Shown here piece after piece: positions 1 to 64,000 of a DNA stretch of 64,000 nucleotides. Positions within the stretch are counted from its first letter, which is position 1. The number at the start of each line of letters is the position of its first letter. Origin of the DNA: Thermoplasmatota archaeon (GTDB lineage: Archaea > Thermoplasmatota > Thermoplasmata > Thermoplasmatales > Thermoplasmataceae); NCBI GenBank assembly GCA_023381355.1, contig JAMCUL010000020.1:1-64000 (forward strand), in the 5' to 3' direction. Position numbers and translations under genes: made by a program. The notes beneath the pieces were generated by a model. That model made no database searches and was not told where the DNA came from. It saw only the letters and a program-made list of their open reading frames with translations.

Positions 1-406
1 TGTTCTTCAGCATGGTTATGATCTCTCCAAGTGATCTTCTGTACCTTACAAGTGATCTCAGATCATCAGAGTACCTGGATGGGATATGGACTTCAGGTAA
101 CTCTCTAAGTCTCAGAAGCTTTGCAAGCTTGTATGAATCCTCACGATCATTCTTCTTTGAAGTGCCGAATATGAGTGGAATCTTCACAGGATCCCCTATA
201 TGAACCAGAAATCCCATGTCCTTCAGTTTTCTGGCAATATACTTCCCTGATGTTGACACTTCCATGGCGATTTCAGGATTTACTGAAAGATATCTTTCCC
301 TGAACGCTGTCCACGAATCTTCTGTATTTGCAATCTCATACTGTTCCATGATGTTTCCATCGTCATTCATTTCCGTAATGTATACGGTACGTTTATGTAC
401 ATCCAT
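1..406 (-). CDS. IS110-family transposase (DEDD recombinase), N-terminal part, runs off the window
   Basis: Translated from the minus strand, this reads as the RuvC-like N-terminal domain of an IS110-family recombinase. It opens with YIGMDVHKRTVYITE (first Asp), continues through AMEVSTSGKYIARKL (Glu) and then KKNDREDSYKLAKLLRLREL (two Asp), giving the DEDD order of the family. About 135 residues are present and the frame is open at base 1, so the C-terminal serine domain lies outside the window. I place the start at the ATG at 406-404; a GTG at 427-425 in the same frame is an alternative, because a strong Shine-Dalgarno-like GGAGGTG (431-425) overlaps it. IS110 enzymes move circular intermediates using a non-coding bridge RNA, and the 150 bases upstream carry such a candidate. 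No frameshift is seen in the part present. Confidence 0.85.
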   Translation of the reverse strand, partial: MDVHKRTVYITEMNDDGNIMEQYEIANTEDSWTAFRERYLSVNPEIAMEVSTSGKYIARKLKDMGFLVHIGDPVKIPLIFGTSKKNDREDSYKLAKLLRLRELPEVHIPSRYSDDLRSLVRYRRSLGEIITMLKN

Positions 407-424
407 TCCAATATAGATTCCGAT

Positions 425-431
425 CACCTCC
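425..431 (-). promoter_or_regulatory. Shine-Dalgarno-like site before the IS110 gene
   Basis: GGAGGTG on the minus strand is a near-perfect match to the anti-Shine-Dalgarno sequence and lies at the 3' edge of the candidate bridge RNA. It overlaps a GTG codon, which leaves the exact start (GTG 427 or ATG 406) open. Confidence 0.4.
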
Positions 432-440
432 TGTGTGGTT

Positions 441-582
441 GGTGAGAGTCTAAAGTCGGAGATAACTCGACAGTCTTCTATTCACCCTTGTTTCAGGGTA
501 TTATGTCGAGACGAAGGGCAGCAAATCTGGAACGCGACCTCACAGGTCAAGGATACAGACTGCTGCCTCTCCGACTCTCACG
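441..582 (-). ncRNA. Candidate IS110 bridge RNA (two-loop guide RNA)
   Basis: The stretch directly upstream of the IS110 gene folds, on its strand, into a closed two-hairpin structure. An outer stem pairs 569-581 with 455-461 plus 442-447, with a 7-base bulge. The first hairpin (5' side of the RNA) has a 7-bp stem 561-567/517-523, a symmetric 12/12 internal loop (549-560 and 524-535) and a 5-bp cap 544-548/536-540. The second hairpin has a 7-bp stem 504-510/466-472, an asymmetric internal loop (500-503 and 473-483) and a 5-bp cap 495-499/484-488. Two stem-flanked internal loops upstream of the recombinase gene is the known layout of the IS110-group bridge RNA (target- and donor-binding loops, described for IS621). 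Strand 549-560 of the first loop is complementary to the istA flank at 639-650. The ends of the RNA are not defined by the sequence. Confidence 0.6.
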
Positions 583-931
583 CTAACATCGTCATTCCAA
601 CGTGGCCAAAAGAATTTTTTTCATGACATCTGTACACTGCCTGTATCCTTCGATCCTTTCGAAGTTCATGACAGTAATCCTTCAGTATTGTGTATCCTCC
701 ATCATATCCCAGTTTTCGAATCTCTTCGAGTATCCTTACAGCTGATAGATTGTATTTGTCTATGAATACCTTAATCTGTTCTCTGTAAGGATCAAGTTTT
801 GATTTTCTCTTCCTGTTCCTTTTAACCAATGATTCTGATTTCATATATTTCCTAACACTGTTCCTGGATATATTCAGTTCCCTGGCTATTGACTTAATGC
901 TCATTCCTTTCTCTCTCATATTGCGTATCAT
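578..931 (-). pseudogene. istA: IS21-family istA transposase, N-terminal fragment interrupted by IS110
   Basis: The N-terminal helix-turn-helix of an IS21 IstA transposase is readable: REKGMSIKSIARELNISRN, followed by LGYDGGYTILKDYCHELRK, a segment typical of the family. The start is the ATG at 931-929, preceded at 945-941 by GGAGG; an upstream in-frame ATG at 1036 lies inside the terminal repeats and is unlikely. Family resemblance ends after QAVYR (about 632); the last ~17 codons before the stop at 578 read into the IS110 left end. IstA is normally 400-500 residues and carries a DDE domain followed by istB, so about three quarters of the gene is missing here. I infer that the rest lies on the far side of the IS110 copy, left of the window. 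Confidence 0.75.
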
Positions 932-979
932 TTCTCCACACCTCCAGCCTGTACAATAATGATCCCCTTCTGCATACAC

Positions 980-1057
980 AAACGGATCAAAATTAAACCG
1001 GCGATCTGGATCACTTTTATTCCGGCGAAAATGCACAATTATTAACCGGCGTTTACA
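980..1057 (-). repeat. IS21 left end with three 24-bp tandem transposase-binding repeats
   Basis: Read on the minus strand, three units of exactly 24 bases follow each other (1051-1028, 1027-1004, 1003-980), each beginning CGCCGG and continuing with an AT-rich stretch, with GATCC shared by the second and third. Just outside them is TGTAAA (1057-1052), giving the TG terminus expected for IS21 elements, so the element most likely ends at 1057. Multiple repeated binding sites at the ends are a known property of IS21. Confidence 0.7.
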
Positions 1058-1439
1058 GAGATCAATTTCGGAAAACTATACCTTCTTTCGAATCTCAATG
1101 AGGAACCTGAAAGAATATATGGATTATACAAACAGCGTGAATGTGGAATACGCATTCAATGTTTACAAGAATGATCTTGAGGCAGATCGATCATACCTGA
1201 GGGATGATCATATGCTATTCACCTACATGTTTCTCAATCTGCTGTCACTGTACCTTCACTTCCAGATTCTCAACATGATAGATGGGAAATACAGTGTGAG
1301 GGATGTTCTCCTCATACTGTCAGGGATCAGGATGTACAGAATGGAGAAAGGGGAGATCATGAGTGAAATACCGAAAAAAGCGAAAGATCTGGTAGCAGAT
1401 CTGAATATTGATCTGGACATATTACGTAAAAAAGACTGA
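1058..1439 (+). pseudogene. C-terminal fragment of an IS1634/IS4-type DDE transposase, cut by IS21
   Basis: The frame is open from the IS21 terminus at 1057 through to the stop at 1437-1439 and matches the tail of IS1634/IS4-like transposases: DLEADRSYLRDDHMLFTYMF, then LNLLSLYLHFQILNMI. This is the segment after the last catalytic Glu, where the domain folds back into hydrophobic helices. The ATG at 1098 is internal to the frame, since RSISENYTFFRIS precedes it in frame, so it is not a native start. The front of the gene should lie beyond the IS21 copy, outside the window. An independent small gene starting at 1098 is possible but less likely. Confidence 0.6.
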
Positions 1440-1476
1440 GTTAATGATTAAAATAGTATGTTCCTGTTGTGCGTTT

Positions 1477-2637
1477 TTAGTTTCTGACGTAAATTTCTTT
1501 ATTTCTTACATCCTGGATGCATGTGTTTCCAGCCAGGGCGACCTGTAGATGCAGCTCTGCCAGAAGCTGGCGCATATATGCCTCAACTCCCCTCTGACCT
1601 GCAACTGCTAGGCCATAACAGTATGGCCTCCCTACAAGAACTGCAGCTGCCCCCATGGTAATGGCCTTTACAATGTCTGATGCATGCCGGATTCCACTAT
1701 CAAAGAGGATCTCACCCTTCACATCTCCACTTTTCCAGATCTCATACAGTGCATCCATCCCGGATATGGCACCATCCACCTGCCTTCCGCCATGGTTGGA
1801 TATTACAACCGCCTTTACGCCGGTATTGAAAGCCTCGTTCACGTCATCAACATGAGTCACTCCTTTCAGGATTACAGGCAGTTTGGTCATGTGGATTATC
1901 TCCCTGAGATCAGCCCAGGAGAAGGCTGGATTTACATATATGTTCATGAATTCCCGAATGGCGGCAAACATATCTTCTGAAGGGGGCTTTTCCAGCAACC
2001 TGAGAAATTCAGTATCTGAAAAGAAGTTTGCAAGTCCCATGCCCTTCAGGAATGGGAGATAACTCAGTTTAAGGTCTCTTTCCCTCCATCCGAGCATCAT
2101 GGTATCCACAGTTACCACTAAGGCTGAGTAGCCGGATTTTTCTGCTCTCCTTATGAAACTTTTCATCACGTCCTTATTTCTGCCAGGATAAAGCTGAAAC
2201 CACTTTTCCGAATCCGGAGCGACCTGTGCTACATCCTCTATTGACCTCGAGGAAACTGTGCTCAACGAAAATGGTATTCCCAGGTTTTTTGCTGCCTTTG
2301 CTATTGCTATTTCAGCCTCTTCATTTATGATTGAGGTTACTCCGATTGGGGCAAGTGCAACCGGAAAAGGGTGTTTCTTTCCAAGGAATTCAGACGTAAG
2401 ATCACAGTTTTCCACATTCTTGAGGTATCTTGGCCTTAAATGATATCTCCCCATTGATGATTCATTTTCCCTCTCAGTAGATTCCGATCCAGCAGACCCT
2501 TCCAGGTAAGACCATGCTTCCTGGCTCATTTTCTTTCTGGCTTCTTCCTTCCAATCCTGGATGGATACTGGAAGGTCAGAATTCTGATCGATACCAAGGT
2601 ACCTCTTCACCTCAAATTCAAGTCCAAGATTTCCCAT
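1477..2637 (-). CDS. FMN-dependent 2-hydroxy-acid oxidase / lactate 2-monooxygenase-like
   Basis: A 386-residue TIM-barrel flavoprotein of the (S)-2-hydroxy-acid oxidase family, which oxidises lactate-like acids to keto acids with FMN. FMN-binding and catalytic motifs are in place: ALAPIG, LSTVSSRS, WFQLYP, VTVDT, the barrel lysine in VILKGV, the catalytic His and Arg in ISNHGGRQVDG, DSGIR, and VGRPYCYGLA near the end. The N-terminus and the long loop between VTVDT and VILKGV look more like lactate 2-monooxygenase than glycolate oxidase, but substrate cannot be read from sequence. Length is normal for the family. A TATA-like stretch (minus strand, about 2678-2663) lies some 30 bases before the ATG, suggesting a leaderless or very short-leader mRNA. 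It is a single gene with its own promoter, next to the IS cluster. Confidence 0.88.
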   Translation of the reverse strand: MGNLGLEFEVKRYLGIDQNSDLPVSIQDWKEEARKKMSQEAWSYLEGSAGSESTERENESSMGRYHLRPRYLKNVENCDLTSEFLGKKHPFPVALAPIGVTSIINEEAEIAIAKAAKNLGIPFSLSTVSSRSIEDVAQVAPDSEKWFQLYPGRNKDVMKSFIRRAEKSGYSALVVTVDTMMLGWRERDLKLSYLPFLKGMGLANFFSDTEFLRLLEKPPSEDMFAAIREFMNIYVNPAFSWADLREIIHMTKLPVILKGVTHVDDVNEAFNTGVKAVVISNHGGRQVDGAISGMDALYEIWKSGDVKGEILFDSGIRHASDIVKAITMGAAAVLVGRPYCYGLAVAGQRGVEAYMRQLLAELHLQVALAGNTCIQDVRNKEIYVRN

Positions 2638-3167
2638 GCGGATCCTCTGACCAGTATTGTTTCATATTTAGTATTTACCCTTATCTGCACCGCATATAGA
2701 GGAAAAAGCAGAATAAGGAGGGACTGCAGGCATACTCTTATCCCCATTCCTCTCTTCCCCGGTTTCACAAAGCAATCATATTTCAGATTCCCTGTTCGCT
2801 TTCAGGTCTGATTCCCCTAATCTGCAAGAGAGGTCACATGATGACATAATGCGTTTCTTTTAAGGGCTTTCACCCAGATTACATGCCTGATCACTGTTAC
2901 GTATTGAAATGTAGATTGCACATTTTCATTACCATGAGCCTGCCGGTAATACCTTACCCTCTGCCTGAAAATATTACAAATAAGCCATAATTGCATGGGA
3001 ATAGCGATCCTGACAGAAACACCGGCAATGAAGCCCTGCAAAAATCCCAAGATGTATGAGATGAAGAGACAGGGCAAACAGGATATTTAGGGTGGAGCTC
3101 ACGGAAGAAAAGCGCGGACTCACCATGCAATTAATTCCAATTGGACGTGCGCCTGCACTGGATGGGA
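2638..3167. other. Gap of 530 bases without a supported gene
   Basis: Nothing convincing is visible apart from the promoter region of the oxidase (2640-2680). An 86-codon frame on the minus strand (3077-2817) has no family resemblance, a composition rich in Cys/His/Arg at odd places, and no promoter or ribosome site, so I do not call it. Confidence 0.4.
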
Positions 3168-3461
3168 TCAGTCGGTTTTTGACATCCTCTTCTTCCTTTC
3201 CTTGGAATCGAAACCTGTCATTTCCGTTATCATGTTGTTGTATGTCCTGAGTGAAGTCACAGGATCACTGTATGAAAGATCCGTTTCTGTTTCGACATCC
3301 AGTGTCTTCTTTCCGCACTTTACTGTTACCTTCTTGATTCCCGGGAGTGAAAATGTGACTGTGCTTCCATCTGATTCCACATCATTTCCATACTTCCTGG
3401 CTATATTCATAATCACTTCTGTGTCAGTTTTCAAACCTTTCTTGACCGGATAGCTCCTCAA
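3168..3461 (-). CDS. Small conserved archaeal protein of unknown function (DUF5611-like)
   Basis: A 97-residue, lysine-rich soluble protein. The core GSTVTFSLPGIKKVTVKCGK alternates hydrophobic and polar residues like a beta-sheet, followed by a helical C-terminus ending in KERKKRMSKTD. It resembles a small archaeal family of unknown function that I recall as DUF5611; the name is from memory and not checked. The ATG overlaps the last codon of the upstream TIM-barrel gene (4-base overlap), so the two are co-transcribed and probably translationally coupled. Confidence 0.65.
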   Translation of the reverse strand: MRSYPVKKGLKTDTEVIMNIARKYGNDVESDGSTVTFSLPGIKKVTVKCGKKTLDVETETDLSYSDPVTSLRTYNNMITEMTGFDSKERKKRMSKTD

Positions 3462-4477
3462 TTTTCCTTACCTCTTTCCTTTTTCCTCTGCTGGCGCCTT
3501 ATGAAATTCCTATCAAAGATTGCTTCCATATACTGGGCATCATGTTCCAGCAATGGTGAGCATGAGATTATGGTAATATCATCCTGGTAATCTATGAGAG
3601 TCTCAGCAAACGTTTCAAATTTAAGGTCCCCGTGCTTTATTGCAGTCAGCTTCGTCTCTACATTCCCTTCATGTTCAACCCCGGAGAATTCAACATATAG
3701 GTCACCCTTTGCAAATTCCCTGAATTTCTCTGTTATCTCAGTGAAATCCTTAGTGTTCAGGAGGCTTCCGTCCGTGATGGAGTGATAGTGTGGCATGTTC
3801 AGGATTGGCTCAATATTGCTGTTCTTCTTTGCAAGTGCGAGAACTTCCTCGGCTGTCCCAAATATTTCAGGTTTTCCAGAAGTTTCAACCCCTATATAGG
3901 GAAATCCCTTCTCATGACCCATCTCGCTGCTGATCATCTTGTATACTTCCGATGCATCCTTCAGGCTTGCCTTCTTGGTCTTCTCGTAAAATCCCGTATG
4001 ATTTACAGCTCTTCTGGCACCCATTGACTTGCCAATGATGAGTGCCCATTTCAGGTGATCAATGGATTTTTCCGCTATTTCACCTCCGTTGAGCATGTCC
4101 ATATAATACGGGCTGTGTATGGAAAGCAGTATGTCAAGTTCACTGGCAAGTTCCCCACCCAGCTCCAGCTCGTCGTAGTTTTTGGCCATGTTCCAGAAGA
4201 GTTCCTTTACTATGTCCTCATCCTGTATTACGGTCTCAGTGCCGATACTTGAGTAATCCCCATCATCATTTGGCCTCAGCACGTCTATTATAATTGAGTT
4301 TTCATTATCCCTTGGCCTCATGCCTGAATATTCAAGACCTGGATTCTGCTGGAAGTTGACCCTCAGCAGCTGGACTTCAAGCGCATTCAACCCAAGCTTG
4401 TAAGCCTCCTCAACAGAGTCTATAAAAGTTCTCCCCTTTCCGGTTAGGGGAATACCAGCTATACCATACCTGATCAT
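3458..4477 (-). CDS. TIM-barrel protein of the AP endonuclease 2 / endonuclease IV-like superfamily
   Basis: The protein has the features of the xylose-isomerase-like TIM barrel (AP_endonuc_2 fold): a start strand IRYGIAGIPLTGKG, then EEAYKLGLNALEVQLLR (first metal-site Glu), LSIHSPYYMD, a shared-helix region ending in AVNHTGFY, IGVETSGK, a His pair in NMPHYHSITDG, YVEFSGVEHEG and a final IISCSPLLEHDAQYM. The His and Glu positions fit a metal centre. Thermoplasmata carry such proteins annotated as endonuclease IV-related, but a role in DNA repair is not proven and sugar isomerisation cannot be excluded. I choose the ATG at 4477 (MIRYGIAG) over one 9 codons upstream, because the upstream residues do not fit the first strand. 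First gene of a two-gene unit with the small protein at 3168. Confidence 0.75.
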   Translation of the reverse strand: MIRYGIAGIPLTGKGRTFIDSVEEAYKLGLNALEVQLLRVNFQQNPGLEYSGMRPRDNENSIIIDVLRPNDDGDYSSIGTETVIQDEDIVKELFWNMAKNYDELELGGELASELDILLSIHSPYYMDMLNGGEIAEKSIDHLKWALIIGKSMGARRAVNHTGFYEKTKKASLKDASEVYKMISSEMGHEKGFPYIGVETSGKPEIFGTAEEVLALAKKNSNIEPILNMPHYHSITDGSLLNTKDFTEITEKFREFAKGDLYVEFSGVEHEGNVETKLTAIKHGDLKFETFAETLIDYQDDITIISCSPLLEHDAQYMEAIFDRNFIRRQQRKKERGKEN

Positions 4478-4718
4478 AATTAAGCAAACTGATATATTCA
4501 ACAACCATTTATTATTTTTCCATGAAACGAGTTTTCAATATGCATCAATTGAGACCATTAACTTTTAGGTTTTCTCTGGATTATTTTCGGGCGTCTCCTT
4601 AGGGCATTATCTGCCTGTCAAAACATGGACTGCGGGCAAAAGGCTGGCGGGTTGTTTCAGGCAGTCAGTACCGGGAATGACCGCAAGATTAATAGATAAA
4701 GAACACTATGTTCTTTAC

Positions 4719-5165
4719 ATGATGCCAATGAAGAAGATGATGTCCAGCGGAATGACGGCAATGCTGGCGGTGTTCTTTTTCTTCCTGTTTCTTCAATTCC
4801 TTCTTGGAATGTACATCAATCTTTTCGTGGTTATTCCAGTCATGTCTCCCTCGTTCATGATGGGATATGGGCCATATGGTGGATTTCCCATAGTCATGGC
4901 TCACATGTTCCTTGGAATTCTCATAGGATTCATATCTCTGGGCATACTTTTCCTCTCTATCGGGTCAGGGAAGAGAAATGTGCTTATAAGCGCCCTGGGC
5001 CTTTTCCTCTCCGTGCTCCTGGCAGGTATTGATGGTTTATTCTTCCTTTTCGATGGCCAGAATAATATCAATTCATATCTTATGTCCACTGGCTTCATTC
5101 TGGCCATGTTTTTTGCAATATTGCTGCTCACATACACCTACCAGATGAACCCTAGGACAGGATAA
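4719..5165 (+). CDS. Four-helix integral membrane protein, unknown function
   Basis: Apart from a short charged N-terminus (MMPMKKMMSSG) the protein is almost entirely hydrophobic. It has four likely membrane helices: one right after the N-terminus, one across the GILIGFISLGILFLSIG stretch, one around LISALGLFLSVLLAGIDG and a last one near the C-terminus. The segment between helices 1 and 2 is Met/Gly/Tyr-rich (SPSFMMGYGPYGGFP). I prefer the ATG at 4719 over the upstream ATG at 4677, since the intervening residues look like untranslated sequence. No family is recognised. The Met-rich loop could suggest metal contact, but this is only a guess. It stands alone, with a long empty stretch downstream. 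Confidence 0.6.
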   Translation: MMPMKKMMSSGMTAMLAVFFFFLFLQFLLGMYINLFVVIPVMSPSFMMGYGPYGGFPIVMAHMFLGILIGFISLGILFLSIGSGKRNVLISALGLFLSVLLAGIDGLFFLFDGQNNINSYLMSTGFILAMFFAILLLTYTYQMNPRTG

Positions 5166-5864
5166 AACCATTCCCAGGCAGTCTGTGCAGTATGGCATCT
5201 TTCTTGAAAATGCTTGCAGTCAAATTCCCTGCATTTGATTGAGTACTGCGCTATTATTATGGAAATTATTCTCTGGATGTACCTGCAAGGATTGATTTAA
5301 ATATGAACTTTTCGCAACGTCATAATAATGTCATGTTCGCCTGGAATTCTGTATTTTCTCCGGATCAGGAAGATATTTCAGCCCGGAAACAAATTACATA
5401 ATACTGTATTTCGAGAGATTATTTATCCAGACACCCTGTTCATCCTCAACCCATCCTGAATCATTGTTTTACCTTCTAACTCCAATGTTTCATCCCCCTT
5501 AAGCAGGCATTGCCATCATAATCCCCAGGTAAATGTTTTCATTGCCAGATGCTAAAATATCCACAAGATGTCTTTTCCTTCCAAACATAGGCGGATATAT
5601 TCCATTGCTTTTATTTTCTCAGGAATCTGTTTTATTAGGAAAACAGTATATTTGCCGGAATCAACCATTTTCATGACACTATTTGTTCGCAATATCCCTT
5701 GTTACCTGTTAAGGTGACTTTAGGAAAGGCTGATCCAGAAACAGGTTATGAGGTAGTGGGCGGGTGGACGGAACTGTAATTTTTTGATGCCCGCAATACC
5801 CGATTATCAGACAGGATGCAAAATATATTGGAAAATTTTCAAAAAGTTAAATATGAACAAGCAA
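5166..5864. other. Gap of about 700 bases with no supported gene
   Basis: No ORF or RNA gene is recognised. There is a TATA-like TTTAAATA at 5296-5303 and a 32-codon frame (5303-5401) beginning at its edge, but the spacing does not fit a leaderless start and the peptide resembles nothing known. A second TATA-like TTAAATAT (5848-5855) probably serves dnaG. Confidence 0.35.
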
Positions 5865-5926
5865 TTAATATGGGATGCTTGGAGAATGGGTTAGATGGCA
5901 AGGTATGAAAATTCAGCCCATATTAA
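5865..5926. promoter_or_regulatory. 10-bp inverted repeat before dnaG
   Basis: TTAATATGGG (5865-5874) and CCCATATTAA (5917-5926) are perfect reverse complements 42 bases apart. The left arm is just downstream of the TATA-like box at 5848-5855 and close to the expected transcription start, so this may be a DNA-level operator rather than an RNA stem. An AGGTG ribosome site follows at 5931-5935. Confidence 0.35.
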
Positions 5927-5941
5927 CAAGAGGTGAAATGA

Positions 5942-7342
5942 ATGAATGTAGATCCGAATATCACGAAGTATTTGATAAAAGTAAAAATAAATGCGGATGG
6001 GGTGGTTGAAAAACCAGACGTTGTGGGTGCAATTTTTGGCCAGACTGAGGGTCTTCTTGGGGAAGAACTTGACCTGAGGGACCTGCAGAAAAGCGGGAAG
6101 ATAGGAAGGATAGAGGTTGAGATAGACAGCAAGAAAGGCAGGACGGAAGGAACCGTTCTCATTCCATCAGGACTTGACCAGGTAGAGTCCTCCATTCTTG
6201 CCGCTTCACTTGAAACTATTGACAGGATTGGACCCTGCAAGGCAAAGGTGGATGTGGAAGAAGTAGAGGATGTAAGGCAGGAAAAGAGGAAGAAGGTAAT
6301 TGAAAGAGCCGAGCAGCTTTACAAGAAGATGTCCGAATCCGGGAAGACCGTAAGTGAAAGCATAATTGCATCTGTCAGGGAAGAGGTTGAGAGGGGAGAG
6401 ATCATATCCTATGGTGAGGATAAACTCCCGGCAGGACCCGCAATAAAGGACTCTGACGCTGTAATAGTTGTTGAGGGAAGGAATGATGTACTGAATCTGC
6501 TGAAGTATGGAATCAAGAATACGATTGCAGTTCAGGGTACAAATATCCCGAGGACTGTGCAGAGGCTTTCAAAGGAAAGGACCACTACAGTATTCCTGGA
6601 TGGTGACAGGGGAGGAGACCTGATCCTGAAGGAGATGCTTCAGGTTGCTGAGGTAGATTTTGTTGCAAGGGCACCTCCTGGAACAGAGGTAGAGGAATTA
6701 ACATACAAGCAGATAGTGAAGGCCCTGAGATATAAGACACCAACTGAGCAGTATCTGGCCATGAAAGGGATGAATGAGGATCTGAAGAATTACCAGGAAA
6801 GGAACGACAAGTCTTCAGAGAAGGGAGAACAATCAAAGGAAGAACCTCATGAGAAGAAGGAGCATCACGAACATCAGAGGGAGCAGCCACATTCCAGGGA
6901 GGAAAAGCAGGAGCGCAGGGAAATCCAGAGAAATCACATAAGGGAAGAGCATATTGAGGAGTCGGAAGAAGAGAAGAAGAGGGAGACAGAGGAGGAAATA
7001 GTGAGGAGTGAGGCAAAGGTCGAGCCTCCTGTGCAGAAGAAGGAATTCTCCCCAGAAGACCCTGATAGCGTTAAAAGAAAATTAAATTACCTTTCAAACT
7101 CGAAGGAGACAGAGGTGTTCAATGAGACCGGAATGACGGAGGGTTCTTTCCCACTATCAGAGGCGCCTGAGAAAATAGAAAGCATGGAAAGGGTTTCATA
7201 TGTCCTTACAGGTGGCGTGATCTCCCAGAGACTGATCGATATCTGCAACAAGAAAGGGGCAAAAGTGATCTATGGCATAAGGAAGGGAAATATCACGAAA
7301 AAACCCGAAAATATGCGAGTAGTGCCGCTTGAAGAGGCGTAG
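5942..7342 (+). CDS. dnaG: DnaG-type primase, archaeal
   Basis: This is the archaeal DnaG family: an N-terminal domain beginning DPNITKYLIKVKINADGVVE, a central TOPRIM domain with the Glu motif VVEGRNDVLNLLKYG (about residues 175-190) and the Asp motif VFLDGDRGGD (about 215-225), then a family-specific segment, FVARAPPGTEVEEL. In archaea DnaG can synthesise short RNA but is mainly found with the exosome. After about residue 285 comes a roughly 100-residue linker packed with Glu, Lys, Arg and His, then a folded tail starting near RVSYVLTGGV. The charged linker is unusually long, and both the TOPRIM and the terminal domains are intact. The ATG at 5942 has an AGGTG ribosome site 6 bases upstream. 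The next gene starts 4 bases after the stop, so the two are one transcription unit. Confidence 0.93.
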   Translation: MNVDPNITKYLIKVKINADGVVEKPDVVGAIFGQTEGLLGEELDLRDLQKSGKIGRIEVEIDSKKGRTEGTVLIPSGLDQVESSILAASLETIDRIGPCKAKVDVEEVEDVRQEKRKKVIERAEQLYKKMSESGKTVSESIIASVREEVERGEIISYGEDKLPAGPAIKDSDAVIVVEGRNDVLNLLKYGIKNTIAVQGTNIPRTVQRLSKERTTTVFLDGDRGGDLILKEMLQVAEVDFVARAPPGTEVEELTYKQIVKALRYKTPTEQYLAMKGMNEDLKNYQERNDKSSEKGEQSKEEPHEKKEHHEHQREQPHSREEKQERREIQRNHIREEHIEESEEEKKRETEEEIVRSEAKVEPPVQKKEFSPEDPDSVKRKLNYLSNSKETEVFNETGMTEGSFPLSEAPEKIESMERVSYVLTGGVISQRLIDICNKKGAKVIYGIRKGNITKKPENMRVVPLEEA

Positions 7343-7345
7343 GAA

Positions 7346-8821
7346 TTGAAATTTGAAAATATCATAACGACAATGGATGTGAGAATACCATCTGACCCTT
7401 TGGAAAGGGTCATAGGCCAGGACGAGGCGGTTCGAATAGCCATGGTCGCGGCGAAGCAGAGGAGAAATCTTCTCCTTGTAGGCCCGCCAGGTGTGGGAAA
7501 GTCCATGATAGCCCAGGCTATGTCATTCCTCATACAGAAACCGGAGCACGAGGTCAGGGTAATTCACAATCCCAGGTATCCTGAAAGACCGTTTGTTGAG
7601 ATCAAGAGCAGGACACAGGTGGAGCAGGAAGAGGAGGATATGAGTGCTGCTGAGGGATATCTCGTTAATCCAGAGGAAGTCCCGCCAGATGTGGCAGAAC
7701 GTCTTGGGTACAGATGCACGAAATGCGGGTTCATCTCCAATTATACTGAAACCACATGCCCGAGATGCGGGCAGCCAAAGGTACAGAATGTGAATCAGGG
7801 ACCCTTTGGGGATATGTTCAATGTCTTGGGCCAGGCTCTTGGGGTGCAGAATAACATGGAAAGGGTCACCACAACAAGGAAGGCAGGAGACAAGGAAGAG
7901 GTAATTGAATACGAAAGGGCCAACGAGTCAATAAGGGTGCTTGATGAGAGGACTCTCGAGAGGAAGAGGAAAATGGACAGGAAGAGCCCGAGCAAGGTGA
8001 TTGTTCCAATAAACAGGAACACATTTATTCTTGCAACAGGGGCAAGCGAGACCGAGCTTCTGGGAGATGTGAGGCATGATCCCTACGGAGGCCACCCACA
8101 GCTTGGGACAAGCCCCTATGAAAGGGTTATTGCGGGATCGGTACACGAGGCTCACGAAGGTGTGCTGTTCATTGATGAGATAACCCATCTCGGCGACCTC
8201 CAGAGATCCATACTCACGGCAATGCAGGAGAAGAAATTCCCCATAACTGGAAGAAATCCACAGAGTGCAGGCGCAAGTGTAAGGGTTGATAATGTTCCCA
8301 CTGATTTCATCCTGGTGGCTGCCTGCAACATACAGGATCTCCCGCAGATACTAAGCCCATTACGATCGAGAATTTCAGGAAACGGATATGAGGTCCTAAT
8401 GGAAGTTACGATGCCGTTCAATGAAAAGAATGCGTACAGATACATGCAGTTCATTTCTCAGGAGATCAACAGTGACGGAAAGATTCCCCACATGACTGTG
8501 GAAGGAGCATCCCTGATAATAGAGGAGGGCAAAAGAAGGGCGCTGATTGTGGATGGAAAGGAAAACGCCCTGACATTAAGGCTCAGGGAACTTGGTGGAC
8601 TGGTGAGAGCTGCCGGTGATATTGCAGTCTCCCTGGAGCACAGGTTCATTGAGAAGGATGATGTGATAGAGGCCCTGAAGATATACATGCCTGTCGAAGA
8701 GAAAATTGCGAAGGTATATGGTAACATGGGAAACGCCATTTCAAGTGAGGCTACGGCCTCACAGAAGATGTCAGGATACTATGGAGGACCATCGTTCCCG
8801 TATGCCGATGGCTACAGGTAA
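7346..8821 (+). CDS. Lon-like AAA+ ATPase with zinc ribbon, no protease domain
   Basis: The 491-residue protein is a LonB-type AAA+ ATPase: Walker A GPPGVGKSMIAQAM (about residues 47-60), Walker B VLFIDEITHL, sensor motif LVAACNIQDLP and the arginine-bearing LSPLRSRI, then a helical lid. As in LonB a long segment is inserted after Walker A; here it contains a four-cysteine zinc ribbon (CTKCGF ... CPRCGQ, about residues 130-150). Archaeal LonB continues with membrane helices and a Ser-Lys protease domain. This protein instead stops after the lid with a Gly/Tyr-rich tail, so it is an ATPase without its peptidase. A TTG at 7346 with AGGA just upstream is the likely start; an in-frame ATG at 7373 is the alternative. 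It follows dnaG by 4 bases and precedes the TerY-P-like triad by 60. Confidence 0.82.
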   Translation: MKFENIITTMDVRIPSDPLERVIGQDEAVRIAMVAAKQRRNLLLVGPPGVGKSMIAQAMSFLIQKPEHEVRVIHNPRYPERPFVEIKSRTQVEQEEEDMSAAEGYLVNPEEVPPDVAERLGYRCTKCGFISNYTETTCPRCGQPKVQNVNQGPFGDMFNVLGQALGVQNNMERVTTTRKAGDKEEVIEYERANESIRVLDERTLERKRKMDRKSPSKVIVPINRNTFILATGASETELLGDVRHDPYGGHPQLGTSPYERVIAGSVHEAHEGVLFIDEITHLGDLQRSILTAMQEKKFPITGRNPQSAGASVRVDNVPTDFILVAACNIQDLPQILSPLRSRISGNGYEVLMEVTMPFNEKNAYRYMQFISQEINSDGKIPHMTVEGASLIIEEGKRRALIVDGKENALTLRLRELGGLVRAAGDIAVSLEHRFIEKDDVIEALKIYMPVEEKIAKVYGNMGNAISSEATASQKMSGYYGGPSFPYADGYR

Positions 8822-8850
8822 TGGAATATCTTTCCGGAAAACCTGAAAAC

Positions 8851-8872
8851 ATTATTATACGCTTTTAAATTT
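8851..8872 (+). promoter_or_regulatory. TATA-type promoter for the VWA-phosphatase-kinase triad
   Basis: TTATTATAC (about 8852-8860) is centred some 26 bases before the ATG at 8881, the spacing for a leaderless archaeal mRNA. This implies the triad can be transcribed independently of dnaG. Confidence 0.45.
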
Positions 8873-8880
8873 ATCAGGTT

Positions 8881-9594
8881 ATGTTCAGGAAAAAACTTGA
8901 ATCCTCAGCAGTTCCGCTCAGGTATCCTTCAGAGCCAAAATGCCCGGTAATACTTGTACTTGATAATTCAGGCTCTATGGATGGCGAGCCCTCTGTTGAA
9001 CTCAGGAAGGGACTCAAGAAATTTCTCAAGGATCTGAGGAAGGATGATCTGGCCAGGAAGCGGGTTGAGATTTCCGTTGTCCTGTTCAGTGATAGTGCAA
9101 AGCAAATCCTGCCTTTCTCCACAGTCGATCTAGTGAATGAGGATTCACTCATGATGGATCCAAATGGAAAGACCGCCATGGGTGAGGCAATACTTTTCGC
9201 CATATCAAGGATTGAGGAAAGGAAGCTGGATTATAGCAAGAATGGAATACAGTATTTCCGGCCATGGATATGGCTGATGACAGATGGCTCCCCAACCGAT
9301 ATGCATCCCGAAGGGAATGAGCAGATGAAGACGGAATGGAAGGTTGTTACGGAGAAGGTTCACGAAGGTGTCAGGAATGGTAAATTCCTCTTTTTTGCGG
9401 TGGGGATCGAGGATGCAGACATGGATATCCTCCGGGATATCTCAGTAGAACCGCCGATAAGGATGAATGAACAGAAATTTAGTGAAATGTTTGACTGGTT
9501 GAGCAAGAGTATTGCATCCACTTCAAGGAGCAGCACGTCGGAGCAGATCAGGCTTGATCCCACAGATAGCTGGGGAAAGAGAGTAGTTAAATGA
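8881..9594 (+). CDS. TerY-like von Willebrand factor A domain protein
   Basis: A 237-residue VWA domain protein with a complete MIDAS: DNSGSMDG (Asp28, Ser30, Ser32), a threonine in NGKTAMGEA, and the Asp in MTDGSPTD. Its shape (short N-terminus, RYPSEPKCPVILVLDNSGSM, SVVLFSDSAKQ, RPWIWLMTDGSPTD, FFAVGIEDAD) is that of TerY/YegL proteins, which act as metal-dependent scaffolds in phosphorylation-linked stress systems. The ATG overlaps nothing upstream. Its stop codon overlaps the start of the phosphatase gene (4 bases), and that gene in turn abuts the kinase, so the three are made together. No signal peptide, so cytoplasmic. Confidence 0.85.
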   Translation: MFRKKLESSAVPLRYPSEPKCPVILVLDNSGSMDGEPSVELRKGLKKFLKDLRKDDLARKRVEISVVLFSDSAKQILPFSTVDLVNEDSLMMDPNGKTAMGEAILFAISRIEERKLDYSKNGIQYFRPWIWLMTDGSPTDMHPEGNEQMKTEWKVVTEKVHEGVRNGKFLFFAVGIEDADMDILRDISVEPPIRMNEQKFSEMFDWLSKSIASTSRSSTSEQIRLDPTDSWGKRVVK

Positions 9595-10328
9595 AGAATT
9601 TCGTCCTGGCAGGGGCCAGTGTCCAGGGAGCATCTCATATCTCATCAGGTACAGAGTGCCAGGATTTCATATCATTTGCCATAGCAGATAATTGCAGCAT
9701 TATGGCCCTTGGGGACGGTGCAGGTAGCGCCAGGAGGGGTGGGGCAGGCGCGAGAGTTGCAGTCAGGTCAGTGATGGAATACATGCGGGAAAGGAAGTAC
9801 CCTGAAAGGGTAAACCTGAAACACATGGTTGAATACGCGAGAAACAGCGTGGCTCACTTTGCTGTGCTTGATGGATATGACTTCCGGGATTACGCTACCA
9901 CACTCATAGTCCTGATTTCATACGGGGAAAGGATAAGGCTTATCCAGATAGGTGATGGCGGTGTTGTTGGCAGGAGAGGCGACAGATTTTACACAGTTTC
10001 ACAGCCAATGGTGACGGAATATGCCAATGAGACTGTATTCCTCACATCAACCTCATATTCAAAGTACCTCAGAACCGGTACATTCAGGAACTATGACATG
10101 CTGTTCGCATTCACGGATGGAATCCAGAATGCAATCCTGGAGAGAAGAAACGATATATTCTTTCCATTCAACGACTTCTTCAGTACGATGTCCTCATTTG
10201 CGGAAGAAAATTCCTCATCTGAAGAAATGTCCGGGGAGATCAGGGAAATGCTTGAAAGCCAGAGGTTCAGGAACATCTCATCTGACGACAAGACCTTCGG
10301 CATCATGCATTACAGGGGTGATTCCTGA
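9591..10328 (+). CDS. PP2C-like (PPM) protein phosphatase of a TerY-P-type triad
   Basis: A 245-residue PP2C-fold phosphatase. The metal-binding Asp motifs are visible: FAIADNCSIMALGDGAGSAR (first Asp pair with the Gly loop), IRLIQIGDGGVVGRR (central strand and Asp), MLFAFTDGIQNA (third Asp) and SSDDKTFGIMHY (the late DD). The early HISSGTECQDFISF matches the S/T...CQD opening of the YegK-like group. It would remove Ser/Thr phosphates, most likely those placed by the downstream kinase. It starts inside the last codon of the VWA gene, and its stop overlaps the kinase ATG. Confidence 0.85.
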   Translation: MKNFVLAGASVQGASHISSGTECQDFISFAIADNCSIMALGDGAGSARRGGAGARVAVRSVMEYMRERKYPERVNLKHMVEYARNSVAHFAVLDGYDFRDYATTLIVLISYGERIRLIQIGDGGVVGRRGDRFYTVSQPMVTEYANETVFLTSTSYSKYLRTGTFRNYDMLFAFTDGIQNAILERRNDIFFPFNDFFSTMSSFAEENSSSEEMSGEIREMLESQRFRNISSDDKTFGIMHYRGDS

Positions 10329-11440
10329 TGCCAGCGAGGAGGCTTACCTTTATTAAAATTCTTCCGGATGGCCGTGAAGTTTCAGGATTTGTAAGGCTTG
10401 GGGATATGGCACATTCAGGTGGGGAAGGACAGATCTATGAAATAATCGGATCACCTGAGAAATTTGCGAAGATTTACACAGACGGAAGCCTCAGTAACTC
10501 CAGGCTGAGGAAGCTGAGAGTGGAAAAGGTAAGGAAGATGATCGTGAAGCCTCCCGAAAGAATCGATGGACTTGCATGGCCTGAATCGATCCTCTTTGAA
10601 GGCCATCCGGATCCGGAAAATTTTGTCGGTTTCACAATGCGCAGATTCGACAGGATGCAGATGCTGGAAAATATATATACAACTGAAACAAGGAATGAAC
10701 TGATTCAAGATATTGAGTGGAGCAACCTGAAAATGTGGAGCAGCCTCTTCATGGTTGCACTTAATCTCAGCATCATTATGGAGGATGTGTGGCGGAAAGG
10801 CTATATCATTCCTGACCTGAGTCCTTCCAACATACTTGTGGACATGGACATGCGGGTTGCCCTGATTGATTGCGATTCCTTCCTGATCAGGGGAGAGAAC
10901 GACTTCGGTAGAATAGTTGGAAATCCCGAATATACGTCCCCTGAAAGACTTACCATGAGGAAGATGGGCAATGTTGATGAAGCCTCATGGAGATTCTCGT
11001 TCGGTGTCATTGTATTCAGGATCCTCATGCTTGGTTTCCATCCATTCCGTGGCATATTCCAGGACAACCCTGAATATTCCGAGACAGATAATATCAGGAG
11101 GGGAAATTCACCATTTTTTGGCGGAGACGGGAAGAGGCAGTATGGTTCACCCCCTGAATTCACAATTCCTGAACCGCTGAAGCCCCTATTCGTGAGGGCA
11201 TTTGTCTATGGATTGAAGAGTCCCATGATCAGGCCGGATTTCACTGAGTGGAGAAAGGCTCTTCAGAAAATATATGAACTCAGGCATGAGAATTTTGAAA
11301 AATGCCCTAGGACTGAGACTCACATATTTTACGAGAATTCGCTAGGAACCTGTCCATGGTGCATGATGCAGGAAGAGTGGGAGATTGATGATCCATTTCC
11401 TTCTGGAAAAAACCTCAAGATACTTGGAAAAAATCCTTAG
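10328..11440 (+). CDS. Ser/Thr protein kinase (YegI/TerK-like) with C-terminal cysteine motif
   Basis: A eukaryotic-like kinase fold: glycine loop AHSGGEGQIYEI (residues 28-39), ATP lysine in FAKIY (Lys48), catalytic loop YIIPDLSPSNILV (Asp163, Asn168), the DFG position as DCD (181-183), and GNPEYTSPE in place of APE. The divergent catalytic loop (PDLSPSN rather than HRDLKPEN) is typical of YegI-type kinases of TerY-P triads. The C-terminus has EKCPRTETH and then GTCPWCMMQ, probably a small zinc site, as reported for bacterial members. Gene order VWA - PP2C - kinase is the TerY-P triad. No TerD or TerC gene is visible in the window, so what it senses is open. Confidence 0.85.
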   Translation: MPARRLTFIKILPDGREVSGFVRLGDMAHSGGEGQIYEIIGSPEKFAKIYTDGSLSNSRLRKLRVEKVRKMIVKPPERIDGLAWPESILFEGHPDPENFVGFTMRRFDRMQMLENIYTTETRNELIQDIEWSNLKMWSSLFMVALNLSIIMEDVWRKGYIIPDLSPSNILVDMDMRVALIDCDSFLIRGENDFGRIVGNPEYTSPERLTMRKMGNVDEASWRFSFGVIVFRILMLGFHPFRGIFQDNPEYSETDNIRRGNSPFFGGDGKRQYGSPPEFTIPEPLKPLFVRAFVYGLKSPMIRPDFTEWRKALQKIYELRHENFEKCPRTETHIFYENSLGTCPWCMMQEEWEIDDPFPSGKNLKILGKNP

Positions 11441-11530
11441 AAGTAATATTATAATTTATCTGTCTGTGCATATTTTGCAATTCATGAATGTGGTTAATAA
11501 AGTTAATAATATCATGTAAATGGTGAAAAA

Positions 11531-12139
11531 ATGTCTATAGCATTAGGTCAAAAAGCACCCGATTTTACGGTAAATACAACGAAAGGCCCTCTTACCCTGT
11601 CTTCCTACAAGGGAAAATGGGTTCTCCTGTTCTCGCATCCTGCTGATTTCACGCCAGTATGCACAACGGAGTTTCTGGGTTTCACAGAGAGATATGCAGA
11701 TTTCCAGAAACTTGATGTAAACCTCATTGGTCTGAGTATCGACAGCATATACAGCCATATTGCCTGGATGAGGGATATAAAGGAAAAATACGGCGTTGAG
11801 ATTCCATTCCCAATAATCGCAGACATCAACAAGGAAGTGGCCTCTGAGTTCAATGTGATAAACCCGGACGACGGACTGACCGTTAGGGGAGTGTTCATAA
11901 TTGATCCTAACCAGAAGGTTAGATGGATCGCGTATTATCCTGCAGAGGTTGGAAGGAATGTCAGCGAGATAATAAGAGTCATAAAGGCACTGAAATTCAA
12001 CTGGGATAAGAAACTTGCCACACCTGTCAACTGGCAGGAAGGAGAACCGGGCGTGATGGGGGCACCTGTAACAATTGAGGAGAGCTACAAGAGGGAGAAG
12101 GATGGCGCTGAGAGATGGTACCTCAAAAGAGTGAAGTAA
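11531..12139 (+). CDS. 1-Cys peroxiredoxin (Prx6-type)
   Basis: The peroxidatic cysteine is in DFTPVCTTEF (Cys44), within the conserved PxxxTxxC motif, and the rest follows the AhpC/Prx6 pattern (GLSIDSIYSHIAWM, FPIIADINKEVASEF, VRGVFIIDP, and the long Prx6-type C-terminal arm with WQEGEPGVMGAPVTIEE). Cys44 is the only cysteine in all 202 residues, so the disulfide partner found in some archaeal Prx6 proteins is absent and reduction must use an external thiol. It detoxifies H2O2 and organic peroxides in the cytoplasm. Short leader with GGTGA shortly before the ATG. The next small gene starts 4 bases after the stop. Confidence 0.93.
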   Translation: MSIALGQKAPDFTVNTTKGPLTLSSYKGKWVLLFSHPADFTPVCTTEFLGFTERYADFQKLDVNLIGLSIDSIYSHIAWMRDIKEKYGVEIPFPIIADINKEVASEFNVINPDDGLTVRGVFIIDPNQKVRWIAYYPAEVGRNVSEIIRVIKALKFNWDKKLATPVNWQEGEPGVMGAPVTIEESYKREKDGAERWYLKRVK

Positions 12140-12143
12140 ATAG

Positions 12144-12482
12144 ATGACTGAATGTGCCATGTACAACCTGACCCTCAGTGGGGGTCATCCCTCAACCATA
12201 TGCGTTGAGATGCCGAAATTCCGTGATTCCCTGAATTTTCTTCTGGAGATGCTCAGCTCTGAATACATTGATGAATACATGGATGATTTTATCAGGGATT
12301 TCGCCAGGACTGACGAGATAATGCCAGAAGACAGGACTCTTGGCTTTGTTGTCGTGAATGTAGGCAAAAAGAAGATGACGCTTGCGTTCAGCAGGATAAA
12401 TCAGGAGACAAAAGACCTTATTAATTCAATATCGTCAGACTTCAGATCTATCGGATATGAAGTCGAGATCGATATTGACTGA
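12144..12482 (+). CDS. Small protein of unknown function downstream of peroxiredoxin
   Basis: A 112-residue acidic protein. The middle (YIDEYMDDFIRDFARTDEIM) is strongly acidic and helical, followed by a beta-like TLGFVVVNVGKKKMTLAFS and a C-terminal helix and strand. No family is recognised. The gene lies 4 bases after the peroxiredoxin stop and is likely co-transcribed, which makes a link to oxidative stress possible but unproven. The two cysteines (Cys4 and one in STICVEM) are not arranged as a redox motif. Confidence 0.65.
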   Translation: MTECAMYNLTLSGGHPSTICVEMPKFRDSLNFLLEMLSSEYIDEYMDDFIRDFARTDEIMPEDRTLGFVVVNVGKKKMTLAFSRINQETKDLINSISSDFRSIGYEVEIDID

Positions 12483-12546
12483 AAACAAGAACATTTTTTG
12501 AAGCCATATGATCTCCCGTTAATTATTTTAATTGATTCTTCCTGCT

Positions 12547-13416
12547 GTGCATGGTGGTTCGATCGATTATAAACAAAAAGATGCTGGTCTCGCCGAAATC
12601 ATACTCTCCACAGTGATATGGGGCTCGATACCTCTATTTTCTATCTGGTCTGCGCTCCCATCACCGGTTTTTGTTTTCTTCAGGGTGTTGATTTCAGCTG
12701 CCGTTCTTTATGTCATCCTGCGGAAAGACATCAATTCAGATATCTCTTCACTTCTCAACCCATATGTTGTACTCTCAGGTATCCTTCTGGCCGCAAACTG
12801 GGTTTTCCTCTTTTATGCTGTAAACATTATACCTGTTTCAGAGGCAATAATATTTTATTATTCAGGACCTGTAATTGCCATTCTTCTCTCGCCACTACTT
12901 AAAGAAAAGATCACCAGAAGTGCTGGAATAGGCATTGGAATTGCATTTTCAGGAATAATCCTGATGTCAGCAGGAAACCTGAACCTGAATCCGCTTGGTA
13001 TTATATCTGCAATCCTTTCGGGAATAACATACGGCATTCTTTCGGTGGTCAGCAAGCATTCTACTGAATGCGTAAAGCCATTAAATCTTGTATTCTTCCA
13101 GGTTCTTCTGTCGGCCATAATTCTATCCCCGTCCCTGTTCCTGTTGAAGTTCACATTCACCTCTGATGATATAGTAATTGCGGTGTTTTCAGCCATTGTC
13201 CAGACTGTAATTGCACTCTTCCTGTGGTATGACTCCATGAAAAAGATAAAAGTTCAGGCGGTTTCCATACTGAGCTATCTTGATCCTGTCTTTGCCATCG
13301 TGTTTGCCCTTATCTTCCTCGATCAGGTGCCTGATTCCTTCACCATAGGTGGTGGAGTCCTTCTGATCGTAAGTGGTGCATTTACAACTGCATCCACCAT
13401 GAGGAAAACAGATTGA
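12547..13416 (+). CDS. DMT-superfamily permease (EamA domains)
   Basis: About 290 residues with ten predicted membrane helices in two EamA halves: the first begins IILSTVIWGSIPLFSIW and includes ILLAANWVFLFYAVNIIPVS, the second begins near NPLGIISAILSGITYGILSV and ends DPVFAIVFALIFLDQVPDSF. The paired glycine/tryptophan and the LDP...A...L.E/D motifs are those of the family. Members export amino acids, metabolites or drugs; no substrate can be assigned. The start is uncertain: GTG at 12547 is used here, a TTG at 12532 is also in frame, and the AT-rich stretch before them is probably the promoter. Confidence 0.8.
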   Translation: MHGGSIDYKQKDAGLAEIILSTVIWGSIPLFSIWSALPSPVFVFFRVLISAAVLYVILRKDINSDISSLLNPYVVLSGILLAANWVFLFYAVNIIPVSEAIIFYYSGPVIAILLSPLLKEKITRSAGIGIGIAFSGIILMSAGNLNLNPLGIISAILSGITYGILSVVSKHSTECVKPLNLVFFQVLLSAIILSPSLFLLKFTFTSDDIVIAVFSAIVQTVIALFLWYDSMKKIKVQAVSILSYLDPVFAIVFALIFLDQVPDSFTIGGGVLLIVSGAFTTASTMRKTD

Positions 13417-13876
13417 TTCCTTTTCCGCTAGATGGACATACCCCGTAACATTCTATTTTCCTTCCATTTCCCGGCATTCATCATCCCCGGATTTCTCTCT
13501 GCCTTGGTTTATTGCTACCTGAAATAAGGAATGCAAATGATGATCTATCTGAGTCCAGAGCAGTGCCGGACCTGAACAGTTGCTGTTGTTGAAAGGGCTG
13601 ACCTGACAGGCTGGTCTTGAATGCCTGTTACTGCTGGCGAATAGAGGCTGGCGGATATGCGTAGAAAGACCGGTTCCATCACATCACCCAATCCTGACGG
13701 GGTTCAGGCAGCAATTATCCATGATCCCGATACATGTTAACCTTACTGTACATTTATATGACAAAATATGTTGATCTTCAATCCCGATTCAACAGGAAGA
13801 CTGAAAAAATTGAAGCCTTTCAAAATTTAAAAGAAGATTCAGGCCATTAAATTACTTGAAAAAATTGGTATTTATC
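13417..13876. other. 460-base gap between convergent genes
   Basis: The permease and the sedolisin gene end facing each other here. No ORF, RNA gene or clear terminator hairpin stands out. Confidence 0.4.
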
Positions 13877-16800
13877 CTACCATTTCTTTTTCCTGAAGGC
13901 AAGATAAAATAGCGCAATAACCAGGGCTCCTATTACCGGGATTACTATGAGCAGGGCTGAAATATCCGACGCCTGTCCTTTCTTCTGGAATTCCACGTGC
14001 ACCGTTACGTTCTTCCCGTTAACAGTAAAGGTTGATGTGCCGTTGTATTGGTAGCCTTTTGCATAAACAGTGAATGAATATGTTCCATTTGTGAGATCAC
14101 CCCACTGGAATGCATGAGAAGTTGATGATACGTTCACCAGATTGATCTCCACATTCCATGCTGTTCCATTGGAGAGCCCTGTCTCGGAAAAAGTTACTGT
14201 GTATGATGCCATTATGAATTTTATTTCGATATGAACTGTACTGCCACTGACATTAAAGCTCCGGTTATACAGCAGATGGTATGAATTTGCATCAGAAGAA
14301 GCCTGATAAGTATACGATCCATTGGAAAGATACATGGTAATATTTTGCCCGGAGACCGAAACGCCATTCATCCCGTTTGAAATATTCACGTACCACTTTA
14401 CGCCGGAAGCGAGCCCGTTCTCAAGAAATACGATCGAGTATGCCCTCGAAAAATTCACGGAAACGGTACGGTTAAATCCATTTACCGTGAAGGATCCATT
14501 ACTCATGAATCTTTCATTCCCAAATGATGATGCAATATATGAGTAGGTTCCATTCATAAGCGATATATTCAGGCACTGCCCAGTTGATGAATTATGCAGA
14601 CCTGAACCTGTCAGGTTCAGATACCACATGCTGCCGTAAGGAATTCCCTTCTCTGTGAATCTTGTACTGTAAAGAGTTGGAAGGAACTCCACTCTGACAG
14701 GAGTATTCCCACTTACGCGGAATGTACTGTTATAAACAGGATGATATGCCCGATCCGCAGTCTGAGCCGTAAAATTGTATGTTCCATTTTGCAGGAACAC
14801 ACTATAGGAATTGCTGGTGATTGATCCCGAATCTGTGAAGTTTGTGATGTTTATGAACCATGTAGCACCATGGGGCAACCCAGTCTCCGTGAAATTCACA
14901 TCACATAGTTCAGGAACAAAATCTACCCGGATGCTGGATGCGTGCCCCGTTACCTCAAATGTGGATGAATTTGCCCGCAAGTTCTTGTCTGCTGTTGAAG
15001 GATTGAAAGTGTACGTCCCATTTAGGAGTGAAAATCCAATTGAACTGGTTGATGAAGAGTTTTTCTTGCCGGACGTAAGATTCACAAACCATTCCGTCCC
15101 CACTGGAAGATTCTTTTCTACAAATGTCACTTTTGATAGATACGGAGTGAAGACCACCTGCTGCATTAAATTGCTACCATTAACAGAGAAGGAAGAGTTA
15201 TAGGAGGCACTGTAAAGTTTTCCCTGGGACTGGACTTCAACATCATAACTTCCGTTTTGCAGGGTAACTGTGTATTGAGTAGAGGTTATAGGGCCGGAGT
15301 CCTTAAAACCGGTTACGTTAACATACCATGGGAACCCATCTGGAAGGCCGCTCTCATTGAATGTTACTCTATATCCTGGTTTCTGGTATATCATTATTCC
15401 CTGCTGGTTAGAATTTCCCTTGATTTCGATCACATAGGAATTATTTGCTGATGGACTGTAGACGAGATCGTTTGATGTTTCCCCGGTCTGATCAACAGTA
15501 TTGTTAAATGGCTTCGTGATTCCACTTATATAAGAATTTGAACCCATTGGCCTCTCAGTGAATTTCAATGTTCCGCCAGTAGGAGCAGTGAAATTGCCAA
15601 TTCCCAGTGATGGCCCTCCAACAAGACCGACCTGTGGAACAAGTCCTCCCGGGTTGGGATTATCTGGATAGGGTCCATCATAGTAGGTTAATCCATTCCA
15701 TTCGTAGGTATAGTTGTATTCCCCGATGATATATTTTGCTCCTGGTACGGGAAGTGATATTGTCTGGTTGTTTATTGAAAATTCCATTCTCTGGCCTGTA
15801 ACTGTAGTATAATTTGTGAGCCATGTGGTTATTCTGAAGTCATGGGGGAAGTGAATCAGTTTTCCGGCCGGGAAATTGTATGAATATATTGAGCTTGACG
15901 GATACAGGCCATAGAAAGGATCGATTGTCCATCCAGTATAATTCACGACCCATCCCGACCTCTGGGATCCGCTGATATAGATGACGTTCTGGATCCAGTA
16001 TATTGGTGCTCCAAGCGAATTTGCAAGGAACATGTTCTCCTGGATCGATGCATTGAAATTTGTATTCACTGAGTACTTCCCACTCGTGGAATTGAAGAGA
16101 TATGAGGTTACATTAAGACCGGAAAGATTCATGACAGCCTGTACACCATCCATTGCAAAGGATCTGTAATTGAAATTCCTGCTCAGGACGAATGAGGTGA
16201 AGTTGTAGTCGTTAAGAGAACCCCATCCTGTAACAATGTTATAGCCATAGTTGGCCACATACAGGAAATTGTTTCCAGTGTCCACGTTATATACCACCTG
16301 CATTGGGAGGCTCGAGTTATAGGAGCTACACACAATGGCCCCAGTTGTGCTCGAATGCGCAAGAGCCTGCAACTGCAGGGACGAAAGATTGAACAGAACG
16401 GGATTCATGAATCCTATGTTTGAATCGTTATAATATTTCAGCACTGCATCCATCTCTGCAACCATTCCTGCAGTCACCGGTGATGCAATACTTGTCCCCC
16501 AGAATACATAGTCAGATGTTGTTCCACTTAATGTTATGCAAACCAGCGTATTATTTGCTATCGCCGAAAGATCAGGAATTCCCAAACCTTTTCCCTGTAT
16601 TACCCTGTTTGCACTGGTGTTGATTTCCCATGATGGCTCCGGAATCTGGGTGCATATGCCTCCAGCACTTCCTGCCGGTCCAGAGTCGCCAACATCGGCG
16701 GATGATATATTCCATGCTGTCTGGCTGCTTATTCCAAGATGGCTGTTAAGTGTAAGTGTTGTTCCCCCAACGGATGTTACCCCAAAGCTGTCATAACTGC

Positions 16801-18127
16801 ACAATGCAGGGAATGAATTTACTGATCCTGAATACTTTGTACTTTTTGGATTGTCACCGGAGTCACCGCTGCTTGCAAGCACCGTTATACCCCTCGCCTG
16901 AGACTCCTCAAGATACTGCTTCATGGTAATATTCTGGAATGCAGATGCGCCCCATGAATTTGTGATTACTGAAACGTTTGTCAATGCCTTGGCAGTCGAG
17001 TTTGGATTGAGGATGAATGCATATACGCCAAGTAAATTCACAAGTGTCGGTGATGGACCATATACATTATAAATTGTGGATCCGGGTGCCATGCTTCCAA
17101 CCATCTCAAGATCCAGCGTGTTCTCCTCGTTGGCGCCTGTCCTGTCATTCTGGGCAGATGGCCCCGGATAGGGCGCCCCGTTTATGGGTGCTCCGAACAC
17201 ATGAGGATGCGGTTCGTATGATGGGAGTGTGGTGTTGAAATAACTACAAACGTTTGATTTGTAGAAAGGCGATACATTCTGCCCCGATGAGTCGTTTCCT
17301 GACCATAGCACAGTTGCAATTACCTCGTTTGTGGGATAGGTTATGTTCAGAAGACCGGTTTCGTCGTAAGCCTTCTGAAGGTCGGGCCCATAAATATACT
17401 GAACTCCGCTGGAGTTGTACGGTGAAGGGTACCCGTTCTGTGAGTTTACACGCCCAGGGATTGAGATGGAGGAGGTCCCCATGTTCAGGTTGAATTCAAA
17501 CGGACTGTTGGTGAGGCCAGAAACCTCTGAAACATGCTTGCCTATAAAATCTGGAAGTTCAGGCGGGGAACTCGCGTAATATATGTGGGAATCAATACTC
17601 TTTGAAAGGAGGGTGGTGTTGAATGCCTTTCCAAGTGATGTTGAATTGCCGCTTATCATGAGTGATATCCTGTCAGCATATTGCTTAACCTTCAATCCTG
17701 GAAATGAGGAAAAGTATGATACAGCACTGCTGTAGATATTGCCTGAAACTGAAAAATGTGACGTGAACTGTTCCCTTGTCATGTACCTGTGATAAAGTGG
17801 GCTTGAACTGTTCGATAGATTTGCAAGATATCTATTCAAGGCACTCTGGTTAGAAAGATTGAAGGAAACCATCACCTGGGCTTTACCATGATAATGAACA
17901 CCACTTTGGGCGGATATGCTCCCTGCAGCGAATGGTACCCTTACGAGGATTGAATCTATATTATGATTATTCATGTCATACGGGGAGGCACTTAACTGCA
18001 TACCCGAATTAGAACCATCAGGTGGCTGGGGGCCAAAGACGAAAAATGCAGATGAAAACATCATAAGAACGATAAGTAATACAATAAGAGTTTCCAAACA
18101 GCTGATCCTACCTTCCCTTGAATACAT
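13877..18127 (-). CDS. Secreted, membrane-anchored sedolisin (S53 serine-carboxyl protease) with six C-terminal repeats
   Basis: A 1416-residue protein. An N-terminal hydrophobic segment (about 12-32) acts as signal or anchor, followed by a pro-kumamolisin activation domain (MVSFNLSNQSALNRYLANLS ... HRYMTREQFTSHFSVS). The catalytic domain has ENTLDLEM with Glu335 and Asp339, the oxyanion region SSGDSGD and the nucleophile Ser546 in GTSIASPV; the calcium-site Asp is probably in GWGSLNDYNF. After a linker there are six beta-rich repeats of roughly 75 residues from about residue 915, each opening like VTFNESGLPDGFPWYVNVTG (variants FVEKNLPVGTEW, FTETGLPHGATW, FTEKGIPYGSMW, FLENGLASGVKW, FSETGLSNGTAW). 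The end is a membrane helix and RKKKW. Sedolisins work at acid pH, fitting an acidophile feeding on external protein. Asn-X-Ser/Thr sites are abundant, as in glycosylated surface proteins. Confidence 0.92.
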   Translation of the reverse strand: MYSREGRISCLETLIVLLIVLMMFSSAFFVFGPQPPDGSNSGMQLSASPYDMNNHNIDSILVRVPFAAGSISAQSGVHYHGKAQVMVSFNLSNQSALNRYLANLSNSSSPLYHRYMTREQFTSHFSVSGNIYSSAVSYFSSFPGLKVKQYADRISLMISGNSTSLGKAFNTTLLSKSIDSHIYYASSPPELPDFIGKHVSEVSGLTNSPFEFNLNMGTSSISIPGRVNSQNGYPSPYNSSGVQYIYGPDLQKAYDETGLLNITYPTNEVIATVLWSGNDSSGQNVSPFYKSNVCSYFNTTLPSYEPHPHVFGAPINGAPYPGPSAQNDRTGANEENTLDLEMVGSMAPGSTIYNVYGPSPTLVNLLGVYAFILNPNSTAKALTNVSVITNSWGASAFQNITMKQYLEESQARGITVLASSGDSGDNPKSTKYSGSVNSFPALCSYDSFGVTSVGGTTLTLNSHLGISSQTAWNISSADVGDSGPAGSAGGICTQIPEPSWEINTSANRVIQGKGLGIPDLSAIANNTLVCITLSGTTSDYVFWGTSIASPVTAGMVAEMDAVLKYYNDSNIGFMNPVLFNLSSLQLQALAHSSTTGAIVCSSYNSSLPMQVVYNVDTGNNFLYVANYGYNIVTGWGSLNDYNFTSFVLSRNFNYRSFAMDGVQAVMNLSGLNVTSYLFNSTSGKYSVNTNFNASIQENMFLANSLGAPIYWIQNVIYISGSQRSGWVVNYTGWTIDPFYGLYPSSSIYSYNFPAGKLIHFPHDFRITTWLTNYTTVTGQRMEFSINNQTISLPVPGAKYIIGEYNYTYEWNGLTYYDGPYPDNPNPGGLVPQVGLVGGPSLGIGNFTAPTGGTLKFTERPMGSNSYISGITKPFNNTVDQTGETSNDLVYSPSANNSYVIEIKGNSNQQGIMIYQKPGYRVTFNESGLPDGFPWYVNVTGFKDSGPITSTQYTVTLQNGSYDVEVQSQGKLYSASYNSSFSVNGSNLMQQVVFTPYLSKVTFVEKNLPVGTEWFVNLTSGKKNSSSTSSIGFSLLNGTYTFNPSTADKNLRANSSTFEVTGHASSIRVDFVPELCDVNFTETGLPHGATWFINITNFTDSGSITSNSYSVFLQNGTYNFTAQTADRAYHPVYNSTFRVSGNTPVRVEFLPTLYSTRFTEKGIPYGSMWYLNLTGSGLHNSSTGQCLNISLMNGTYSYIASSFGNERFMSNGSFTVNGFNRTVSVNFSRAYSIVFLENGLASGVKWYVNISNGMNGVSVSGQNITMYLSNGSYTYQASSDANSYHLLYNRSFNVSGSTVHIEIKFIMASYTVTFSETGLSNGTAWNVEINLVNVSSTSHAFQWGDLTNGTYSFTVYAKGYQYNGTSTFTVNGKNVTVHVEFQKKGQASDISALLIVIPVIGALVIALFYLAFRKKKW

Positions 18128-18243
18128 TTAAGGTTATAGTTAATGCCTGATTAAAATGTTTGCATTAGATTATTTCTCTGAAGCAGAATTTATAATATGA
18201 TAGTTTAAATAAAGCGATAAGATTTAATAAGAAAAATTCATGC

Positions 18244-18615
18244 ATGATTATGGCAAATGATGAGATCATAGTTGTATCTACAAATTATATATCGGGCTAC
18301 AGAATAACAAAAGTTTTTGGTACGATATGGGGAATAACGGTCAGGAGCAGAGGCATAGGGGGAAACATGATGGCAGGCCTCAGGGCGCTTAAGGGAGGGG
18401 AGATAAAGGAGTATATCCAGCTCTTGAATGAAGCCAGAACAATTGCTCTCCAAAGACTGAAGGAGGAGGCAAAAACCGTTGGTGCAAATGCCGTGATTGA
18501 TATCAAGTTTGATTCGTCAGATTTCGCCCAGGTGATGACTGAAATTGTTGCTTACGGAACCGCAGTAGTTGTGGAGCAACAGTCTGAGAAAACTGAACCT
18601 GTCAGTCTCTCATGA
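18244..18615 (+). CDS. YbjQ-like protein (UPF0145)
   Basis: 123 residues matching the YbjQ/UPF0145 family, thought to form pentameric rings: IIVVSTNYISGYRITKVFG, GITVRSRGIGGNMMAGLRAL, and AKTVGANAVIDIKFD are the conserved blocks. The biochemical role of the family is not established. The annotated ATG (18244) is followed by a second ATG two codons later. It is divergent from the sedolisin; the 116 bases between carry AT-rich promoter-like sequence (GATTTAATAA at 18220-18229). Confidence 0.82.
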   Translation: MIMANDEIIVVSTNYISGYRITKVFGTIWGITVRSRGIGGNMMAGLRALKGGEIKEYIQLLNEARTIALQRLKEEAKTVGANAVIDIKFDSSDFAQVMTEIVAYGTAVVVEQQSEKTEPVSLS

Positions 18616-18666
18616 AACAGTAAAAGTAAGGTTAAAATTATAAATATTACCTTTCAATGTACATAT

Positions 18667-18975
18667 ATGATAGATGCATTATGGGAATGGATCATAGTTG
18701 GGGTGGTTGTTCTCGTCCTTTTCGGCAGTACAAAGAAGATACCGGATTTTGCAAGGAATCTTGGAAGGGCAACCGGTGAATTCAAGAAGGGACAGGCCGA
18801 AATTCAGGAGGAGATAAGGAAGGCAATGTCCGGGGAAACCGTTAAACCGGAAGAACAGAAAGTGAAGGATGAGCAGGCAATAAACCTTGCGAAGAGCATG
18901 GGTATTGAGACTGAAAACAGAAATGTGTCGGATGTAAAAAAGGAGCTTGCTGAGAAGCTTAAAAGTGATAACTGA
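18667..18975 (+). CDS. tatA: Twin-arginine translocase subunit TatA/E
   Basis: 102 residues with the TatA layout: a short periplasm-side N-terminus, one membrane helix (EWIIVGVVVLVLFGS), the FGSTKKIPDFARNLGRATGE hinge and amphipathic helix, and a charged, unstructured C-terminus. TatA forms the pore-like assembly that moves folded proteins across the membrane. The ATG comes 20-30 bases after a TATA-like ATTATAAATATT, and the stop overlaps the tatC start by one base. Confidence 0.9.
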   Translation: MIDALWEWIIVGVVVLVLFGSTKKIPDFARNLGRATGEFKKGQAEIQEEIRKAMSGETVKPEEQKVKDEQAINLAKSMGIETENRNVSDVKKELAEKLKSDN

Positions 18976-19802
18976 TGGATAATGGCCCGTTGAAGGTCAT
19001 TCTGGACAATATTGAAGATTTGAGGGTTGCGGTTATAAGGTCCGGAATTCCCGTGCTGATTTTTTTTGTGATATTTCTGATGTTTGATGTCAGGACTATA
19101 ACCTTTTTTGGCCGGATCATTCCAGTAATTTACCCTGATCCGTATCATAATATGGGAGCCCAGTTCCTCCAGCTCCTGATTTTGCATGTGATAACTGAAA
19201 AGTTCCAGCTTCTCGCAATAAAACCTACAGACGGTGTTGTTGCTGACTTTTACTCCTGCCTGTTCCTCTCCGCGATTGTCACATCGCCTAATTTTTATTA
19301 CCAGATCTCCAAATTTATTGGACCTGCCCTGAAGGCAAATGAGAAGGAACTTCTCAGGATTACCCTTACCCCTGCACTGATCCTCTTCCTGATAGGATCA
19401 TTCATAGGAATATATTTTGTTGCACCACTGGTGTTCCAGATACTCTACCAGTTCGATATAGGTGTTGGGGCACAGCCCACAATGAGTATAACCAGTTTTG
19501 TTTCCTTCTTCCTGATATATGTGATTGCATTCGGCCTCTCATTCGAGACCCCGGTCATAATGGTTGGCCTGACCTATATGGGAGTTGTTCCTGCAAAGTA
19601 CTGGAGTGACAACTGGAGATATGCTGTGGTCGCTGCCCTGATATTCGGCGTCATATTTTCACCCGGCATGACTGGAGTGACCATGATGCTTCTTGCCATA
19701 CCGATCATAATTCTTTACTTCATCGGCATTTCTGCATCCAAAAGAATACAGAAAAGGAAGGATCTTAAAGATGCAATAAATGAAACCGTATCAGAGAAAT
19801 GA
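18975..19802 (+). CDS. tatC: Twin-arginine translocase subunit TatC
   Basis: 275 residues with six membrane helices. TatC, the receptor for twin-arginine signal peptides, is recognised by ADFYSCLFLSAIVTSPNFYY (equivalent to the region with the conserved F..E/P motif), NEKELLRITLTPALILFLIG, YVIAFGLSFETPVIMVGLTY (conserved Phe-Glu-Pro-like signature) and the last two helices. The N-terminal helix is separated from the rest by an extended external loop, as in many archaeal TatC proteins. It is translated from an ATG that overlaps the tatA stop and forms a minimal TatAC operon. It is convergent with, and overlaps by 12 bases, the gene at 19791. Confidence 0.9.
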   Translation: MDNGPLKVILDNIEDLRVAVIRSGIPVLIFFVIFLMFDVRTITFFGRIIPVIYPDPYHNMGAQFLQLLILHVITEKFQLLAIKPTDGVVADFYSCLFLSAIVTSPNFYYQISKFIGPALKANEKELLRITLTPALILFLIGSFIGIYFVAPLVFQILYQFDIGVGAQPTMSITSFVSFFLIYVIAFGLSFETPVIMVGLTYMGVVPAKYWSDNWRYAVVAALIFGVIFSPGMTGVTMMLLAIPIIILYFIGISASKRIQKRKDLKDAINETVSEK

Positions 19803-20519
19803 ACTTCTATGGGATTCAAGACCCTTAAGATCTATTTTTGAGGTGTCCATGGATCTTGCATATCTTATATGATTTCGTATTCTTGACTGGTCAATGTTTT
19901 CTCCTTCCTTTGCGCTGAGGAATGTTGCATTGTTTAATTTTATGGCAACATCAATGGCTTTCTGAAAGTTACCCCTTCCTGAAGTTATCCCGCTGGAGAG
20001 TGCGTCTGACGAATTAATTATCTCCCCGGAGAGAAGTCTTGAAAACATTCTCTCCCCAAGTTTCTCCTTCATCGTTACAGGATCAATGAAAATTGATGGA
20101 AGACCGAAAGAAGCATCCGGATAGGCAAAATCACACTTATCGCCTGAAATAAATGCATCGGAAACCAGCCCGAGCTCGAGTGCTGCTCCCCAGGCGTGGC
20201 CTGTTGCATATGTGAGTACCACCCCGTTGTGGTTACGGATCAGCTGCATGACCGCCGTTCCGATGGCAATAATGTTTCCAACAAACTCGCTGTCCCTGAT
20301 CAGCTTGCACGAAGAATCATATCCCTGTGAGAAAAAATCCCCTCTCGAATTGATGATAACCGGCTTCCCACTGCCAGAAATCTCAGAAAAAACCTGGAGA
20401 AGGGACTGGAGTATCTCCATGTCTATGGAGAATTCAGGGGGATTGAAGAGCGAGACATCATAGTATTTCTCGAATTCCTCAACCTTGAGTTTCTTCTTCA
20501 GTACATCGTCAGGTTGAAT
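19791..20519 (-). CDS. Crotonase-fold protein (enoyl-CoA hydratase/isomerase-like), probable ATT start
   Basis: The core is a crotonase fold: SRGDFFSQGYDS (oxyanion-hole position), GVVLTYATGHAWGAALELGL (second oxyanion Gly), SDAFISGDKCDFAYPDASFG and LPSIFIDPV. The first in-frame ATG (20420) would remove the first strand; the frame is open further back and reads YYDVSLFNPPEFSIDMEIL, as expected for the family. No ATG, GTG or TTG exists in that extension, but an ATT at 20519-20517 has GAGGAGGTC (20536-20528) at ideal distance, so I take ATT as the start. It lies inside the end of the upstream small gene. The usual catalytic Glu pair is not obvious, so it may not be a hydratase. It is the last gene of the nuo run. 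Confidence 0.65.
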   Translation of the reverse strand: MQPDDVLKKKLKVEEFEKYYDVSLFNPPEFSIDMEILQSLLQVFSEISGSGKPVIINSRGDFFSQGYDSSCKLIRDSEFVGNIIAIGTAVMQLIRNHNGVVLTYATGHAWGAALELGLVSDAFISGDKCDFAYPDASFGLPSIFIDPVTMKEKLGERMFSRLLSGEIINSSDALSSGITSGRGNFQKAIDVAIKLNNATFLSAKEGENIDQSRIRNHIRYARSMDTSKIDLKGLESHRSSFL

Positions 20520-20758
20520 CTTCGGTCGACCTCCTCATAAGATTTTCTGTCAGTTATTCCAAGAACTTCAGAGACATGCTTCATCACCTTTTCATATTGC
20601 GATGATTCGCCTCTTTCTATGAGAGGATATTCCCTTCCGCATATCAGCCTCCCAGCCTTATCGGAGAAAAGGAACTGTTCGCCGATCTTCTTCAGGAGAT
20701 GGATTTCCTCTGCCATCTCTTCAGGTTCTGAAACTTTTTCAAGATCCATAAGATTCAC
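20498..20758 (-). CDS. Small protein of unknown function in the nuo run
   Basis: 86 residues, acidic and helical, beginning MNLMDLEKVSEPEEMAEEIH and ending in EEVDRRFNLTMY; one cysteine (LICGREY). No family recognised. Its ATG overlaps the stop of the preceding gene by 4 bases and its 3' end contains the ribosome site and start of the crotonase-fold gene, so its translation is coupled on both sides. Position suggests a link to the membrane NADH dehydrogenase-like complex, but this is only positional. Confidence 0.6.
   Translation of the reverse strand: MNLMDLEKVSEPEEMAEEIHLLKKIGEQFLFSDKAGRLICGREYPLIERGESSQYEKVMKHVSEVLGITDRKSYEEVDRRFNLTMY
20528..20536 (-). promoter_or_regulatory. Ribosome-binding site deciding an ATT start
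   Basis: GAGGAGGTC on the minus strand, 8 bases before the ATT at 20519-20517, supports initiation there for the crotonase-fold gene, within the 3' end of the preceding ORF. Confidence 0.5.
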
Positions 20759-21105
20759 AGATCATCACACCTCTTTCCATCAAATGATGGCCATTTAATG
20801 TTATACCTGTCAATGCAGTAGTCAAATGTATAGATTAAACTCTCCACAAATGCTTCCCTGTCGTCCTCGTTATATATATAATCTGAAAGTAGCCTGGCCC
20901 TGAACTCATCCGTTGTTTCTTTTCCTTCAAGCACCTTAATCATTTCCGCCAGGATTTCCAGATGTTTTTCAAACCTATTATTCCTGTTGATATTGAATAT
21001 TCTTGCATATTTTTTCATTCTGCTCTTTATGAAGTTTACAGTATCATCTATCTCGCCTGAGAGTAGAGAAGATCGTATTACCTCGATGTCATAATCCGGA
21101 TTCAT
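20755..21105 (-). CDS. Small helical protein of unknown function after nuoN
   Basis: 116 residues, all-helical in appearance (DDTVNFIKSRMKKYARIFNI, KHLEILAEMIKVLEGKETTD, EAFVESLIYTFDYCIDRYNI). No known domain. The ATG overlaps the nuoN stop by 4 bases and the stop overlaps the next ATG by 4 bases, so it is an integral member of the operon. It could be an assembly or accessory factor of the complex; this is inference from position. Confidence 0.65.
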   Translation of the reverse strand: MNPDYDIEVIRSSLLSGEIDDTVNFIKSRMKKYARIFNINRNNRFEKHLEILAEMIKVLEGKETTDEFRARLLSDYIYNEDDREAFVESLIYTFDYCIDRYNIKWPSFDGKRCDDL

Positions 21106-22526
21106 CTAACCACCCCCAGTCCTCCAACGATTGAACTCAATTGCGGATACGCAAATATCAGGAGTGAGAGGCCTATAGTCAGGATTGCCGCAGTAACCAG
21201 AGGCAGCATGACAGAGCTGCCGAGGTTGAATTCATGACTGTCATTCTTCCTGAACATTACAGTGATGACCCTCAGATAATAGAATACGGAGATGGCACTG
21301 TTCAGGATGCCTATAACTGCAAGCCACCACAGGTTTCCGCTGATAAGTGACAGGAACAGGTAATACTTGGCAAAGAACCCTGCTGTTGGGGGTATCCCTG
21401 CCAGGGAGAGCATAAGGATCGCAAGTGAGACAGCAAACAGTGGTGACTTTACACCGATTCCTTCAAGATCATTTATCTCCACCTTATCCTTGTTCACTGC
21501 ACTGACTGAGAGGAATGAACCTCCCTTCATGAATATGTAAACAATTGAATAGTACATGGCAGCAAAAATAGCCACCGTGAATGCAAACGTCGATGATGAA
21601 CCCGAAACAACCGCTATCACCAGTATAAGGTATCCGGCCTGGGCTATGCTTGAATATGCCAGCATCCTCTTGAGGTTATTCTCTGACAGGGCAGCGAAAT
21701 TGCCGTATGTCATAGTGATTATGGATACTATGACAAACAGGTAGAATACATCATTATAGAAGTGGCTGAAGCCCACCAGGAAAACTCTCAGAAGTATGAA
21801 GAACGCCAGTACCTTTGTACCTGATGACAGGAATGCTGAAACTGGATTTGATGTGCCATCATATGCATCCACAGCCCACTGCTGCATGGGTACAAGTGCA
21901 AGCTTGAAACCAAATCCAACAAACAGGAGTACCAGCGCTATGAGCATAGCCCCCTTTTCCGGAACACCAGAAATGAGGTTGAAAGTCCCTGTTGCCATAT
22001 AATAGTATGAGGAACCAAGAACAATGAAGCCTGTTGCGATTATTCCAGTGAAGAAATACTTGGCTGAAGCTTCAAGGTTTCTCCGTGACTTTCCATATGC
22101 TGAAAGTATGTATGTTCCAACGCTGACACCTTCAAATGCAATGAAGATGAATATCAGGTTGAGGCTGAACGCGGCAATTATCATTGCTATATTAACAAAG
22201 AGGAATGTTGCGAAAAAGACCTCAGGGTTATCTTTGAGGACAGTGCCAGCCGATAGGGCAACGTAAAGCGATGAAACTATCATGATGAGAGCAAAATACA
22301 GGCCAAAGTTGTTGATCTGGAATGCCCCGCCATAGAATGTCTCGTTCCCTGCATCGAGCAAAAGAAGCAGGATCATGGCTATGAGTAGTGAGATTATGGA
22401 AATTCCTGTGTAGACCTTCCAGTCATGATACCTCTTTCCCATGAGGAGCATTCCGAATGCCACCAGACCCAGAAATATTTCGGGGTACATCACTGTCAGA
22501 TACTGATTTAAAAATATATTATTCAT
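21102..22526 (-). CDS. nuoN: NADH dehydrogenase-like complex subunit N
   Basis: 474 residues, about 14 membrane helices, a proton-translocating antiporter-like subunit (Mrp/NuoLMN family). The conserved lysine and proline regions are visible: LALVPMQQWAVDAYDGTSN (TM7 region), ENNLKRMLAYSSIAQAGYL, and LMLSLAGIPPTAGFFAKYYL. It pumps protons as part of the membrane arm of the complex I-like enzyme. The ATG is directly at the end of nuoM (1-base spacing), and the next gene overlaps its stop. Confidence 0.92.
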   Translation of the reverse strand: MNNIFLNQYLTVMYPEIFLGLVAFGMLLMGKRYHDWKVYTGISIISLLIAMILLLLLDAGNETFYGGAFQINNFGLYFALIMIVSSLYVALSAGTVLKDNPEVFFATFLFVNIAMIIAAFSLNLIFIFIAFEGVSVGTYILSAYGKSRRNLEASAKYFFTGIIATGFIVLGSSYYYMATGTFNLISGVPEKGAMLIALVLLFVGFGFKLALVPMQQWAVDAYDGTSNPVSAFLSSGTKVLAFFILLRVFLVGFSHFYNDVFYLFVIVSIITMTYGNFAALSENNLKRMLAYSSIAQAGYLILVIAVVSGSSSTFAFTVAIFAAMYYSIVYIFMKGGSFLSVSAVNKDKVEINDLEGIGVKSPLFAVSLAILMLSLAGIPPTAGFFAKYYLFLSLISGNLWWLAVIGILNSAISVFYYLRVITVMFRKNDSHEFNLGSSVMLPLVTAAILTIGLSLLIFAYPQLSSIVGGLGVVR

Positions 22527-24035
22527 TCAGAAAACCCCCTTTACATACATGAATATCATGTGGTAGAAGAGCGAGGGATAAACCCCAAGCACAAGTATAA
22601 TTATGAAGAGGAATGACAGCACGGCTATTTCCATTTTTGTTCCGTCCTTCAGTTTCCCAAGATTCTCATTATATGGACCGTTGAGAGATTTCTGGACCAT
22701 CCATACATGGTATGATGCCGTTATGATCATCCCGAATATTATGAAGAATATGATGAAGCCAATTACCTGATATGAAGCCAGGACAATGGAGGCCTCGGCG
22801 ATGAATCCTGCCAGGCCGGGAAGGCCAAGGGATGCCATGACCCCTGCAAGCAGGAATGTGGATATGATCGGCATTTCCCTGAACAGACCTGAAACCGTGA
22901 GGTTTGACTGGCTTCCTGTTGTATTTTTTATTATGTAGAGAGACGAGAATACCAGGGACATTATGAGGCCATGTGCAAGTATCTGGAAGATTCCACCTGT
23001 GACAGCAAGATAGGCAACATTCCCAGATGAGAGAATTCCGATGCCAAGAGAAATGCTTATAAATCCCATTGAAGCTGCGCTCGCATACGCCATCATCCTC
23101 TTCATATCGGTCTGGAACATCGCAACAAGTGCGAAATATATGAGACTGAATATTCCAAGGAGTATTATTGCCCACGCTATTCCACTTCCAATGACCGCTG
23201 TTATGGGGAGGAGCACAGCGAAGAATCCATATCCGCCCATCAGTGAGATGGCACCTGCAAGAACTATTGACACGGGATACGGTGCCGATGTGTATGCATC
23301 CGGGAGCCAGGAATGCAGTGGAAATGAAGGCATCTTCACCAGGAATGAGAAGAAGAATCCAAACAGCAGGAAGTCAGTCCAGAATGGGTTTGGACCCGTG
23401 ATATACTGTGTGATGAAAGCTGTGTTCAGCAGCTTGCCCATATTCAGGGTAAATGTGTGATATGCTGTTCCGTAGAAGGAGAACAGTGTAAGGATCGAAA
23501 GCAGGAGGAAAACAGAGCCGATCTGTGTATATACAAAGAACTTCAGTGCCGCCTTCTCCTTTCCCTTTCCTCCGTAAATACTTATAAGCATGAAGACCGG
23601 GATTATAATAGCCTCCCAGAATACATAGAAGAACAGGAAATTCCTGGATATGAGGAGACCGAAGAGTCCTACCTCAGTAGACAGCATGAGGCCGTAGAAA
23701 CTCCTGTTGAATTTCTCACGACCGGATACAAAAATGGCAATGAACATGACTACAGCAGAGAGGAAAAGAAGAGCCATTGACAGGGCACTGACACCTGTTG
23801 AAAATGATATCCCGATGGAAGTATCAACAGGATACGATGATACTGACATGAATCCGCCTGTATATGACGTGAATCTTAACACAGCATATATTGCGGTAAG
23901 GACAAGAATCAGGAGAGACTCAACAGTTGCGATCTTCCACGCGCCCTCCCTGACAGCAAATGATATTATTGCAAACAGCAGCAATAGCAAGAATATACCT
24001 AGTATGAACATTTCAGATACCTCCAACGATTTCAA
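22527..24035 (-). CDS. nuoM: NADH dehydrogenase-like complex subunit M
   Basis: 502 residues, about 14 helices. The NuoM signature residues are present: LLISRNFLFFYVFWEAIIIP (conserved Glu), FLVKMPSFPLHSWLPDAYT (conserved Lys and Pro), TDMKRMMAYASAASMGFISI and LGLPGLAGFIAEASIVLAS. It is one of three antiporter-like proton pumps. Its start overlaps the nuoL end by 23 bases. Confidence 0.93.
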   Translation of the reverse strand: MKSLEVSEMFILGIFLLLLLFAIISFAVREGAWKIATVESLLILVLTAIYAVLRFTSYTGGFMSVSSYPVDTSIGISFSTGVSALSMALLFLSAVVMFIAIFVSGREKFNRSFYGLMLSTEVGLFGLLISRNFLFFYVFWEAIIIPVFMLISIYGGKGKEKAALKFFVYTQIGSVFLLLSILTLFSFYGTAYHTFTLNMGKLLNTAFITQYITGPNPFWTDFLLFGFFFSFLVKMPSFPLHSWLPDAYTSAPYPVSIVLAGAISLMGGYGFFAVLLPITAVIGSGIAWAIILLGIFSLIYFALVAMFQTDMKRMMAYASAASMGFISISLGIGILSSGNVAYLAVTGGIFQILAHGLIMSLVFSSLYIIKNTTGSQSNLTVSGLFREMPIISTFLLAGVMASLGLPGLAGFIAEASIVLASYQVIGFIIFFIIFGMIITASYHVWMVQKSLNGPYNENLGKLKDGTKMEIAVLSFLFIIILVLGVYPSLFYHMIFMYVKGVF

Positions 24036-25914
24036 GGATCAGCATTAAGAGAGCAACCCCTATAATAAGGAACACAAAATAATATTCCACAATTCCGTTC
24101 TGGATCCTCCTCAGAACCGATCCAAATCCCATTGCACCTGCACCGGTTGCCTCAACATCCCTCGAGAAGCCGGATTCTATCCTCGCAATGCCGGAGGACA
24201 GCGGGAGGATAGTCCTTTCTGCTATGATCCTGGTAAAGAGATAATCCAGATAGTATTTAGCCTTCAGCAGCCTGTAAACCCTGCTTCTGGATAGGTCCAT
24301 GTTCTTCCATATACCTGTCCCATATACGACGGCAATTGCGAGTATCCCGATGACAACCATGGTAAGAGGGGTAAACTCCACCATAAAGGGCACAGACACG
24401 TGGATGGTTGAGGGATCAATGAAATCGTAGAACCTGTACTGGATTATTCCGAGCGTGAGAGAGAAGAAGGCCAGCACCATCAGCGGTATGAGTGCAATCA
24501 TTGGGGGATCCTTTGCCTCCTCAGCAAGCTTCGATCTCGGTTTACCAAGAGCAACGAGATAGAACATCCTGAATGTATAGAGGGATGTCATGAGCGCGCC
24601 TATGACGAGAAACACCCATGGGAGGATGGAATAAATGTTCCCGCCACTTCGGATATAATAGAGATAGGCAGCATCAATTATGGTATCCTTTGAGAAGTAT
24701 GCCGCAGTCGGGGGAATTGCTGCAAGCGTTATTGAGCCTATGAACATGAGGGTGACTGTAACAGGCATCCTCCTCCACAGTCCCCCCATCCTCCTCACGT
24801 CCCTCAGTTCCATCAGGGCAATGAGTATTGCGCCTGCCGTCATGAACAGGAGAGCCTTGAAGACTGCGTGAACAACGAGATGATAGATTGAGAAGCCTAT
24901 AACACTTGTTCCAATAACAGTTACCATTCCAAGAGAGGCCATCATGTAGCCGATCTGCGAAATGGTGGAATATGCAAGTATCCTCTTGAGATCATTCATC
25001 ACGATGCCCATTGTACCTGCAAACATTGCGGTGAACGCACCTATGAACAGTACTGCATCTGGGGCAACATATGTTGCATTTTCATAGAGGGGGAGAACTC
25101 TCGCTATGAGATAAACGCCTGCGGTTACCATTGTTGCAGCATGAATGAGCGCCGAAACTGTCGTTGGTCCTTCCATTGCGTCAGGTATCCACACATGAAG
25201 TGGGAACTGGGCAGATTTTCCAGCTGCTCCCCCAAGAAACAGGAGGCCTATTATGGTGAGGTTCTGGGCACCAACTTCCTTTGCAATAAGCGGTGCGTTG
25301 TTTATAAGATATGGAATGCTGAGAGGTGATGCAACATTTCTCACAGTAAGAAGCGAATACAGGATGGCCAGACCCACAATGAAAAGGAGGTCTCCCACCC
25401 TTGTAACGATGAATGCCTTCTTGGCTGCAGATGCTGCATTTGGCTTGAAGAACCAGAATCCTATAAGCAGGTAGGAACACAATCCCACAAGCTCCCAGAA
25501 GAGGAAGAACTCAAGAAGGTTGGAAGAAAGTATCAACCCGAGCATTCCACCTGTGAACAACGCAGTTTCGCCAAAGTAAGTATTCTGCCTCGGATCATCC
25601 TTCATGTAGTATATTGCAAAAAGATGAATCATCAGAGACACGAATGAGACCATCAGGGCCATTACTATTGCAAGATGATCGATATATATGCCTGCGTCAA
25701 TGTTTCCAAACCAGTTATATGTCTGGTATACTGGCACATCAGTGAGTCTAAGGCCAATATAAACAATAATGGCGAGGATCAGGGAAATCGTGATTGATAT
25801 GGATGCGATCACCCCTCCAAGTACCTTTGTCTTCCTTCCTGCAATTGCCGCTATTGGAGCGAAAATTATTGGAGTAAGAAATATAAACCACGCATAGTCA
25901 AACAACATTACCAC
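24013..25914 (-). CDS. nuoL: NADH dehydrogenase-like complex subunit L
   Basis: 633 residues with roughly 16 helices, including the C-terminal lateral helix typical of NuoL (long stretch before the final VEYYFVFLIIGVALLMLILE). Family motifs are ALFTGGMLGLILSSNLLEFF, FWELVGLCSYLLIGFW (conserved Glu), GKSAQFPLHVWIPDAMEGPT (conserved Lys) and NDLKRILAYSTISQIGYMMA. It is the distal proton pump of the membrane arm. The start overlaps nuoK by 7 bases. Confidence 0.94.
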   Translation of the reverse strand: MVMLFDYAWFIFLTPIIFAPIAAIAGRKTKVLGGVIASISITISLILAIIVYIGLRLTDVPVYQTYNWFGNIDAGIYIDHLAIVMALMVSFVSLMIHLFAIYYMKDDPRQNTYFGETALFTGGMLGLILSSNLLEFFLFWELVGLCSYLLIGFWFFKPNAASAAKKAFIVTRVGDLLFIVGLAILYSLLTVRNVASPLSIPYLINNAPLIAKEVGAQNLTIIGLLFLGGAAGKSAQFPLHVWIPDAMEGPTTVSALIHAATMVTAGVYLIARVLPLYENATYVAPDAVLFIGAFTAMFAGTMGIVMNDLKRILAYSTISQIGYMMASLGMVTVIGTSVIGFSIYHLVVHAVFKALLFMTAGAILIALMELRDVRRMGGLWRRMPVTVTLMFIGSITLAAIPPTAAYFSKDTIIDAAYLYYIRSGGNIYSILPWVFLVIGALMTSLYTFRMFYLVALGKPRSKLAEEAKDPPMIALIPLMVLAFFSLTLGIIQYRFYDFIDPSTIHVSVPFMVEFTPLTMVVIGILAIAVVYGTGIWKNMDLSRSRVYRLLKAKYYLDYLFTRIIAERTILPLSSGIARIESGFSRDVEATGAGAMGFGSVLRRIQNGIVEYYFVFLIIGVALLMLILEIVGGI

Positions 25915-26207
25915 CTGATCTCCTGTAAGAGGGAAATATCAATTTTCCCGAACTTCCTGTATATTGAGACAAGCAAACTTATTCCCACGGCCGATTCTAC
26001 GGCAGCTATTGCTATCGTAAAAAGGGCCATCACAAGGGGTGAAAGATGACCTGCCCCCATTCCGGCAGAAACAAGGCTGAAAATTGCAGCATTGAGCATG
26101 ACCTCAACTGATATGAGCATCTTGATTCCAAGTTTGGAGGTCATCACGCCATATAGGCCAATACTGAAGATAGCAAGCGCAAAAAGCTGTATGATACTCT
26201 GATCCAT
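25908..26207 (-). CDS. nuoK: NADH dehydrogenase-like complex subunit K
   Basis: 99 residues and three membrane helices. The conserved NuoK glutamates are in MLISVEVMLNAAIF and in FTIAIAAVESAVGISLLVSI, both on the proton path. Normal length for the family. Its start base coincides with the stop of the second nuoJ part. Confidence 0.92.
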   Translation of the reverse strand: MDQSIIQLFALAIFSIGLYGVMTSKLGIKMLISVEVMLNAAIFSLVSAGMGAGHLSPLVMALFTIAIAAVESAVGISLLVSIYRKFGKIDISLLQEIRW

Positions 26208-26425
26208 TATTCTTCATCCTCCGCTGTATGAAACATGCCGATTATACCGGCAACAAGCACAACTGAAAGCAGTTCAAACGGGATTATGTACGTTGAGAAG
26301 AGCAGTGCTGAAATGCCGGAAATATTCTGCTGGAACGGCTCATATGATCCTGAAATTGTGGATGCAGAGAAGGCGAGTACGAGGAAGAACATTATTGCTG
26401 CAACAAGAGCGGACGCCTTATTCAA
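26207..26425 (-). CDS. nuoJ: NuoJ C-terminal half encoded as a separate gene
   Basis: 72 residues with two membrane helices. The second (STYIIPFELLSVVLVAGIIG) is the last helix of NuoJ, with the conserved Glu/Leu pattern and an acidic end (FHTAEDEE). Bacterial NuoJ is a single 165-185 residue protein; here its two halves are adjacent genes whose ends overlap by 8 bases and which lie in different frames. Thermoplasmata genomes are known to show this arrangement in my recollection, so this is probably a working split gene and not a frameshift error. Confidence 0.8.
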   Translation of the reverse strand: MNKASALVAAIMFFLVLAFSASTISGSYEPFQQNISGISALLFSTYIIPFELLSVVLVAGIIGMFHTAEDEE

Positions 26426-26666
26426 ACTCCTTACCTCCAGTTATCATTACGGTGAAGATCATGAGTGCTGAGATGGCACCTACGTACACCAAAAGTTCTA
26501 TTGCCCCGATCAGTGTTGCCCCGAGATATATGAAATTGATGGACAGCACAAATAGAAAGAACATGAGGAAGACTATGCTCCTCAGAACGTCCTTCTGGGC
26601 GACTGACACAGCTGCCATTATAAGGAGAAGAATTCCGATGATTATCTCGATTACTGTGAAGATCAT
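26418..26666 (-). CDS. nuoJ: NuoJ N-terminal half encoded as a separate gene
   Basis: 82 residues with three helices. NuoJ features are the opening helix VIEIIIGILLLIMAAVSVAQ, the following KDVLRSIVFLMFFLFVLSIN and the pi-bulge helix region LVYVGAISALMIFTVMITGG, which carries the conserved Tyr-Val-Gly-Ala motif. It starts with 4 bases of overlap with nuoI and lies ahead of the C-terminal half. Confidence 0.82.
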   Translation of the reverse strand: MIFTVIEIIIGILLLIMAAVSVAQKDVLRSIVFLMFFLFVLSINFIYLGATLIGAIELLVYVGAISALMIFTVMITGGKEFE

Positions 26667-27103
26667 CTCCTCACCTCGTCCTCATTCTTTTCCAGTTCTG
26701 TCGGGCTGTAGAAGAATGAGTTCTTTGTTCGTGAGGTCTCGAACACATCCTTTAGATAGATGGCATCAGTCGGGCATATTTCCTCACAGTTCCTGCAAAC
26801 CGTACAGGTTCCGAAATTTACTGCCGGGTATATTTTCCTCTTGTTCCGCGGATTTTCCTTGTCCAGGCTGACCATCGTGATTGTGAGATTTGGGCATACC
26901 TGTTCACACAGTGTGCATCCAACACAGTCATCAGTGCTCAGGTAGATCCTGAACCTGAACCTGTCTCCCTGGTTTTCCTTTTCTTCCGGATACTGCACAG
27001 TGACAGGTTTCTTGAAGAGATGCTTGAATACGGTGTACATCCCGCCTATGGAACCAATTATTGGTATTCTCCTTGGTTCTTCTACTTCTTTTACTTCTAT
27101 CAT
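26663..27103 (-). CDS. nuoI: NADH dehydrogenase-like complex subunit I (two 4Fe-4S clusters)
   Basis: 146 residues, a ferredoxin-like subunit that carries electrons toward NuoB. Two cluster motifs are complete: CVGCTLCEQVCP (with the later Cys) and CTVCRNCEEICP. The N-terminus has a short amphipathic stretch (MYTVFKHLFKKPVTVQYPEE) that binds the membrane arm. Start overlaps the nuoH stop by 4 bases. Confidence 0.94.
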   Translation of the reverse strand: MIEVKEVEEPRRIPIIGSIGGMYTVFKHLFKKPVTVQYPEEKENQGDRFRFRIYLSTDDCVGCTLCEQVCPNLTITMVSLDKENPRNKRKIYPAVNFGTCTVCRNCEEICPTDAIYLKDVFETSRTKNSFFYSPTELEKNEDEVRR

Positions 27104-28143
27104 GATATTCCCCCCAGTACTAAAAATCCAGTCAGTATAAGATTAATGAATGAAATTGGAAGAAGATACTTCCATCCGAATGTAACAAACTTGTCTATCC
27201 GCACCCTTGGCATTGAAAGCCATATTGTCAGAGAAATAACCACAATAACCATGGTCTTTATAAGAAGCCATATAAAGCCGAGATCGTCAACGAATGGCCC
27301 GTTATACCCACCAAGATACATTGTGCTGAGTATCATGGAGCCAAGGAATATAGTGCCAAAGAGCCCGAGGTAGAACATTCCGAATCTCAGCCCGCTATAT
27401 TCTGTCGTGTTTCCTGTCACAAGCTCGCTATCGCTTTCACCCATGTCAAATGGTGAATAGGAAGCCCTTGCAGCCATGGAAATCAGGAAAACAAAAAATC
27501 CCAGTGGCTCAAGAATTGCAAACGGGATGTTCTGGGCCTGCACAATACCATTGAGATCAAGAGGTGATATCCCCTTTGTTGCTGAGGCCATCATTACTAT
27601 TGCGAGTACTGAGAGCATCATGGGCACCTCAAATGAAATATCCTTTGCAACTCCCCTGAGTGAGCCAAGGACTGCATACTTATTGTTGGATACTATTCCT
27701 GAAAGCAGTTCACCTATGGGCATTATGGCTATAAGGGCAAACATGATCACAAGGCTTACATCTGAGTGCGTAACTGTCAGGGTTCCCAGCCATGCAAGGG
27801 GACCATATGGTATGAACACAAAGCCCATGATCAGTGCAATGAAGATAATCAGGGGGGCAACCTTGTACGGTAGATCGTCTCTTCCCTGCGGCATGATTGA
27901 CTCCTTCTGGATCAGCTTCAACCCATCTGCCATTACCTGAAGTACTCCATACTTTCCAACCCTGTTTGGGCCAATCCTCATCTGTACCCTTGCCATGTAT
28001 TTCCTGAAGAAATAAACCATCCCTGCAACAACTACAACTGCAAATATTAGAACGATAAGTGTCTCGATTATATACGCCAGAATATATGCAGGATAATGGC
28101 CCAGGAAGCCGAGTATAAGGGCTATCCTCGTGAGCAGATTCAT
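27100..28143 (-). CDS. nuoH: NADH dehydrogenase-like complex subunit H
   Basis: 347 residues with eight membrane helices. Conserved blocks around the quinone chamber are RVQMRIGPNRVGKYGVLQV, ADGLKLIQKE, SFEVPMMLSVLAIVMMAS, SPFDMGESDSELVTGNTTEY and the last loop with RVRIDKFVTFGWKYLLP. It joins the peripheral and membrane arms and lines the quinone site. Start overlaps nuoD by 4 bases. Confidence 0.94.
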   Translation of the reverse strand: MNLLTRIALILGFLGHYPAYILAYIIETLIVLIFAVVVVAGMVYFFRKYMARVQMRIGPNRVGKYGVLQVMADGLKLIQKESIMPQGRDDLPYKVAPLIIFIALIMGFVFIPYGPLAWLGTLTVTHSDVSLVIMFALIAIMPIGELLSGIVSNNKYAVLGSLRGVAKDISFEVPMMLSVLAIVMMASATKGISPLDLNGIVQAQNIPFAILEPLGFFVFLISMAARASYSPFDMGESDSELVTGNTTEYSGLRFGMFYLGLFGTIFLGSMILSTMYLGGYNGPFVDDLGFIWLLIKTMVIVVISLTIWLSMPRVRIDKFVTFGWKYLLPISFINLILTGFLVLGGIS

Positions 28144-29267
28144 CTGTCCACCTCACCGAAAACAAGATCGATCGATCCTGAAATTGCAACCATATCTGCA
28201 ATAAGGACATCCTTCGAGAGGTATGGGAGCACGGAGAGATTCTTGAAAGCAGGGCTTCTAACATGAACCCTGTACGGCTTGACACTGCCATCTCCAACCA
28301 TGTAGACTCCAAATTCACCCTTCGTGGATTCTGTTCTTGCATACACGTCACCTTCACCCCTCAACCTGATCATGAGGGATTTCTTGGCTTTTGGATTGAA
28401 GAATGGGCCATCTGGAAGTTTGTCAAGTGCCTGTTTTACTATCTTTACCGACTGGCGCATCTCCTCAAATCTCACTATGAATCTTGCAAGCACATCCTTC
28501 TTCTTTGAAATTGGAACTGTAAAATTTACCCTGTCATAAACGAGGTAAGGTTCATCCTTTCTCACATCGTAGGGAATCCCGGATGCCCTCAGCATCGGGC
28601 CTGTTACCCCGTAAGAAAGGGCGATTTCCGGCTCAAGGATGCCTATATCCTTTGTTCTTGAAATGAAAATATCGTTCTTGATGAAGAGATTGTAAACCTC
28701 CTCAAGCTTCTTTGGGAATTCATCAAGGAATTCCCTTATCCTGAAAATTATCTTGTCGTTGAAGTCCTGATACACGCCACCAATGCTCATGTAGTTTGTT
28801 TCCTGCCTTGATCCACATATCTCCGTGAAGAGATTCAGGATTTTTTCCCTCTCCTCAAATACATAGAAGAATGGAGTCAGCATCCCAAGGTCAAGACCGA
28901 ATGCACCTGCCCATACAAGGTGGGATGCGATCCTGTTGAGTTCTGCCATTATGACCCTTATCCACTTAACCCGCTCAGGTGGCTCTATGTTGAGGAGTTT
29001 TTCAGCTGCTTCGAGATAGCCAACCTCCATGTTCATGGCTCCAACATAATCCATCCTGTCAAAATATATCAGCGCATCGCAGTAGAAATCAAGCTCACAG
29101 ATTTTTTCAGCATTCCTGTGAAGGTATCCTATTATGGGTTCTACCTTCTTCACCGTTTCTCCATCCAGGGTAAGCCTGAGTCGAAGCACGCCGTGGGTTG
29201 ATGGATGCTGTGGTCCCATGTTCAGCTCTATATACCTGCTCTTCTCATCGTATTCCATCATTACCAC
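28140..29267 (-). CDS. nuoD: NADH dehydrogenase-like complex subunit D
   Basis: 375 residues, the 49-kDa type subunit derived from NiFe-hydrogenase large subunit. It opens with NMGPQHPSTHGVLRLRLTLD, the quinone-site His region, and continues with IGYLHRNAEKICE, YFDRMDYVGAMNMEVGYLEA, YGVTGPMLRASGIPYDVRKD and the late TESTKGEFGVYMVGDGS. The NiFe-site cysteines are absent, as in true NuoD. Start overlaps nuoC by 7 bases. Confidence 0.94.
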   Translation of the reverse strand: MVMMEYDEKSRYIELNMGPQHPSTHGVLRLRLTLDGETVKKVEPIIGYLHRNAEKICELDFYCDALIYFDRMDYVGAMNMEVGYLEAAEKLLNIEPPERVKWIRVIMAELNRIASHLVWAGAFGLDLGMLTPFFYVFEEREKILNLFTEICGSRQETNYMSIGGVYQDFNDKIIFRIREFLDEFPKKLEEVYNLFIKNDIFISRTKDIGILEPEIALSYGVTGPMLRASGIPYDVRKDEPYLVYDRVNFTVPISKKKDVLARFIVRFEEMRQSVKIVKQALDKLPDGPFFNPKAKKSLMIRLRGEGDVYARTESTKGEFGVYMVGDGSVKPYRVHVRSPAFKNLSVLPYLSKDVLIADMVAISGSIDLVFGEVDR

Positions 29268-29731
29268 CCATCCCCTGGATCGAAGCTGACATAGTCATTA
29301 CCCTCCTCATCCATGTTGACAAACTGGACCTTGCTCATATCGTAGTCCTTCCTCAACGGATATCCATTCCATCCTTCAGGAAGCAGGATCCTCTTCAGGT
29401 CTGGATGGCCATCGAAGATGACACCCATCATGTCATACTGCTCTCTTTCATCCCAGTTGGCACTTTCCCACAATGGCGTAACACTGGGTATGTGCGTATC
29501 CTTTGTTTCAGTCTTTACAACAATAATCGAAAAGTTGTCAGAAGATTTTTCAAGATGATAGATCAACTCTATCCTGTCCCTGAAATCAACTGAAGAGATC
29601 AGGGTGAGATGATCATAGCCCTGATCCTTAAGATCCTTCATCAGTTCCAGAAGGTGATCCCTGCCGATCCTGAACACCTTCCTCCCGTCCTTTCCTGTCT
29701 CTTCCTTTATTTCATAGGTCAATCTGATCAC
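29261..29731 (-). CDS. nuoC: NADH dehydrogenase-like complex subunit C
   Basis: 156 residues with the 30-kDa subunit pattern: [20 protein letters not shown] in the N-terminal half and the signature [20 protein letters not shown] with [20 protein letters not shown] in the C-terminal half. It packs against NuoD and NuoB. Start overlaps the nuoB stop by 4 bases. Confidence 0.93.
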
Positions 29732-30201
29732 CTGTCCGCTTCATTTCTTATCTTTTTCTGTAGCAATATTATCCCGTTTGTGAGGGCCTCCGGAGTTGGC
29801 GGGCAGCCCGGAACATAAACATCGACGGGAACAACCCTGTCAACGCCGAGCACAACTGAATATCCCTGATTATATGGTCCTCCCTGGATAACACATACAC
29901 CCATCGCTATCACGTATTTCGGGTATGGCATCTCATCATAAAGTCTCCTGAGCCTCGGGGCCATCTTCTTGGTTACTGTTCCTGAGACTATCATGAGATC
30001 GGACTGCCTTGGAGAATTCCTGAATACCTCGCTTCCAAACCTTGAAACGTCAAGTCTGGATGCCTGGACTGCCATCATTTCAATTGCGCAGCAGGCAAGA
30101 CCGAACGTGAGTGGCCATATGGAGTTGCTCCTGCTCCATTCCATCGCCTTCTCCAGAGTCGTGGTTATGAACCCTGCATCACCAGTCTTCATTTCAGCCA
30201 C
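29728..30201 (-). CDS. nuoB: NADH dehydrogenase-like complex subunit B (cluster N2)
   Basis: 157 residues. The cysteine ligands of the terminal 4Fe-4S cluster N2 are visible as the CC pair in [15 protein letters not shown], the single Cys in [16 protein letters not shown], and the one in [13 protein letters not shown]. It passes electrons to quinone. The start overlaps nuoA by 13 bases. Confidence 0.95.
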
Positions 30202-30629
30202 CTCATGTATCCCTTCCTGAATGCGTATAATACTGCAACCAGTGGCATCAGGATGAAGATAATTGTTTCCATGAAGTCATAGAAACCGAGAGCCTTGAAG
30301 TCAAAAGCCCATGGCAGGAGAAGGGCCATATCCACGTCAAAGAGGACAAAGAGCAGGACTATGACATAGTACTGGACCCGGACAAAGTTATTGTACGAAC
30401 CTCTTGCTACCTCTCCCGACTCGTATGGAGCTGTGTATGAAGAACCCTTTACAGGGGAAGATTCCTTTGCAAAATCCATGAGGATATCAGAAGGCTTCAG
30501 TGATATTTTATTCCTGTCAGATTTTGTTCTTGCCTGACTCAGTGCAGGTAGGATAGTAAATACTAAATACATAGCAAGGACCAGCAAAACAAGCGTGATA
30601 ATTGCTGGTATGTATCCATATAATAACAT
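30189..30629 (-). CDS. nuoA: NADH dehydrogenase-like complex subunit A
   Basis: 146 residues and three membrane helices. The family loop is seen in the middle ([20 protein letters not shown] in place of the usual FDPFG motif region) with [20 protein letters not shown]-like helix residues just after it. First nuo gene; the 44 bases before it after gatE hold a TATA-like ACTTAAATATTTT (about 30655-30643), so a promoter of its own is likely although it follows gatE closely. No nuoE, nuoF or nuoG is present, so the electron donor is not NADH through NuoF; ferredoxin or another carrier is more likely. Confidence 0.88.
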
Positions 30630-30672
30630 GGATTGGGTATTTGTGGAAAATATTTAAGTGTTGTTTAGACAG

Positions 30673-32475
30673 CTATTTTCGGCTTAGTTTTTCAATTGCC
30701 CTTGCAATCAATGAATTGTCAACGGGTCTCTTGGTTATTTCAACCATTTTCCGGGAAATCGCAGAAATATTCTTCTTGTCGTTGATACTGTCCAGGAGAT
30801 CGGTAATTTCGGATTCACTCAGTGGTTCCAGAAAATTGCCGGATTCGATATCGGATGGTGACATGCCTTCAGATAACAGATCTATGGCTCTCTCCACGGA
30901 ATATCTTCCATAACTCCTCGAGAGGCAGAAATCAATCAGCTCTTCCACATGTTCCATGGGTATCCTGATCTCTCTTTTCCTCTCTATCTCGGGTATCTTC
31001 TGCACCAGAATCCTGCATATCATCTTTGGATCACCCCTTGCTGCCATCTTTTTGAAGATCCCAAGTGAGCCGTTCCATATGAGCGTCGAGGCGTCCTGCC
31101 CGGAAATGCCATATTCTGATGATATCTGGCTTACCAGTTCGTCAAGTGGTATGGGAACATCTTTTCTTGCTTCTTCGATCATTTCGGGTGTCACTTCTAT
31201 GACCCGTATATCGGTCTCCGGATACATCCGGCTGGATCCTGAAAGCGGCCTCATGAACCTTGTGGTGTTGTCTTCCATTGCAGCCCTTGTTTCAGAAAAG
31301 TCTCCTGACAGTATCTTCTCTATTCTCCTGTTTATTACATCCTGGGCTTTCTCTAAGTTTTCCTGTTCCTCCAGGAGTACGAGAAACGAGTCATGTTCTC
31401 CCAGGTCAAGGAATTCTATTATTCTTTCCTTCTCCTCCCTGGTAATCCCATATGCCGGGAGCTCATCATAATGGAGGATGCCGTTTATTCCAATCTGTTT
31501 CAGGGCATCTGCAATCTCCCTGCCTATTCTGAATTCACCGCTCTTGAGGAGGCCCCTTCCATTCCGCAGCCTTGAAAGTAGTATGTCCTTCCCATTTTCC
31601 ACAGCCTTGATGATCATCCTGGAATTTGTGCCATTCAGTATTGCATTATTTACCACGAATGAGACATTTTCCGGGCCGCCGCGGGATTTCCATATATTTA
31701 CTGCTTCTTCAAGATTTTTCTGCCTGCTGACCTCATTTTCAAGGATGGCGCTTATAGCAGTTAACTTGGATACTCCCTTTATCTCCACTCTCCCGTGGCC
31801 CATTGAGAAGTTGACATCCTGCCTTATGCTGTCGGCTCCCTTCCTGAGGAGACCTGTCACCAGAAGCCTCTCGCCTATCTCCCTTGCTATTTCAATCGCT
31901 CCTTCTGCATCCTTCAGATCGGGCTCCGTGGATATTTCAATCAGAGGGAGTCCGAGACGATCCAGTGAATATGTGATCCTGTTCCCGTTTTCCTCAATCT
32001 TCCTGCATGCATCTTCCTCGAGGCATATTGTTGAGATTTTTGACCTGTATCTTCCCCTGGAAACCTCACCTCCCAGTGACACCAGTGATGTCCTCTGGAA
32101 ACCGCTTGTATTGGAACCATCTATAACCACCTTCCGCATCACCACTACTCTCTCCAGTATGTCAGAACTGAAAGAAATTGCAAGGCGGAGTGCGGTAGCC
32201 AGGGCAACCTCGTTTATCCTGTGTGGAGGTTCCTCGTCTGATTCCACCAGGCATGAATTAGTACTCACGAGATACCTGAACGTCTTGTTTCGTGATTCCT
32301 CATAAATTGTTGAAATGTCGGAACTTCCTGATTCTCCCGATGATGAGTGCAGGACCCTCGTGAATGATGCGCCTGCATCCTTTCCCTCGGACTCACAACT
32401 GCAGAAGAGCTTTCCCGCATTTACCTGGAGATGTACTTCAAGCCCGATCTTGCTGTTTTCAGGAAATTTTTCCAT
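30673..32475 (-). CDS. gatE: Glu-tRNA(Gln) amidotransferase subunit E
   Basis: 600 residues. GatE turns Glu-tRNA(Gln) into Gln-tRNA(Gln) together with GatD, the archaeal route to glutaminyl-tRNA. The GatB/E cradle opens with KIGLEVHLQVNAGKLFCSC and has GFQRTSLVSLGGEV, GLPLIEISTEPDLKDAEG, RKGADSIRQDVNFSMGHG, RVEIKGVSKLTAISAILENE and the inserted AspRS-like region with ETRAAMEDNTTRFMRPLSGS. The C-terminal YqeY-like helical tail ends in LIARAIEKLSRK. The ATG abuts the gatD stop (1 base apart), so the two form one unit. Confidence 0.95.
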   Translation of the reverse strand: MEKFPENSKIGLEVHLQVNAGKLFCSCESEGKDAGASFTRVLHSSSGESGSSDISTIYEESRNKTFRYLVSTNSCLVESDEEPPHRINEVALATALRLAISFSSDILERVVVMRKVVIDGSNTSGFQRTSLVSLGGEVSRGRYRSKISTICLEEDACRKIEENGNRITYSLDRLGLPLIEISTEPDLKDAEGAIEIAREIGERLLVTGLLRKGADSIRQDVNFSMGHGRVEIKGVSKLTAISAILENEVSRQKNLEEAVNIWKSRGGPENVSFVVNNAILNGTNSRMIIKAVENGKDILLSRLRNGRGLLKSGEFRIGREIADALKQIGINGILHYDELPAYGITREEKERIIEFLDLGEHDSFLVLLEEQENLEKAQDVINRRIEKILSGDFSETRAAMEDNTTRFMRPLSGSSRMYPETDIRVIEVTPEMIEEARKDVPIPLDELVSQISSEYGISGQDASTLIWNGSLGIFKKMAARGDPKMICRILVQKIPEIERKREIRIPMEHVEELIDFCLSRSYGRYSVERAIDLLSEGMSPSDIESGNFLEPLSESEITDLLDSINDKKNISAISRKMVEITKRPVDNSLIARAIEKLSRK

Positions 32476-33717
32476 CTAGAACACCCCAAGTTCTTCCCTT
32501 TCAACGATCTCTCCCCTCATATTTGACCTCATCCTCTTCTGCCATTCGAACTCCGGGTAATTTCCCATAACAACCATCATTTTTGCAAGTGCTGCCTCCG
32601 GGAGAAGATTTCCTGCCCACGTTACTCCTGCCCTGGAGAGCATCCTTCCTGTTGTATAAACATCCAGGTCGGTTGTTCCATAGATGCACTGCGTCGTCAT
32701 TATTGCAATCCTTCCTGAATCCGTATATTCCTTCAGAACGTCAATGAATTTTGTTGATATATGCCCGAGACCTGTACCCATGATCACGACTCCCATCTTC
32801 TTTTCAAGATAGCCGGATAAATCATCAATCTCTATGCCAGGATGGAAATAGAGTATCCCTGCTCTCTTTTCTATCCTGTCAAACATGGTTGTTTTCTCAG
32901 ACTTCTTTGAATAGTTTCCAGAAAGATTGACAAGCCCTTCCTGGAAGTATCCAACGGGGCTTTCCCCTATGGCCCTGAACGCATCCCTCCGAGAAGAATG
33001 CATTTTCCTTGTCCTCACACCACGCAGGAGTGAAATCCTCTCATCGGATATTGAGGAGTGCATTGAAATTCCAACTTCACCGAAATCCGTTGAGGCAAAA
33101 TTGATTGCTGCCTCCATGTTAAGATAAGAATCCGTGCTTGGCCGGTCAGAGCTCCTCTGGGATCCCACCATTATGACGGGAACAGACAGTTCCCTGAAGA
33201 GGAAGGAGAGTGCACTTGCAGTGTAGGTCATTGTATCTGTTCCATGTGATACGACGATCCCTTCAGATTTTCTCGATTCCTCAAGTATCTTCCTGGCAAG
33301 ATTCATCCACTGCTCCGGCTCCATGTTCTCACTGAGTATGTTGAGGAATGGAACATTACGGATATGGTATGATCTTTCCATATACCTGAACCTTGAAGTG
33401 ATCTCGGTAATATCAAGCGAGGGAAAAACGGCCCCGGTGGTGTAGTCAACCTTGCTTACAATCGTCCCTCCAGTACTTATTACGGATATGTTGATGCCCT
33501 CTCCTGATTCCTTCGGATATTCAGTTTCAACCTTCATTGACACCCTGCCTTTTTCTATTTTGGTAATTTTATCAGGAATGGCCATTATATTGTAACCGCT
33601 TTCAAGTTTGATACTCAGATACTGATCCCTCCTTCCCAGGACAGTTCCTTTAAGATTCCTTCCTTTTAGAGTGAAATGTATTACTGAACCGTCCGGAAGA
33701 TTATCATTTTCAGGCAT
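32476..33717 (-). CDS. gatD: Glu-tRNA(Gln) amidotransferase subunit D (asparaginase-type)
   Basis: 413 residues. The N-terminal GatD-specific beta domain (about 1-75) is followed by a type-I asparaginase fold: ISTGGTIVSKVDY with the nucleophilic Thr, VVSHGTDTMTYTASALSF with the second Thr-Asp pair, VMVGSQRSSDRPSTDSYLN, and the conserved Lys after it. It releases ammonia from glutamine or asparagine for GatE. The start ATG comes about 30 bases after a TATA-like AAATATCAAAATACC stretch; the DUF72 gene upstream ends 45 bases before, so it may be partly co-transcribed. Confidence 0.94.
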   Translation of the reverse strand: MPENDNLPDGSVIHFTLKGRNLKGTVLGRRDQYLSIKLESGYNIMAIPDKITKIEKGRVSMKVETEYPKESGEGINISVISTGGTIVSKVDYTTGAVFPSLDITEITSRFRYMERSYHIRNVPFLNILSENMEPEQWMNLARKILEESRKSEGIVVSHGTDTMTYTASALSFLFRELSVPVIMVGSQRSSDRPSTDSYLNMEAAINFASTDFGEVGISMHSSISDERISLLRGVRTRKMHSSRRDAFRAIGESPVGYFQEGLVNLSGNYSKKSEKTTMFDRIEKRAGILYFHPGIEIDDLSGYLEKKMGVVIMGTGLGHISTKFIDVLKEYTDSGRIAIMTTQCIYGTTDLDVYTTGRMLSRAGVTWAGNLLPEAALAKMMVVMGNYPEFEWQKRMRSNMRGEIVEREELGVF

Positions 33718-33761
33718 ACTCCATAATTAATTGTGGTATTTTGATATTTGCCACTGCATTA

Positions 33762-34535
33762 TCACAACAATGTTCTTCGCAGCCCGAGAATGTGCGACAG
33801 TTCCCCTGCGTTCATTGGGGCATTCCCGTTCGGGTGATTGTTGAAAAATATGTATACTTCCTTGAATCTTTCCTTGGCCCCTATTATCTCCTGCCCTATT
33901 TCCTCGAGTTCCTTCCCGGAGTATGCATAATTGAATTTTTCCATCCCAGATCCAGCCTTGAGAAAACTGGGATTCCTTCCATGAAGCCGTATATAGCAGA
34001 TATTCCTATTGCCTTCAATACCAGAAAGGTGAAGATGGAAATTATCAACACTGACCGGTATGAAACCGTGACTTCGGATTATCCTTGAATATTCGCGATA
34101 CTCATTCCTGTTTCCTGTCCTTGGCTCAATGCAAAGCCCTTCAAAGGAAGATGATATTTCGGAAATGCCTGTGATGTATGATTCTATGTCGTGTATCCCT
34201 GGAGGAATGGTCATCATGACATTAAGGTATCCCTGCACCTTCAGTATAGGCTCCACCACAGATTCCCTGAATCTTTTCCATACCCCGATTTTATAATCAC
34301 TGTCGAATTCCCCGTGAGATATTTCACCGGGAAGCTTGACAGAAAAATTGACACCTGGAAAATGTCGTTGAATCCATGAATGTACCGTCTTGACCGATGG
34401 AATCGAGTAATATGTGGAGTCAACCTCAACTGCATTGAAGAAATGCGAATAATACTGGAGAGATGGGCTTGAACCACCGTAGAAATTCTCCTTCCACTCC
34501 TGATATGCCCATCCCGAACAACCAAGGTAAATCAT
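33762..34535 (-). CDS. DUF72 (YecE-like) TIM-barrel protein
   Basis: 257 residues. DUF72 features are the opening YLGCSGWAYQEWKENFYGG, FNAVEVDSTYYSIPSVKTVH, FSVKLPGEISHG, and the late YIRLHGRN with VYIFFNNHPNGNAPMNAGEL. The function of the family is unknown; an enzyme fold with a metal or phosphate site is assumed. Start overlaps the stop of the acyl-CoA dehydrogenase gene by 4 bases. Confidence 0.85.
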   Translation of the reverse strand: MIYLGCSGWAYQEWKENFYGGSSPSLQYYSHFFNAVEVDSTYYSIPSVKTVHSWIQRHFPGVNFSVKLPGEISHGEFDSDYKIGVWKRFRESVVEPILKVQGYLNVMMTIPPGIHDIESYITGISEISSSFEGLCIEPRTGNRNEYREYSRIIRSHGFIPVSVDNFHLHLSGIEGNRNICYIRLHGRNPSFLKAGSGMEKFNYAYSGKELEEIGQEIIGAKERFKEVYIFFNNHPNGNAPMNAGELSHILGLRRTLL

Positions 34536-35677
34536 GGATGGATTTCCCTGAACACCTCCCTGGATATGATAAGCCTCTGTATCTGGTTTGTTCCCTCGTA
34601 TATCTGGGTTATTTTTGCATCCCTCATGTGCCTCTCTGCATCCAGGTCTGTTGTATATCCGTATCCTCCAAAGAGTTGCAGGCAGTCTGTTGCCACCTTC
34701 ATGGCAACATCAGAGGCTTTCAGCTTTGCCATTGATGATGGCTTTACACATGGCTCGTGGTTGTCCCATTTCCTGGCTGCATCATAGGTCAGAAGTGTCG
34801 CAGCCTCGATCTCCGTTTCCATGTCTGCTATCATGAACTGCACTGCCTCAAAACTGGAAATTGCCTGGCCAAACTGTTTCCTCTGCTGAATGTATTCCAC
34901 TGCCTCCTCGAATGCCGCTTTTGCAATTCCCAGAGCCTGGCAGGCAATTCCGATCCTGCCTGCATCGAGAGTTTCCATTACCACCTTGAAGCCATCATTC
35001 AGTGTTCCCACAAGATTTGATTCAGGGACTCTTGCGTTTTCGAAGACAAGTTCAACTGTGGATGACCCGCGGATACCCATCTTGTGGATATCTCTTGAAA
35101 TCTTGAAACCGGGTGTGTCAGCATCGACAACAAATGTGGATATTCCTTTATGGCCCTTTGATGGATCAGTGACAACATCAACCACGTAGAATTTTGCGAG
35201 CCTCCCGTTGGATATGAATATCTTTGAACCATTAATCACGTAATCATTACCATCCTTCACCGCCGTTGTCTTGATGGCAGCTGCATCACTTCCAGCCCCG
35301 GGTTCTGTAAGTGCCAGTCCGCCTATCTCACCGTTCACTACCCTTGATAGATACTTCTTCTTCACGTATTCACTGCCGAACATGAGAACTGGCTCAGCGA
35401 AGAGGGTCAGTGCTCCATCCAGTACAAGTGCAGTGCTTGGGCAGGCCTTTGAAATTTCCTCAATTGTGTGCATCAGGAATGAGAAACTCATCCCATATCC
35501 ACCGTAATCCTTTGGGAGATAACTTGCAAACAGGCCCAGCTCCTTCATCCTGCTTATAAGTTTTTCAGGCACTTCCTGCCTTTCGTCTATTTCTCTTGCC
35601 AGAGGCCTGACCTCTTCCTTTGCGAATCTCCTTACATAGGTCAAGACATCCATCTCTTCCTGACTCAATCCTTCCAT
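34532..35677 (-). CDS. Acyl-CoA dehydrogenase (short/branched-chain type)
   Basis: 381 residues with the full acyl-CoA dehydrogenase layout. FAD- and substrate-binding segments are GGLALTEPGAGSDAAAIKTT, YVINGSKIFISNGRLAKFYV, RKQFGQAISSFEAVQFMIAD and LQLFGGYGYTTDLDAERHMR; the catalytic base is the Glu in IYEGTNQIQRLIISREVF. It oxidises a CoA thioester and hands electrons to an electron-transfer flavoprotein. Chain length cannot be assigned. TATA-like AACGATATTTAG lies shortly before the ATG. First gene of the leftward run that continues through gatDE and nuo. Confidence 0.92.
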   Translation of the reverse strand: MEGLSQEEMDVLTYVRRFAKEEVRPLAREIDERQEVPEKLISRMKELGLFASYLPKDYGGYGMSFSFLMHTIEEISKACPSTALVLDGALTLFAEPVLMFGSEYVKKKYLSRVVNGEIGGLALTEPGAGSDAAAIKTTAVKDGNDYVINGSKIFISNGRLAKFYVVDVVTDPSKGHKGISTFVVDADTPGFKISRDIHKMGIRGSSTVELVFENARVPESNLVGTLNDGFKVVMETLDAGRIGIACQALGIAKAAFEEAVEYIQQRKQFGQAISSFEAVQFMIADMETEIEAATLLTYDAARKWDNHEPCVKPSSMAKLKASDVAMKVATDCLQLFGGYGYTTDLDAERHMRDAKITQIYEGTNQIQRLIISREVFREIHP

Positions 35678-35963
35678 AAACCTAAATATCGTTTACATTA
35701 ATATTTTTCACCGGAGTACTTAAATGGATCTTATTCAGGAAATCCATAGCAGGAAGTATGGTAAAATTTAATGAAAATTTTCAGAGGATGATTAACTTCC
35801 ACCCCATTTACGGATAACATATAACATATCAACGATATGGCCTAATAATTGCACAGGTGAAAGATAAGAACATCCTGATCCCGTTAATGCCTACCCCTAT
35901 TGTTGATTCCACTGCATGTCCTGGAAATTGAGAAAATTCTCCGCGATATTATATCTATATCTC
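35678..35963. other. 286-base spacer between two acyl-CoA dehydrogenase genes
   Basis: AT-rich with no ORF or RNA gene seen; holds the promoter of the gene starting at 35677. Confidence 0.4.
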
Positions 35964-37619
35964 TCACTTACCTTGGGCAGTTTTTCTTCTTTCATTTGAC
36001 ATCCAGTCAACAATGTCCATCTTGAACAGTGATGTCTCCAGTACTTCGTCCTTTCTGTATATCTCCGCGAAAAGTAAGTCTGCAGAATGGAGGTCTCTCT
36101 CATCTCCCTCTTTCTCATAAAGATCATACATGAGCGTTACTTCACATAGTTCCCCGAGCTTTTTAAGAAGATCCTTGGAATGACACTCTGCATATCCTGA
36201 TTTCATCACACTGTCGAAATATTCCTTGGTCCTGTTGAAAGCACTTTCAATATTTTTTCCGGCTCTGTCATTTTTTAGTTTATTTTTTATGGACTCCATC
36301 TTTGAGAAAAACATGTAAGCAGCATTTTTCCTGACTATTGCTTCCAGCATGTCGAGTGACTGTATGTTGCTTGTTCCTTCCCATATGGAAGTTACAAGAG
36401 CATCCCTGTGAAACTTAGCCATCGGGAATTCCTCGAAGAAGCCAATCCCACCAAATATTTCGAGCGAATACTGAGTCACATGATCTGACGCCCATGCTGC
36501 CATGTTTTTTGCTATGTGCGAGATGAATCTCGCATAATTGTAATTATCATCATATGGAGGCCTAGAGCTGTATGCGTCACTGAACAGCCTTGCAGCATAC
36601 AGGGAAATAATTACAGCACCTTCAAGTTCTGCTTCCAGTGTTGTCAGATCCCTTATCATGAGAGGATGTTCTATAAGTTTCTTCCCGAATGCTGATCTTC
36701 TTTCTGCGTGAAGATAGGCTTCCCACAACGCCTTTCTACCGATGCCTGAAGCTGCCAGTGCATCGTCTATTCGTGATACAGTAAGTATTTCCATGGCATA
36801 ATATATTCCCTTCTCCTTTTCACCAATGAGATATGCTTCTGATCTGTTCAGTTCAACTTCACCGCTTGGTACTGCAATAGTGCCCATCTTATTCTTTAGC
36901 CGGCGAATTGTATAATTCAATTCACCTCGCCCATTCATGGCAGGAACGAAGAATAGACCAATGGATTTGACCCCGCCTTCGGCATATTTAGCAGTTACTA
37001 TAGCCCCATCAGCGAGCCCGGCATCACTTGCAAAATATTTGTCATTTCCTGTGAGATACCAGTTATTTCCTTCATTGAAGGCAACAGTATTATTTGCTCC
37101 CAGATCACTCCCTCCCTGAGTCTCGCTGTAATATGTTGCGCCGTACCACGGATCCAGTTTATTGACATATTTCTCTAAAAATTCCTTGAGTTCAGGATTA
37201 TCGCCGTATTTTTTCAGGCCGTATGCAGTCTGTGCGGTAAGAGTCAGTGTGCAGAATATTCCAGAATCTGATATTACATACCCGCTTATGTAATGATACA
37301 TCCAGTCATTTTCATCTCCAGCACTTTTTCTCACTACACCAAGTTCCTGGAGTTTTCTGAGTGCAGATCTGTGCTCTGGAGAGAGCCTCACATAATCTAT
37401 CCTCTTTCCATCAAGATCCCAGGTAATAAGTTCCGGTTTACCTTTGTGATCAACAAAGTCCATTATCTCTATAAGCTCAGATGAAACGTATTTTCCCAGA
37501 TCAGATAGTCCATTCTTGTTGTCTATTCCAAGATACCTGATAAATTTCTGGAGTGGGAGATCGTCGGAATAATAATTCAGAATGCTACCCCTGAATATCC
37601 TGCCAAATTTATCATTCAT
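35964..37619 (-). CDS. AidB-like acyl-CoA dehydrogenase
   Basis: 551 residues, longer than usual acyl-CoA dehydrogenases because of an extra N-terminal region and a helical C-terminal domain, as in AidB/isovaleryl-CoA-dehydrogenase-like proteins. Motifs are YYSETQGGSDLGANNTVAFN, WYLTGNDKYFASDAGLADGA, RSAFGKKLIEHPLMIRDLTT, QYSLEIFGGIGFFEEFPMAK and SIWEGTSNIQSLDMLEAIVR, the last holding the Glu of the usual active site region. Substrate unknown. The single-copy promoter region upstream (37620-37680) is AT-rich. It does not overlap its neighbour. Confidence 0.88.
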   Translation of the reverse strand: MNDKFGRIFRGSILNYYSDDLPLQKFIRYLGIDNKNGLSDLGKYVSSELIEIMDFVDHKGKPELITWDLDGKRIDYVRLSPEHRSALRKLQELGVVRKSAGDENDWMYHYISGYVISDSGIFCTLTLTAQTAYGLKKYGDNPELKEFLEKYVNKLDPWYGATYYSETQGGSDLGANNTVAFNEGNNWYLTGNDKYFASDAGLADGAIVTAKYAEGGVKSIGLFFVPAMNGRGELNYTIRRLKNKMGTIAVPSGEVELNRSEAYLIGEKEKGIYYAMEILTVSRIDDALAASGIGRKALWEAYLHAERRSAFGKKLIEHPLMIRDLTTLEAELEGAVIISLYAARLFSDAYSSRPPYDDNYNYARFISHIAKNMAAWASDHVTQYSLEIFGGIGFFEEFPMAKFHRDALVTSIWEGTSNIQSLDMLEAIVRKNAAYMFFSKMESIKNKLKNDRAGKNIESAFNRTKEYFDSVMKSGYAECHSKDLLKKLGELCEVTLMYDLYEKEGDERDLHSADLLFAEIYRKDEVLETSLFKMDIVDWMSNERRKTAQGK

Positions 37620-38186
37620 TTTTAACGATCACCCTTTAAGATATATATTGTTTGCCTCTTACAATTTTTTTAAGAACAAAGCGGAACATTTGTATGAGAA
37701 TACAAAAATTGCCGTGTAGTTAATTCACGATCGCATCTGAAAAATAATTACACAAAATATACCCGATCCATATATGACATATATGAGAAAGAATGGGTGA
37801 TAATGGTTTCTGAATTATAATGTGTGGAGTACAAACATATTTTGATTGTGAAATTATCGCCTGATCAGGCTGATACGCATTATTTCTTATGGCCCCATAT
37901 GATTAACTGGGTTGGTAATAAAGTACGTTGTGACACTACGGCAAATGCAGCAAACGATGATACCCTGCTGACATTTTCATTAAGAATGAGTTTGACCACT
38001 TCATTTCCTCTGACCCTATATTGCAATGAAAAAATGTACTTGCCAAAGACTTTAATGAATTATGATTTGGCTAATTAACTCACGTTTAAACAAGCAAACA
38101 GGTTTGATTTAAGATGCATTTTGTCTCATATGGATCGGGTCATATGCAACTAAAAGACTTTTAACCTGAATAAAATTACAGCCGAA
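37620..38186. other. 567-base gap before the tRNA gene
   Basis: No established gene. A 59-codon open stretch on the minus strand (38059-37880), beginning after a stop and reading FIKVFGKYIFSLQYRVRG and later SFAAFAVVSQRTLLPTQLII, looks like protein but has no start codon and no family I recognise; it may be the tail of a lost gene. The plus-strand 84-codon frame at 37824 is its shadow. Confidence 0.3.
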
Positions 38187-38259
38187 GGGCTTGTAGTCCA
38201 GTGGTTATGACGTCGCTCTCACACAGCGAAGATCGCCGGTTCGAATCCGGCCAGGCCCA
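38187..38259 (+). tRNA. tRNA-Val (anticodon CAC)
   Basis: A 73-base cloverleaf: acceptor stem GGGCTTG/CAGGCCC (one G-T pair) with discriminator A at 38259, D arm starting GTCC, anticodon stem TCGCT/AGCGA with loop CTCACAC giving anticodon CAC (Val, codon GUG), and T arm GCCGG-TTCGAAT-CCGGC. CCA is not encoded. No intron. tRNA 3' ends are common integration sites, and the AT-rich accessory stretch begins just downstream, but I find no second copy of the 3' end within the window. Confidence 0.95.
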
Positions 38260-38531
38260 TATAAACATTGGTTTTACAGGGTTTCACATGATTAAGTTAA
38301 TAGGAGAAATAGACATATGAAATTTTTCCATGTGAAGACCCATTAAAAGAACAGATCTGAAGGTGATAGATTTTTTCAGACTTGCATGGATACATTTTGA
38401 ATGATTTCAATAGAAAATATTTAATTGACTTTCTAACGCGTTGTAGCGCTTATGACAGTCCTTCTCCTGATTGGTAAATTATCAATAAACACTGACACTC
38501 CAAATAAGAAACAATTTCTGGATGAAATGTC

Positions 38532-38774
38532 CTACCTGTCTATCCTTTTACCCAGATATACCAGCTTAGTTTTTGAAGGCTTAGTCTTATCAGGTTCAGG
38601 AATATTGCATTTGCATCCCCACTTGCAATCCAAAGTAATTATATGTCCAGCGGGCCAGTGTGGGAAACCCAAGAGTTTACTTCTTGAGATGTGATGCATC
38701 CATTTGGAATTGAAATTAACAACCGAATGTCCACAATTCTTACAGACATTAAATTCCAAACGATTCATATTCAA
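38532..38774 (-). CDS. Small cysteine-rich (zinc ribbon-like) protein
   Basis: 80 residues. CKNCGHSV near the N-terminus and CKWGCKC later, with His in between (HHISRSK), look like a split zinc-binding site. No family recognised. Its start overlaps the upstream gene's stop by 4 bases, forming a two-gene unit with the 110-residue protein. The opposite-strand frame at 38452 is a shadow. Confidence 0.5.
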   Translation of the reverse strand: MNMNRLEFNVCKNCGHSVVNFNSKWMHHISRSKLLGFPHWPAGHIITLDCKWGCKCNIPEPDKTKPSKTKLVYLGKRIDR

Positions 38775-39103
38775 AAACCATCCCCTGTTTCATTATTATG
38801 AGAGTTTATTTCTAATACATAATCTGTGGTGGCAACTATGTCTTTACTCAATAGAATGTCATTTACAAGGATTTCGTCTCTGTTGGTTATTTTTATTATT
38901 TTGCTTATCTGCTCAGATGTTAAAAATCGAGAGTTATTTGGTATATCAAATTTGGAGTGAATTTCAATCCCCACGTTTTGTCTAATAGCCTCCGTAGGCC
39001 TTATGTTTACCCGTTCCCTAAACTCAGGGCTTAACCTGTATTTCGCAGCAAATGTATAAACGGCAGTTGGTTCTAATTCTGATATCTGCAATACATCTTC
39101 CAT
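38771..39103 (-). CDS. Unknown 110-residue protein, accessory region
   Basis: Soluble and mixed helix/strand in look (AAKYRLSPEFRERVNIRPTE, SRFLTSEQISKIIKITNRDE, DIVATTDYVLEINSH). Codon use is AT-rich, as in the rest of this stretch. No domain recognised. It is transcribed leftward with the cysteine-rich small protein whose ATG overlaps its stop. Confidence 0.5.
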   Translation of the reverse strand: MEDVLQISELEPTAVYTFAAKYRLSPEFRERVNIRPTEAIRQNVGIEIHSKFDIPNNSRFLTSEQISKIIKITNRDEILVNDILLSKDIVATTDYVLEINSHNNETGDGF

Positions 39104-39285
39104 AATATATCACGATGAATATTTTCCAACAACATATTAATTTTTGGGTTCTTCGTAACTGGTCATTCTGATGTGCCGCACTCTTATTTGGATGAAGTAT
39201 TATGGACTAAAAGATCATTATATAATAGATATATTATATTAATAGAATAATTAAACTTCTTGCAGAGACACCAAAAGATCATTAG

Positions 39286-39495
39286 ATGCTGGATAAATTC
39301 CAGCATGCCTATGAGAATTTAAAGAAGATCGTCGACAGGCTGGAGGATGAAAATTGGAAACTAAGGGATGAACTCAACGAATACAAGAAGAGACACCTTT
39401 CCAGCATAGGCGTGAAGAAAGGAAAGACGTATGACATTGCAGTATCCGAAGATGCACAATCTGGCAGCAATATCGTTCATGGTTCAGATATGTAG
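39286..39495 (+). CDS. Short coiled-coil ORF, possible transposase leader fragment
   Basis: 69 residues: a heptad-like stretch (AYENLKKIVDRLEDENWKLR, DELNEYKKR) then a polar tail. It resembles the coiled-coil head of some transposases, but the link is weak. It ends exactly where the decayed IS630 gene begins, so it could be a remnant of another element. Confidence 0.3.
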   Translation: MLDKFQHAYENLKKIVDRLEDENWKLRDELNEYKKRHLSSIGVKKGKTYDIAVSEDAQSGSNIVHGSDM

Positions 39496-40299
39496 TGAGT
39501 CGATTATTTAATCAAGTAGATAATATGTGTAACCATAGAAACGATAGCGGGGCCATTGGATGTGAGAAGGAGATAGTGCTGGCCGATGAAGAACTTTCAA
39601 GAGTCAATATGAAAAGAGATAAATTTCCCCGGGTCAGGTATTATGTGAAGGAGAGGGATCCTGGCTTTGAGGAGAAGATGACCACTGCCCTTCATGTGTA
39701 TACAGGGAGGTGGAGATGATCAATGATGGCATTATAATTCCGGAACTCAAGGGTATCATAAGAATATCATTTGATGAGAAACTAAAAATTCAGGCAATAT
39801 CGTAGAAGTCAAAATAACTTCCATTGGTTCATGGAAAACCTTCACAGGTTACCGGAGAATATGAATGCATGAGAGTGGATACAACCTCTCTCTTGGCAGA
39901 AAGAGATCTGCATAACGGTGTTGTTACGGGAACAGTAGGCAGGACACAAAACGGCGGTGATTCCATTTCCCCCCTGAAAAAGTTGGATGATTCATAACCA
40001 GGGATAACAGTATAAGACTTGTACTGGATAACCTCAGGGTACACACCTCCGAAAAAACAAGGGAATGCCTCCTGACTGTTCCAAACAGGTTTCAGTTTGT
40101 CTTTACGCCAAAACATGGATCATGGCTGAATATTGTGGAGATGCTGTTCAGCAAACTTGCAAGAACAATACTACGTGATACCATGGCAAAAACCATTGAA
40201 GAGTTAGAGTAGAGAATACATCAGTATTTCGGGGAAATAAAGAGGTCTCTGGTCATTTTCCGATGGAAATATAAAATGGGTGAAACTACAATAGCATAG
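39495..40299 (+). pseudogene. IS630-family transposase, broken by frameshifts and stops
   Basis: The IS630 DDE transposase is recognisable in pieces across three frames. First piece (to a stop at 39717-39719): RVRYYVKERDPGFEEKMTTA. Second (39716-39805): IRISFDEKLKIQAIS, with the first catalytic Asp. Third (about 39829-40000): TSLLAERDLHNGVVTGTVGR. Fourth (from about 40004): IRLVLDNLRVHTSEKTRECL with the second Asp, then VFTPKHGSWLNIVEMLFSKL with the Glu. A TAG at 40210-40212 interrupts the same frame, which then reads the family tail YFGEIKRSLVIFRWKYKMG to 40299. At least two frameshifts and several stops mean it is inactive. Confidence 0.8.
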
Positions 40300-40368
40300 G
40301 AATTAACCGACTGATAACTAAATTTACAATCAAAATTCTTAATAACCGATTGAGGATACTCTAGAGAG

Positions 40369-41529
40369 ATGCTGTGGCTTGATTACGGCTTGATCGCCTC
40401 GGTCTTGTTCCTTATTTCATGGTTTGTATTTTTCACACCTATCAAAATTTCATCAGGCTTCGTAGCACCGGAATCAATTCAAACAGGAGACGAATATGAT
40501 CAAGAGGAAGTCTGTAGAATGTCAGAATTCTTAAGGGGGAAAATAGGGGTCGACCTTCACGACGAAGTAATGATTAATTTTGGAAATGGGAATAAGGTGG
40601 TGCTGCCCGTAAGAAGAATTACTGAAACTGAAAGATTCACAAATAAGATTGAAGTTTCCAGGGACATCCTATTCGAAATTTTTGATGTTAATCATGACTA
40701 TGAAAAGGAAAAGATTAGAGTTACAATTTCGACGTCCAAAAAAGGCTATGCGAAGAAGATTTTACCACCGTTTATCGTATATTTTATAACCTTTACAGGC
40801 ACATTTTTTATTCTGGGTCATTATGATTTAACAATCACCTTAAGCGTATCGTTAATATTGGCCCTGTTATTAAGTTCACTGAATATCAGGGCTACCGATT
40901 TCAGTAGACCGTTTTTTAAACCTGTTGCGAACAGATTTAAGAGAATGAGGGAGTTTAAGGTAATAGGATCAACCCAGAAGGCAAATGTTCTCATAACTGC
41001 ACCTCACGCTTTTCCACCAAGTTCCGACAAAAATACAGGCAAGTTGGCGGAACTGATCGCAATCAATTCGAAAATACCAGCAATAATTTCTAGAGTATCG
41101 CGATTAGACATCGACTTAAATAGAGGGATCAGCAACAATCATCCATTCAGGAAGAAAATTAAGGAAATTATAGATAATGGAAGCAGACCATTCTTGATCT
41201 TGGATATTCACGGTATGCACTCCGATGAGAATGAAATCGAAATAGGAACTACTAATGGAAAAAGTGTGCCGAAAGAAATTTTAGATGCCCTAATTGAAAC
41301 ATTTAGACAACATGAGATTGCCGCAAGGATAAACGAAAGGTTTCCAAGTGCTCAGAATGGTACGATCACTTCGTCATATTACAATATTAAGGGAAAGATA
41401 TATACTATTCAACTGGAGTTTCCAATGTCCATGAGACAGCCAGAAAATATTAACAACGTAGCTGGAATAATATCTGAGTTCATCAATTATTTTTTAAAAA
41501 GAATTCAGCCATCTTCGCAGCGAAGTTGA
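40369..41529 (+). CDS. Membrane protein with N-formylglutamate amidohydrolase-like domain
   Basis: 386 residues. One N-terminal helix (about 5-22), a soluble segment (30-130), two adjacent helices (133-150, 154-171), then a domain resembling the N-formylglutamate/N-acyl amino acid amidohydrolase fold: VLITAPHAFPPSSD (His213), DIDLNRG (249-253) and FLILDIHGMHSDENEIEIGT (His281, His284). These His/Asp positions fit a zinc site. It would cleave an amide bond in a small peptide-like or acylated amino acid substrate; this is inference from distant resemblance. Codons are AT-rich relative to the core. Its last 47 bases overlap, tail to tail, the ATP-grasp gene on the other strand. A chromosomal partner has not been seen. 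Confidence 0.6.
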   Translation: MLWLDYGLIASVLFLISWFVFFTPIKISSGFVAPESIQTGDEYDQEEVCRMSEFLRGKIGVDLHDEVMINFGNGNKVVLPVRRITETERFTNKIEVSRDILFEIFDVNHDYEKEKIRVTISTSKKGYAKKILPPFIVYFITFTGTFFILGHYDLTITLSVSLILALLLSSLNIRATDFSRPFFKPVANRFKRMREFKVIGSTQKANVLITAPHAFPPSSDKNTGKLAELIAINSKIPAIISRVSRLDIDLNRGISNNHPFRKKIKEIIDNGSRPFLILDIHGMHSDENEIEIGTTNGKSVPKEILDALIETFRQHEIAARINERFPSAQNGTITSSYYNIKGKIYTIQLEFPMSMRQPENINNVAGIISEFINYFLKRIQPSSQRS

Positions 41530-42337
41530 TCCCCTCTATCTCATTGTAATAATTGAGATTGCATGCGGTATTTATCTCATTGAATATATATCCATTTTCA
41601 GTTTGAAAGATGTCTGCAACCATGAGCTTTGCCTTAAATTTGTCTGCAAGTAATTCTGCATGTTTCTTCAGTTCATCATCAATTTTAAATGGCCTTGAAT
41701 TGCTGTTCATGCAAACTTTTGCATAATAATTATGAAACTGAGAGTGACTTCCATATGAAGGTAATTCATAATACGCTCTCATGTACCCATCTATGTATAT
41801 TACTCTTATAAGCCTCTTGAATTTGACTGCTTCCTGAACAACCATGGAAGATTTGGCGTTGGTCAATAAATTCTTTAACTTCTCCTGATCCAAAGCAAGC
41901 GTGATATCCCTTCCCATTGAGGAATATACAGGTTTAACAAAAGTGTGCCCCGTGAAATTTTCTAAAATTTTCTCCAAATCATCATGAAATTCAGGATTAT
42001 ACAACATGGTTTTGGGGACATCCATAACTGTAGATGCCAAAATTACACCTTTAAATTTATTGGAAGAAAGGATGTTTGATTCAGGATCGTTTATTATTTC
42101 CATTTCCTTCGATTCAACGTATTTCAGATGATCGAGGAGATAATCTGCGTCTCCTTTTGCTCCAAACCTAGGATGTACCATATCATAACCACTTATGAGC
42201 AATTTACTGGATGACAGTGGGAATAATAAAGGCCATTGCATGGAGGAACCAATTCCTCCCATTGCCTTATACTCCTTGATTATGCTTTCTGGAAACTTAT
42301 GCATTCCTTGAGTATAAAGTACTAAAAGGCTTTTCAT
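41483..42337 (-). CDS. ATP-grasp ligase (RimK-like)
   Basis: 285 residues with ATP-grasp features: TFVKPVYSSMGRDITLAL (lysine and Gly-rich ATP loop), VVQEAVKFKRLIRVIYIDG, and LMVADIFQTENGYIFNEINT (metal Glu and Asn near the end). The fold joins an acid to an amine using ATP, in peptide-like bond formation; RimK/tubulin-tyrosine-ligase relatives add amino acids to proteins, and cofactor or peptide natural product ligases are other options. I choose the ATG at 42337 over a TTG at 42343. A TATA-like AAATATAAG lies about 25-30 bases before it. Located opposite an amidohydrolase-like gene with overlapping 3' ends. Confidence 0.75.
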   Translation of the reverse strand: MKSLLVLYTQGMHKFPESIIKEYKAMGGIGSSMQWPLLFPLSSSKLLISGYDMVHPRFGAKGDADYLLDHLKYVESKEMEIINDPESNILSSNKFKGVILASTVMDVPKTMLYNPEFHDDLEKILENFTGHTFVKPVYSSMGRDITLALDQEKLKNLLTNAKSSMVVQEAVKFKRLIRVIYIDGYMRAYYELPSYGSHSQFHNYYAKVCMNSNSRPFKIDDELKKHAELLADKFKAKLMVADIFQTENGYIFNEINTACNLNYYNEIEGINFAAKMAEFFLKNN

Positions 42338-42343
42338 CGACAA

Positions 42344-42700
42344 TATATGGCATTCTTATATTTCAACATAGCCTCTGGATATTGAGCCTTTTGCGACTCA
42401 AAATCAATAACAATCTGTCACATCATTTCAGTAGTCTTATGGTTAGACAATTATGGAAAATGATGTGCTCCACTTAAAACTGGAAACGTTTTGAAGTAAG
42501 ATTGTGTTGGGCTATTAGCCTAAAATACAATGTCTCCTAATTGTCGGATCCTCATTCCTTGGGTACTCATGTGATTCTTTGATGAATATCTGTCATAATT
42601 TCAGTGAATATAATTATATCATTTCCAGGTAATAAATATTTCTAAATAAGCAAATTTTCGTCCTTTACCGAATTCAGCATGTCCGATTCTAAGGTTAACC
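42344..42700. other. 357-base AT-rich gap in the accessory region
   Basis: Promoter of the ATP-grasp gene at the left edge. Otherwise no gene or RNA seen. The right part may belong to the decayed IS element that follows, but no terminal repeat was identified. Confidence 0.35.
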
Positions 42701-43013
42701 ATGCTCACAAATAAACTGTCCAAACTTATAGGGAGCACATCGTTGCACGGAGATAAGGGATACTTCGGACATGATACAAAGGGAATAGGTGGAACAATGG
42801 ACAGATCAGTAAGGAATCATAAATTATCCATGGAGTCTGTGAAAAAATCTTGGAATATAAAGGAAGAGATCACTTGTGGAATATCCATATGCAATCATGA
42901 AAAGACTGTTTCATTTTTCACATGTCATGGTTACAACAGTGAAGAGGGTAAGGGTGAAGTTCATGTTTGCATGTTTTGCGTACAATGTACATGCATTGAA
43001 GATCATCAATGGA
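42701..43013 (+). pseudogene. IS5-like transposase, C-terminal remnant with frameshift
   Basis: The first frame reads LHGDKGYFGHDTKGIGGTMD and then RSVRNHKLSMESVKKSW, a segment around the second catalytic Asp. After a shift near 42865-42885 another frame continues KRSLVEYPYAIMKRLFHFSH and then VMVTTVKRVRVKFMFACFAY, the usual C-terminus with the YxxxMKR helix. It stops at 43011-43013. The N-terminal half, including the first Asp, is missing, so this is an inactive remnant. Confidence 0.7.
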
Positions 43014-43144
43014 TAGCGTGAGCTATCAATCTTTTAAGAAATTTCAGTGAAAGTAGAGGGAAAAAGAGGATAATGCTAGAAGTAAAAGGTAGAACTATCA
43101 TATTTTCTAAGCAAATTATCAGGTTATGATATTTCGATAGCAAA

Positions 43145-44053
43145 TTAAGAGGAAATTAGAAAACCTCTAAGCATTGTTGAAGCCTCATATAATAATCCAA
43201 TACCTGCAATTATCAAAGCAGCTCCAATTGCTTGTGCCAAGACCGGAACCGGTACGAAAAGTGCGATCAGCCCTGTAGCAGCCAATCCGTATCCAGCGTC
43301 TGTAGTTATACTTTCCCAATTATTGAAAAACGATTGAGCAACAGAACCAATAAATTCAACATTGTAGTTATCATTTTCACCATACGTTAGAGACCATCCC
43401 CCAAGGTACCACGGGGCCCGATAAACATAATAGTTAATGTTGACCCACACCCACAGGTCTATCACGCTACCTGTAGGCGTAGTAACGTTCACTGCCCATA
43501 AATCATACTGGGTTCCATTAAAGTTCACTTCGTATAACACACTATGGTTGTGAAATGTTCCCTGAGAAGTGACAGTCGAAGTATTTATTTCGTTAACCGG
43601 TGTTCCAGAATTAACAACCTGCTCCTTTAACTGTATGGATTGTTGGGGCCTTTGAGCATTTGAATAGTTATTCTGTTCCTCACTGGTAAGAATTCGAAGA
43701 TACATTTCCGCCATCTGATTTTGACTTACAAATTCTTGAAACAATTCTATTGATGCATTCGTGTTTTGAATACCTCGTGCTTGTCCATTAGACTGCAACC
43801 AATTTAAAAACAGAGTGGCTATTGAATTTTCTGTTCCACTCTGATTTTGTTTAGTAAATGTGGCAGATTCAAAGTTAGGAGAATATCTGTTAACAATATG
43901 AGAATTGGAAGTTTGAACAAAATCTGAATTGCTTGCAACAGGAGCGTACCAGAAGAGGAAAGAGCATCCACTACAATCACAGAAATAGATATTATAAGTT
44001 TTGTTCTGAGGCCCTTTTTTAAGTTCATAAATCATATTACTCCAATACAACAA
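43145..44053 (-). CDS. Secreted protein with hydrophobic glycine-rich C-terminus, possible frameshift in signal peptide
   Basis: The long frame gives 302 residues. From about residue 37 it is a polar, Asn/Gln/Thr-rich exported-looking domain with several N-X-S/T sites (QTSNSHIVNRYSPNFESATF, SVLYEVNFNGTQYDLWAVNV), ending in a hydrophobic Gly/Ala-rich tail of about 45 residues (LAATGLIALFVPVPVLAQAI, AALIIAGIGLLYE). The N-terminus in this frame (NIYFCDCSGCSFLFW) does not look like a signal peptide. The neighbouring frame, starting at 44028, gives MNLKKGLRTKLIISISVIVV, which does. A one-base shift near 43950-43970 would join them. Either the gene is recently broken or the sequence has an error. 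No family recognised. It is divergent from the archaeocin-like gene at 44634, with which it shares the layout signal - polar domain - hydrophobic tail. Confidence 0.5.
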   Translation of the reverse strand: MLYWSNMIYELKKGPQNKTYNIYFCDCSGCSFLFWYAPVASNSDFVQTSNSHIVNRYSPNFESATFTKQNQSGTENSIATLFLNWLQSNGQARGIQNTNASIELFQEFVSQNQMAEMYLRILTSEEQNNYSNAQRPQQSIQLKEQVVNSGTPVNEINTSTVTSQGTFHNHSVLYEVNFNGTQYDLWAVNVTTPTGSVIDLWVWVNINYYVYRAPWYLGGWSLTYGENDNYNVEFIGSVAQSFFNNWESITTDAGYGLAATGLIALFVPVPVLAQAIGAALIIAGIGLLYEASTMLRGFLISS

Positions 44054-44633
44054 AAATAGTTATGTATACATTATGAAGCGTTCCAGCCCAGAAGAGTTAG
44101 GGATCATATAATGCAACACCAAATATCAATAGATGTTTTCTATTGATCCTACTACCATGTTGTTTTTAGGTCTTCGTACACACTCTTATTCATGCAAGTT
44201 TCATGTATACCATCATGCCATCCATCGCTGATTTCAGTCTATCGAAATGCGTGAAAACATTAGTGGCCATGATATTTTTCCTGAGATAGACCGTTCTATC
44301 GACTGGAAATCCATGAAGCCCATTTAGAAATGTAGGCAAATCTTATTGCCCTGCGGATAGGTAAAAAGTTGATTATCTATTTAACTGGATACAAATTAGG
44401 TCAAATCTCCCGTAAAATACTAATTTAAATGAGTTGACGCTGTTCTCATTCCTGACAGTTGTTAACATATTTGCATTCACCGTAGTGCCCCATGTGGGTA
44501 CGACGTTTTTGAACCTTTTTATACCCTGTATTATCAACACGAATTCACATAAAAAATTACTAAAATATCAACTCTTGTCTGCCGACATAGAAGTGGAGAG
44601 AAAATATTAATACTGTCAAATTAATTTTGTTAT
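44054..44633. other. 580-base intergenic region between two divergent secreted-protein genes
   Basis: Contains the promoters of both: a TATA-like AAATATTAATA near 44600 for the rightward gene, and AT-rich sequence near 44053-44080 for the leftward one. In between, the minus strand has a short open stretch (about 44328-44190) reading HGFPVDRTVYLRKNIMATNV and FTHFDRLKSAMDGMMVYMKL, which looks like protein but has no start and no recognised family; it may be a remnant of another mobile element. Confidence 0.35.
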
Positions 44634-45566
44634 ATGGAAGGCACAACAAAAAAAATTGCACTCTTTGTAATTGCTGGAATGGCGATATTTGCTTTTAGTG
44701 TGTCTTCGAGTGGAATGTACATAGATGTAAATCATGTCAATGTGTCTGAGCATAATGTTTTAGCTAATTCTATTTCTACTGAAAATGGATTCACAAATGT
44801 TGAAGTTGGAAGGACAAATTTTATTGGCGAATATATGGTTTCTAAATATGGTTATATTAGTAACCCTAATTTAGAAGGTAGTGGTAATAACAACGTAAAC
44901 CGGGTGTCTACATCTAAACCGATAATTCAAATTTTTGGAGTTAAGGAATACCATAGATTTGGAGTGAAATTGGCATATAGTTATGGAAAAATAGGAAATT
45001 ACAGCATGAAAACATTAACGTATATCACAAATAACACCATTTTTGGCCTAAAATTGACAGATGTACTAATTAACCTGGGTCCAAGTCACAACAATGAAAG
45101 TCTATCTGTGATGGCAATTGCCTTTCAACCAAATCAGGGGAGAGATTTACATTTAGGGGACGTACTCATCACCAGTTTCAGTTCTGACTTGTATGGGCAG
45201 CTTCTAAGCATACAGTTTGGTATATATTCACTATCCATGAAATATCTGGAAAGTGGAAATAAAACATCAACAACCCTTGGCATCTATTATATCCTTACAG
45301 CGCAATCGTTGACTTCTTTTATAAAAATTACGCCAGAACACATTCTGAAACAAAAAATAGATATTACCTTAGTATACCTTGTGGACAGGAATTTAGCTGC
45401 ATGCATAGCTGAACTAGTTTCGTTAGGAATAGCAGGAGCAGTACTGGTTTCTGAAGCCTCTGCATGCTTTACAGGTGTTGGTTTCGGTATACCTTGTGCT
45501 TTGTTCTTCGTAACTGTTAATGCATTGCCTATTGCTGAGGCAATAGCTATAAATTACGCTTGTTAG
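44634..45566 (+). CDS. Secreted protein with four-cysteine hydrophobic C-terminus, archaeocin-precursor-like
   Basis: 310 residues. The N-terminal KKIALFVIAGMAIFAFSVSS is a clear signal peptide. A beta-rich domain with several N-X-S/T sites follows (about 30-250). All four cysteines of the protein lie in the last 54 residues (Cys257, 278, 288, 310) within a hydrophobic, Gly/Ala-rich peptide (CIAELVSLGIAGAVLVSEAS, ACFTGVGFGIPCALFFVTVN); the protein ends in Cys. A C-terminal disulfide-rich hydrophobic peptide behind a signal and a large N-domain recalls halocin C8, whose precursor is of similar size, but there is no sequence identity that I can claim. The next gene, a four-helix membrane protein, starts 10 bases after the stop with a strong ribosome site, as an immunity gene would. 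Codons are AT-rich and the region is full of IS remnants, fitting transfer. Confidence 0.6.
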   Translation: MEGTTKKIALFVIAGMAIFAFSVSSSGMYIDVNHVNVSEHNVLANSISTENGFTNVEVGRTNFIGEYMVSKYGYISNPNLEGSGNNNVNRVSTSKPIIQIFGVKEYHRFGVKLAYSYGKIGNYSMKTLTYITNNTIFGLKLTDVLINLGPSHNNESLSVMAIAFQPNQGRDLHLGDVLITSFSSDLYGQLLSIQFGIYSLSMKYLESGNKTSTTLGIYYILTAQSLTSFIKITPEHILKQKIDITLVYLVDRNLAACIAELVSLGIAGAVLVSEASACFTGVGFGIPCALFFVTVNALPIAEAIAINYAC

Positions 45567-45570
45567 GAGG
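45565..45570 (+). promoter_or_regulatory. Ribosome-binding site overlapping a stop codon
   Basis: AGGAGG begins inside the TAG stop of the archaeocin-like gene and lies 6 bases before the ATG at 45577, which points to coupled translation of the two genes. Confidence 0.55.
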
Positions 45571-45576
45571 GGCGAT

Positions 45577-45969
45577 ATGAAAAACAATAAAAATTTTAAT
45601 AAATTTCGCACGTCCTTGGCCGGTCTCGCAGGCATTTCAATGCTGTCTACATTCCTGATTATATTTAAGAACTTAAATTTGGAAAGTATTGTTCTATTCC
45701 TTATAGTAATTGGGGATTTCATAACTATGTTTACATATAGTTTAGGGTACATTGGTGGCAATAAGAGAGGATATGGCTTTTCAGGATTCGTGAATATTAT
45801 ATCACTTCTAACTTTATTCTTTATAATGTTATCAGAAATAGAACTATATATTTATCTAAGAGGTTTCACAGATATAGTTACAGTTGTGATACTTCAAGCC
45901 TTTCTGATTATGGTGATTTTAATCGCAATTAGGTTAAGATATTTGAATTATCCACCCCATAATAATTGA
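45577..45969 (+). CDS. Four-helix membrane protein, candidate immunity protein
   Basis: 130 residues: a basic N-terminus (MKNNKNFNKFR), then four membrane helices, SLAGLAGISMLSTFLIIF, IVLFLIVIGDFITMFTYSLG, VNIISLLTLFFIMLSEIELY and VVILQAFLIMVILIAIRL, with short loops. No family recognised. It follows the archaeocin-like gene by 10 bases and is probably co-translated with it. Small polytopic membrane proteins next to bacteriocin genes commonly protect the producer; that role is inferred from position alone. Confidence 0.55.
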   Translation: MKNNKNFNKFRTSLAGLAGISMLSTFLIIFKNLNLESIVLFLIVIGDFITMFTYSLGYIGGNKRGYGFSGFVNIISLLTLFFIMLSEIELYIYLRGFTDIVTVVILQAFLIMVILIAIRLRYLNYPPHNN

Positions 45970-46132
45970 TTTCCATTTCTTTTTCAAACTTCTTATTAAG
46001 AAGGTTCTCGCAAAGGAAGGTCGGTATATCATCAATCAAAAATTCTAAGGGCTTTCCTGTGAACTCACTCCCAACAGGATATAGCAGGTCTGAAGGTAGT
46101 GAACGCCTAAGGCGACTATATCCAATTAGGTA
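45929..46132 (-). pseudogene. Possible coding remnant without start codon
   Basis: An open 67-codon stretch after a stop at 46135-46133, reading SDLLYPVGSEFTGKPLEFLI and DDIPTFLCENLLNKKFEKE, has a protein-like composition but no start codon and no known family. Its 3' end overlaps the end of the membrane protein gene on the other strand. I regard it as a truncated gene of unknown origin. Confidence 0.3.
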
Positions 46133-46349
46133 TTAATCTATCCATGTCCATTGTACAATTTGCCATACTCCAAGCATTCTACCAAATATTCTCACTCTAC
46201 ACCGCTCCGAGGGACATTGTACAATCAGGGTTTTTATAGATCTTATCTGCACTCACTCAATGAAAATGACATGCGTAACTGCAGTCAATGCTCTGCTACG
46301 GATGAGCAGGTGGCATTCATGACTATCGTTCATAATACATAACATACGA
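46133..46349. other. Gap before the histidine phosphatase gene; holds two palindromic boxes
   Basis: No gene. ATTGTACAAT, a perfect 10-bp palindrome, occurs at 46150-46159 and again at 46216-46225, 66 bases apart. They could be binding sites of a dimeric regulator or ends of a lost element. The frame at 46151 is not credible. Confidence 0.4.
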
Positions 46350-46940
46350 CTATGATTTTGCCTTTTTTAAATACCTGATTCTGTACCCGGAGTAAAATCC
46401 GCTCACAACCATTCCAGTATCGAGATCAATAACTGACAGATCAGGCATATTCAGTGTTTTCCAGCCCTTTATGTCAAGGGCTGTACCTATAAGATACCTG
46501 TACAGTACTGTGATCACCATTCCATGTGAAACAACCATTACCGATCTCCCTGCAGAATCCTTCAATATGTCCATCACACAACTGACTATTCTTTCCCTGG
46601 CATCATTGTATCTTTCGAAGTTTCCATCGTCATGCCCAGAAAAGTATTGTTCCACATATCGGATGAAGGTATCATAATCAACGTACGGAAAATGCCTTTC
46701 AACCTCTCTCAGGCATTCTCGTTCCATAACTGGAAGTCTATAGATATTACTTATTATATATGCAGTCTGGGAAGCCTTTGGGAGAGGACTGTAATAAATA
46801 CGATCAATGCTGTCAGTAGATATTCCATTCAGCATCTTCGCAATAGCAACGGAAGCGTTATCCGCAAGTTCCCATTTATCCGGTGGTGCGACTGCGTCTC
46901 TCCTTATCTCCGCGTGTCTTACAAAATATATCTTGGTCAT
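46350..46940 (-). CDS. Histidine phosphatase family protein (phosphoglycerate mutase-like)
   Basis: 196 residues from the ATG at 46940 (MTKIYFVRHAEIRRD). The catalytic RHA motif is at the start; IDRIYYSPLPKASQTAYIIS carries the SPL..A.QTA segment, and VMVVSHGMVITVLYRYLIG the second active-site His. A longer frame reaches 47036, but those residues have no family match and precede the normal first strand. Members hydrolyse phosphate esters of sugars, nucleotides or proteins; the substrate is unknown. It is transcribed leftward, at the right edge of the accessory stretch. Confidence 0.88.
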   Translation of the reverse strand: MTKIYFVRHAEIRRDAVAPPDKWELADNASVAIAKMLNGISTDSIDRIYYSPLPKASQTAYIISNIYRLPVMERECLREVERHFPYVDYDTFIRYVEQYFSGHDDGNFERYNDARERIVSCVMDILKDSAGRSVMVVSHGMVITVLYRYLIGTALDIKGWKTLNMPDLSVIDLDTGMVVSGFYSGYRIRYLKKAKS

Positions 46941-46984
46941 ATGGCAGAACCCTATCAAAACTGTTCTTATTATTGTTACATAAT

Positions 46985-47127
46985 CTACCAGGACAGGGAA
47001 TCTTTGATCCTTTCTCATGCAATATGTAAATATCAACAGTCTCTTTCACAGAATCAAGAGATGCCTTTTCGACCTTCCATGGCGGTTTGAGTTCAGGAAG
47101 TGCAGAACATATCTGGCATTCATCCAT
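46985..47127 (-). pseudogene. ISL3-like transposase, N-terminal remnant
   Basis: MDECQICSALPELKPPWKVE followed by KASLDSVKETVDIYILHEKG and SKIPCP has the pattern of the start of ISL3-type transposases (the WxVxxxxLD...K.VDIxI block before the first zinc Cys pair). After SKIPCP the frame degenerates (GRLCNNNKNS) and the rest of the gene is missing; the histidine phosphatase gene begins soon after. A chance ORF is possible. Confidence 0.4.
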
Positions 47128-47193
47128 GAAATAATATAACTAAATGTTGGATAAAATTACATACATAAAAGTATGAAGAGCATATTTTTTATG

Positions 47194-47550
47194 TTACCAT
47201 ATATTTGAAAGGCTGGAAATCCCCTCGTTCCACTCTTTTTTGAATTTCTCTGAATCCCCCATTGACTCTTTTCCCTTGTCCGTTATGGAATAGACTATTT
47301 TGGATCTATCGCCCTGCTTTAACTCCACCCTTGCCACATAACCTTCTCTTTCAAGAGAATTTATGGCCGGATATATGGAGCCTGCCCCGGGATTCCAGAA
47401 TCCTCTGGTCCTCATGGATATTTCTTTCATTAACTCATATCCATGCATTGGCCTATCCATTAACATTCTCAGGATCAAGGGTTTGAGTATTCCAGCTGGG
47501 ATCATATTCACATCAAATGGCCCCATCCTGCAATGACACCTGTCTCTCAT
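47194..47550 (-). CDS. PadR-family transcriptional regulator
   Basis: 118 residues from the ATG at 47550 (MRDRCHCRMGPFD); the frame is open to 47598, overlapping the upstream gene's end. The winged helix of PadR is seen in GILKPLILRMLMDRPMHGYE, LMKEISMRTRGFW, GSIYPAINSLEREGYVARVE and KIVYSITDKGKE. Its N-terminus has Cys-His-Cys (RCHCRMG), which with the His/Cys-rich neighbour suggests a metal-linked signal. PadR proteins usually repress their own operon; a palindromic site at the promoter is described separately. Confidence 0.85.
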   Translation of the reverse strand: MRDRCHCRMGPFDVNMIPAGILKPLILRMLMDRPMHGYELMKEISMRTRGFWNPGAGSIYPAINSLEREGYVARVELKQGDRSKIVYSITDKGKESMGDSEKFKKEWNEGISSLSNIW

Positions 47551-47594
47551 GTCTACTCCTTTCACCTGAAAATTAAATGGGAGTATCTCCCATT

Positions 47595-47849
47595 TCACTC
47601 CGGGTTTTCCTGACTCTTTCCCTTAAGATTATCCAGCTTATCCTGAAGTTTTGAGATCTCCTGTTCCAGCTTTTCTTTATATGATTCAAGGTCAGGGCTG
47701 TTGTCCCTGCCCATCCCACGACCACTCTCCCCATGCCTGCATCCATGGCCGTGCCTTTCATGATGCTCATGATTCATTGATTTTCCGTGGCACCCGCAAT
47801 TCATTTTTTCCATTTCCTGGTGTTTCATGTTTTCATTCTTGTTTTCCAT
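47595..47849 (-). CDS. Small His/Cys/Met-rich protein upstream of PadR
   Basis: 84 residues from the ATG at 47849. The first half is packed with likely metal ligands: MNCGCHGKSMNHEHHERHGH then GCRHGESGRGMG. The second half is a coiled coil (DLESYKEKLEQEISKLQDKL). It resembles small DUF5320-like proteins found next to PadR regulators, but the domain name is from memory. A metal-binding or metal-sensing role is a fair guess. It is first in a two-gene unit with the PadR gene. Confidence 0.65.
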   Translation of the reverse strand: MENKNENMKHQEMEKMNCGCHGKSMNHEHHERHGHGCRHGESGRGMGRDNSPDLESYKEKLEQEISKLQDKLDNLKGKSQENPE

Positions 47850-47879
47850 TTTATCACCATATGGACAGTATAAACGCCG

Positions 47880-47902
47880 ATATAAAGGTATCGATATATC
47901 GA
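47880..47902 (-). promoter_or_regulatory. TATA box and 12-bp palindromic operator of the PadR unit
   Basis: TCGATATATCGA (47891-47902) is a perfect palindrome directly upstream of CTTTATAT (minus strand, about 47888-47881), which lies 32-39 bases before the ATG at 47849. A dimeric regulator such as PadR bound there would overlap the BRE/TATA region and block transcription. Confidence 0.5.
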
Positions 47903-48019
47903 GGTCATAATAACAGAGGATACTATAAAGCGCCACCTGCGTGAAATTTCAGATTATTACGTCATGTGCCTGCAGAAACTGACCTAAGAATTTATCTGTA
48001 CCTTCTCGTTCACATATGC

Positions 48020-49549
48020 ATGGATGAAGTCGAGCAGAACATAGGATTCACCACGGGACAGAATGACAGTGATGTTTTCCGGTTCGTGCTGAATCCAGCC
48101 GTGGAATTGAGAAAATGGGAATATGTTACGCTTAGTACGGGAAGTTTTTCTATAATCGGCAGGGTTGAACGTTTACAGTCCTTCAATGAGATGATCCAGG
48201 AAAGTATCAGTTACGAACGTCTCAAGGAAATAATTGAGACCATCTCAACAAAGAGCGTTGACATAGCTGTATGCAGAACGGTTGGATCAATAGGCTCAGA
48301 AGGCGATGTGTCAAAGGGTAACAGGATACTGATAAGGCCGGGAATGGAAGTAAAACGTTCCACAGAGGAAGAAATGAGGACTCTGTTCGGATATTCCAGG
48401 GAAAATTCTATTGTCCTTGGGAATCTTTCAAACTACAGATCAGTAGGTGTGGGAGCCTCCATAAATGGCCTGAGGAGACACGTTGCAATCATGGCACAGA
48501 CCGGTGCTGGAAAGAGCAATACTGCGGCTGTCATGATAGAGGAGCTCATCAGGAAAGGTGCAACGGTAGTTGTACTCGATCCACATGCAGACTACGCCCT
48601 GATGAAGGCGGAGGCGGAAGTTGGAAACTATACGAAAGTGTTCAAGACTCCCCTAAGTACCGGAAGATACAGCAGTGAACTGAACGCTCTCACAGATCAG
48701 TTCACCATACGTTTTCAGGACCTTGATGAAAATGATCTCTTTGACATCATGAGAATAGATGATGAATGGACGACCCTCAAGGAAATTACCAGAAAAATTC
48801 TTGAAGGAACAAGAGGAAAGGGAGATCTTGACGACTTCGTAAAATCGTATCAGGCTCTTGAAAGAACAGATAGGGGGAGAATTGCAGGAAGAATTGCCCT
48901 TCTGAAGGCCATAAAAGGGATATTTGGTAACACAACCACCACCATAGACTCATACCTGAAGGAGGGGCAACTTTCTATCCTGGACCTTTCCGGCCTTGAT
49001 CAGGACGTGATGTCATATTTCTGCCTCAGGGTACTGGATGAAATATATGATGCAAAGGTGGCAGGTACATTCAGGTATCCTGTGTTCGTCTTCATAGAGG
49101 AGGCACATAATTTTGTCGGCAGAGAAAGCAAGGGAAAGCTGCCGGACCTCATAAAGAAGATCGCCTCGGAAGGAAGGAAGTTCGGAATGTTTCTTGTGGT
49201 GATCACGCAGAGACCTGGAAAGATCGATCAGGATGTTCTCAGCCAGTGCAATTCCCAGATAATCCTGAGGATTACAAATCCAATGGATCAGAGGGCTATT
49301 GAGGAGAGTTGTGAGGGTGTGAGTGCCAGCGTCATTAATGATCTGCCATCCCTGAACACAGGAGAGGCGGTCCTGGTTGGCGAATTTGTCAGATTTCCAG
49401 TGATAGTGAAGATAAGGAAGAGGGAGACAAGAGAGGGTGGTGGAGATGTTGATGTGATATCCCTTCTGAAGGAGTCATTTGAGGCCAGGAACAGGAGGCT
49501 GGATCCTTCAGAGAACAGGAAGGTACTGAGAGGATTGCTGGAAGATTGA
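48020..49549 (+). CDS. herA: HerA DNA helicase/translocase
   Basis: About 509 residues from the ATG at 48020 (MDEVEQNIG); an upstream in-frame ATG at 47966 is less likely because the extra residues lie outside the HAS-barrel domain. HerA-type domains: N-terminal barrel (FVLNPAVELRKWEYVTLSTG), Walker A AIMAQTGAGKSNTAAVMIEE, VVLDPHADYALM, Walker B PVFVFIEEAHNFVGRESKGK, then FLVVITQRPGKIDQDVLSQC (sensor and arginine region). HerA is a hexameric DNA pump that works with the NurA nuclease and Mre11-Rad50 to resect DNA ends. mre11 and rad50 follow directly. No nurA is present in the cluster. Confidence 0.93.
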   Translation: MDEVEQNIGFTTGQNDSDVFRFVLNPAVELRKWEYVTLSTGSFSIIGRVERLQSFNEMIQESISYERLKEIIETISTKSVDIAVCRTVGSIGSEGDVSKGNRILIRPGMEVKRSTEEEMRTLFGYSRENSIVLGNLSNYRSVGVGASINGLRRHVAIMAQTGAGKSNTAAVMIEELIRKGATVVVLDPHADYALMKAEAEVGNYTKVFKTPLSTGRYSSELNALTDQFTIRFQDLDENDLFDIMRIDDEWTTLKEITRKILEGTRGKGDLDDFVKSYQALERTDRGRIAGRIALLKAIKGIFGNTTTTIDSYLKEGQLSILDLSGLDQDVMSYFCLRVLDEIYDAKVAGTFRYPVFVFIEEAHNFVGRESKGKLPDLIKKIASEGRKFGMFLVVITQRPGKIDQDVLSQCNSQIILRITNPMDQRAIEESCEGVSASVINDLPSLNTGEAVLVGEFVRFPVIVKIRKRETREGGGDVDVISLLKESFEARNRRLDPSENRKVLRGLLED

Positions 49550-49601
49550 AGCGGATAAAATTATAAGGTTGCAGCGATCATATTATGAAGGGAAAGTAGA
49601 G

Positions 49602-50714
49602 ATGACCAGGTTCATGCACGTTTCAGATACCCATCTTGGCGCCGTACAGTATGGTATTGAAGAGAGGGAGGCAGATTTTTACGATGCCTTTTCAGAGGCT
49701 ATAGATATAGCAATAAACAATGATGTTGAGTTCATAATTCATTCAGGAGACCTCTTTGATTCAAGCAGGCCCTCGAATAAGGCCCTCCGTGTTTTAAAGG
49801 AGAACATGCTCAGGCTTTACCAGAGAAAGATAGAGATGATCTGCATACCCGGTGATCATGACAGACCAAGGGGGAGAGATGTAACTGCCCATGAAATATT
49901 TGATTTTGTGGGACTCCGGATGATAGGGATGAATGATCTTGAGTTCATCAGGAAGGGAGATGTGGACATTGCGGGTATTGGGAACATGAAACTTTACCAG
50001 TCAGACGAGCTCAAAAATATATATACAAGGGCTAATGAAAGTGCCTCAGCAATGAAGAAATGCGTATTTGTGTCCCATCAGGCCATAGATCCTTTTTTTC
50101 CCGAGGAGCAGTGTGAGGCAAAGAAGTCGGATCTGCCCGTGAATTTCACCTACATGGCTTTCGGACATGTTCACCAGTTCAGGGAAGAGAAGATAGGGAG
50201 ATCAGTATTCTCATATGCGGGTTCAACAGAAGTCAAGGCAACCAAGGAGATATCGGGACTTGCGAGGCAGGGGAAAGGAGTCAATATCGTTGAAATTGAT
50301 GATGAGGCTAGAATAAGCAGGATAAGGTTGAAAAAAACAAGAATGCAGTTCGATCTCACTGGAACTGCAGATGAGATCTTCTCTAAGATGGAGCAGATAA
50401 ACCTTGAGAAGTATGAGAAGAGGCCGCTCATCAGCATGACTATCACGGAGAAGGTCGATAACGCTTACCTGAAGGAGATGATCAGGGAACATTCACAAAC
50501 TTTTATTATAAGGCAGCCGCACTTCGAACTGGAGAAAACGGATGTGAAAGTTGATGTTGGGGCATCAAGGAAACAGATCGAACTCTTCATAAAATATTTC
50601 GGTGCAGAAAGGAAGGGAAATATCGCCTACGAGATATTCAGGGACCTGAGGAATGGCGAATTCTCTGAGGCAAACATAAGGAAGATGGCGGAGGAAGGCG
50701 CAAATGCTGATTGA
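49602..50714 (+). CDS. mre11: Mre11 DNA repair nuclease
   Basis: About 370 residues from the ATG at 49602 (MTRFMHVSDTHLG); 11 extra residues at the front in the open frame are not conserved. Mn-binding phosphoesterase motifs: HVSDTHLG, FIIHSGDLFDSSRPSN, ICIPGDHDRPRGRD, CVFVSHQAIDP and FTYMAFGHVHQF. After the capping domain the C-terminal helices that hold Rad50 end in EANIRKMAEEGANAD. Its last 11 bases overlap rad50. It processes broken DNA ends together with Rad50. Confidence 0.94.
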   Translation: MTRFMHVSDTHLGAVQYGIEEREADFYDAFSEAIDIAINNDVEFIIHSGDLFDSSRPSNKALRVLKENMLRLYQRKIEMICIPGDHDRPRGRDVTAHEIFDFVGLRMIGMNDLEFIRKGDVDIAGIGNMKLYQSDELKNIYTRANESASAMKKCVFVSHQAIDPFFPEEQCEAKKSDLPVNFTYMAFGHVHQFREEKIGRSVFSYAGSTEVKATKEISGLARQGKGVNIVEIDDEARISRIRLKKTRMQFDLTGTADEIFSKMEQINLEKYEKRPLISMTITEKVDNAYLKEMIREHSQTFIIRQPHFELEKTDVKVDVGASRKQIELFIKYFGAERKGNIAYEIFRDLRNGEFSEANIRKMAEEGANAD

Positions 50715-53400
50715 AGAGATCGAACTGAAGAATTTCCTTTCCCACAGGGATACCAGGGTAGGCTTCTCCACAGGGGTGAATATAATAATCGGCAAGAACG
50801 GTGCAGGAAAATCCTCAATAGTTGACGGCATGAGGATGGCGCTGTTCGGGAGTGCTGAAATAGAGAGGAGGATGGTATCATACCGTGAAACCGAGGCAAC
50901 TGTCAGGATAAGATTCCGGCACAACATGCACGAGTATGAGATCACCAGGACGGTGGAGAACAAAAAAGGGAAGGAGAATACAAAACACGCAGTGATCCTG
51001 AAGGACGGAGTAAGGATTGGCGATGGCGCAAACGAGGTGAATCAGGCTGTAGAAAGAGAACTTGAGATCGGAAAGGTGGCATTCATTAACTCTGTCTACG
51101 TGAAGCAGGGCGATATCGATGGCCTTGTTACATCAAGACCGGCTGAAAGGAAGGATATAATGAGCGAGATAATAGGGCTCAAAGATTATGACAGAGCGTT
51201 GAAGAATCTTGATCCTGTTATAAAGAATCTTGAACTTGAAACGCGGGACTATGAGGCTAAACGGGCCTCCAGGTCAGATATTGCGACAAAGATAGAGGAA
51301 CTGGAACAGGAAATTGAACTTGGAAAGAAGAGAAAGGCGGATCTTGAGAGTGAAATGACATCTGCCGAAGAGAAGAGAAATGACCTGAGCTCCTCAATAG
51401 GAATTATACAGAAAAGGAAGGAGGAGATGGAACATTACGAAAAGGACCTCAGGGAGAAGATGAAGGAGGTTCATTCCCTCGAAGATGAGATTGAGAAACT
51501 GGCAGCAAGGAAGGAAGAGTATGATTCGATAAGGAATGAATATGAGAAACTGATTGCAAATCCCCTGTTTGTAAGAAGAAATGAGATGCGACAGGTCACT
51601 ATGAAGCTGCAGGAAATTAACAGGTTGCAGGATGAACTGAGAAGTTACACTGACACATTGGAAAAATTGAGGAATTACCAGGAGTCCCTGAAGGCCATTC
51701 AGGGAGATTATGAAGAATATATGAAGACAGGAGAAATTTTATCACAGATTGAAAAGGACATGGCGGGTCTGAAGAAGGGGAAGGAGGAATTTGATCGCAT
51801 CACCGGCACCTATAATGACCTTCAATCGAGGAAGGCTGGACTCGTGATGGAGATTGAGAGAATTTCCGGGAGGCTTTCAGGCAAGATAGACCCTGGTCTT
51901 ATTTCCATGGATTATGTGGAAAGAACACGGGAGGAACGTAGGGAAACACTGAGAGGGATAACAGGGAAAATAGCCAGTGAAGGATCAAGGGCAGCAAGCC
52001 TGAAGGAGAAGGTGGATGAGATCAGGGAGAAGATGGAGAAACTTTCAAGTGCACCCCTGTGTCCACTATGTGGGCAGAATATCGATGATCACAAGCACGA
52101 AGAGATATTTGAGAATTTCAAGGAGGAGATCAGGAAGGCAGAAGCAGAAATAAAAGGTTCAGATGATCACATAAGGGCGCTTACCATAAAGCAGTCGAAG
52201 GTTTCAGATGAACTCAAGATACTGGAATCGAGGGATGTGAATGACTACATTTCAAGGATTGAAATGATTAAGCAGGTTGAGGAGGAAGAGAAAAGATGCC
52301 TTGAAGGCATAAGAAATAACAGGGAATATGACGAGAAATACAGGAAAGCGGAAAGCGAAATTAACAGGTTAAGGGTCATGATGACACAGCTGGAAAAACA
52401 TTACAGGGAATATCTTGAAATCATGAGCAAGATAGATTATATCAGCAATATGAAGATCGGAGAAAAAATTGAGAATACAAAGAAAGAGATCGAGAAAGGC
52501 GAAGTATTCTGCAAATCTTTTCCAGATGTCATGGATATCCTGCAGAAAGGATCTAACCTGGGCGACGTGGAAAAAATAGAGAAGGATGCAGACAGCCTCT
52601 TCCAAAAACTAAAGGGTAAGGATTCCATAATTGAGATGGAAAGAAAGGATCAGATGCTCAGAGGCTATCAGGAGGAGATATCAACAATAAGGAAAAAAAT
52701 TGAGGAAATACACAGTGAGATCAGCGAAGAGGAGGGATTGAGGGGGAAACTTTCGCTGATTCAGGAAAAGATCAGGCGAATTTCGGAGGAGCGTGAAGGA
52801 GTTATATCAATTATTTCAGGGAAGGGAAGTACAGTAAAGCAGTTAGGTCAGGACCTTGAAGAGACAGATAAATACCTTCACGAAGTGGAAGGATCGTTCA
52901 GGCAGCTTAAGTTTCTCTCCATTCTAAAAAAGGCGATATCAAGGGATGGAATACCAAAGGCACTCAGGGGAATAGCGGTGGAGAGTATTTCAGCCCAGGC
53001 CAGGAACATCATATCAAGATTCAACCTTGCAATTGAGGATGTAAGGCTCTCCGAGGACCTTGATGTGGAGATTATGCAGGATGGGTCAGTGAAGGATATA
53101 TCTCAGTTAAGCGGAGGGGAGAGGACAGCCCTTGCAATAGGCATAAGACTTGCCATTGCAAAATATCTTGGTGGAAACATGAGCACCATTATAATGGATG
53201 AGCCCACCATTTATCTTGACGAGGAGAGAAGGAACGATCTCAGGGATATAATCAAGTATTCCATAAAGGAGCTGAGCGATGAAAATATATTTCCGCAGAT
53301 CATCATAATCACACATCACGAGGAACTCGAAACTGCAGCTGATGTCGTCTATGAGGTCAGGAAGGATGGTGGAGTCTCTTTTGTGAGCATAACTCAATAA
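50704..53400 (+). CDS. rad50: Rad50 DNA repair ATPase
   Basis: 898 residues. ABC-type head: Walker A VNIIIGKNGAGKSSIVDGMR near the start, signature DISQLSGGERTALAIGI and Walker B STIIMDEPTIYLDEERRNDL near the end, with the His switch in IIIITHHEEL. Two long coiled-coil arms flank the zinc hook CPLCGQ, with Cys453 and Cys456. Length is normal for archaea. The start overlaps mre11. No further gene follows on this strand for 1.9 kb. Confidence 0.95.
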   Translation: MLIEEIELKNFLSHRDTRVGFSTGVNIIIGKNGAGKSSIVDGMRMALFGSAEIERRMVSYRETEATVRIRFRHNMHEYEITRTVENKKGKENTKHAVILKDGVRIGDGANEVNQAVERELEIGKVAFINSVYVKQGDIDGLVTSRPAERKDIMSEIIGLKDYDRALKNLDPVIKNLELETRDYEAKRASRSDIATKIEELEQEIELGKKRKADLESEMTSAEEKRNDLSSSIGIIQKRKEEMEHYEKDLREKMKEVHSLEDEIEKLAARKEEYDSIRNEYEKLIANPLFVRRNEMRQVTMKLQEINRLQDELRSYTDTLEKLRNYQESLKAIQGDYEEYMKTGEILSQIEKDMAGLKKGKEEFDRITGTYNDLQSRKAGLVMEIERISGRLSGKIDPGLISMDYVERTREERRETLRGITGKIASEGSRAASLKEKVDEIREKMEKLSSAPLCPLCGQNIDDHKHEEIFENFKEEIRKAEAEIKGSDDHIRALTIKQSKVSDELKILESRDVNDYISRIEMIKQVEEEEKRCLEGIRNNREYDEKYRKAESEINRLRVMMTQLEKHYREYLEIMSKIDYISNMKIGEKIENTKKEIEKGEVFCKSFPDVMDILQKGSNLGDVEKIEKDADSLFQKLKGKDSIIEMERKDQMLRGYQEEISTIRKKIEEIHSEISEEEGLRGKLSLIQEKIRRISEEREGVISIISGKGSTVKQLGQDLEETDKYLHEVEGSFRQLKFLSILKKAISRDGIPKALRGIAVESISAQARNIISRFNLAIEDVRLSEDLDVEIMQDGSVKDISQLSGGERTALAIGIRLAIAKYLGGNMSTIIMDEPTIYLDEERRNDLRDIIKYSIKELSDENIFPQIIIITHHEELETAADVVYEVRKDGGVSFVSITQ

Positions 53401-53961
53401 ATAATGAAGGCGCATATTAGATATAATCTCAACATCGGCGCTTTCATTGACCTGATATATAAATGCAGATTTGAAGTTTATAAGATTTATAAAAATTTTA
53501 TTCCCTTCTCTTTCACATTGCTCGTTTATATGGATCTCCATGCTACATGATCGATAATGCCATCAGAATTACCGCATATCAAAATTAAACCTGTGCACCT
53601 AACGGCACGATCTCATTCTATAATGCATAATTGGAGTATGAGAGAGGAATATGCAGGTTATGCTAGATGCCCCTCAATGCTGGAATTGTATGCAGGGTAG
53701 ATATGATATGCCCCTGAAGGATCGTGAATGCAGGTTGAACCAATGGTATCCTGAAACATAGAGCAGAATTAATGCACAGGTAAATATCCGTTATTCAGGA
53801 ATTATGAAAAGTGAAACTGCACGGGTGAATATATCCCAGGTAGGATATAATAGAGATACTTTTCACCGGAATAGTTCCAAAAGCCAAATTCCCCGGCGGC
53901 AAAAAACCTATTAATATTTTCAACGAAAAAAAACTCAAACAGTTGTGGCTATTCTTGCGCC
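53401..53961. other. 561-base gap after rad50
   Basis: A nurA gene would be expected here in many archaeal herA-mre11-rad50 clusters, but no NurA-like frame is found on either strand. Only AT-rich, non-coding sequence is seen; the minus-strand frame at 53541-53107 is a shadow of rad50. Confidence 0.45.
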
Positions 53962-55047
53962 TCATATATAGAACGGCACCGGTGTAAAGGACAGGATGAA
54001 CATCGCCAGCACGATCAGCCCAATAACGATCTCCTTTGCTCCCACTGGAGTTGAATCGTCAAGCGCGGGAGGATGCTCAAGTCCCAGGAACATCACAAGT
54101 ATTGCAATAAGTATCCAACCGAAATAATTCAGTCCAAGGTAGAAAAGTATCAGAAGAAAAACATAACTTATGATTATGGACTTGCGCCCGAGAATTCCCC
54201 GCAGGACATGGCCTCCGTCAAGCTGCCCAACAGGGATGAGGTTCATGGCAGTGGCGAATATACCGACCCAAACTGATAGGACCATGGGAAACACCGGTGG
54301 CTCCACTGGCAGTAAATGGAGCAGGTCGTATATGAATGGATAGTTCAGAAAATACGGAGAAAATGTGCTGACATGAATCATCGTCTTCTGAAGATAATCC
54401 GCGACGAAGAGCAGGGGCAGGGCTGTGAGGAAGCCCGCTATCGGTCCTGCTGCTCCTATATTTGTCATCACCTTCCTGTTTGGGAATGGATCGCGAAGTG
54501 ATATGAATGCCCCGAAAGTGCCTATGGAATATGCCAGAGGTATGAATGGAATGAAGAATGGAAGCGATGCCCTTACCCCGTAATGCCTTGCAACAAAGTA
54601 ATGGCCGAGTTCATGAACACCAAGAATTGTGAGCAGGGGTGCAGAAAAGAAGAGTGCACTGTAAAGGAGAGTCCTGAGAAAGACATCAGGTCCCGGCGCA
54701 ACGAAATCCTCAGAGAACAGATACCCGGCATATAAAGTTGAAAGGATTGTCAGGATCAGCAGGATAATATTCACTTTTATTGATGCAAATTTCCTCTTTG
54801 GAACCTTTGAAACCATGATGTAATGCTCATAATCCTTGACCAGCTGGGGAACGTATCCCCTCTCTGAAAGTCCCCTGCTCAATTCACCAAATTTCCTTGA
54901 CAAATCGGGATTGTCATTGTCAAGAAACTTGAACTTGATGGAAAATGGGGAGACCTCGATCTCATATGTATCGACATACTCCTTCACCAGTGAGACAACC
55001 TCCTTGACGGAAGGATTTTCAAGTTCAATTTCAGAAGTCCTTTCCAT
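53962..55047 (-). CDS. M50 family (site-2 protease-like) membrane metalloprotease
   Basis: About 361 residues from the ATG at 55047 (MERTSEIELEN); an ATG at 55101 is also in frame. The N-terminal ~95 residues form a soluble domain, then six or seven membrane helices. The zinc motif is GVHELGHYFVARHYGV and the distal Asp motif NLIPVGQLDGGHVLRGILG, both in membrane segments. Site-2 proteases cut membrane-anchored proteins such as regulators, but some archaeal members are of unknown role. It stands alone on the minus strand. Confidence 0.9.
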   Translation of the reverse strand: MERTSEIELENPSVKEVVSLVKEYVDTYEIEVSPFSIKFKFLDNDNPDLSRKFGELSRGLSERGYVPQLVKDYEHYIMVSKVPKRKFASIKVNIILLILTILSTLYAGYLFSEDFVAPGPDVFLRTLLYSALFFSAPLLTILGVHELGHYFVARHYGVRASLPFFIPFIPLAYSIGTFGAFISLRDPFPNRKVMTNIGAAGPIAGFLTALPLLFVADYLQKTMIHVSTFSPYFLNYPFIYDLLHLLPVEPPVFPMVLSVWVGIFATAMNLIPVGQLDGGHVLRGILGRKSIIISYVFLLILFYLGLNYFGWILIAILVMFLGLEHPPALDDSTPVGAKEIVIGLIVLAMFILSFTPVPFYI

Positions 55048-55375
55048 TAATATCTTCTCTTTGTTTTGATTTGATCTTTTCCCCGATCTAACGGGAACCA
55101 ATCATTATCATGGCTCCACTGACCCACGGGGATTTTTTTGCCTTCCTCTGATCGGCATTTCATAGCAGGAAACAGATCCTCAACTCGTACTGAGGCCCAT
55201 TATGGAAGGGCAATCTCTTGCCCTGAGTCGTCATATGACCTCATTTATCGGAAATACTATTTTTCAGGGCTATTGGGTATTAATATATTTTAATTAAGTT
55301 TTGTTGATCCACAGGTTATATACCAGCAAATCTGGAAGCAGAGATGTTTATAATGGGTTATTGGCATTATCGGGT

Positions 55376-56296
55376 ATGAGAAGGATGGAGATTGGAAATG
55401 GGAAGATCAGTGCTCCGGTGGTTGGTTTTGGCGCATGGCAGGCTGGAAAGATTGGATGGGGAAAGGATTACACGGATGAGGATGTTGTTGATGCAATTCA
55501 ATATTCCATAGAAAATGGCGGAAACTACATCGATACAGCAGAGGTGTACGGGATGGGACATTCTGAGGAAATTGTTAGAAAGGCCACTGAGAACATGGAC
55601 AGGAAAAAATTTATCATAGCAACCAAGGTGGCTCCTCCTCATTTCAGGTACAGGGATGTGATAAGGGCATGCGAGGCTTCCCTGAATAGACTCGGGACTG
55701 ATTACATAGATCTGTACCAGCTTCACTGGCCTGATAATTATGTACCGCTTAAGGAGACACTCTCTGCCATGGAAAAACTTGCTGACGATGGACTTATAAA
55801 AAATATAGGTGTGTGTAACTATCCTGCACCATTGATAAAGGAGATCACGACCCTGCTGAAGGATCATGAGCTTGTATCAAACCAGATGAGGTATAACATT
55901 TTACAGAGGGAAGTTGAGGAGGAAACCTTTCCTCTGATGAAGAAGGGTGGCATCGCCATGATTGCATACAGTCCCATAGCCAAGGGTCTCCTTTCTGGAA
56001 AGTATGATGAAAATCACCTTCCCTCGGATGAGATCAGGGAATCCGATCCACTGTATAGGCATGAAAATGTGAGGGCAATCTCAGGAATACTGTCAAGACT
56101 GAGAGATATTTCGGAAAGACATAAATGCGAACCTGCTTCGATTGCACTCGCGTATCTTATAAAGAAAGGGGCCATGGTTATTCCAGGTGCAAAAAACAGG
56201 AAGCAGGTGGAGAGTAACCTGAAGGCAGGAGATATTGATCTGGACCGGAAGGAAATGGATTCCCTGGAGGAAAATGTGGAAATCAATTATTTCTGA
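55376..56296 (+). CDS. Aldo/keto reductase
   Basis: About 306 residues from the ATG at 55376 (MRRMEIGNGK); the frame extends to 55301 but those residues are unlike the family. Catalytic tetrad: Asp and Tyr in YIDTAEVYGMGHS, Lys in FIIATKVAPP, His in DLYQLHWPDN. The NADP-binding end has AYSPIAKGLLSGKYD and VIPGAKNRKQVESNLKA. It reduces aldehydes or ketones with NADPH; the natural substrate is unknown. It is followed, 130 bases on, by a zinc alcohol dehydrogenase, and the pair may serve aldehyde handling. Confidence 0.9.
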   Translation: MRRMEIGNGKISAPVVGFGAWQAGKIGWGKDYTDEDVVDAIQYSIENGGNYIDTAEVYGMGHSEEIVRKATENMDRKKFIIATKVAPPHFRYRDVIRACEASLNRLGTDYIDLYQLHWPDNYVPLKETLSAMEKLADDGLIKNIGVCNYPAPLIKEITTLLKDHELVSNQMRYNILQREVEEETFPLMKKGGIAMIAYSPIAKGLLSGKYDENHLPSDEIRESDPLYRHENVRAISGILSRLRDISERHKCEPASIALAYLIKKGAMVIPGAKNRKQVESNLKAGDIDLDRKEMDSLEENVEINYF

Positions 56297-56427
56297 CTCC
56301 TCCGTAATTTTTCCTCCTGATTGACTGTCATTTTCATGACATTTTTCCTGTACCATGACTTTTATTTTTCCTGCATATTCCCAACTTTTAACTATACAGA
56401 AATAATTATTCCTGAGGAGATCGAGGT

Positions 56428-57477
56428 ATGAAAACAGTTGCATATGGAGTCGATGAACCCCATGGAAAATTTCATGAGATGAATGTGGAGAGAAGGGAGG
56501 TTGGCGATGATGATGTACTTATAGACATAGAGTACTGCGGGATATGCCATAGCGATATTCATACAGCCAATAATGAGTGGGGAGGTGCAATGTACCCGGT
56601 TGTGCCTGGACATGAAATTGTTGGAACAGTGAGGCAGACAGGTAAAAATGTGACAGATCACAGGGTTGGTGACAGGGTCGGTGTGGGTTGCATGGTTGAT
56701 TCCTGCAGGAATTGCGAGGAATGCAGGAAAGGAAATGAACACTACTGCGAGAACACCGTGTTCACATATAATTCCCATGACAGCCATACAGGTGGGGTCA
56801 CATATGGGGGATACTCCGGGCAGGTTGTGGTGGATCGTAATTTTGTCCTGAAAATACCGGAAAATCTTGACCTTGCTGCCACTGCTCCCCTGCTCTGTGC
56901 AGGCATAACGACATATTCTCCACTCAGGTTCTGGAACGTGAAGAAGGGAGATAGGGTCGCAGTCGCGGGACTTGGTGGTCTGGGGCACATGGGCGTGAAG
57001 CTTGCAAGTGCAATGGGCGCAGATGTTACAGTATTAACGACATCTCCCTCCAAGGTGGACGAGGCGAAGAGGCTGGGTGCGCAGGGCGTGATACTTTCAG
57101 GGAATAAGGATGAACTGAAAAAACACAGGGGAGAATTTGATTTCATTCTTGACACGATACCTGCAGTACATGACCTGAATCTATATCTTTCCCTCCTGAA
57201 ACCTGAGGGTGCACTGGTTCTTGTTGGGCTTCCGGAGAGAGGCAACTCATATAACGTATATGCAGGGGCGCTTGTCGGCGGAAGGAAGACCCTTGCTGGA
57301 TCAAATATTGGAGGTATCCGGGAAACCCAGGAGATGCTGGACTTCTGCGGAAAGCATGATATAACAGCAGATATAGAAATGATAGGGCCCGAAGAGATAA
57401 ACAGGGCATATGAAAGAGTCGTAAAGTCCGACGTGAAATACAGGTTTGTAATAGATATGAAAGGAAGAAATAACTGA
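56428..57477 (+). CDS. Zinc-dependent alcohol dehydrogenase (CAD/YahK type)
   Basis: 349 residues. Catalytic zinc ligands: Cys in CGICHSDIHTANNEWGG, His in VPGHEIVGTV. Structural zinc cysteines: DSCRNCEECRKGNEHYCEN. Coenzyme site: VAVAGLGGLGHMGVKLASAM. The arrangement fits the NADP-dependent cinnamyl-alcohol-dehydrogenase-like branch (YahK). It interconverts aldehydes and primary alcohols. Start is the ATG at 56428 with GAGG (about 56423) nearby. Convergent with the surface protein gene, 14 bases apart. Confidence 0.92.
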   Translation: MKTVAYGVDEPHGKFHEMNVERREVGDDDVLIDIEYCGICHSDIHTANNEWGGAMYPVVPGHEIVGTVRQTGKNVTDHRVGDRVGVGCMVDSCRNCEECRKGNEHYCENTVFTYNSHDSHTGGVTYGGYSGQVVVDRNFVLKIPENLDLAATAPLLCAGITTYSPLRFWNVKKGDRVAVAGLGGLGHMGVKLASAMGADVTVLTTSPSKVDEAKRLGAQGVILSGNKDELKKHRGEFDFILDTIPAVHDLNLYLSLLKPEGALVLVGLPERGNSYNVYAGALVGGRKTLAGSNIGGIRETQEMLDFCGKHDITADIEMIGPEEINRAYERVVKSDVKYRFVIDMKGRNN

Positions 57478-57490
57478 AAATTTTTCTTAA

Positions 57491-58714
57491 CTATTTTTTT
57501 AGAATTTTAAGGGATGATCCAGCGAGGGTCATTACTGATATGAAAAGAAGTGAAAATGCCAGTGATACTGAGAGGAAAGAGGCGGATGTAATTCCAAACC
57601 CAAAGAGGTAATCCCACCCTATTGCCGCCGAAATTCCTGAACTTTTTGAGAGAGGAAGGCCGAGAAACACGTCACTTACCATGAGTATTCCGAACAGGAT
57701 TGAGCCGGAGAAGAGTGCGCCGTTTGCGTATTTCTGTAGAGATTTCCCCCTAATTGCAACCACGAAGCCCGCTATTGAAAGAACGAGGAATGCTATCAGC
57801 CCATAGAAATGGTCTGGGGCAACTGTCCTCAGGGTACTGTCAAAAAGGATCAGATAAATTGAGATGATTGATGAAGCCGCAAGTGCTCCTCCCCTGACCT
57901 TTTCTGCACTGTTTCCGAAAATAGTGTAAGCAAGTATCAGCCCTATTATTCCGAGTATTATCACTATAGAACCCAGAATGTACGGTGTAATTGAGGATGT
58001 GCTGCTTGAAGGGGATGCGGTATAACTGATGTCCACTGTAACCTTTGCCATGGAAGGATCCGTGCCTGTTGCATATACCGTGATATCATATGTTCCACTT
58101 GTTGCTGATGAGGTTCCCTTTATAGTCATTGTACCGGAAAATGGAGGTGAACCTGACGGATTACTGAATGAAACGATAAGGTTGCCCTGCCCTGAATATT
58201 CGAGTGTCGTTGCTCCTGAGGTGCCGTTATGCAGTGCAACGCTGTATCCCACTGTTGTCTGGTTCAATCCTGAAAGCGACACTGAAGTCTTGGAGAGTGT
58301 TATTGCGGAAGTCCCATTAACTTTCTGAGCTGCTGTTACGGCAACTGAAATCGCCGGGGAATTCGTTGAGGGATCATCTCCCGTCGCATCAAACGTTACA
58401 GTGTAAGTTCCCTGAGAAACGCTTGATGAAACTGAAATTGTGGCAGTACCGCTGTATGTCGGATCACCGGAAGCTTTGCTGAATGACACGCTTATTCCTG
58501 ATGGCGCTTTTGCTGAGATTTCTGTTCCCCACGATGTTCCTGACGAGAGCGTGACGGTATATCCCACCGACTGGGTACCACCCTGCGGAACTGTCAGTGA
58601 ACTGCTTGAAACCGAAATTGTCGATGATCCGATGGATGAAGCTGCTGATAGGCCAGAAATAGATATAAAAAATGCAATGACAAAAATAGTTAGCACTAAT
58701 GTTTTTTTATTCAT
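57491..58714 (-). CDS. Surface membrane protein with two Ig-like repeats
   Basis: 407 residues. Signal peptide KKTLVLTIFVIAFFISISGL, then two Ser/Thr-rich beta-sandwich repeats of about 95 residues that share the pattern VSSSSLTVPQGG/LSKTSVSLSGLN, GTYTVTFDATGDDPS/GTYDITVYATGTDPS. From about residue 245 come five or six membrane helices (ILGSIVIILGIIGLILAYTI, HFYGLIAFLVLSIAGFVVAI, FLSVSLAFSLLFISVMTLAG). No family recognised; the outside repeats face the medium, and the helices may sense or transport. Repeats within the protein suggest duplication. Confidence 0.65.
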   Translation of the reverse strand: MNKKTLVLTIFVIAFFISISGLSAASSIGSSTISVSSSSLTVPQGGTQSVGYTVTLSSGTSWGTEISAKAPSGISVSFSKASGDPTYSGTATISVSSSVSQGTYTVTFDATGDDPSTNSPAISVAVTAAQKVNGTSAITLSKTSVSLSGLNQTTVGYSVALHNGTSGATTLEYSGQGNLIVSFSNPSGSPPFSGTMTIKGTSSATSGTYDITVYATGTDPSMAKVTVDISYTASPSSSTSSITPYILGSIVIILGIIGLILAYTIFGNSAEKVRGGALAASSIISIYLILFDSTLRTVAPDHFYGLIAFLVLSIAGFVVAIRGKSLQKYANGALFSGSILFGILMVSDVFLGLPLSKSSGISAAIGWDYLFGFGITSASFLSVSLAFSLLFISVMTLAGSSLKILKK

Positions 58715-58937
58715 AATAAATATACTTAATTTTCATATTTAATTGTTATCAGTGAATAGTAACAATTAAATAACATGGATATCAATATATATTGGGATTG
58801 GATCAGACCGGTCTGGAAAATTTGTCTTAACCATCCTTCCATTGATCTGCATAAATAGTGATAGCCCACAAAAAATCTCGTCGATTCTCTCATGGGTACG
58901 CTCATTGGAGAAAAATAGTTCCCATGATTTCAGGATA

Positions 58938-59327
58938 TTATTTTTTGGCTTCTTTTTCGTATTTCCTGAGCATCTTTATCAGGGCATCGTATGATAGAAG
59001 TGCACATTTTTCCCTGGCTGGACCAAGATCTAATCCGAGATATGACAGGATATCATTCTTGCTCATTTTAAGCACTTCTGAAACATCCTTCCCAGAGACC
59101 CTCTCAGAGAGTATGGAAGCTGAGGCAACACTGATCAGGCACCCCCTGGCCACATATTTGATCTCCCTGATCTTGCCATCACCGAGCCTCAGGTACATGG
59201 CAATTGTGTCTCCGCACGTGGGGTTTGTTTCCATGATATCCTCGTCAGGATCTTCTATCTTCCCGAAATTTCTCGGTTCCTCATAATGCTCGTCAATAAT
59301 CGCACTGTAAATTATATCATCACTCAT
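58938..59327 (-). CDS. sufU: SufU/NifU-like iron-sulfur scaffold protein
   Basis: 129 residues. The three cysteines of SufU/IscU-type proteins are in TNPTCGDTI, VARGCLISVASASIL and AREKCALLSYDA, and the Asp after the first Cys is present. It receives sulfur from SufS and acts as scaffold or sulfur relay. The ATG overlaps the sufS stop by 4 bases. Last gene of the suf operon. Confidence 0.92.
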   Translation of the reverse strand: MSDDIIYSAIIDEHYEEPRNFGKIEDPDEDIMETNPTCGDTIAMYLRLGDGKIREIKYVARGCLISVASASILSERVSGKDVSEVLKMSKNDILSYLGLDLGPAREKCALLSYDALIKMLRKYEKEAKK

Positions 59328-60592
59328 TTTATCATCCTCCTTTCTATCTTTCCAATCACATCGAAAAGATGATCCACGTCATCCCGTGTATTGTATATGT
59401 AAAACGACGCCCTTGCTGTTGCGTACACCCCTAGTGATACTGTCTGGGGCATTGCACAGTGGTGGCCAGATCTAAGTTCAACACCTTCAATCCTGTCTGC
59501 CAGATGAGAAATATCATGTGGATGCACCTCATTGCCAAAGGGTCTATCTCCACCGTCCTTCTTCCTTATATTGAAAGCATATATGCCTCCCCTGACCTCA
59601 GGATCCCTGGGACCATATGAGATGAGTGACGGCATGTTCATTTCTTGTTCCCTGCGCAATGTGTATGAGATCAGGTCCTTCTCGTGGTTCCTCACATTGT
59701 CCATTCCCAGATTTTTCAGGAAATCAACTGCTGCAGAAAGGCCTATAGCTCCTTCAATGTTCGGTGTTCCGGCCTCAAATTTTTCAGGGATGTCTGCAGC
59801 TGTAAAGTGATCCTCGAAGACCTCCTTTATCATTTCTCCTCCTCCCATGTATGGGGGCATCCTGTCCAGGAGCTCCGGCTTCCCATAAAGGACTCCTATT
59901 CCTGACGGGGCAAGCATCTTATGCCCCGAAAAAGCCAGGAGATCGCACTCCAGGTCATTCACGTTCACAGGCATATGTGGCACACTCTGTGCGGCATCAA
60001 CTATGAAGATTATCCCAAGATCATGAAGGTTCTTTCCAACCTCCCTGAGATCATTGATTGTTCCAAGCAGGTTTGAAACATGTGTCACTGAAACAATTTT
60101 TGTCTTTCCTGTAATATCCTTCTCAATATCCTCCCACTTTAATGGCCTGTCGGTATGGCTTTCCATCATCCTCAGCCTGATCCCTGAGACAGATGAGGCG
60201 ATCTGCCACGGTACGATATTTGAATGGTGCTCCATCCTCGTGACAAGCACCTCGCCTTCACCACCAAGCATCCTGGTCAGGGAGCTCGCTGCAAGGTTCA
60301 GGGCCTCGGTGGCATTTCTGACAAAAATTGTTCCTTCCGGGGTTCCCCCAATAAACCTGGCAATATTTTCCCTTGACCTGTTGTAGAGATCTGTTGCCTC
60401 TTCCCCGATCCTGTACACGCCCCTGTGCACGTTGGAATTGCTGTTCTCATAGTAATTTACTATGGCATTTATAACTTCTGAGGGTTTCTGCGTTGTTGCA
60501 GCATTATCAAGATATACTATGCCATCCCTCTGAAATCTTTCAAAAATTGGGAAGTGTTTCCTGATCTCCAGTGGGTCAAACATGTTAATCAT
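59324..60592 (-). CDS. sufS: Cysteine desulfurase SufS
   Basis: 422 residues of the PLP-dependent SufS group. The PLP lysine is in DLLAFSGHKMLAPSGIGVLY, the catalytic cysteine in GVELRSGHHCAMP, and YLDNAATTQKPSEVINAI marks the start. It strips sulfur from cysteine as persulfide and passes it to SufU/SufB. The open frame starts at 60592; a second ATG (4 codons later, MFDPLEIRKHFPI) is the more conserved start. sufD lies 23 bases upstream. Confidence 0.95.
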   Translation of the reverse strand: MINMFDPLEIRKHFPIFERFQRDGIVYLDNAATTQKPSEVINAIVNYYENSNSNVHRGVYRIGEEATDLYNRSRENIARFIGGTPEGTIFVRNATEALNLAASSLTRMLGGEGEVLVTRMEHHSNIVPWQIASSVSGIRLRMMESHTDRPLKWEDIEKDITGKTKIVSVTHVSNLLGTINDLREVGKNLHDLGIIFIVDAAQSVPHMPVNVNDLECDLLAFSGHKMLAPSGIGVLYGKPELLDRMPPYMGGGEMIKEVFEDHFTAADIPEKFEAGTPNIEGAIGLSAAVDFLKNLGMDNVRNHEKDLISYTLRREQEMNMPSLISYGPRDPEVRGGIYAFNIRKKDGGDRPFGNEVHPHDISHLADRIEGVELRSGHHCAMPQTVSLGVYATARASFYIYNTRDDVDHLFDVIGKIERRMIK

Positions 60593-60614
60593 CAGCTGAA
60601 ATTTGAATAAAAGA

Positions 60615-61820
60615 TTAGAGCCTTATACCTTCGGCATACTTCTCGACTGTCTCCTGGAACCTCTTATTCTTGCTTCTCTCCACAAGTGAGCCTATGAAGC
60701 CACCTGTTATGAGGGTAATGGCATCATTATGGCCGATTCCCCTGCTTTCCAGATAGAGTATCTGGTCTGAATCCACTGAACTGATTGCAGAGGCGTGCTT
60801 CGATCTGGTATTTGCATTCTTGATCTGGAGACCTGGTTTAGAGTTTGCAAAGCCATCCTTTGAAAGCAGGAGAATCCTTGAATCATAAAAGCCGGTTGAT
60901 TCAACACTTTCCAGCTCAATATCAATGTTCCCGCGATGAATCGTTGAACTCTTTCCTGTCACAACTCCCCTTACCTGTATGTCGGCCGATGAATGCTTCC
61001 CGATCTCGAAACTGCTATCCCTGATATCAATTTCCTGTGTTCCGTCACTGAAACTTGCCCCGAAGACACGGTAATCCGAATTGTCACCCTCCTGGTAAGA
61101 TTCATCGCAGAAAATAACCTTGTCCGAACCATGATTTACATGGAATATCCTGAAAGATGAATCTTTCTTCTGGAATGACCTTATGAACGTGAAATCCACG
61201 ACTGAGTGATTCTTATCCTGCAGGTAATTGTAATCCACACTTGCACCCTCATCGAGGAATATATAGGTTGATTTTCCCTGTACACACTTCCTGGCTTCGT
61301 CATCTGCACTAAATATTTCCTCTGTTATGGTCACCTTGGAGAATGGCCCCACCATGATCACATTCTTTTGTGAACCGGATTTACTTGCCTCCTCTGAGAA
61401 AATTGTCACTTCTGTCTTAACATCCCTGCCAATACTGATGAAATAGCCTGAAGTCCAGGATGCATTTACGAGGAATTCTTCCCTCTCCCTGCCCTTCTGT
61501 TCCCATACTTCCGGTGGAATCTCATCAAGCGCCTCCGTCATATTCCTGAATACAACACCTTTCTTTTCAGTTCCCTTCAGTATGAATCCATTTCGCAGGT
61601 TAAGATCATACCCTTCCCGGATATTTCCTTCCTCGCTCTTCTTTATGCCTGTGGCCATCTCCTCCAGGTCCTTTTCCGTGTACTTAACATAATCTTTCGA
61701 TGTTGGACTTTCCTTGTAGTTCCGGACCGGAGTCTTTAGGAAGAGAAGGAATGAATCCTGCCTGTAGTCATAGGCAGGGTCTTTCAGTCTTGTCTTGAGA
61801 AGATCTGAAAACTGTTCCAT
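60615..61820 (-). CDS. sufD: Fe-S assembly protein SufD
   Basis: 401 residues. The C-terminal two thirds is the SufBD beta-helix (RGVVTGKSSTIHRGNIDIEL, KHASAISSVDSDQILYLESR, GHNDAITLITGGFIGSLVER). The N-terminal region is divergent, as usual for archaeal SufD. It pairs with SufB on the SufC ATPases. It starts 6 bases after the sufB stop. Confidence 0.92.
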   Translation of the reverse strand: MEQFSDLLKTRLKDPAYDYRQDSFLLFLKTPVRNYKESPTSKDYVKYTEKDLEEMATGIKKSEEGNIREGYDLNLRNGFILKGTEKKGVVFRNMTEALDEIPPEVWEQKGREREEFLVNASWTSGYFISIGRDVKTEVTIFSEEASKSGSQKNVIMVGPFSKVTITEEIFSADDEARKCVQGKSTYIFLDEGASVDYNYLQDKNHSVVDFTFIRSFQKKDSSFRIFHVNHGSDKVIFCDESYQEGDNSDYRVFGASFSDGTQEIDIRDSSFEIGKHSSADIQVRGVVTGKSSTIHRGNIDIELESVESTGFYDSRILLLSKDGFANSKPGLQIKNANTRSKHASAISSVDSDQILYLESRGIGHNDAITLITGGFIGSLVERSKNKRFQETVEKYAEGIRL

Positions 61821-61826
61821 TCGGGA

Positions 61827-63275
61827 TCATCCCACTGCACCAAGCTTGCCCATTTCAAGCTTGACAAGCCTGTTCATCTCGATTGCGAACTCCATGGGTA
61901 TCTCCCTCATCACATCGTCAAGGAAGCCAAGCACTATCATTGATGAGGCCTCATCCTCTGAAAGACCTCTTGATCTCAGATATGTGAGTTCCTCTGTCCC
62001 GATCTTCCCGACTGTGGCCTCATGCGAGAAGGTCCCGGTTGGCTCGTAAATCTCATCATGGGGGTATGTGAATGACTGTGACTGGTCATTTATCAGCAAT
62101 GCATCGCACTGGACCCTGCTTCTCGATTCAATCGCACCCTTGTTCATTCTCAGGAGTCCCCTGTAAATTGCCTTTCCGTCGTCTATGCTGATACTTTTTG
62201 CAATGATCTTTGATGATGTATGCGGGGCCATGTGTATTGCCTTTGCCCCCGTATCCTTGATTGTTCCAGGGCCCGCAAGAGAAATGTTAAGGTTGGATGT
62301 TGACGCATATGGGCCCCTCAGGTAGGATGAGGGATATATCATTGTTATCTTTGAACCCAGTGAGCCCCCCACCCATTCCATCTTTGCATTCTCATCGACC
62401 CATGCCCTTTTTGTGGGCATGTTGTAGACACTCTTTGACCAGTTCTGGACACTCGTATATCTCACGTTTGAATTCTTGTGGGCATAAATCTCCACGATTG
62501 CACTGTGCAGTGAATCCTTGTCCCACCTTGGTGCTGTGCATCCCTCAATATAATGAACGCTTGACCCTTCGTCACCAACAACAATTGTGTGCTCGAACTG
62601 CCCTGTGCTTTCGTTGTTCATCCTGAAATATGTCTGGAGAGGCATATCTATGTGAACTCCCTTTGGAACATACAGGAATGAACCGCCGCTCCATACTGCC
62701 CCATTCAGGGCAGCGAACTTGTTGTCAGTCATTGGCACAGCCTTACAGAAATACTCCTTAACAAGGTCAGGGTGGTTCTTCACTGCTGAATCAAGGTCCA
62801 TGAAAACAACACCCTTGTCTTCCCATACCTTCTTCAGGGAATGATACACTCCCTCACTTTCATATTGTGCAACAGAGCCTGCGAGATATTTCTGTTCCAT
62901 TTCTGGAATCCCAAGTTTCTGGAATGTTTCCTTGATCTGGTCAGGGACATCTTCCCAGTTATTTGCCTTACGCTCATCAGGCTTGTTGTAATAGTTTGTA
63001 TTTTCCCAGTCTATTCCTGATAGGTCAGGTCCCCAGTTTGGCATTGGCTTGGATTCAAATACCTCCAGTGCCTTCAGCCTGAACCTTCTCATCCAGTCCG
63101 GTTCCTTCTTGATCTCAGATATCTCCTCAACAACCGCCCTGTTCAGTCCTTTTCCAGTTGAGTATATAGGGTTATATCTGTCCTTGAATTCCCAGTCCGT
63201 ACTCTTGGAATTCTTCAGTCCGTCAAGCAATCTTTCTATTTCCTCTTCCTTATTTTCTATCTGTACTTCCATCAT
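61827..63275 (-). CDS. sufB: Fe-S assembly scaffold SufB
   Basis: 482 residues, the most conserved Suf protein. Blocks: YYNKPDERKANNWEDVPDQI, NGAVWSGGSFLYVPKGVHID, TVVGDEGSSVHYIEGCTAPR (with the conserved Cys), WVDENAKMEWVGGSLGSKIT, SRVQCDALLINDQSQSFTYP and SHEATVGKIGTEELTYLRSR. It builds the 4Fe-4S cluster with SufC and SufD. The start, an ATG at 63275 with a second ATG right after, follows the sufC stop by 2 bases. Confidence 0.96.
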   Translation of the reverse strand: MMEVQIENKEEEIERLLDGLKNSKSTDWEFKDRYNPIYSTGKGLNRAVVEEISEIKKEPDWMRRFRLKALEVFESKPMPNWGPDLSGIDWENTNYYNKPDERKANNWEDVPDQIKETFQKLGIPEMEQKYLAGSVAQYESEGVYHSLKKVWEDKGVVFMDLDSAVKNHPDLVKEYFCKAVPMTDNKFAALNGAVWSGGSFLYVPKGVHIDMPLQTYFRMNNESTGQFEHTIVVGDEGSSVHYIEGCTAPRWDKDSLHSAIVEIYAHKNSNVRYTSVQNWSKSVYNMPTKRAWVDENAKMEWVGGSLGSKITMIYPSSYLRGPYASTSNLNISLAGPGTIKDTGAKAIHMAPHTSSKIIAKSISIDDGKAIYRGLLRMNKGAIESRSRVQCDALLINDQSQSFTYPHDEIYEPTGTFSHEATVGKIGTEELTYLRSRGLSEDEASSMIVLGFLDDVMREIPMEFAIEMNRLVKLEMGKLGAVG

Positions 63276-63277
63276 AA

Positions 63278-64000
63278 TCAGCTCCTTATCCAGTCGTAAC
63301 CCCTTTCTTCTATCTGTAGGGCAAGGTTCTTATCCCCTTCCTTTTCTATTCTCCCGTTCACAAGTATGTGTACAAAGTTCGGGTCTATGTTTTTAAGTAT
63401 TCTCTGGTAGTGGGTCACGATGAGAAATCCAACCTCGCTGCTCGCATATTCCATTATTTCATCTGCTACAAGCTTGAGGGCATCTACATCAAGGCCGGAA
63501 TCAATCTCGTCCAGAATGACGATCTTTGGCCTCAGGATGGCCATCTGCAGGATTTCAAACCTCTTCCTTTCCCCTCCGGAAAAACCATCATTCACTGATC
63601 TGGACATGAATGATTCGTCAAGTCCCACCTTCTTCAGATGTTTCTTCACATTGTCAAAGAATTGGGTGACTGTGGTCTTATCCTCAGGGTGAAGCTGCTT
63701 GTAGGCTGTTCTCAGGAAGGAGGATATCCTGACCCCGGGTATTGCAATCGGGCTCTGGAATGCCAGAAACAGGCCAGCCCTTGCCCTCTCCTCTGGAGTC
63801 TTGTGGGTGAGATCAACCCCATCCAGGACAATTGATCCCCCATCAACAATGTAGTCTGGATGCCCGATCAGCACGTTTCCAAGTGTGCTCTTTCCAGCAC
63901 CGTTTGGACCCATTAATGCGTGAATTTCCCCACCTTTCACAGTGAGATCAACGCCCTTAAGGATCTTCTTCCCGTCAATGCTTGCTGATAGACCTTTAAT
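63278..64000 (-). CDS. sufC: Fe-S assembly ATPase SufC, cut by the window end
   Basis: 241 codons are present and the frame is open at base 64000, so only the extreme N-terminus is missing. The visible start is KGLSASIDGKKILKGVDLTV. ABC motifs: Walker A HALMGPNGAGKSTLGNVLIG, signature NDGFSGGERKRFEILQMAIL, Walker B PKIVILDEIDSGLDVDALKL. A GTG at 63940 is internal and not the start. SufC powers the SufBCD scaffold. First gene of the leftward suf operon. Confidence 0.95.
   Translation of the reverse strand: MKGLSASIDGKKILKGVDLTVKGGEIHALMGPNGAGKSTLGNVLIGHPDYIVDGGSIVLDGVDLTHKTPEERARAGLFLAFQSPIAIPGVRISSFLRTAYKQLHPEDKTTVTQFFDNVKKHLKKVGLDESFMSRSVNDGFSGGERKRFEILQMAILRPKIVILDEIDSGLDVDALKLVADEIMEYASSEVGFLIVTHYQRILKNIDPNFVHILVNGRIEKEGDKNLALQIEERGYDWIRS

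What the first reader, a model, noticed from the sequence alone, without database searches (positions are those of the whole stretch)
441..650. Candidate bridge RNA with one loop strand complementary to the DNA beside the insertion
The non-coding stretch upstream of the IS110 recombinase folds into an outer stem holding two hairpins, each with an internal loop, the layout known for IS110 bridge RNAs. On the RNA strand, loop segment 560-549 reads GUCUGUAUCCUU. The minus strand of the interrupted istA at 650-639 reads AAGGATACAGGC, giving 12 contiguous pairs (one G-U) with that loop, within about 10-20 bases of where istA homology stops. A guide loop matching its own insertion site is just what RNA-guided target choice predicts. 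The polarity relative to the published IS621 model and the exact element end are not settled here. This would be a bridge RNA from an acidophilic archaeon.
Basis: partly seen in the sequence, partly recalled or inferred. Interest (0 to 1): 0.9.

Follow-up and report, generated by a model that had tools for sequence, protein, structure and literature searches.

The report
Archaeal bridge RNA with swapped ends
An archaeal jumping gene carries a guide RNA that picks where it lands, but its two guide strands face the opposite ends of the element from the best-studied case, while a sister group in the same microbes keeps the usual arrangement.

Summary
The fold at 442-605 (minus strand) recurs across the order, with 20 of 44 pairs changed on both sides (0/500 shuffles). 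The element ends at core CT 630-631. Among 63 distinct copies, the 3' strand of the first loop (window 535-524), not the 5' strand, matches the DNA beside the RNA-bearing end (z=8.7). Donor loop strands co-vary with both element ends. This reverses IS621 relative to the recombinase gene (control), although RNA position and loop geometry are IS621-like. The element has 12-bp subterminal inverted repeats, an IS1111 trait. A sister subfamily in the same archaea has IS621 polarity, with termini exchanged between left and right. Best reading: the RNA+recombinase cassette was inverted between the subterminal repeats in one lineage.

The parts
2..427 (-). IS110 recombinase, N-terminal 142 aa; the gene runs off the contig at base 1
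   Evidence: ORF; Pfam DEDD_Tnp_IS110 E=2e-16; full-length relatives carry DEDD_Tnp_IS110 + Transposase_20 and NCBIfam transpos_IS110 at 232 bits
442..605 (-). predicted bridge RNA (about 164 nt): 5' stem-loop, outer stem, target-binding loop, donor-binding loop
   Evidence: fold z=-5.0; 20 of 44 pairs with both-side changes, 91.1% of cells paired, 0/500 shuffles; covariance model finds it across the order
579..604 (-). 5' stem-loop of the RNA
   Evidence: helix 1: 7 of 11 pairs with both-side changes
549..560 (-). 5' strand of target loop (GUCUGUAUCCUU, core CU near its end): guide that reads the RIGHT-end flank toward the core
   Evidence: g5 antisense against RE flank z=6.0, against LE flank z=1.0, n=20
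524..535 (-). 3' strand of target loop (GCGUUCCAGAUU, core AG): guide that reads the LEFT-end flank toward the core
   Evidence: positions -1..-4 match in 42, 46, 39, 27 of 63 copies against 18-24 by permutation
499..510 (-). 5' side of donor loop (CUCGACAUAAUA): GACAU matches the element's left end CATGACAT-CT
   Evidence: co-varies GACAU / GAUUUC / GACAC / GACCU with the left end across subgroups
473..484 (-). 3' side of donor loop (UGAAUAGAAGAC): AUAGAAG matches the element's right end CATAGA-AG
   Evidence: co-varies AUAGAAG / AUAGGAG with the right end
613..624 (.). left subterminal inverted repeat (AATTTTTTTCAT here; AACTTTTTTCAT in most copies); partner repeat at the right end is off the contig
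   Evidence: both repeats in complete copies such as L003, L043-L045, L047
630..631 (.). core dinucleotide CT (AG in recombinase sense) = end of the element
   Evidence: copies diverge beyond it; empty sites in istA
   Evidence: intact istA copies are collinear through the junction, GTGTAC-AG-GTATGAAAC

Best explanation
The stretch encodes the bridge RNA of an archaeal IS110-family element. Inferred mechanism: the RNA binds its recombinase, the first loop holds the target around a CT core, the second loop holds the joined element ends around the same core, and strands are exchanged at the core. Shown from sequence: the 5' target strand corresponds to the right-end flank and the 3' target strand to the left-end (RNA-bearing) flank, with donor guides arranged the same way, which is the opposite of IS621 relative to the recombinase gene. 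Shown: a sister subfamily has IS621 polarity, with the two outer termini exchanged. Inferred: in one lineage the RNA+recombinase cassette was inverted between the subterminal inverted repeats. Because the RNA reads only end-core-end and target-core-target, such an inversion would leave the element able to move.
For: Conserved, covarying fold. Four guide segments each match their DNA: left target flank, right target flank, both donor ends. Of eight guide/flank/sense combinations only the two of this model stand out. Core positions 3-4 also co-vary, AGAT/AGAA/AGGT. The IS621 control gives the opposite polarity with the same reading method. Sister subfamily: 5' strand against left flank, sense, p=0.0002, n=13; 3' strand antisense to right flank with matches of 7, 4, 5, 10, 5, 8 nt; right end AACTTCTTTCATGACAC and left end reading CATAGTAG outward, i.e. 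termini swapped. The two subfamilies are each monophyletic and sisters, 100/99. RNA motifs shared with IS621 (CCUUG in the 5' strand, AGAUU in the 3' strand) fix the RNA strand.
Against: No transcript, protein-RNA binding or transposition data. The window copy matches its own left flank at only 2 of 4 key positions and its right end is unassembled. Matches are short (about 4 nt left, 5-8 nt right) with frequent mismatches or one-base offsets. Copies are related, so permutation p-values are optimistic. The direction of the inversion is not established.
Confidence: 0.88

Rival explanations
1. One reading: loop strand 560-549 is the target guide and recognises the DNA at 639-650 next to its own insertion.
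For: 10-nt exact (12 with one G-U) match starting 8 bases past the core; one other copy (L058) has a comparable match; 2/63 own against 1/3848 mismatched pairs. Both matched half-sites include a core-like AG.
Against: No signal over the family (z=1.0; mean 4.46 against 4.04). Distance to the core differs between the two outliers (16 and 12 bp between core-like AG and true core). L005 has the same guides and no such match. The matched istA bases are conserved in uninterrupted IS21 copies.
Confidence: 0.05
2. The window element entered istA near its C-terminal end, at a site fitting its guides, and a later deletion of about 550 bp inside istA brought N-terminal istA DNA next to the left end, so the flank read by the first reader is not the original target. 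(This concerns the window copy only and is compatible with the best explanation.)
For: Contig C19 begins inside an IS110 right end followed by istA C-terminal DNA, CATAGA-AG-GATACATGAC, which fits rc(560-549)=AAGGATACAGAC. The empty site in another istA copy is ACC-AG-GATACATGAC. The window flank is istA N-terminal DNA.
Against: No read or contig joins C20 to C19; another right end (C9, position 248) also sits in istA, so the pairing of ends is a guess.
Confidence: 0.4
3. The two subfamilies reached opposite polarity without a cassette inversion, by separate change of guides and termini.
For: Termini and guides do change within each subfamily.
Against: It needs exchange of both termini and of all four guide roles; the termini are recognisably the same two sequences swapped.
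Confidence: 0.2
4. The fold is a cis-regulatory or attenuator structure of the recombinase mRNA and does not guide targeting.
For: It lies immediately upstream of the recombinase gene.
Against: Loop strands, not only stems, co-vary with flank DNA and with element ends.
Confidence: 0.02

Closest known systems
IS621 bridge RNA / IS110 group (PMC11208160, PMC11208158)
   Same: RNA upstream of the recombinase on the same strand; 5' stem-loop plus two internally looped hairpins; target loop first, donor loop second; CT core as read by the RNA; conserved CCUUG and AGAUU around the core positions
   Different: Guide strands correspond to the opposite ends of the element; 12-bp subterminal inverted repeats instead of 2-3 bp; recombinase distant (phmmer E=2e-6 over the C-terminal part) and in another branch
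IS1111 group seekRNA elements (PMC11187229)
   Same: Subterminal inverted repeats; top-strand-complementary guide 5' of the bottom-strand-complementary guide relative to the transposase orientation, as reported for IS1111
   Different: RNA is upstream, not downstream, of the recombinase gene; recombinase does not group with IS4321/IS5075
ISEc21 (IS110 family, upstream RNA; PMC11187229)
   Same: Upstream non-coding region; transposase of similar length (345-385 aa cluster)
   Different: Reported guide order is the reverse of the one found here; no sTIR reported
Sister subfamily in the same archaea (L240-L246; G000:C8 and C7, G016:C98, G031:C49, G042:C14, G115:C1)
   Same: Homologous RNA (model hits E 6e-11 to 6e-9), same gene order, same two terminal sequences and repeats
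   Different: Termini exchanged between left and right end; IS621 guide polarity

Membership tests
IS110 family (DEDD recombinase IS) | DEDD/RuvC-like N-terminal domain plus Transposase_20 C-terminal domain with G..P....SG motif | tested here: met
   Pfam PF01548 and PF02371 above cut-off; NCBIfam transpos_IS110 232 bits against 140; GLVPRQDQSG. These are for complete relatives; the window copy itself shows only the N-terminal domain
IS110 family bridge RNA | Structured RNA with two guide loops, conserved by covariation | tested here: met
IS110 family bridge RNA | Target loop strands match both sides of the insertion site | tested here: met
   left side z=8.7, n=63; right side z=6.0, n=20; weak in the window copy itself
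IS110 family bridge RNA | Donor loop strands match both element ends | tested here: met
   correlated changes in subgroups, inspected, no permutation test
IS110 family bridge RNA | RNA expressed and bound by the recombinase; directs recombination | not testable with these tools
   no transcriptome or assay
IS110 group (IS621-like) | RNA in the left end, upstream of the recombinase | tested here: met
IS110 group (IS621-like) | 5' loop strand matches left flank, 3' strand right flank | tested here: not met
   reversed; IS621 control as published
IS110 group (IS621-like) | No or very short subterminal inverted repeats | tested here: not met
   12-bp repeats
IS1111 group | Subterminal inverted repeats of 7-17 bp | tested here: met
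IS1111 group | RNA in the right end, downstream of the recombinase | tested here: not met
   RNA lies upstream
IS1111 group | Recombinase groups with IS1111 members (IS4321, IS5075) | tested here: not met
   separate branches
IS1111 group | Top-strand guide 5' of bottom-strand guide | tested here: met
   compared with the text of PMC11187229

The most novel reading that the evidence does not exclude
Bridge RNA polarity is not a fixed family trait but can switch when the RNA+recombinase cassette inverts between subterminal repeats. The two sister archaeal subfamilies are a natural before/after pair, and the same kind of rearrangement could underlie the different guide order of IS110 and IS1111 elements.
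Probability: 0.6. Interest if true: 0.7.

Novelty: new variant of a known kind. Interest (0 to 1): 0.6.

Why it matters
IS110 bridge RNAs are being developed as programmable recombination tools, and the published guide rules come from bacterial elements. This set gives a covariation-supported archaeal group in which guide-to-end assignment is reversed while RNA position is not, plus a sister group with the standard assignment. That separates RNA position, guide order and inverted repeats, which the papers read here describe as changing together. It also warns that targets predicted by assuming IS621 polarity would be assigned to the wrong flank. The proposed cassette inversion is directly testable.

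Tried and rejected
Rfam has no family for this RNA; the only hit near it is a sub-threshold RsmZ match, and the whole-window scan gives one tRNA. A first guide/flank test was off by one column and was redone. Opposite-strand RNA was considered: wobble counts lean only mildly to this strand (72 G-U against 50 A-C cells), but the core would then sit at the wrong end of each loop strand, and the IS621-like motifs would be lost. Homology to TIGR-Tas (NF052498, 28 bits, below cut-off) was not pursued. Attempts to read polarity in more distant relatives (Halobellus, ISAtu7, bacterial relatives) failed because the RNA model does not reach them, so the root of the polarity change is open. Literature searches found no archaeal bridge RNA with this arrangement, but the library lacks subscription papers and most preprints, and published figures could not be viewed.

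Full report
What was checked. The window (contig C20 of a 1.57-Mb, 24-contig, about 90% complete assembly) begins inside an IS110 recombinase read on the minus strand. The 12-base match and the fold are present at the stated coordinates.

Element end. Five copies in the same genome and about 60 in relatives share sequence up to ..TTTTTTCATGACAT-CT on the plus strand and diverge after it. In the window that CT is 630-631. Complete copies show the right end as ..AACTTTTTTCATAGA-AG. The shared AACTTTTTTCAT forms 12-bp subterminal inverted repeats. Empty sites support the boundary: intact istA copies read GTGTAC-AG-GTATGAAAC through the window junction, and for a right end on contig C19 the empty istA site reads ACC-AG-GATACATGAC.

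RNA. A 26-sequence alignment supports a 5' stem-loop, an outer stem and two looped hairpins: 91.1% of cells paired, 20 pairs with both-side changes, both beyond all 500 shuffles, and far above slid versions. The covariance model finds the RNA in 39 of 117 genomes of the order. Shuffle controls do not remove relatedness, but the slid controls and compensatory changes agree.

Which strand guides which flank. For 63 distinct insertions the 3' strand of the first loop matches the left flank in sense at -1, -2, -3, -4 in 42, 46, 39, 27 copies against 18, 24, 21, 18 by permutation; the fixed-register sum over -1..-6 has z=8.7. Three or four of the four key bases match in 31 of 63 own pairs against 9.9% of mismatched pairs. 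Bases 3-4 of the core region in the 3' strand also follow the first element bases (AGAT/AGAA/AGGT), so this strand seems to read across the flank-element junction (inference: useful for excision as well as insertion). Copies sharing guides are not fully independent, so p-values are optimistic.

Donor loop. The 5' side of the second loop reads GACAU, GAUUUC, GACAC or GACCU in step with left ends CATGACAT, ATGATTTC, ATGACAC, ATGACCT; the 3' side reads AUAGAAG or AUAGGAG in step with right ends CATAGAAG or CATAGGAG. This was inspected, not permuted.

Polarity. Using an E. coli IS621 copy as control, the 5' strand reads the left flank and the 3' strand is antisense to the right flank, as published (PMC11208160). 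Here both target and donor assignments are reversed relative to the recombinase gene, while loop geometry (flank then core along each strand) is the same. PMC11187229 reports that IS1111 and IS110 guide orders are reversed to each other, with RNA usually downstream and upstream respectively. The present group has the IS1111 order and repeats, but the IS110 RNA position, and its recombinase belongs with neither IS4321/IS5075 nor IS621.

Sister subfamily. Elements like the one at G000:C8 have a homologous RNA and the same order (left end, RNA, recombinase, right end), but the left end reads CATAGTAG outward and the right end CATGACAC: the two termini are exchanged. Their 5' strand matches the left flank in sense (p=0.0002, n=13) and their 3' strand the right flank antisense (matches of 5-10 nt in five of six), the IS621 polarity. 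Both subfamilies are monophyletic and sisters. The simplest account is inversion of the interior between the subterminal repeats in one of them. Which is ancestral is not shown.

The window copy itself. Its guides fit another copy with identical guides (L005: TTCC-AG, 4 of 4) better than its own flank (2 of 4). Its right flank is off the contig. The adjacent istA DNA contains a half-site that matches strand 560-549 over 10 nt. One other copy, a decayed one (L058), shows the same oddity, against 1 in 3848 mismatched pairs. The distances to the core differ (16 and 12 bp), and no mechanism is offered. A deletion inside istA, with C19 carrying the true right junction, would remove the puzzle for the window copy but is unproven.

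Verdict. Bridge RNA: strongly supported by sequence. New: reversed guide polarity with upstream RNA, and a sister group with swapped termini. Function remains inferred until RNA and recombination are measured.

Noticed in passing
L005 (G000:C12:1-1624) and L151 (G030:C56): An exonuclease III-like gene with an IS110 left end is 100% identical over 576 bases in two genomes assigned to different genera: recent transfer or misbinned contig. The C8 sister-type element is likewise identical in G030:C203.
   Followed up: no
L190/L191 (G000:C9:248-281): The right end AACTTTTTTCATAGAAG occurs twice in tandem before istA DNA, as if one element end had been the target of another insertion.
   Followed up: no
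L041 and L040 (G029:C3, G032:C58): The two subfamilies sit back to back, left end to left end, sharing a junction: one appears to have used the other's end as its target.
   Followed up: partly
L126, L128, L131-L133, L135, L136, L138 (genomes G024, G026, G028): Several RNA-bearing left ends with near-identical guides have no recognisable right end in the fetched stretch (up to about 2 kb); some may be remnants or elements lacking their recombinase.
   Followed up: no
L058 (G008:C1:701100-703900): A decayed copy whose left flank holds a 10-nt match to its own 5' guide strand, like the window copy; unexplained.
   Followed up: partly
L211 (Halobellus plasmid NZ_CP134948.1): A haloarchaeal IS110 element has 16-bp subterminal inverted repeats (ATGAAAATCCCGCACC) about 190-200 bp on either side of its transposase, so non-coding stretches of similar length at both ends.
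   Followed up: no
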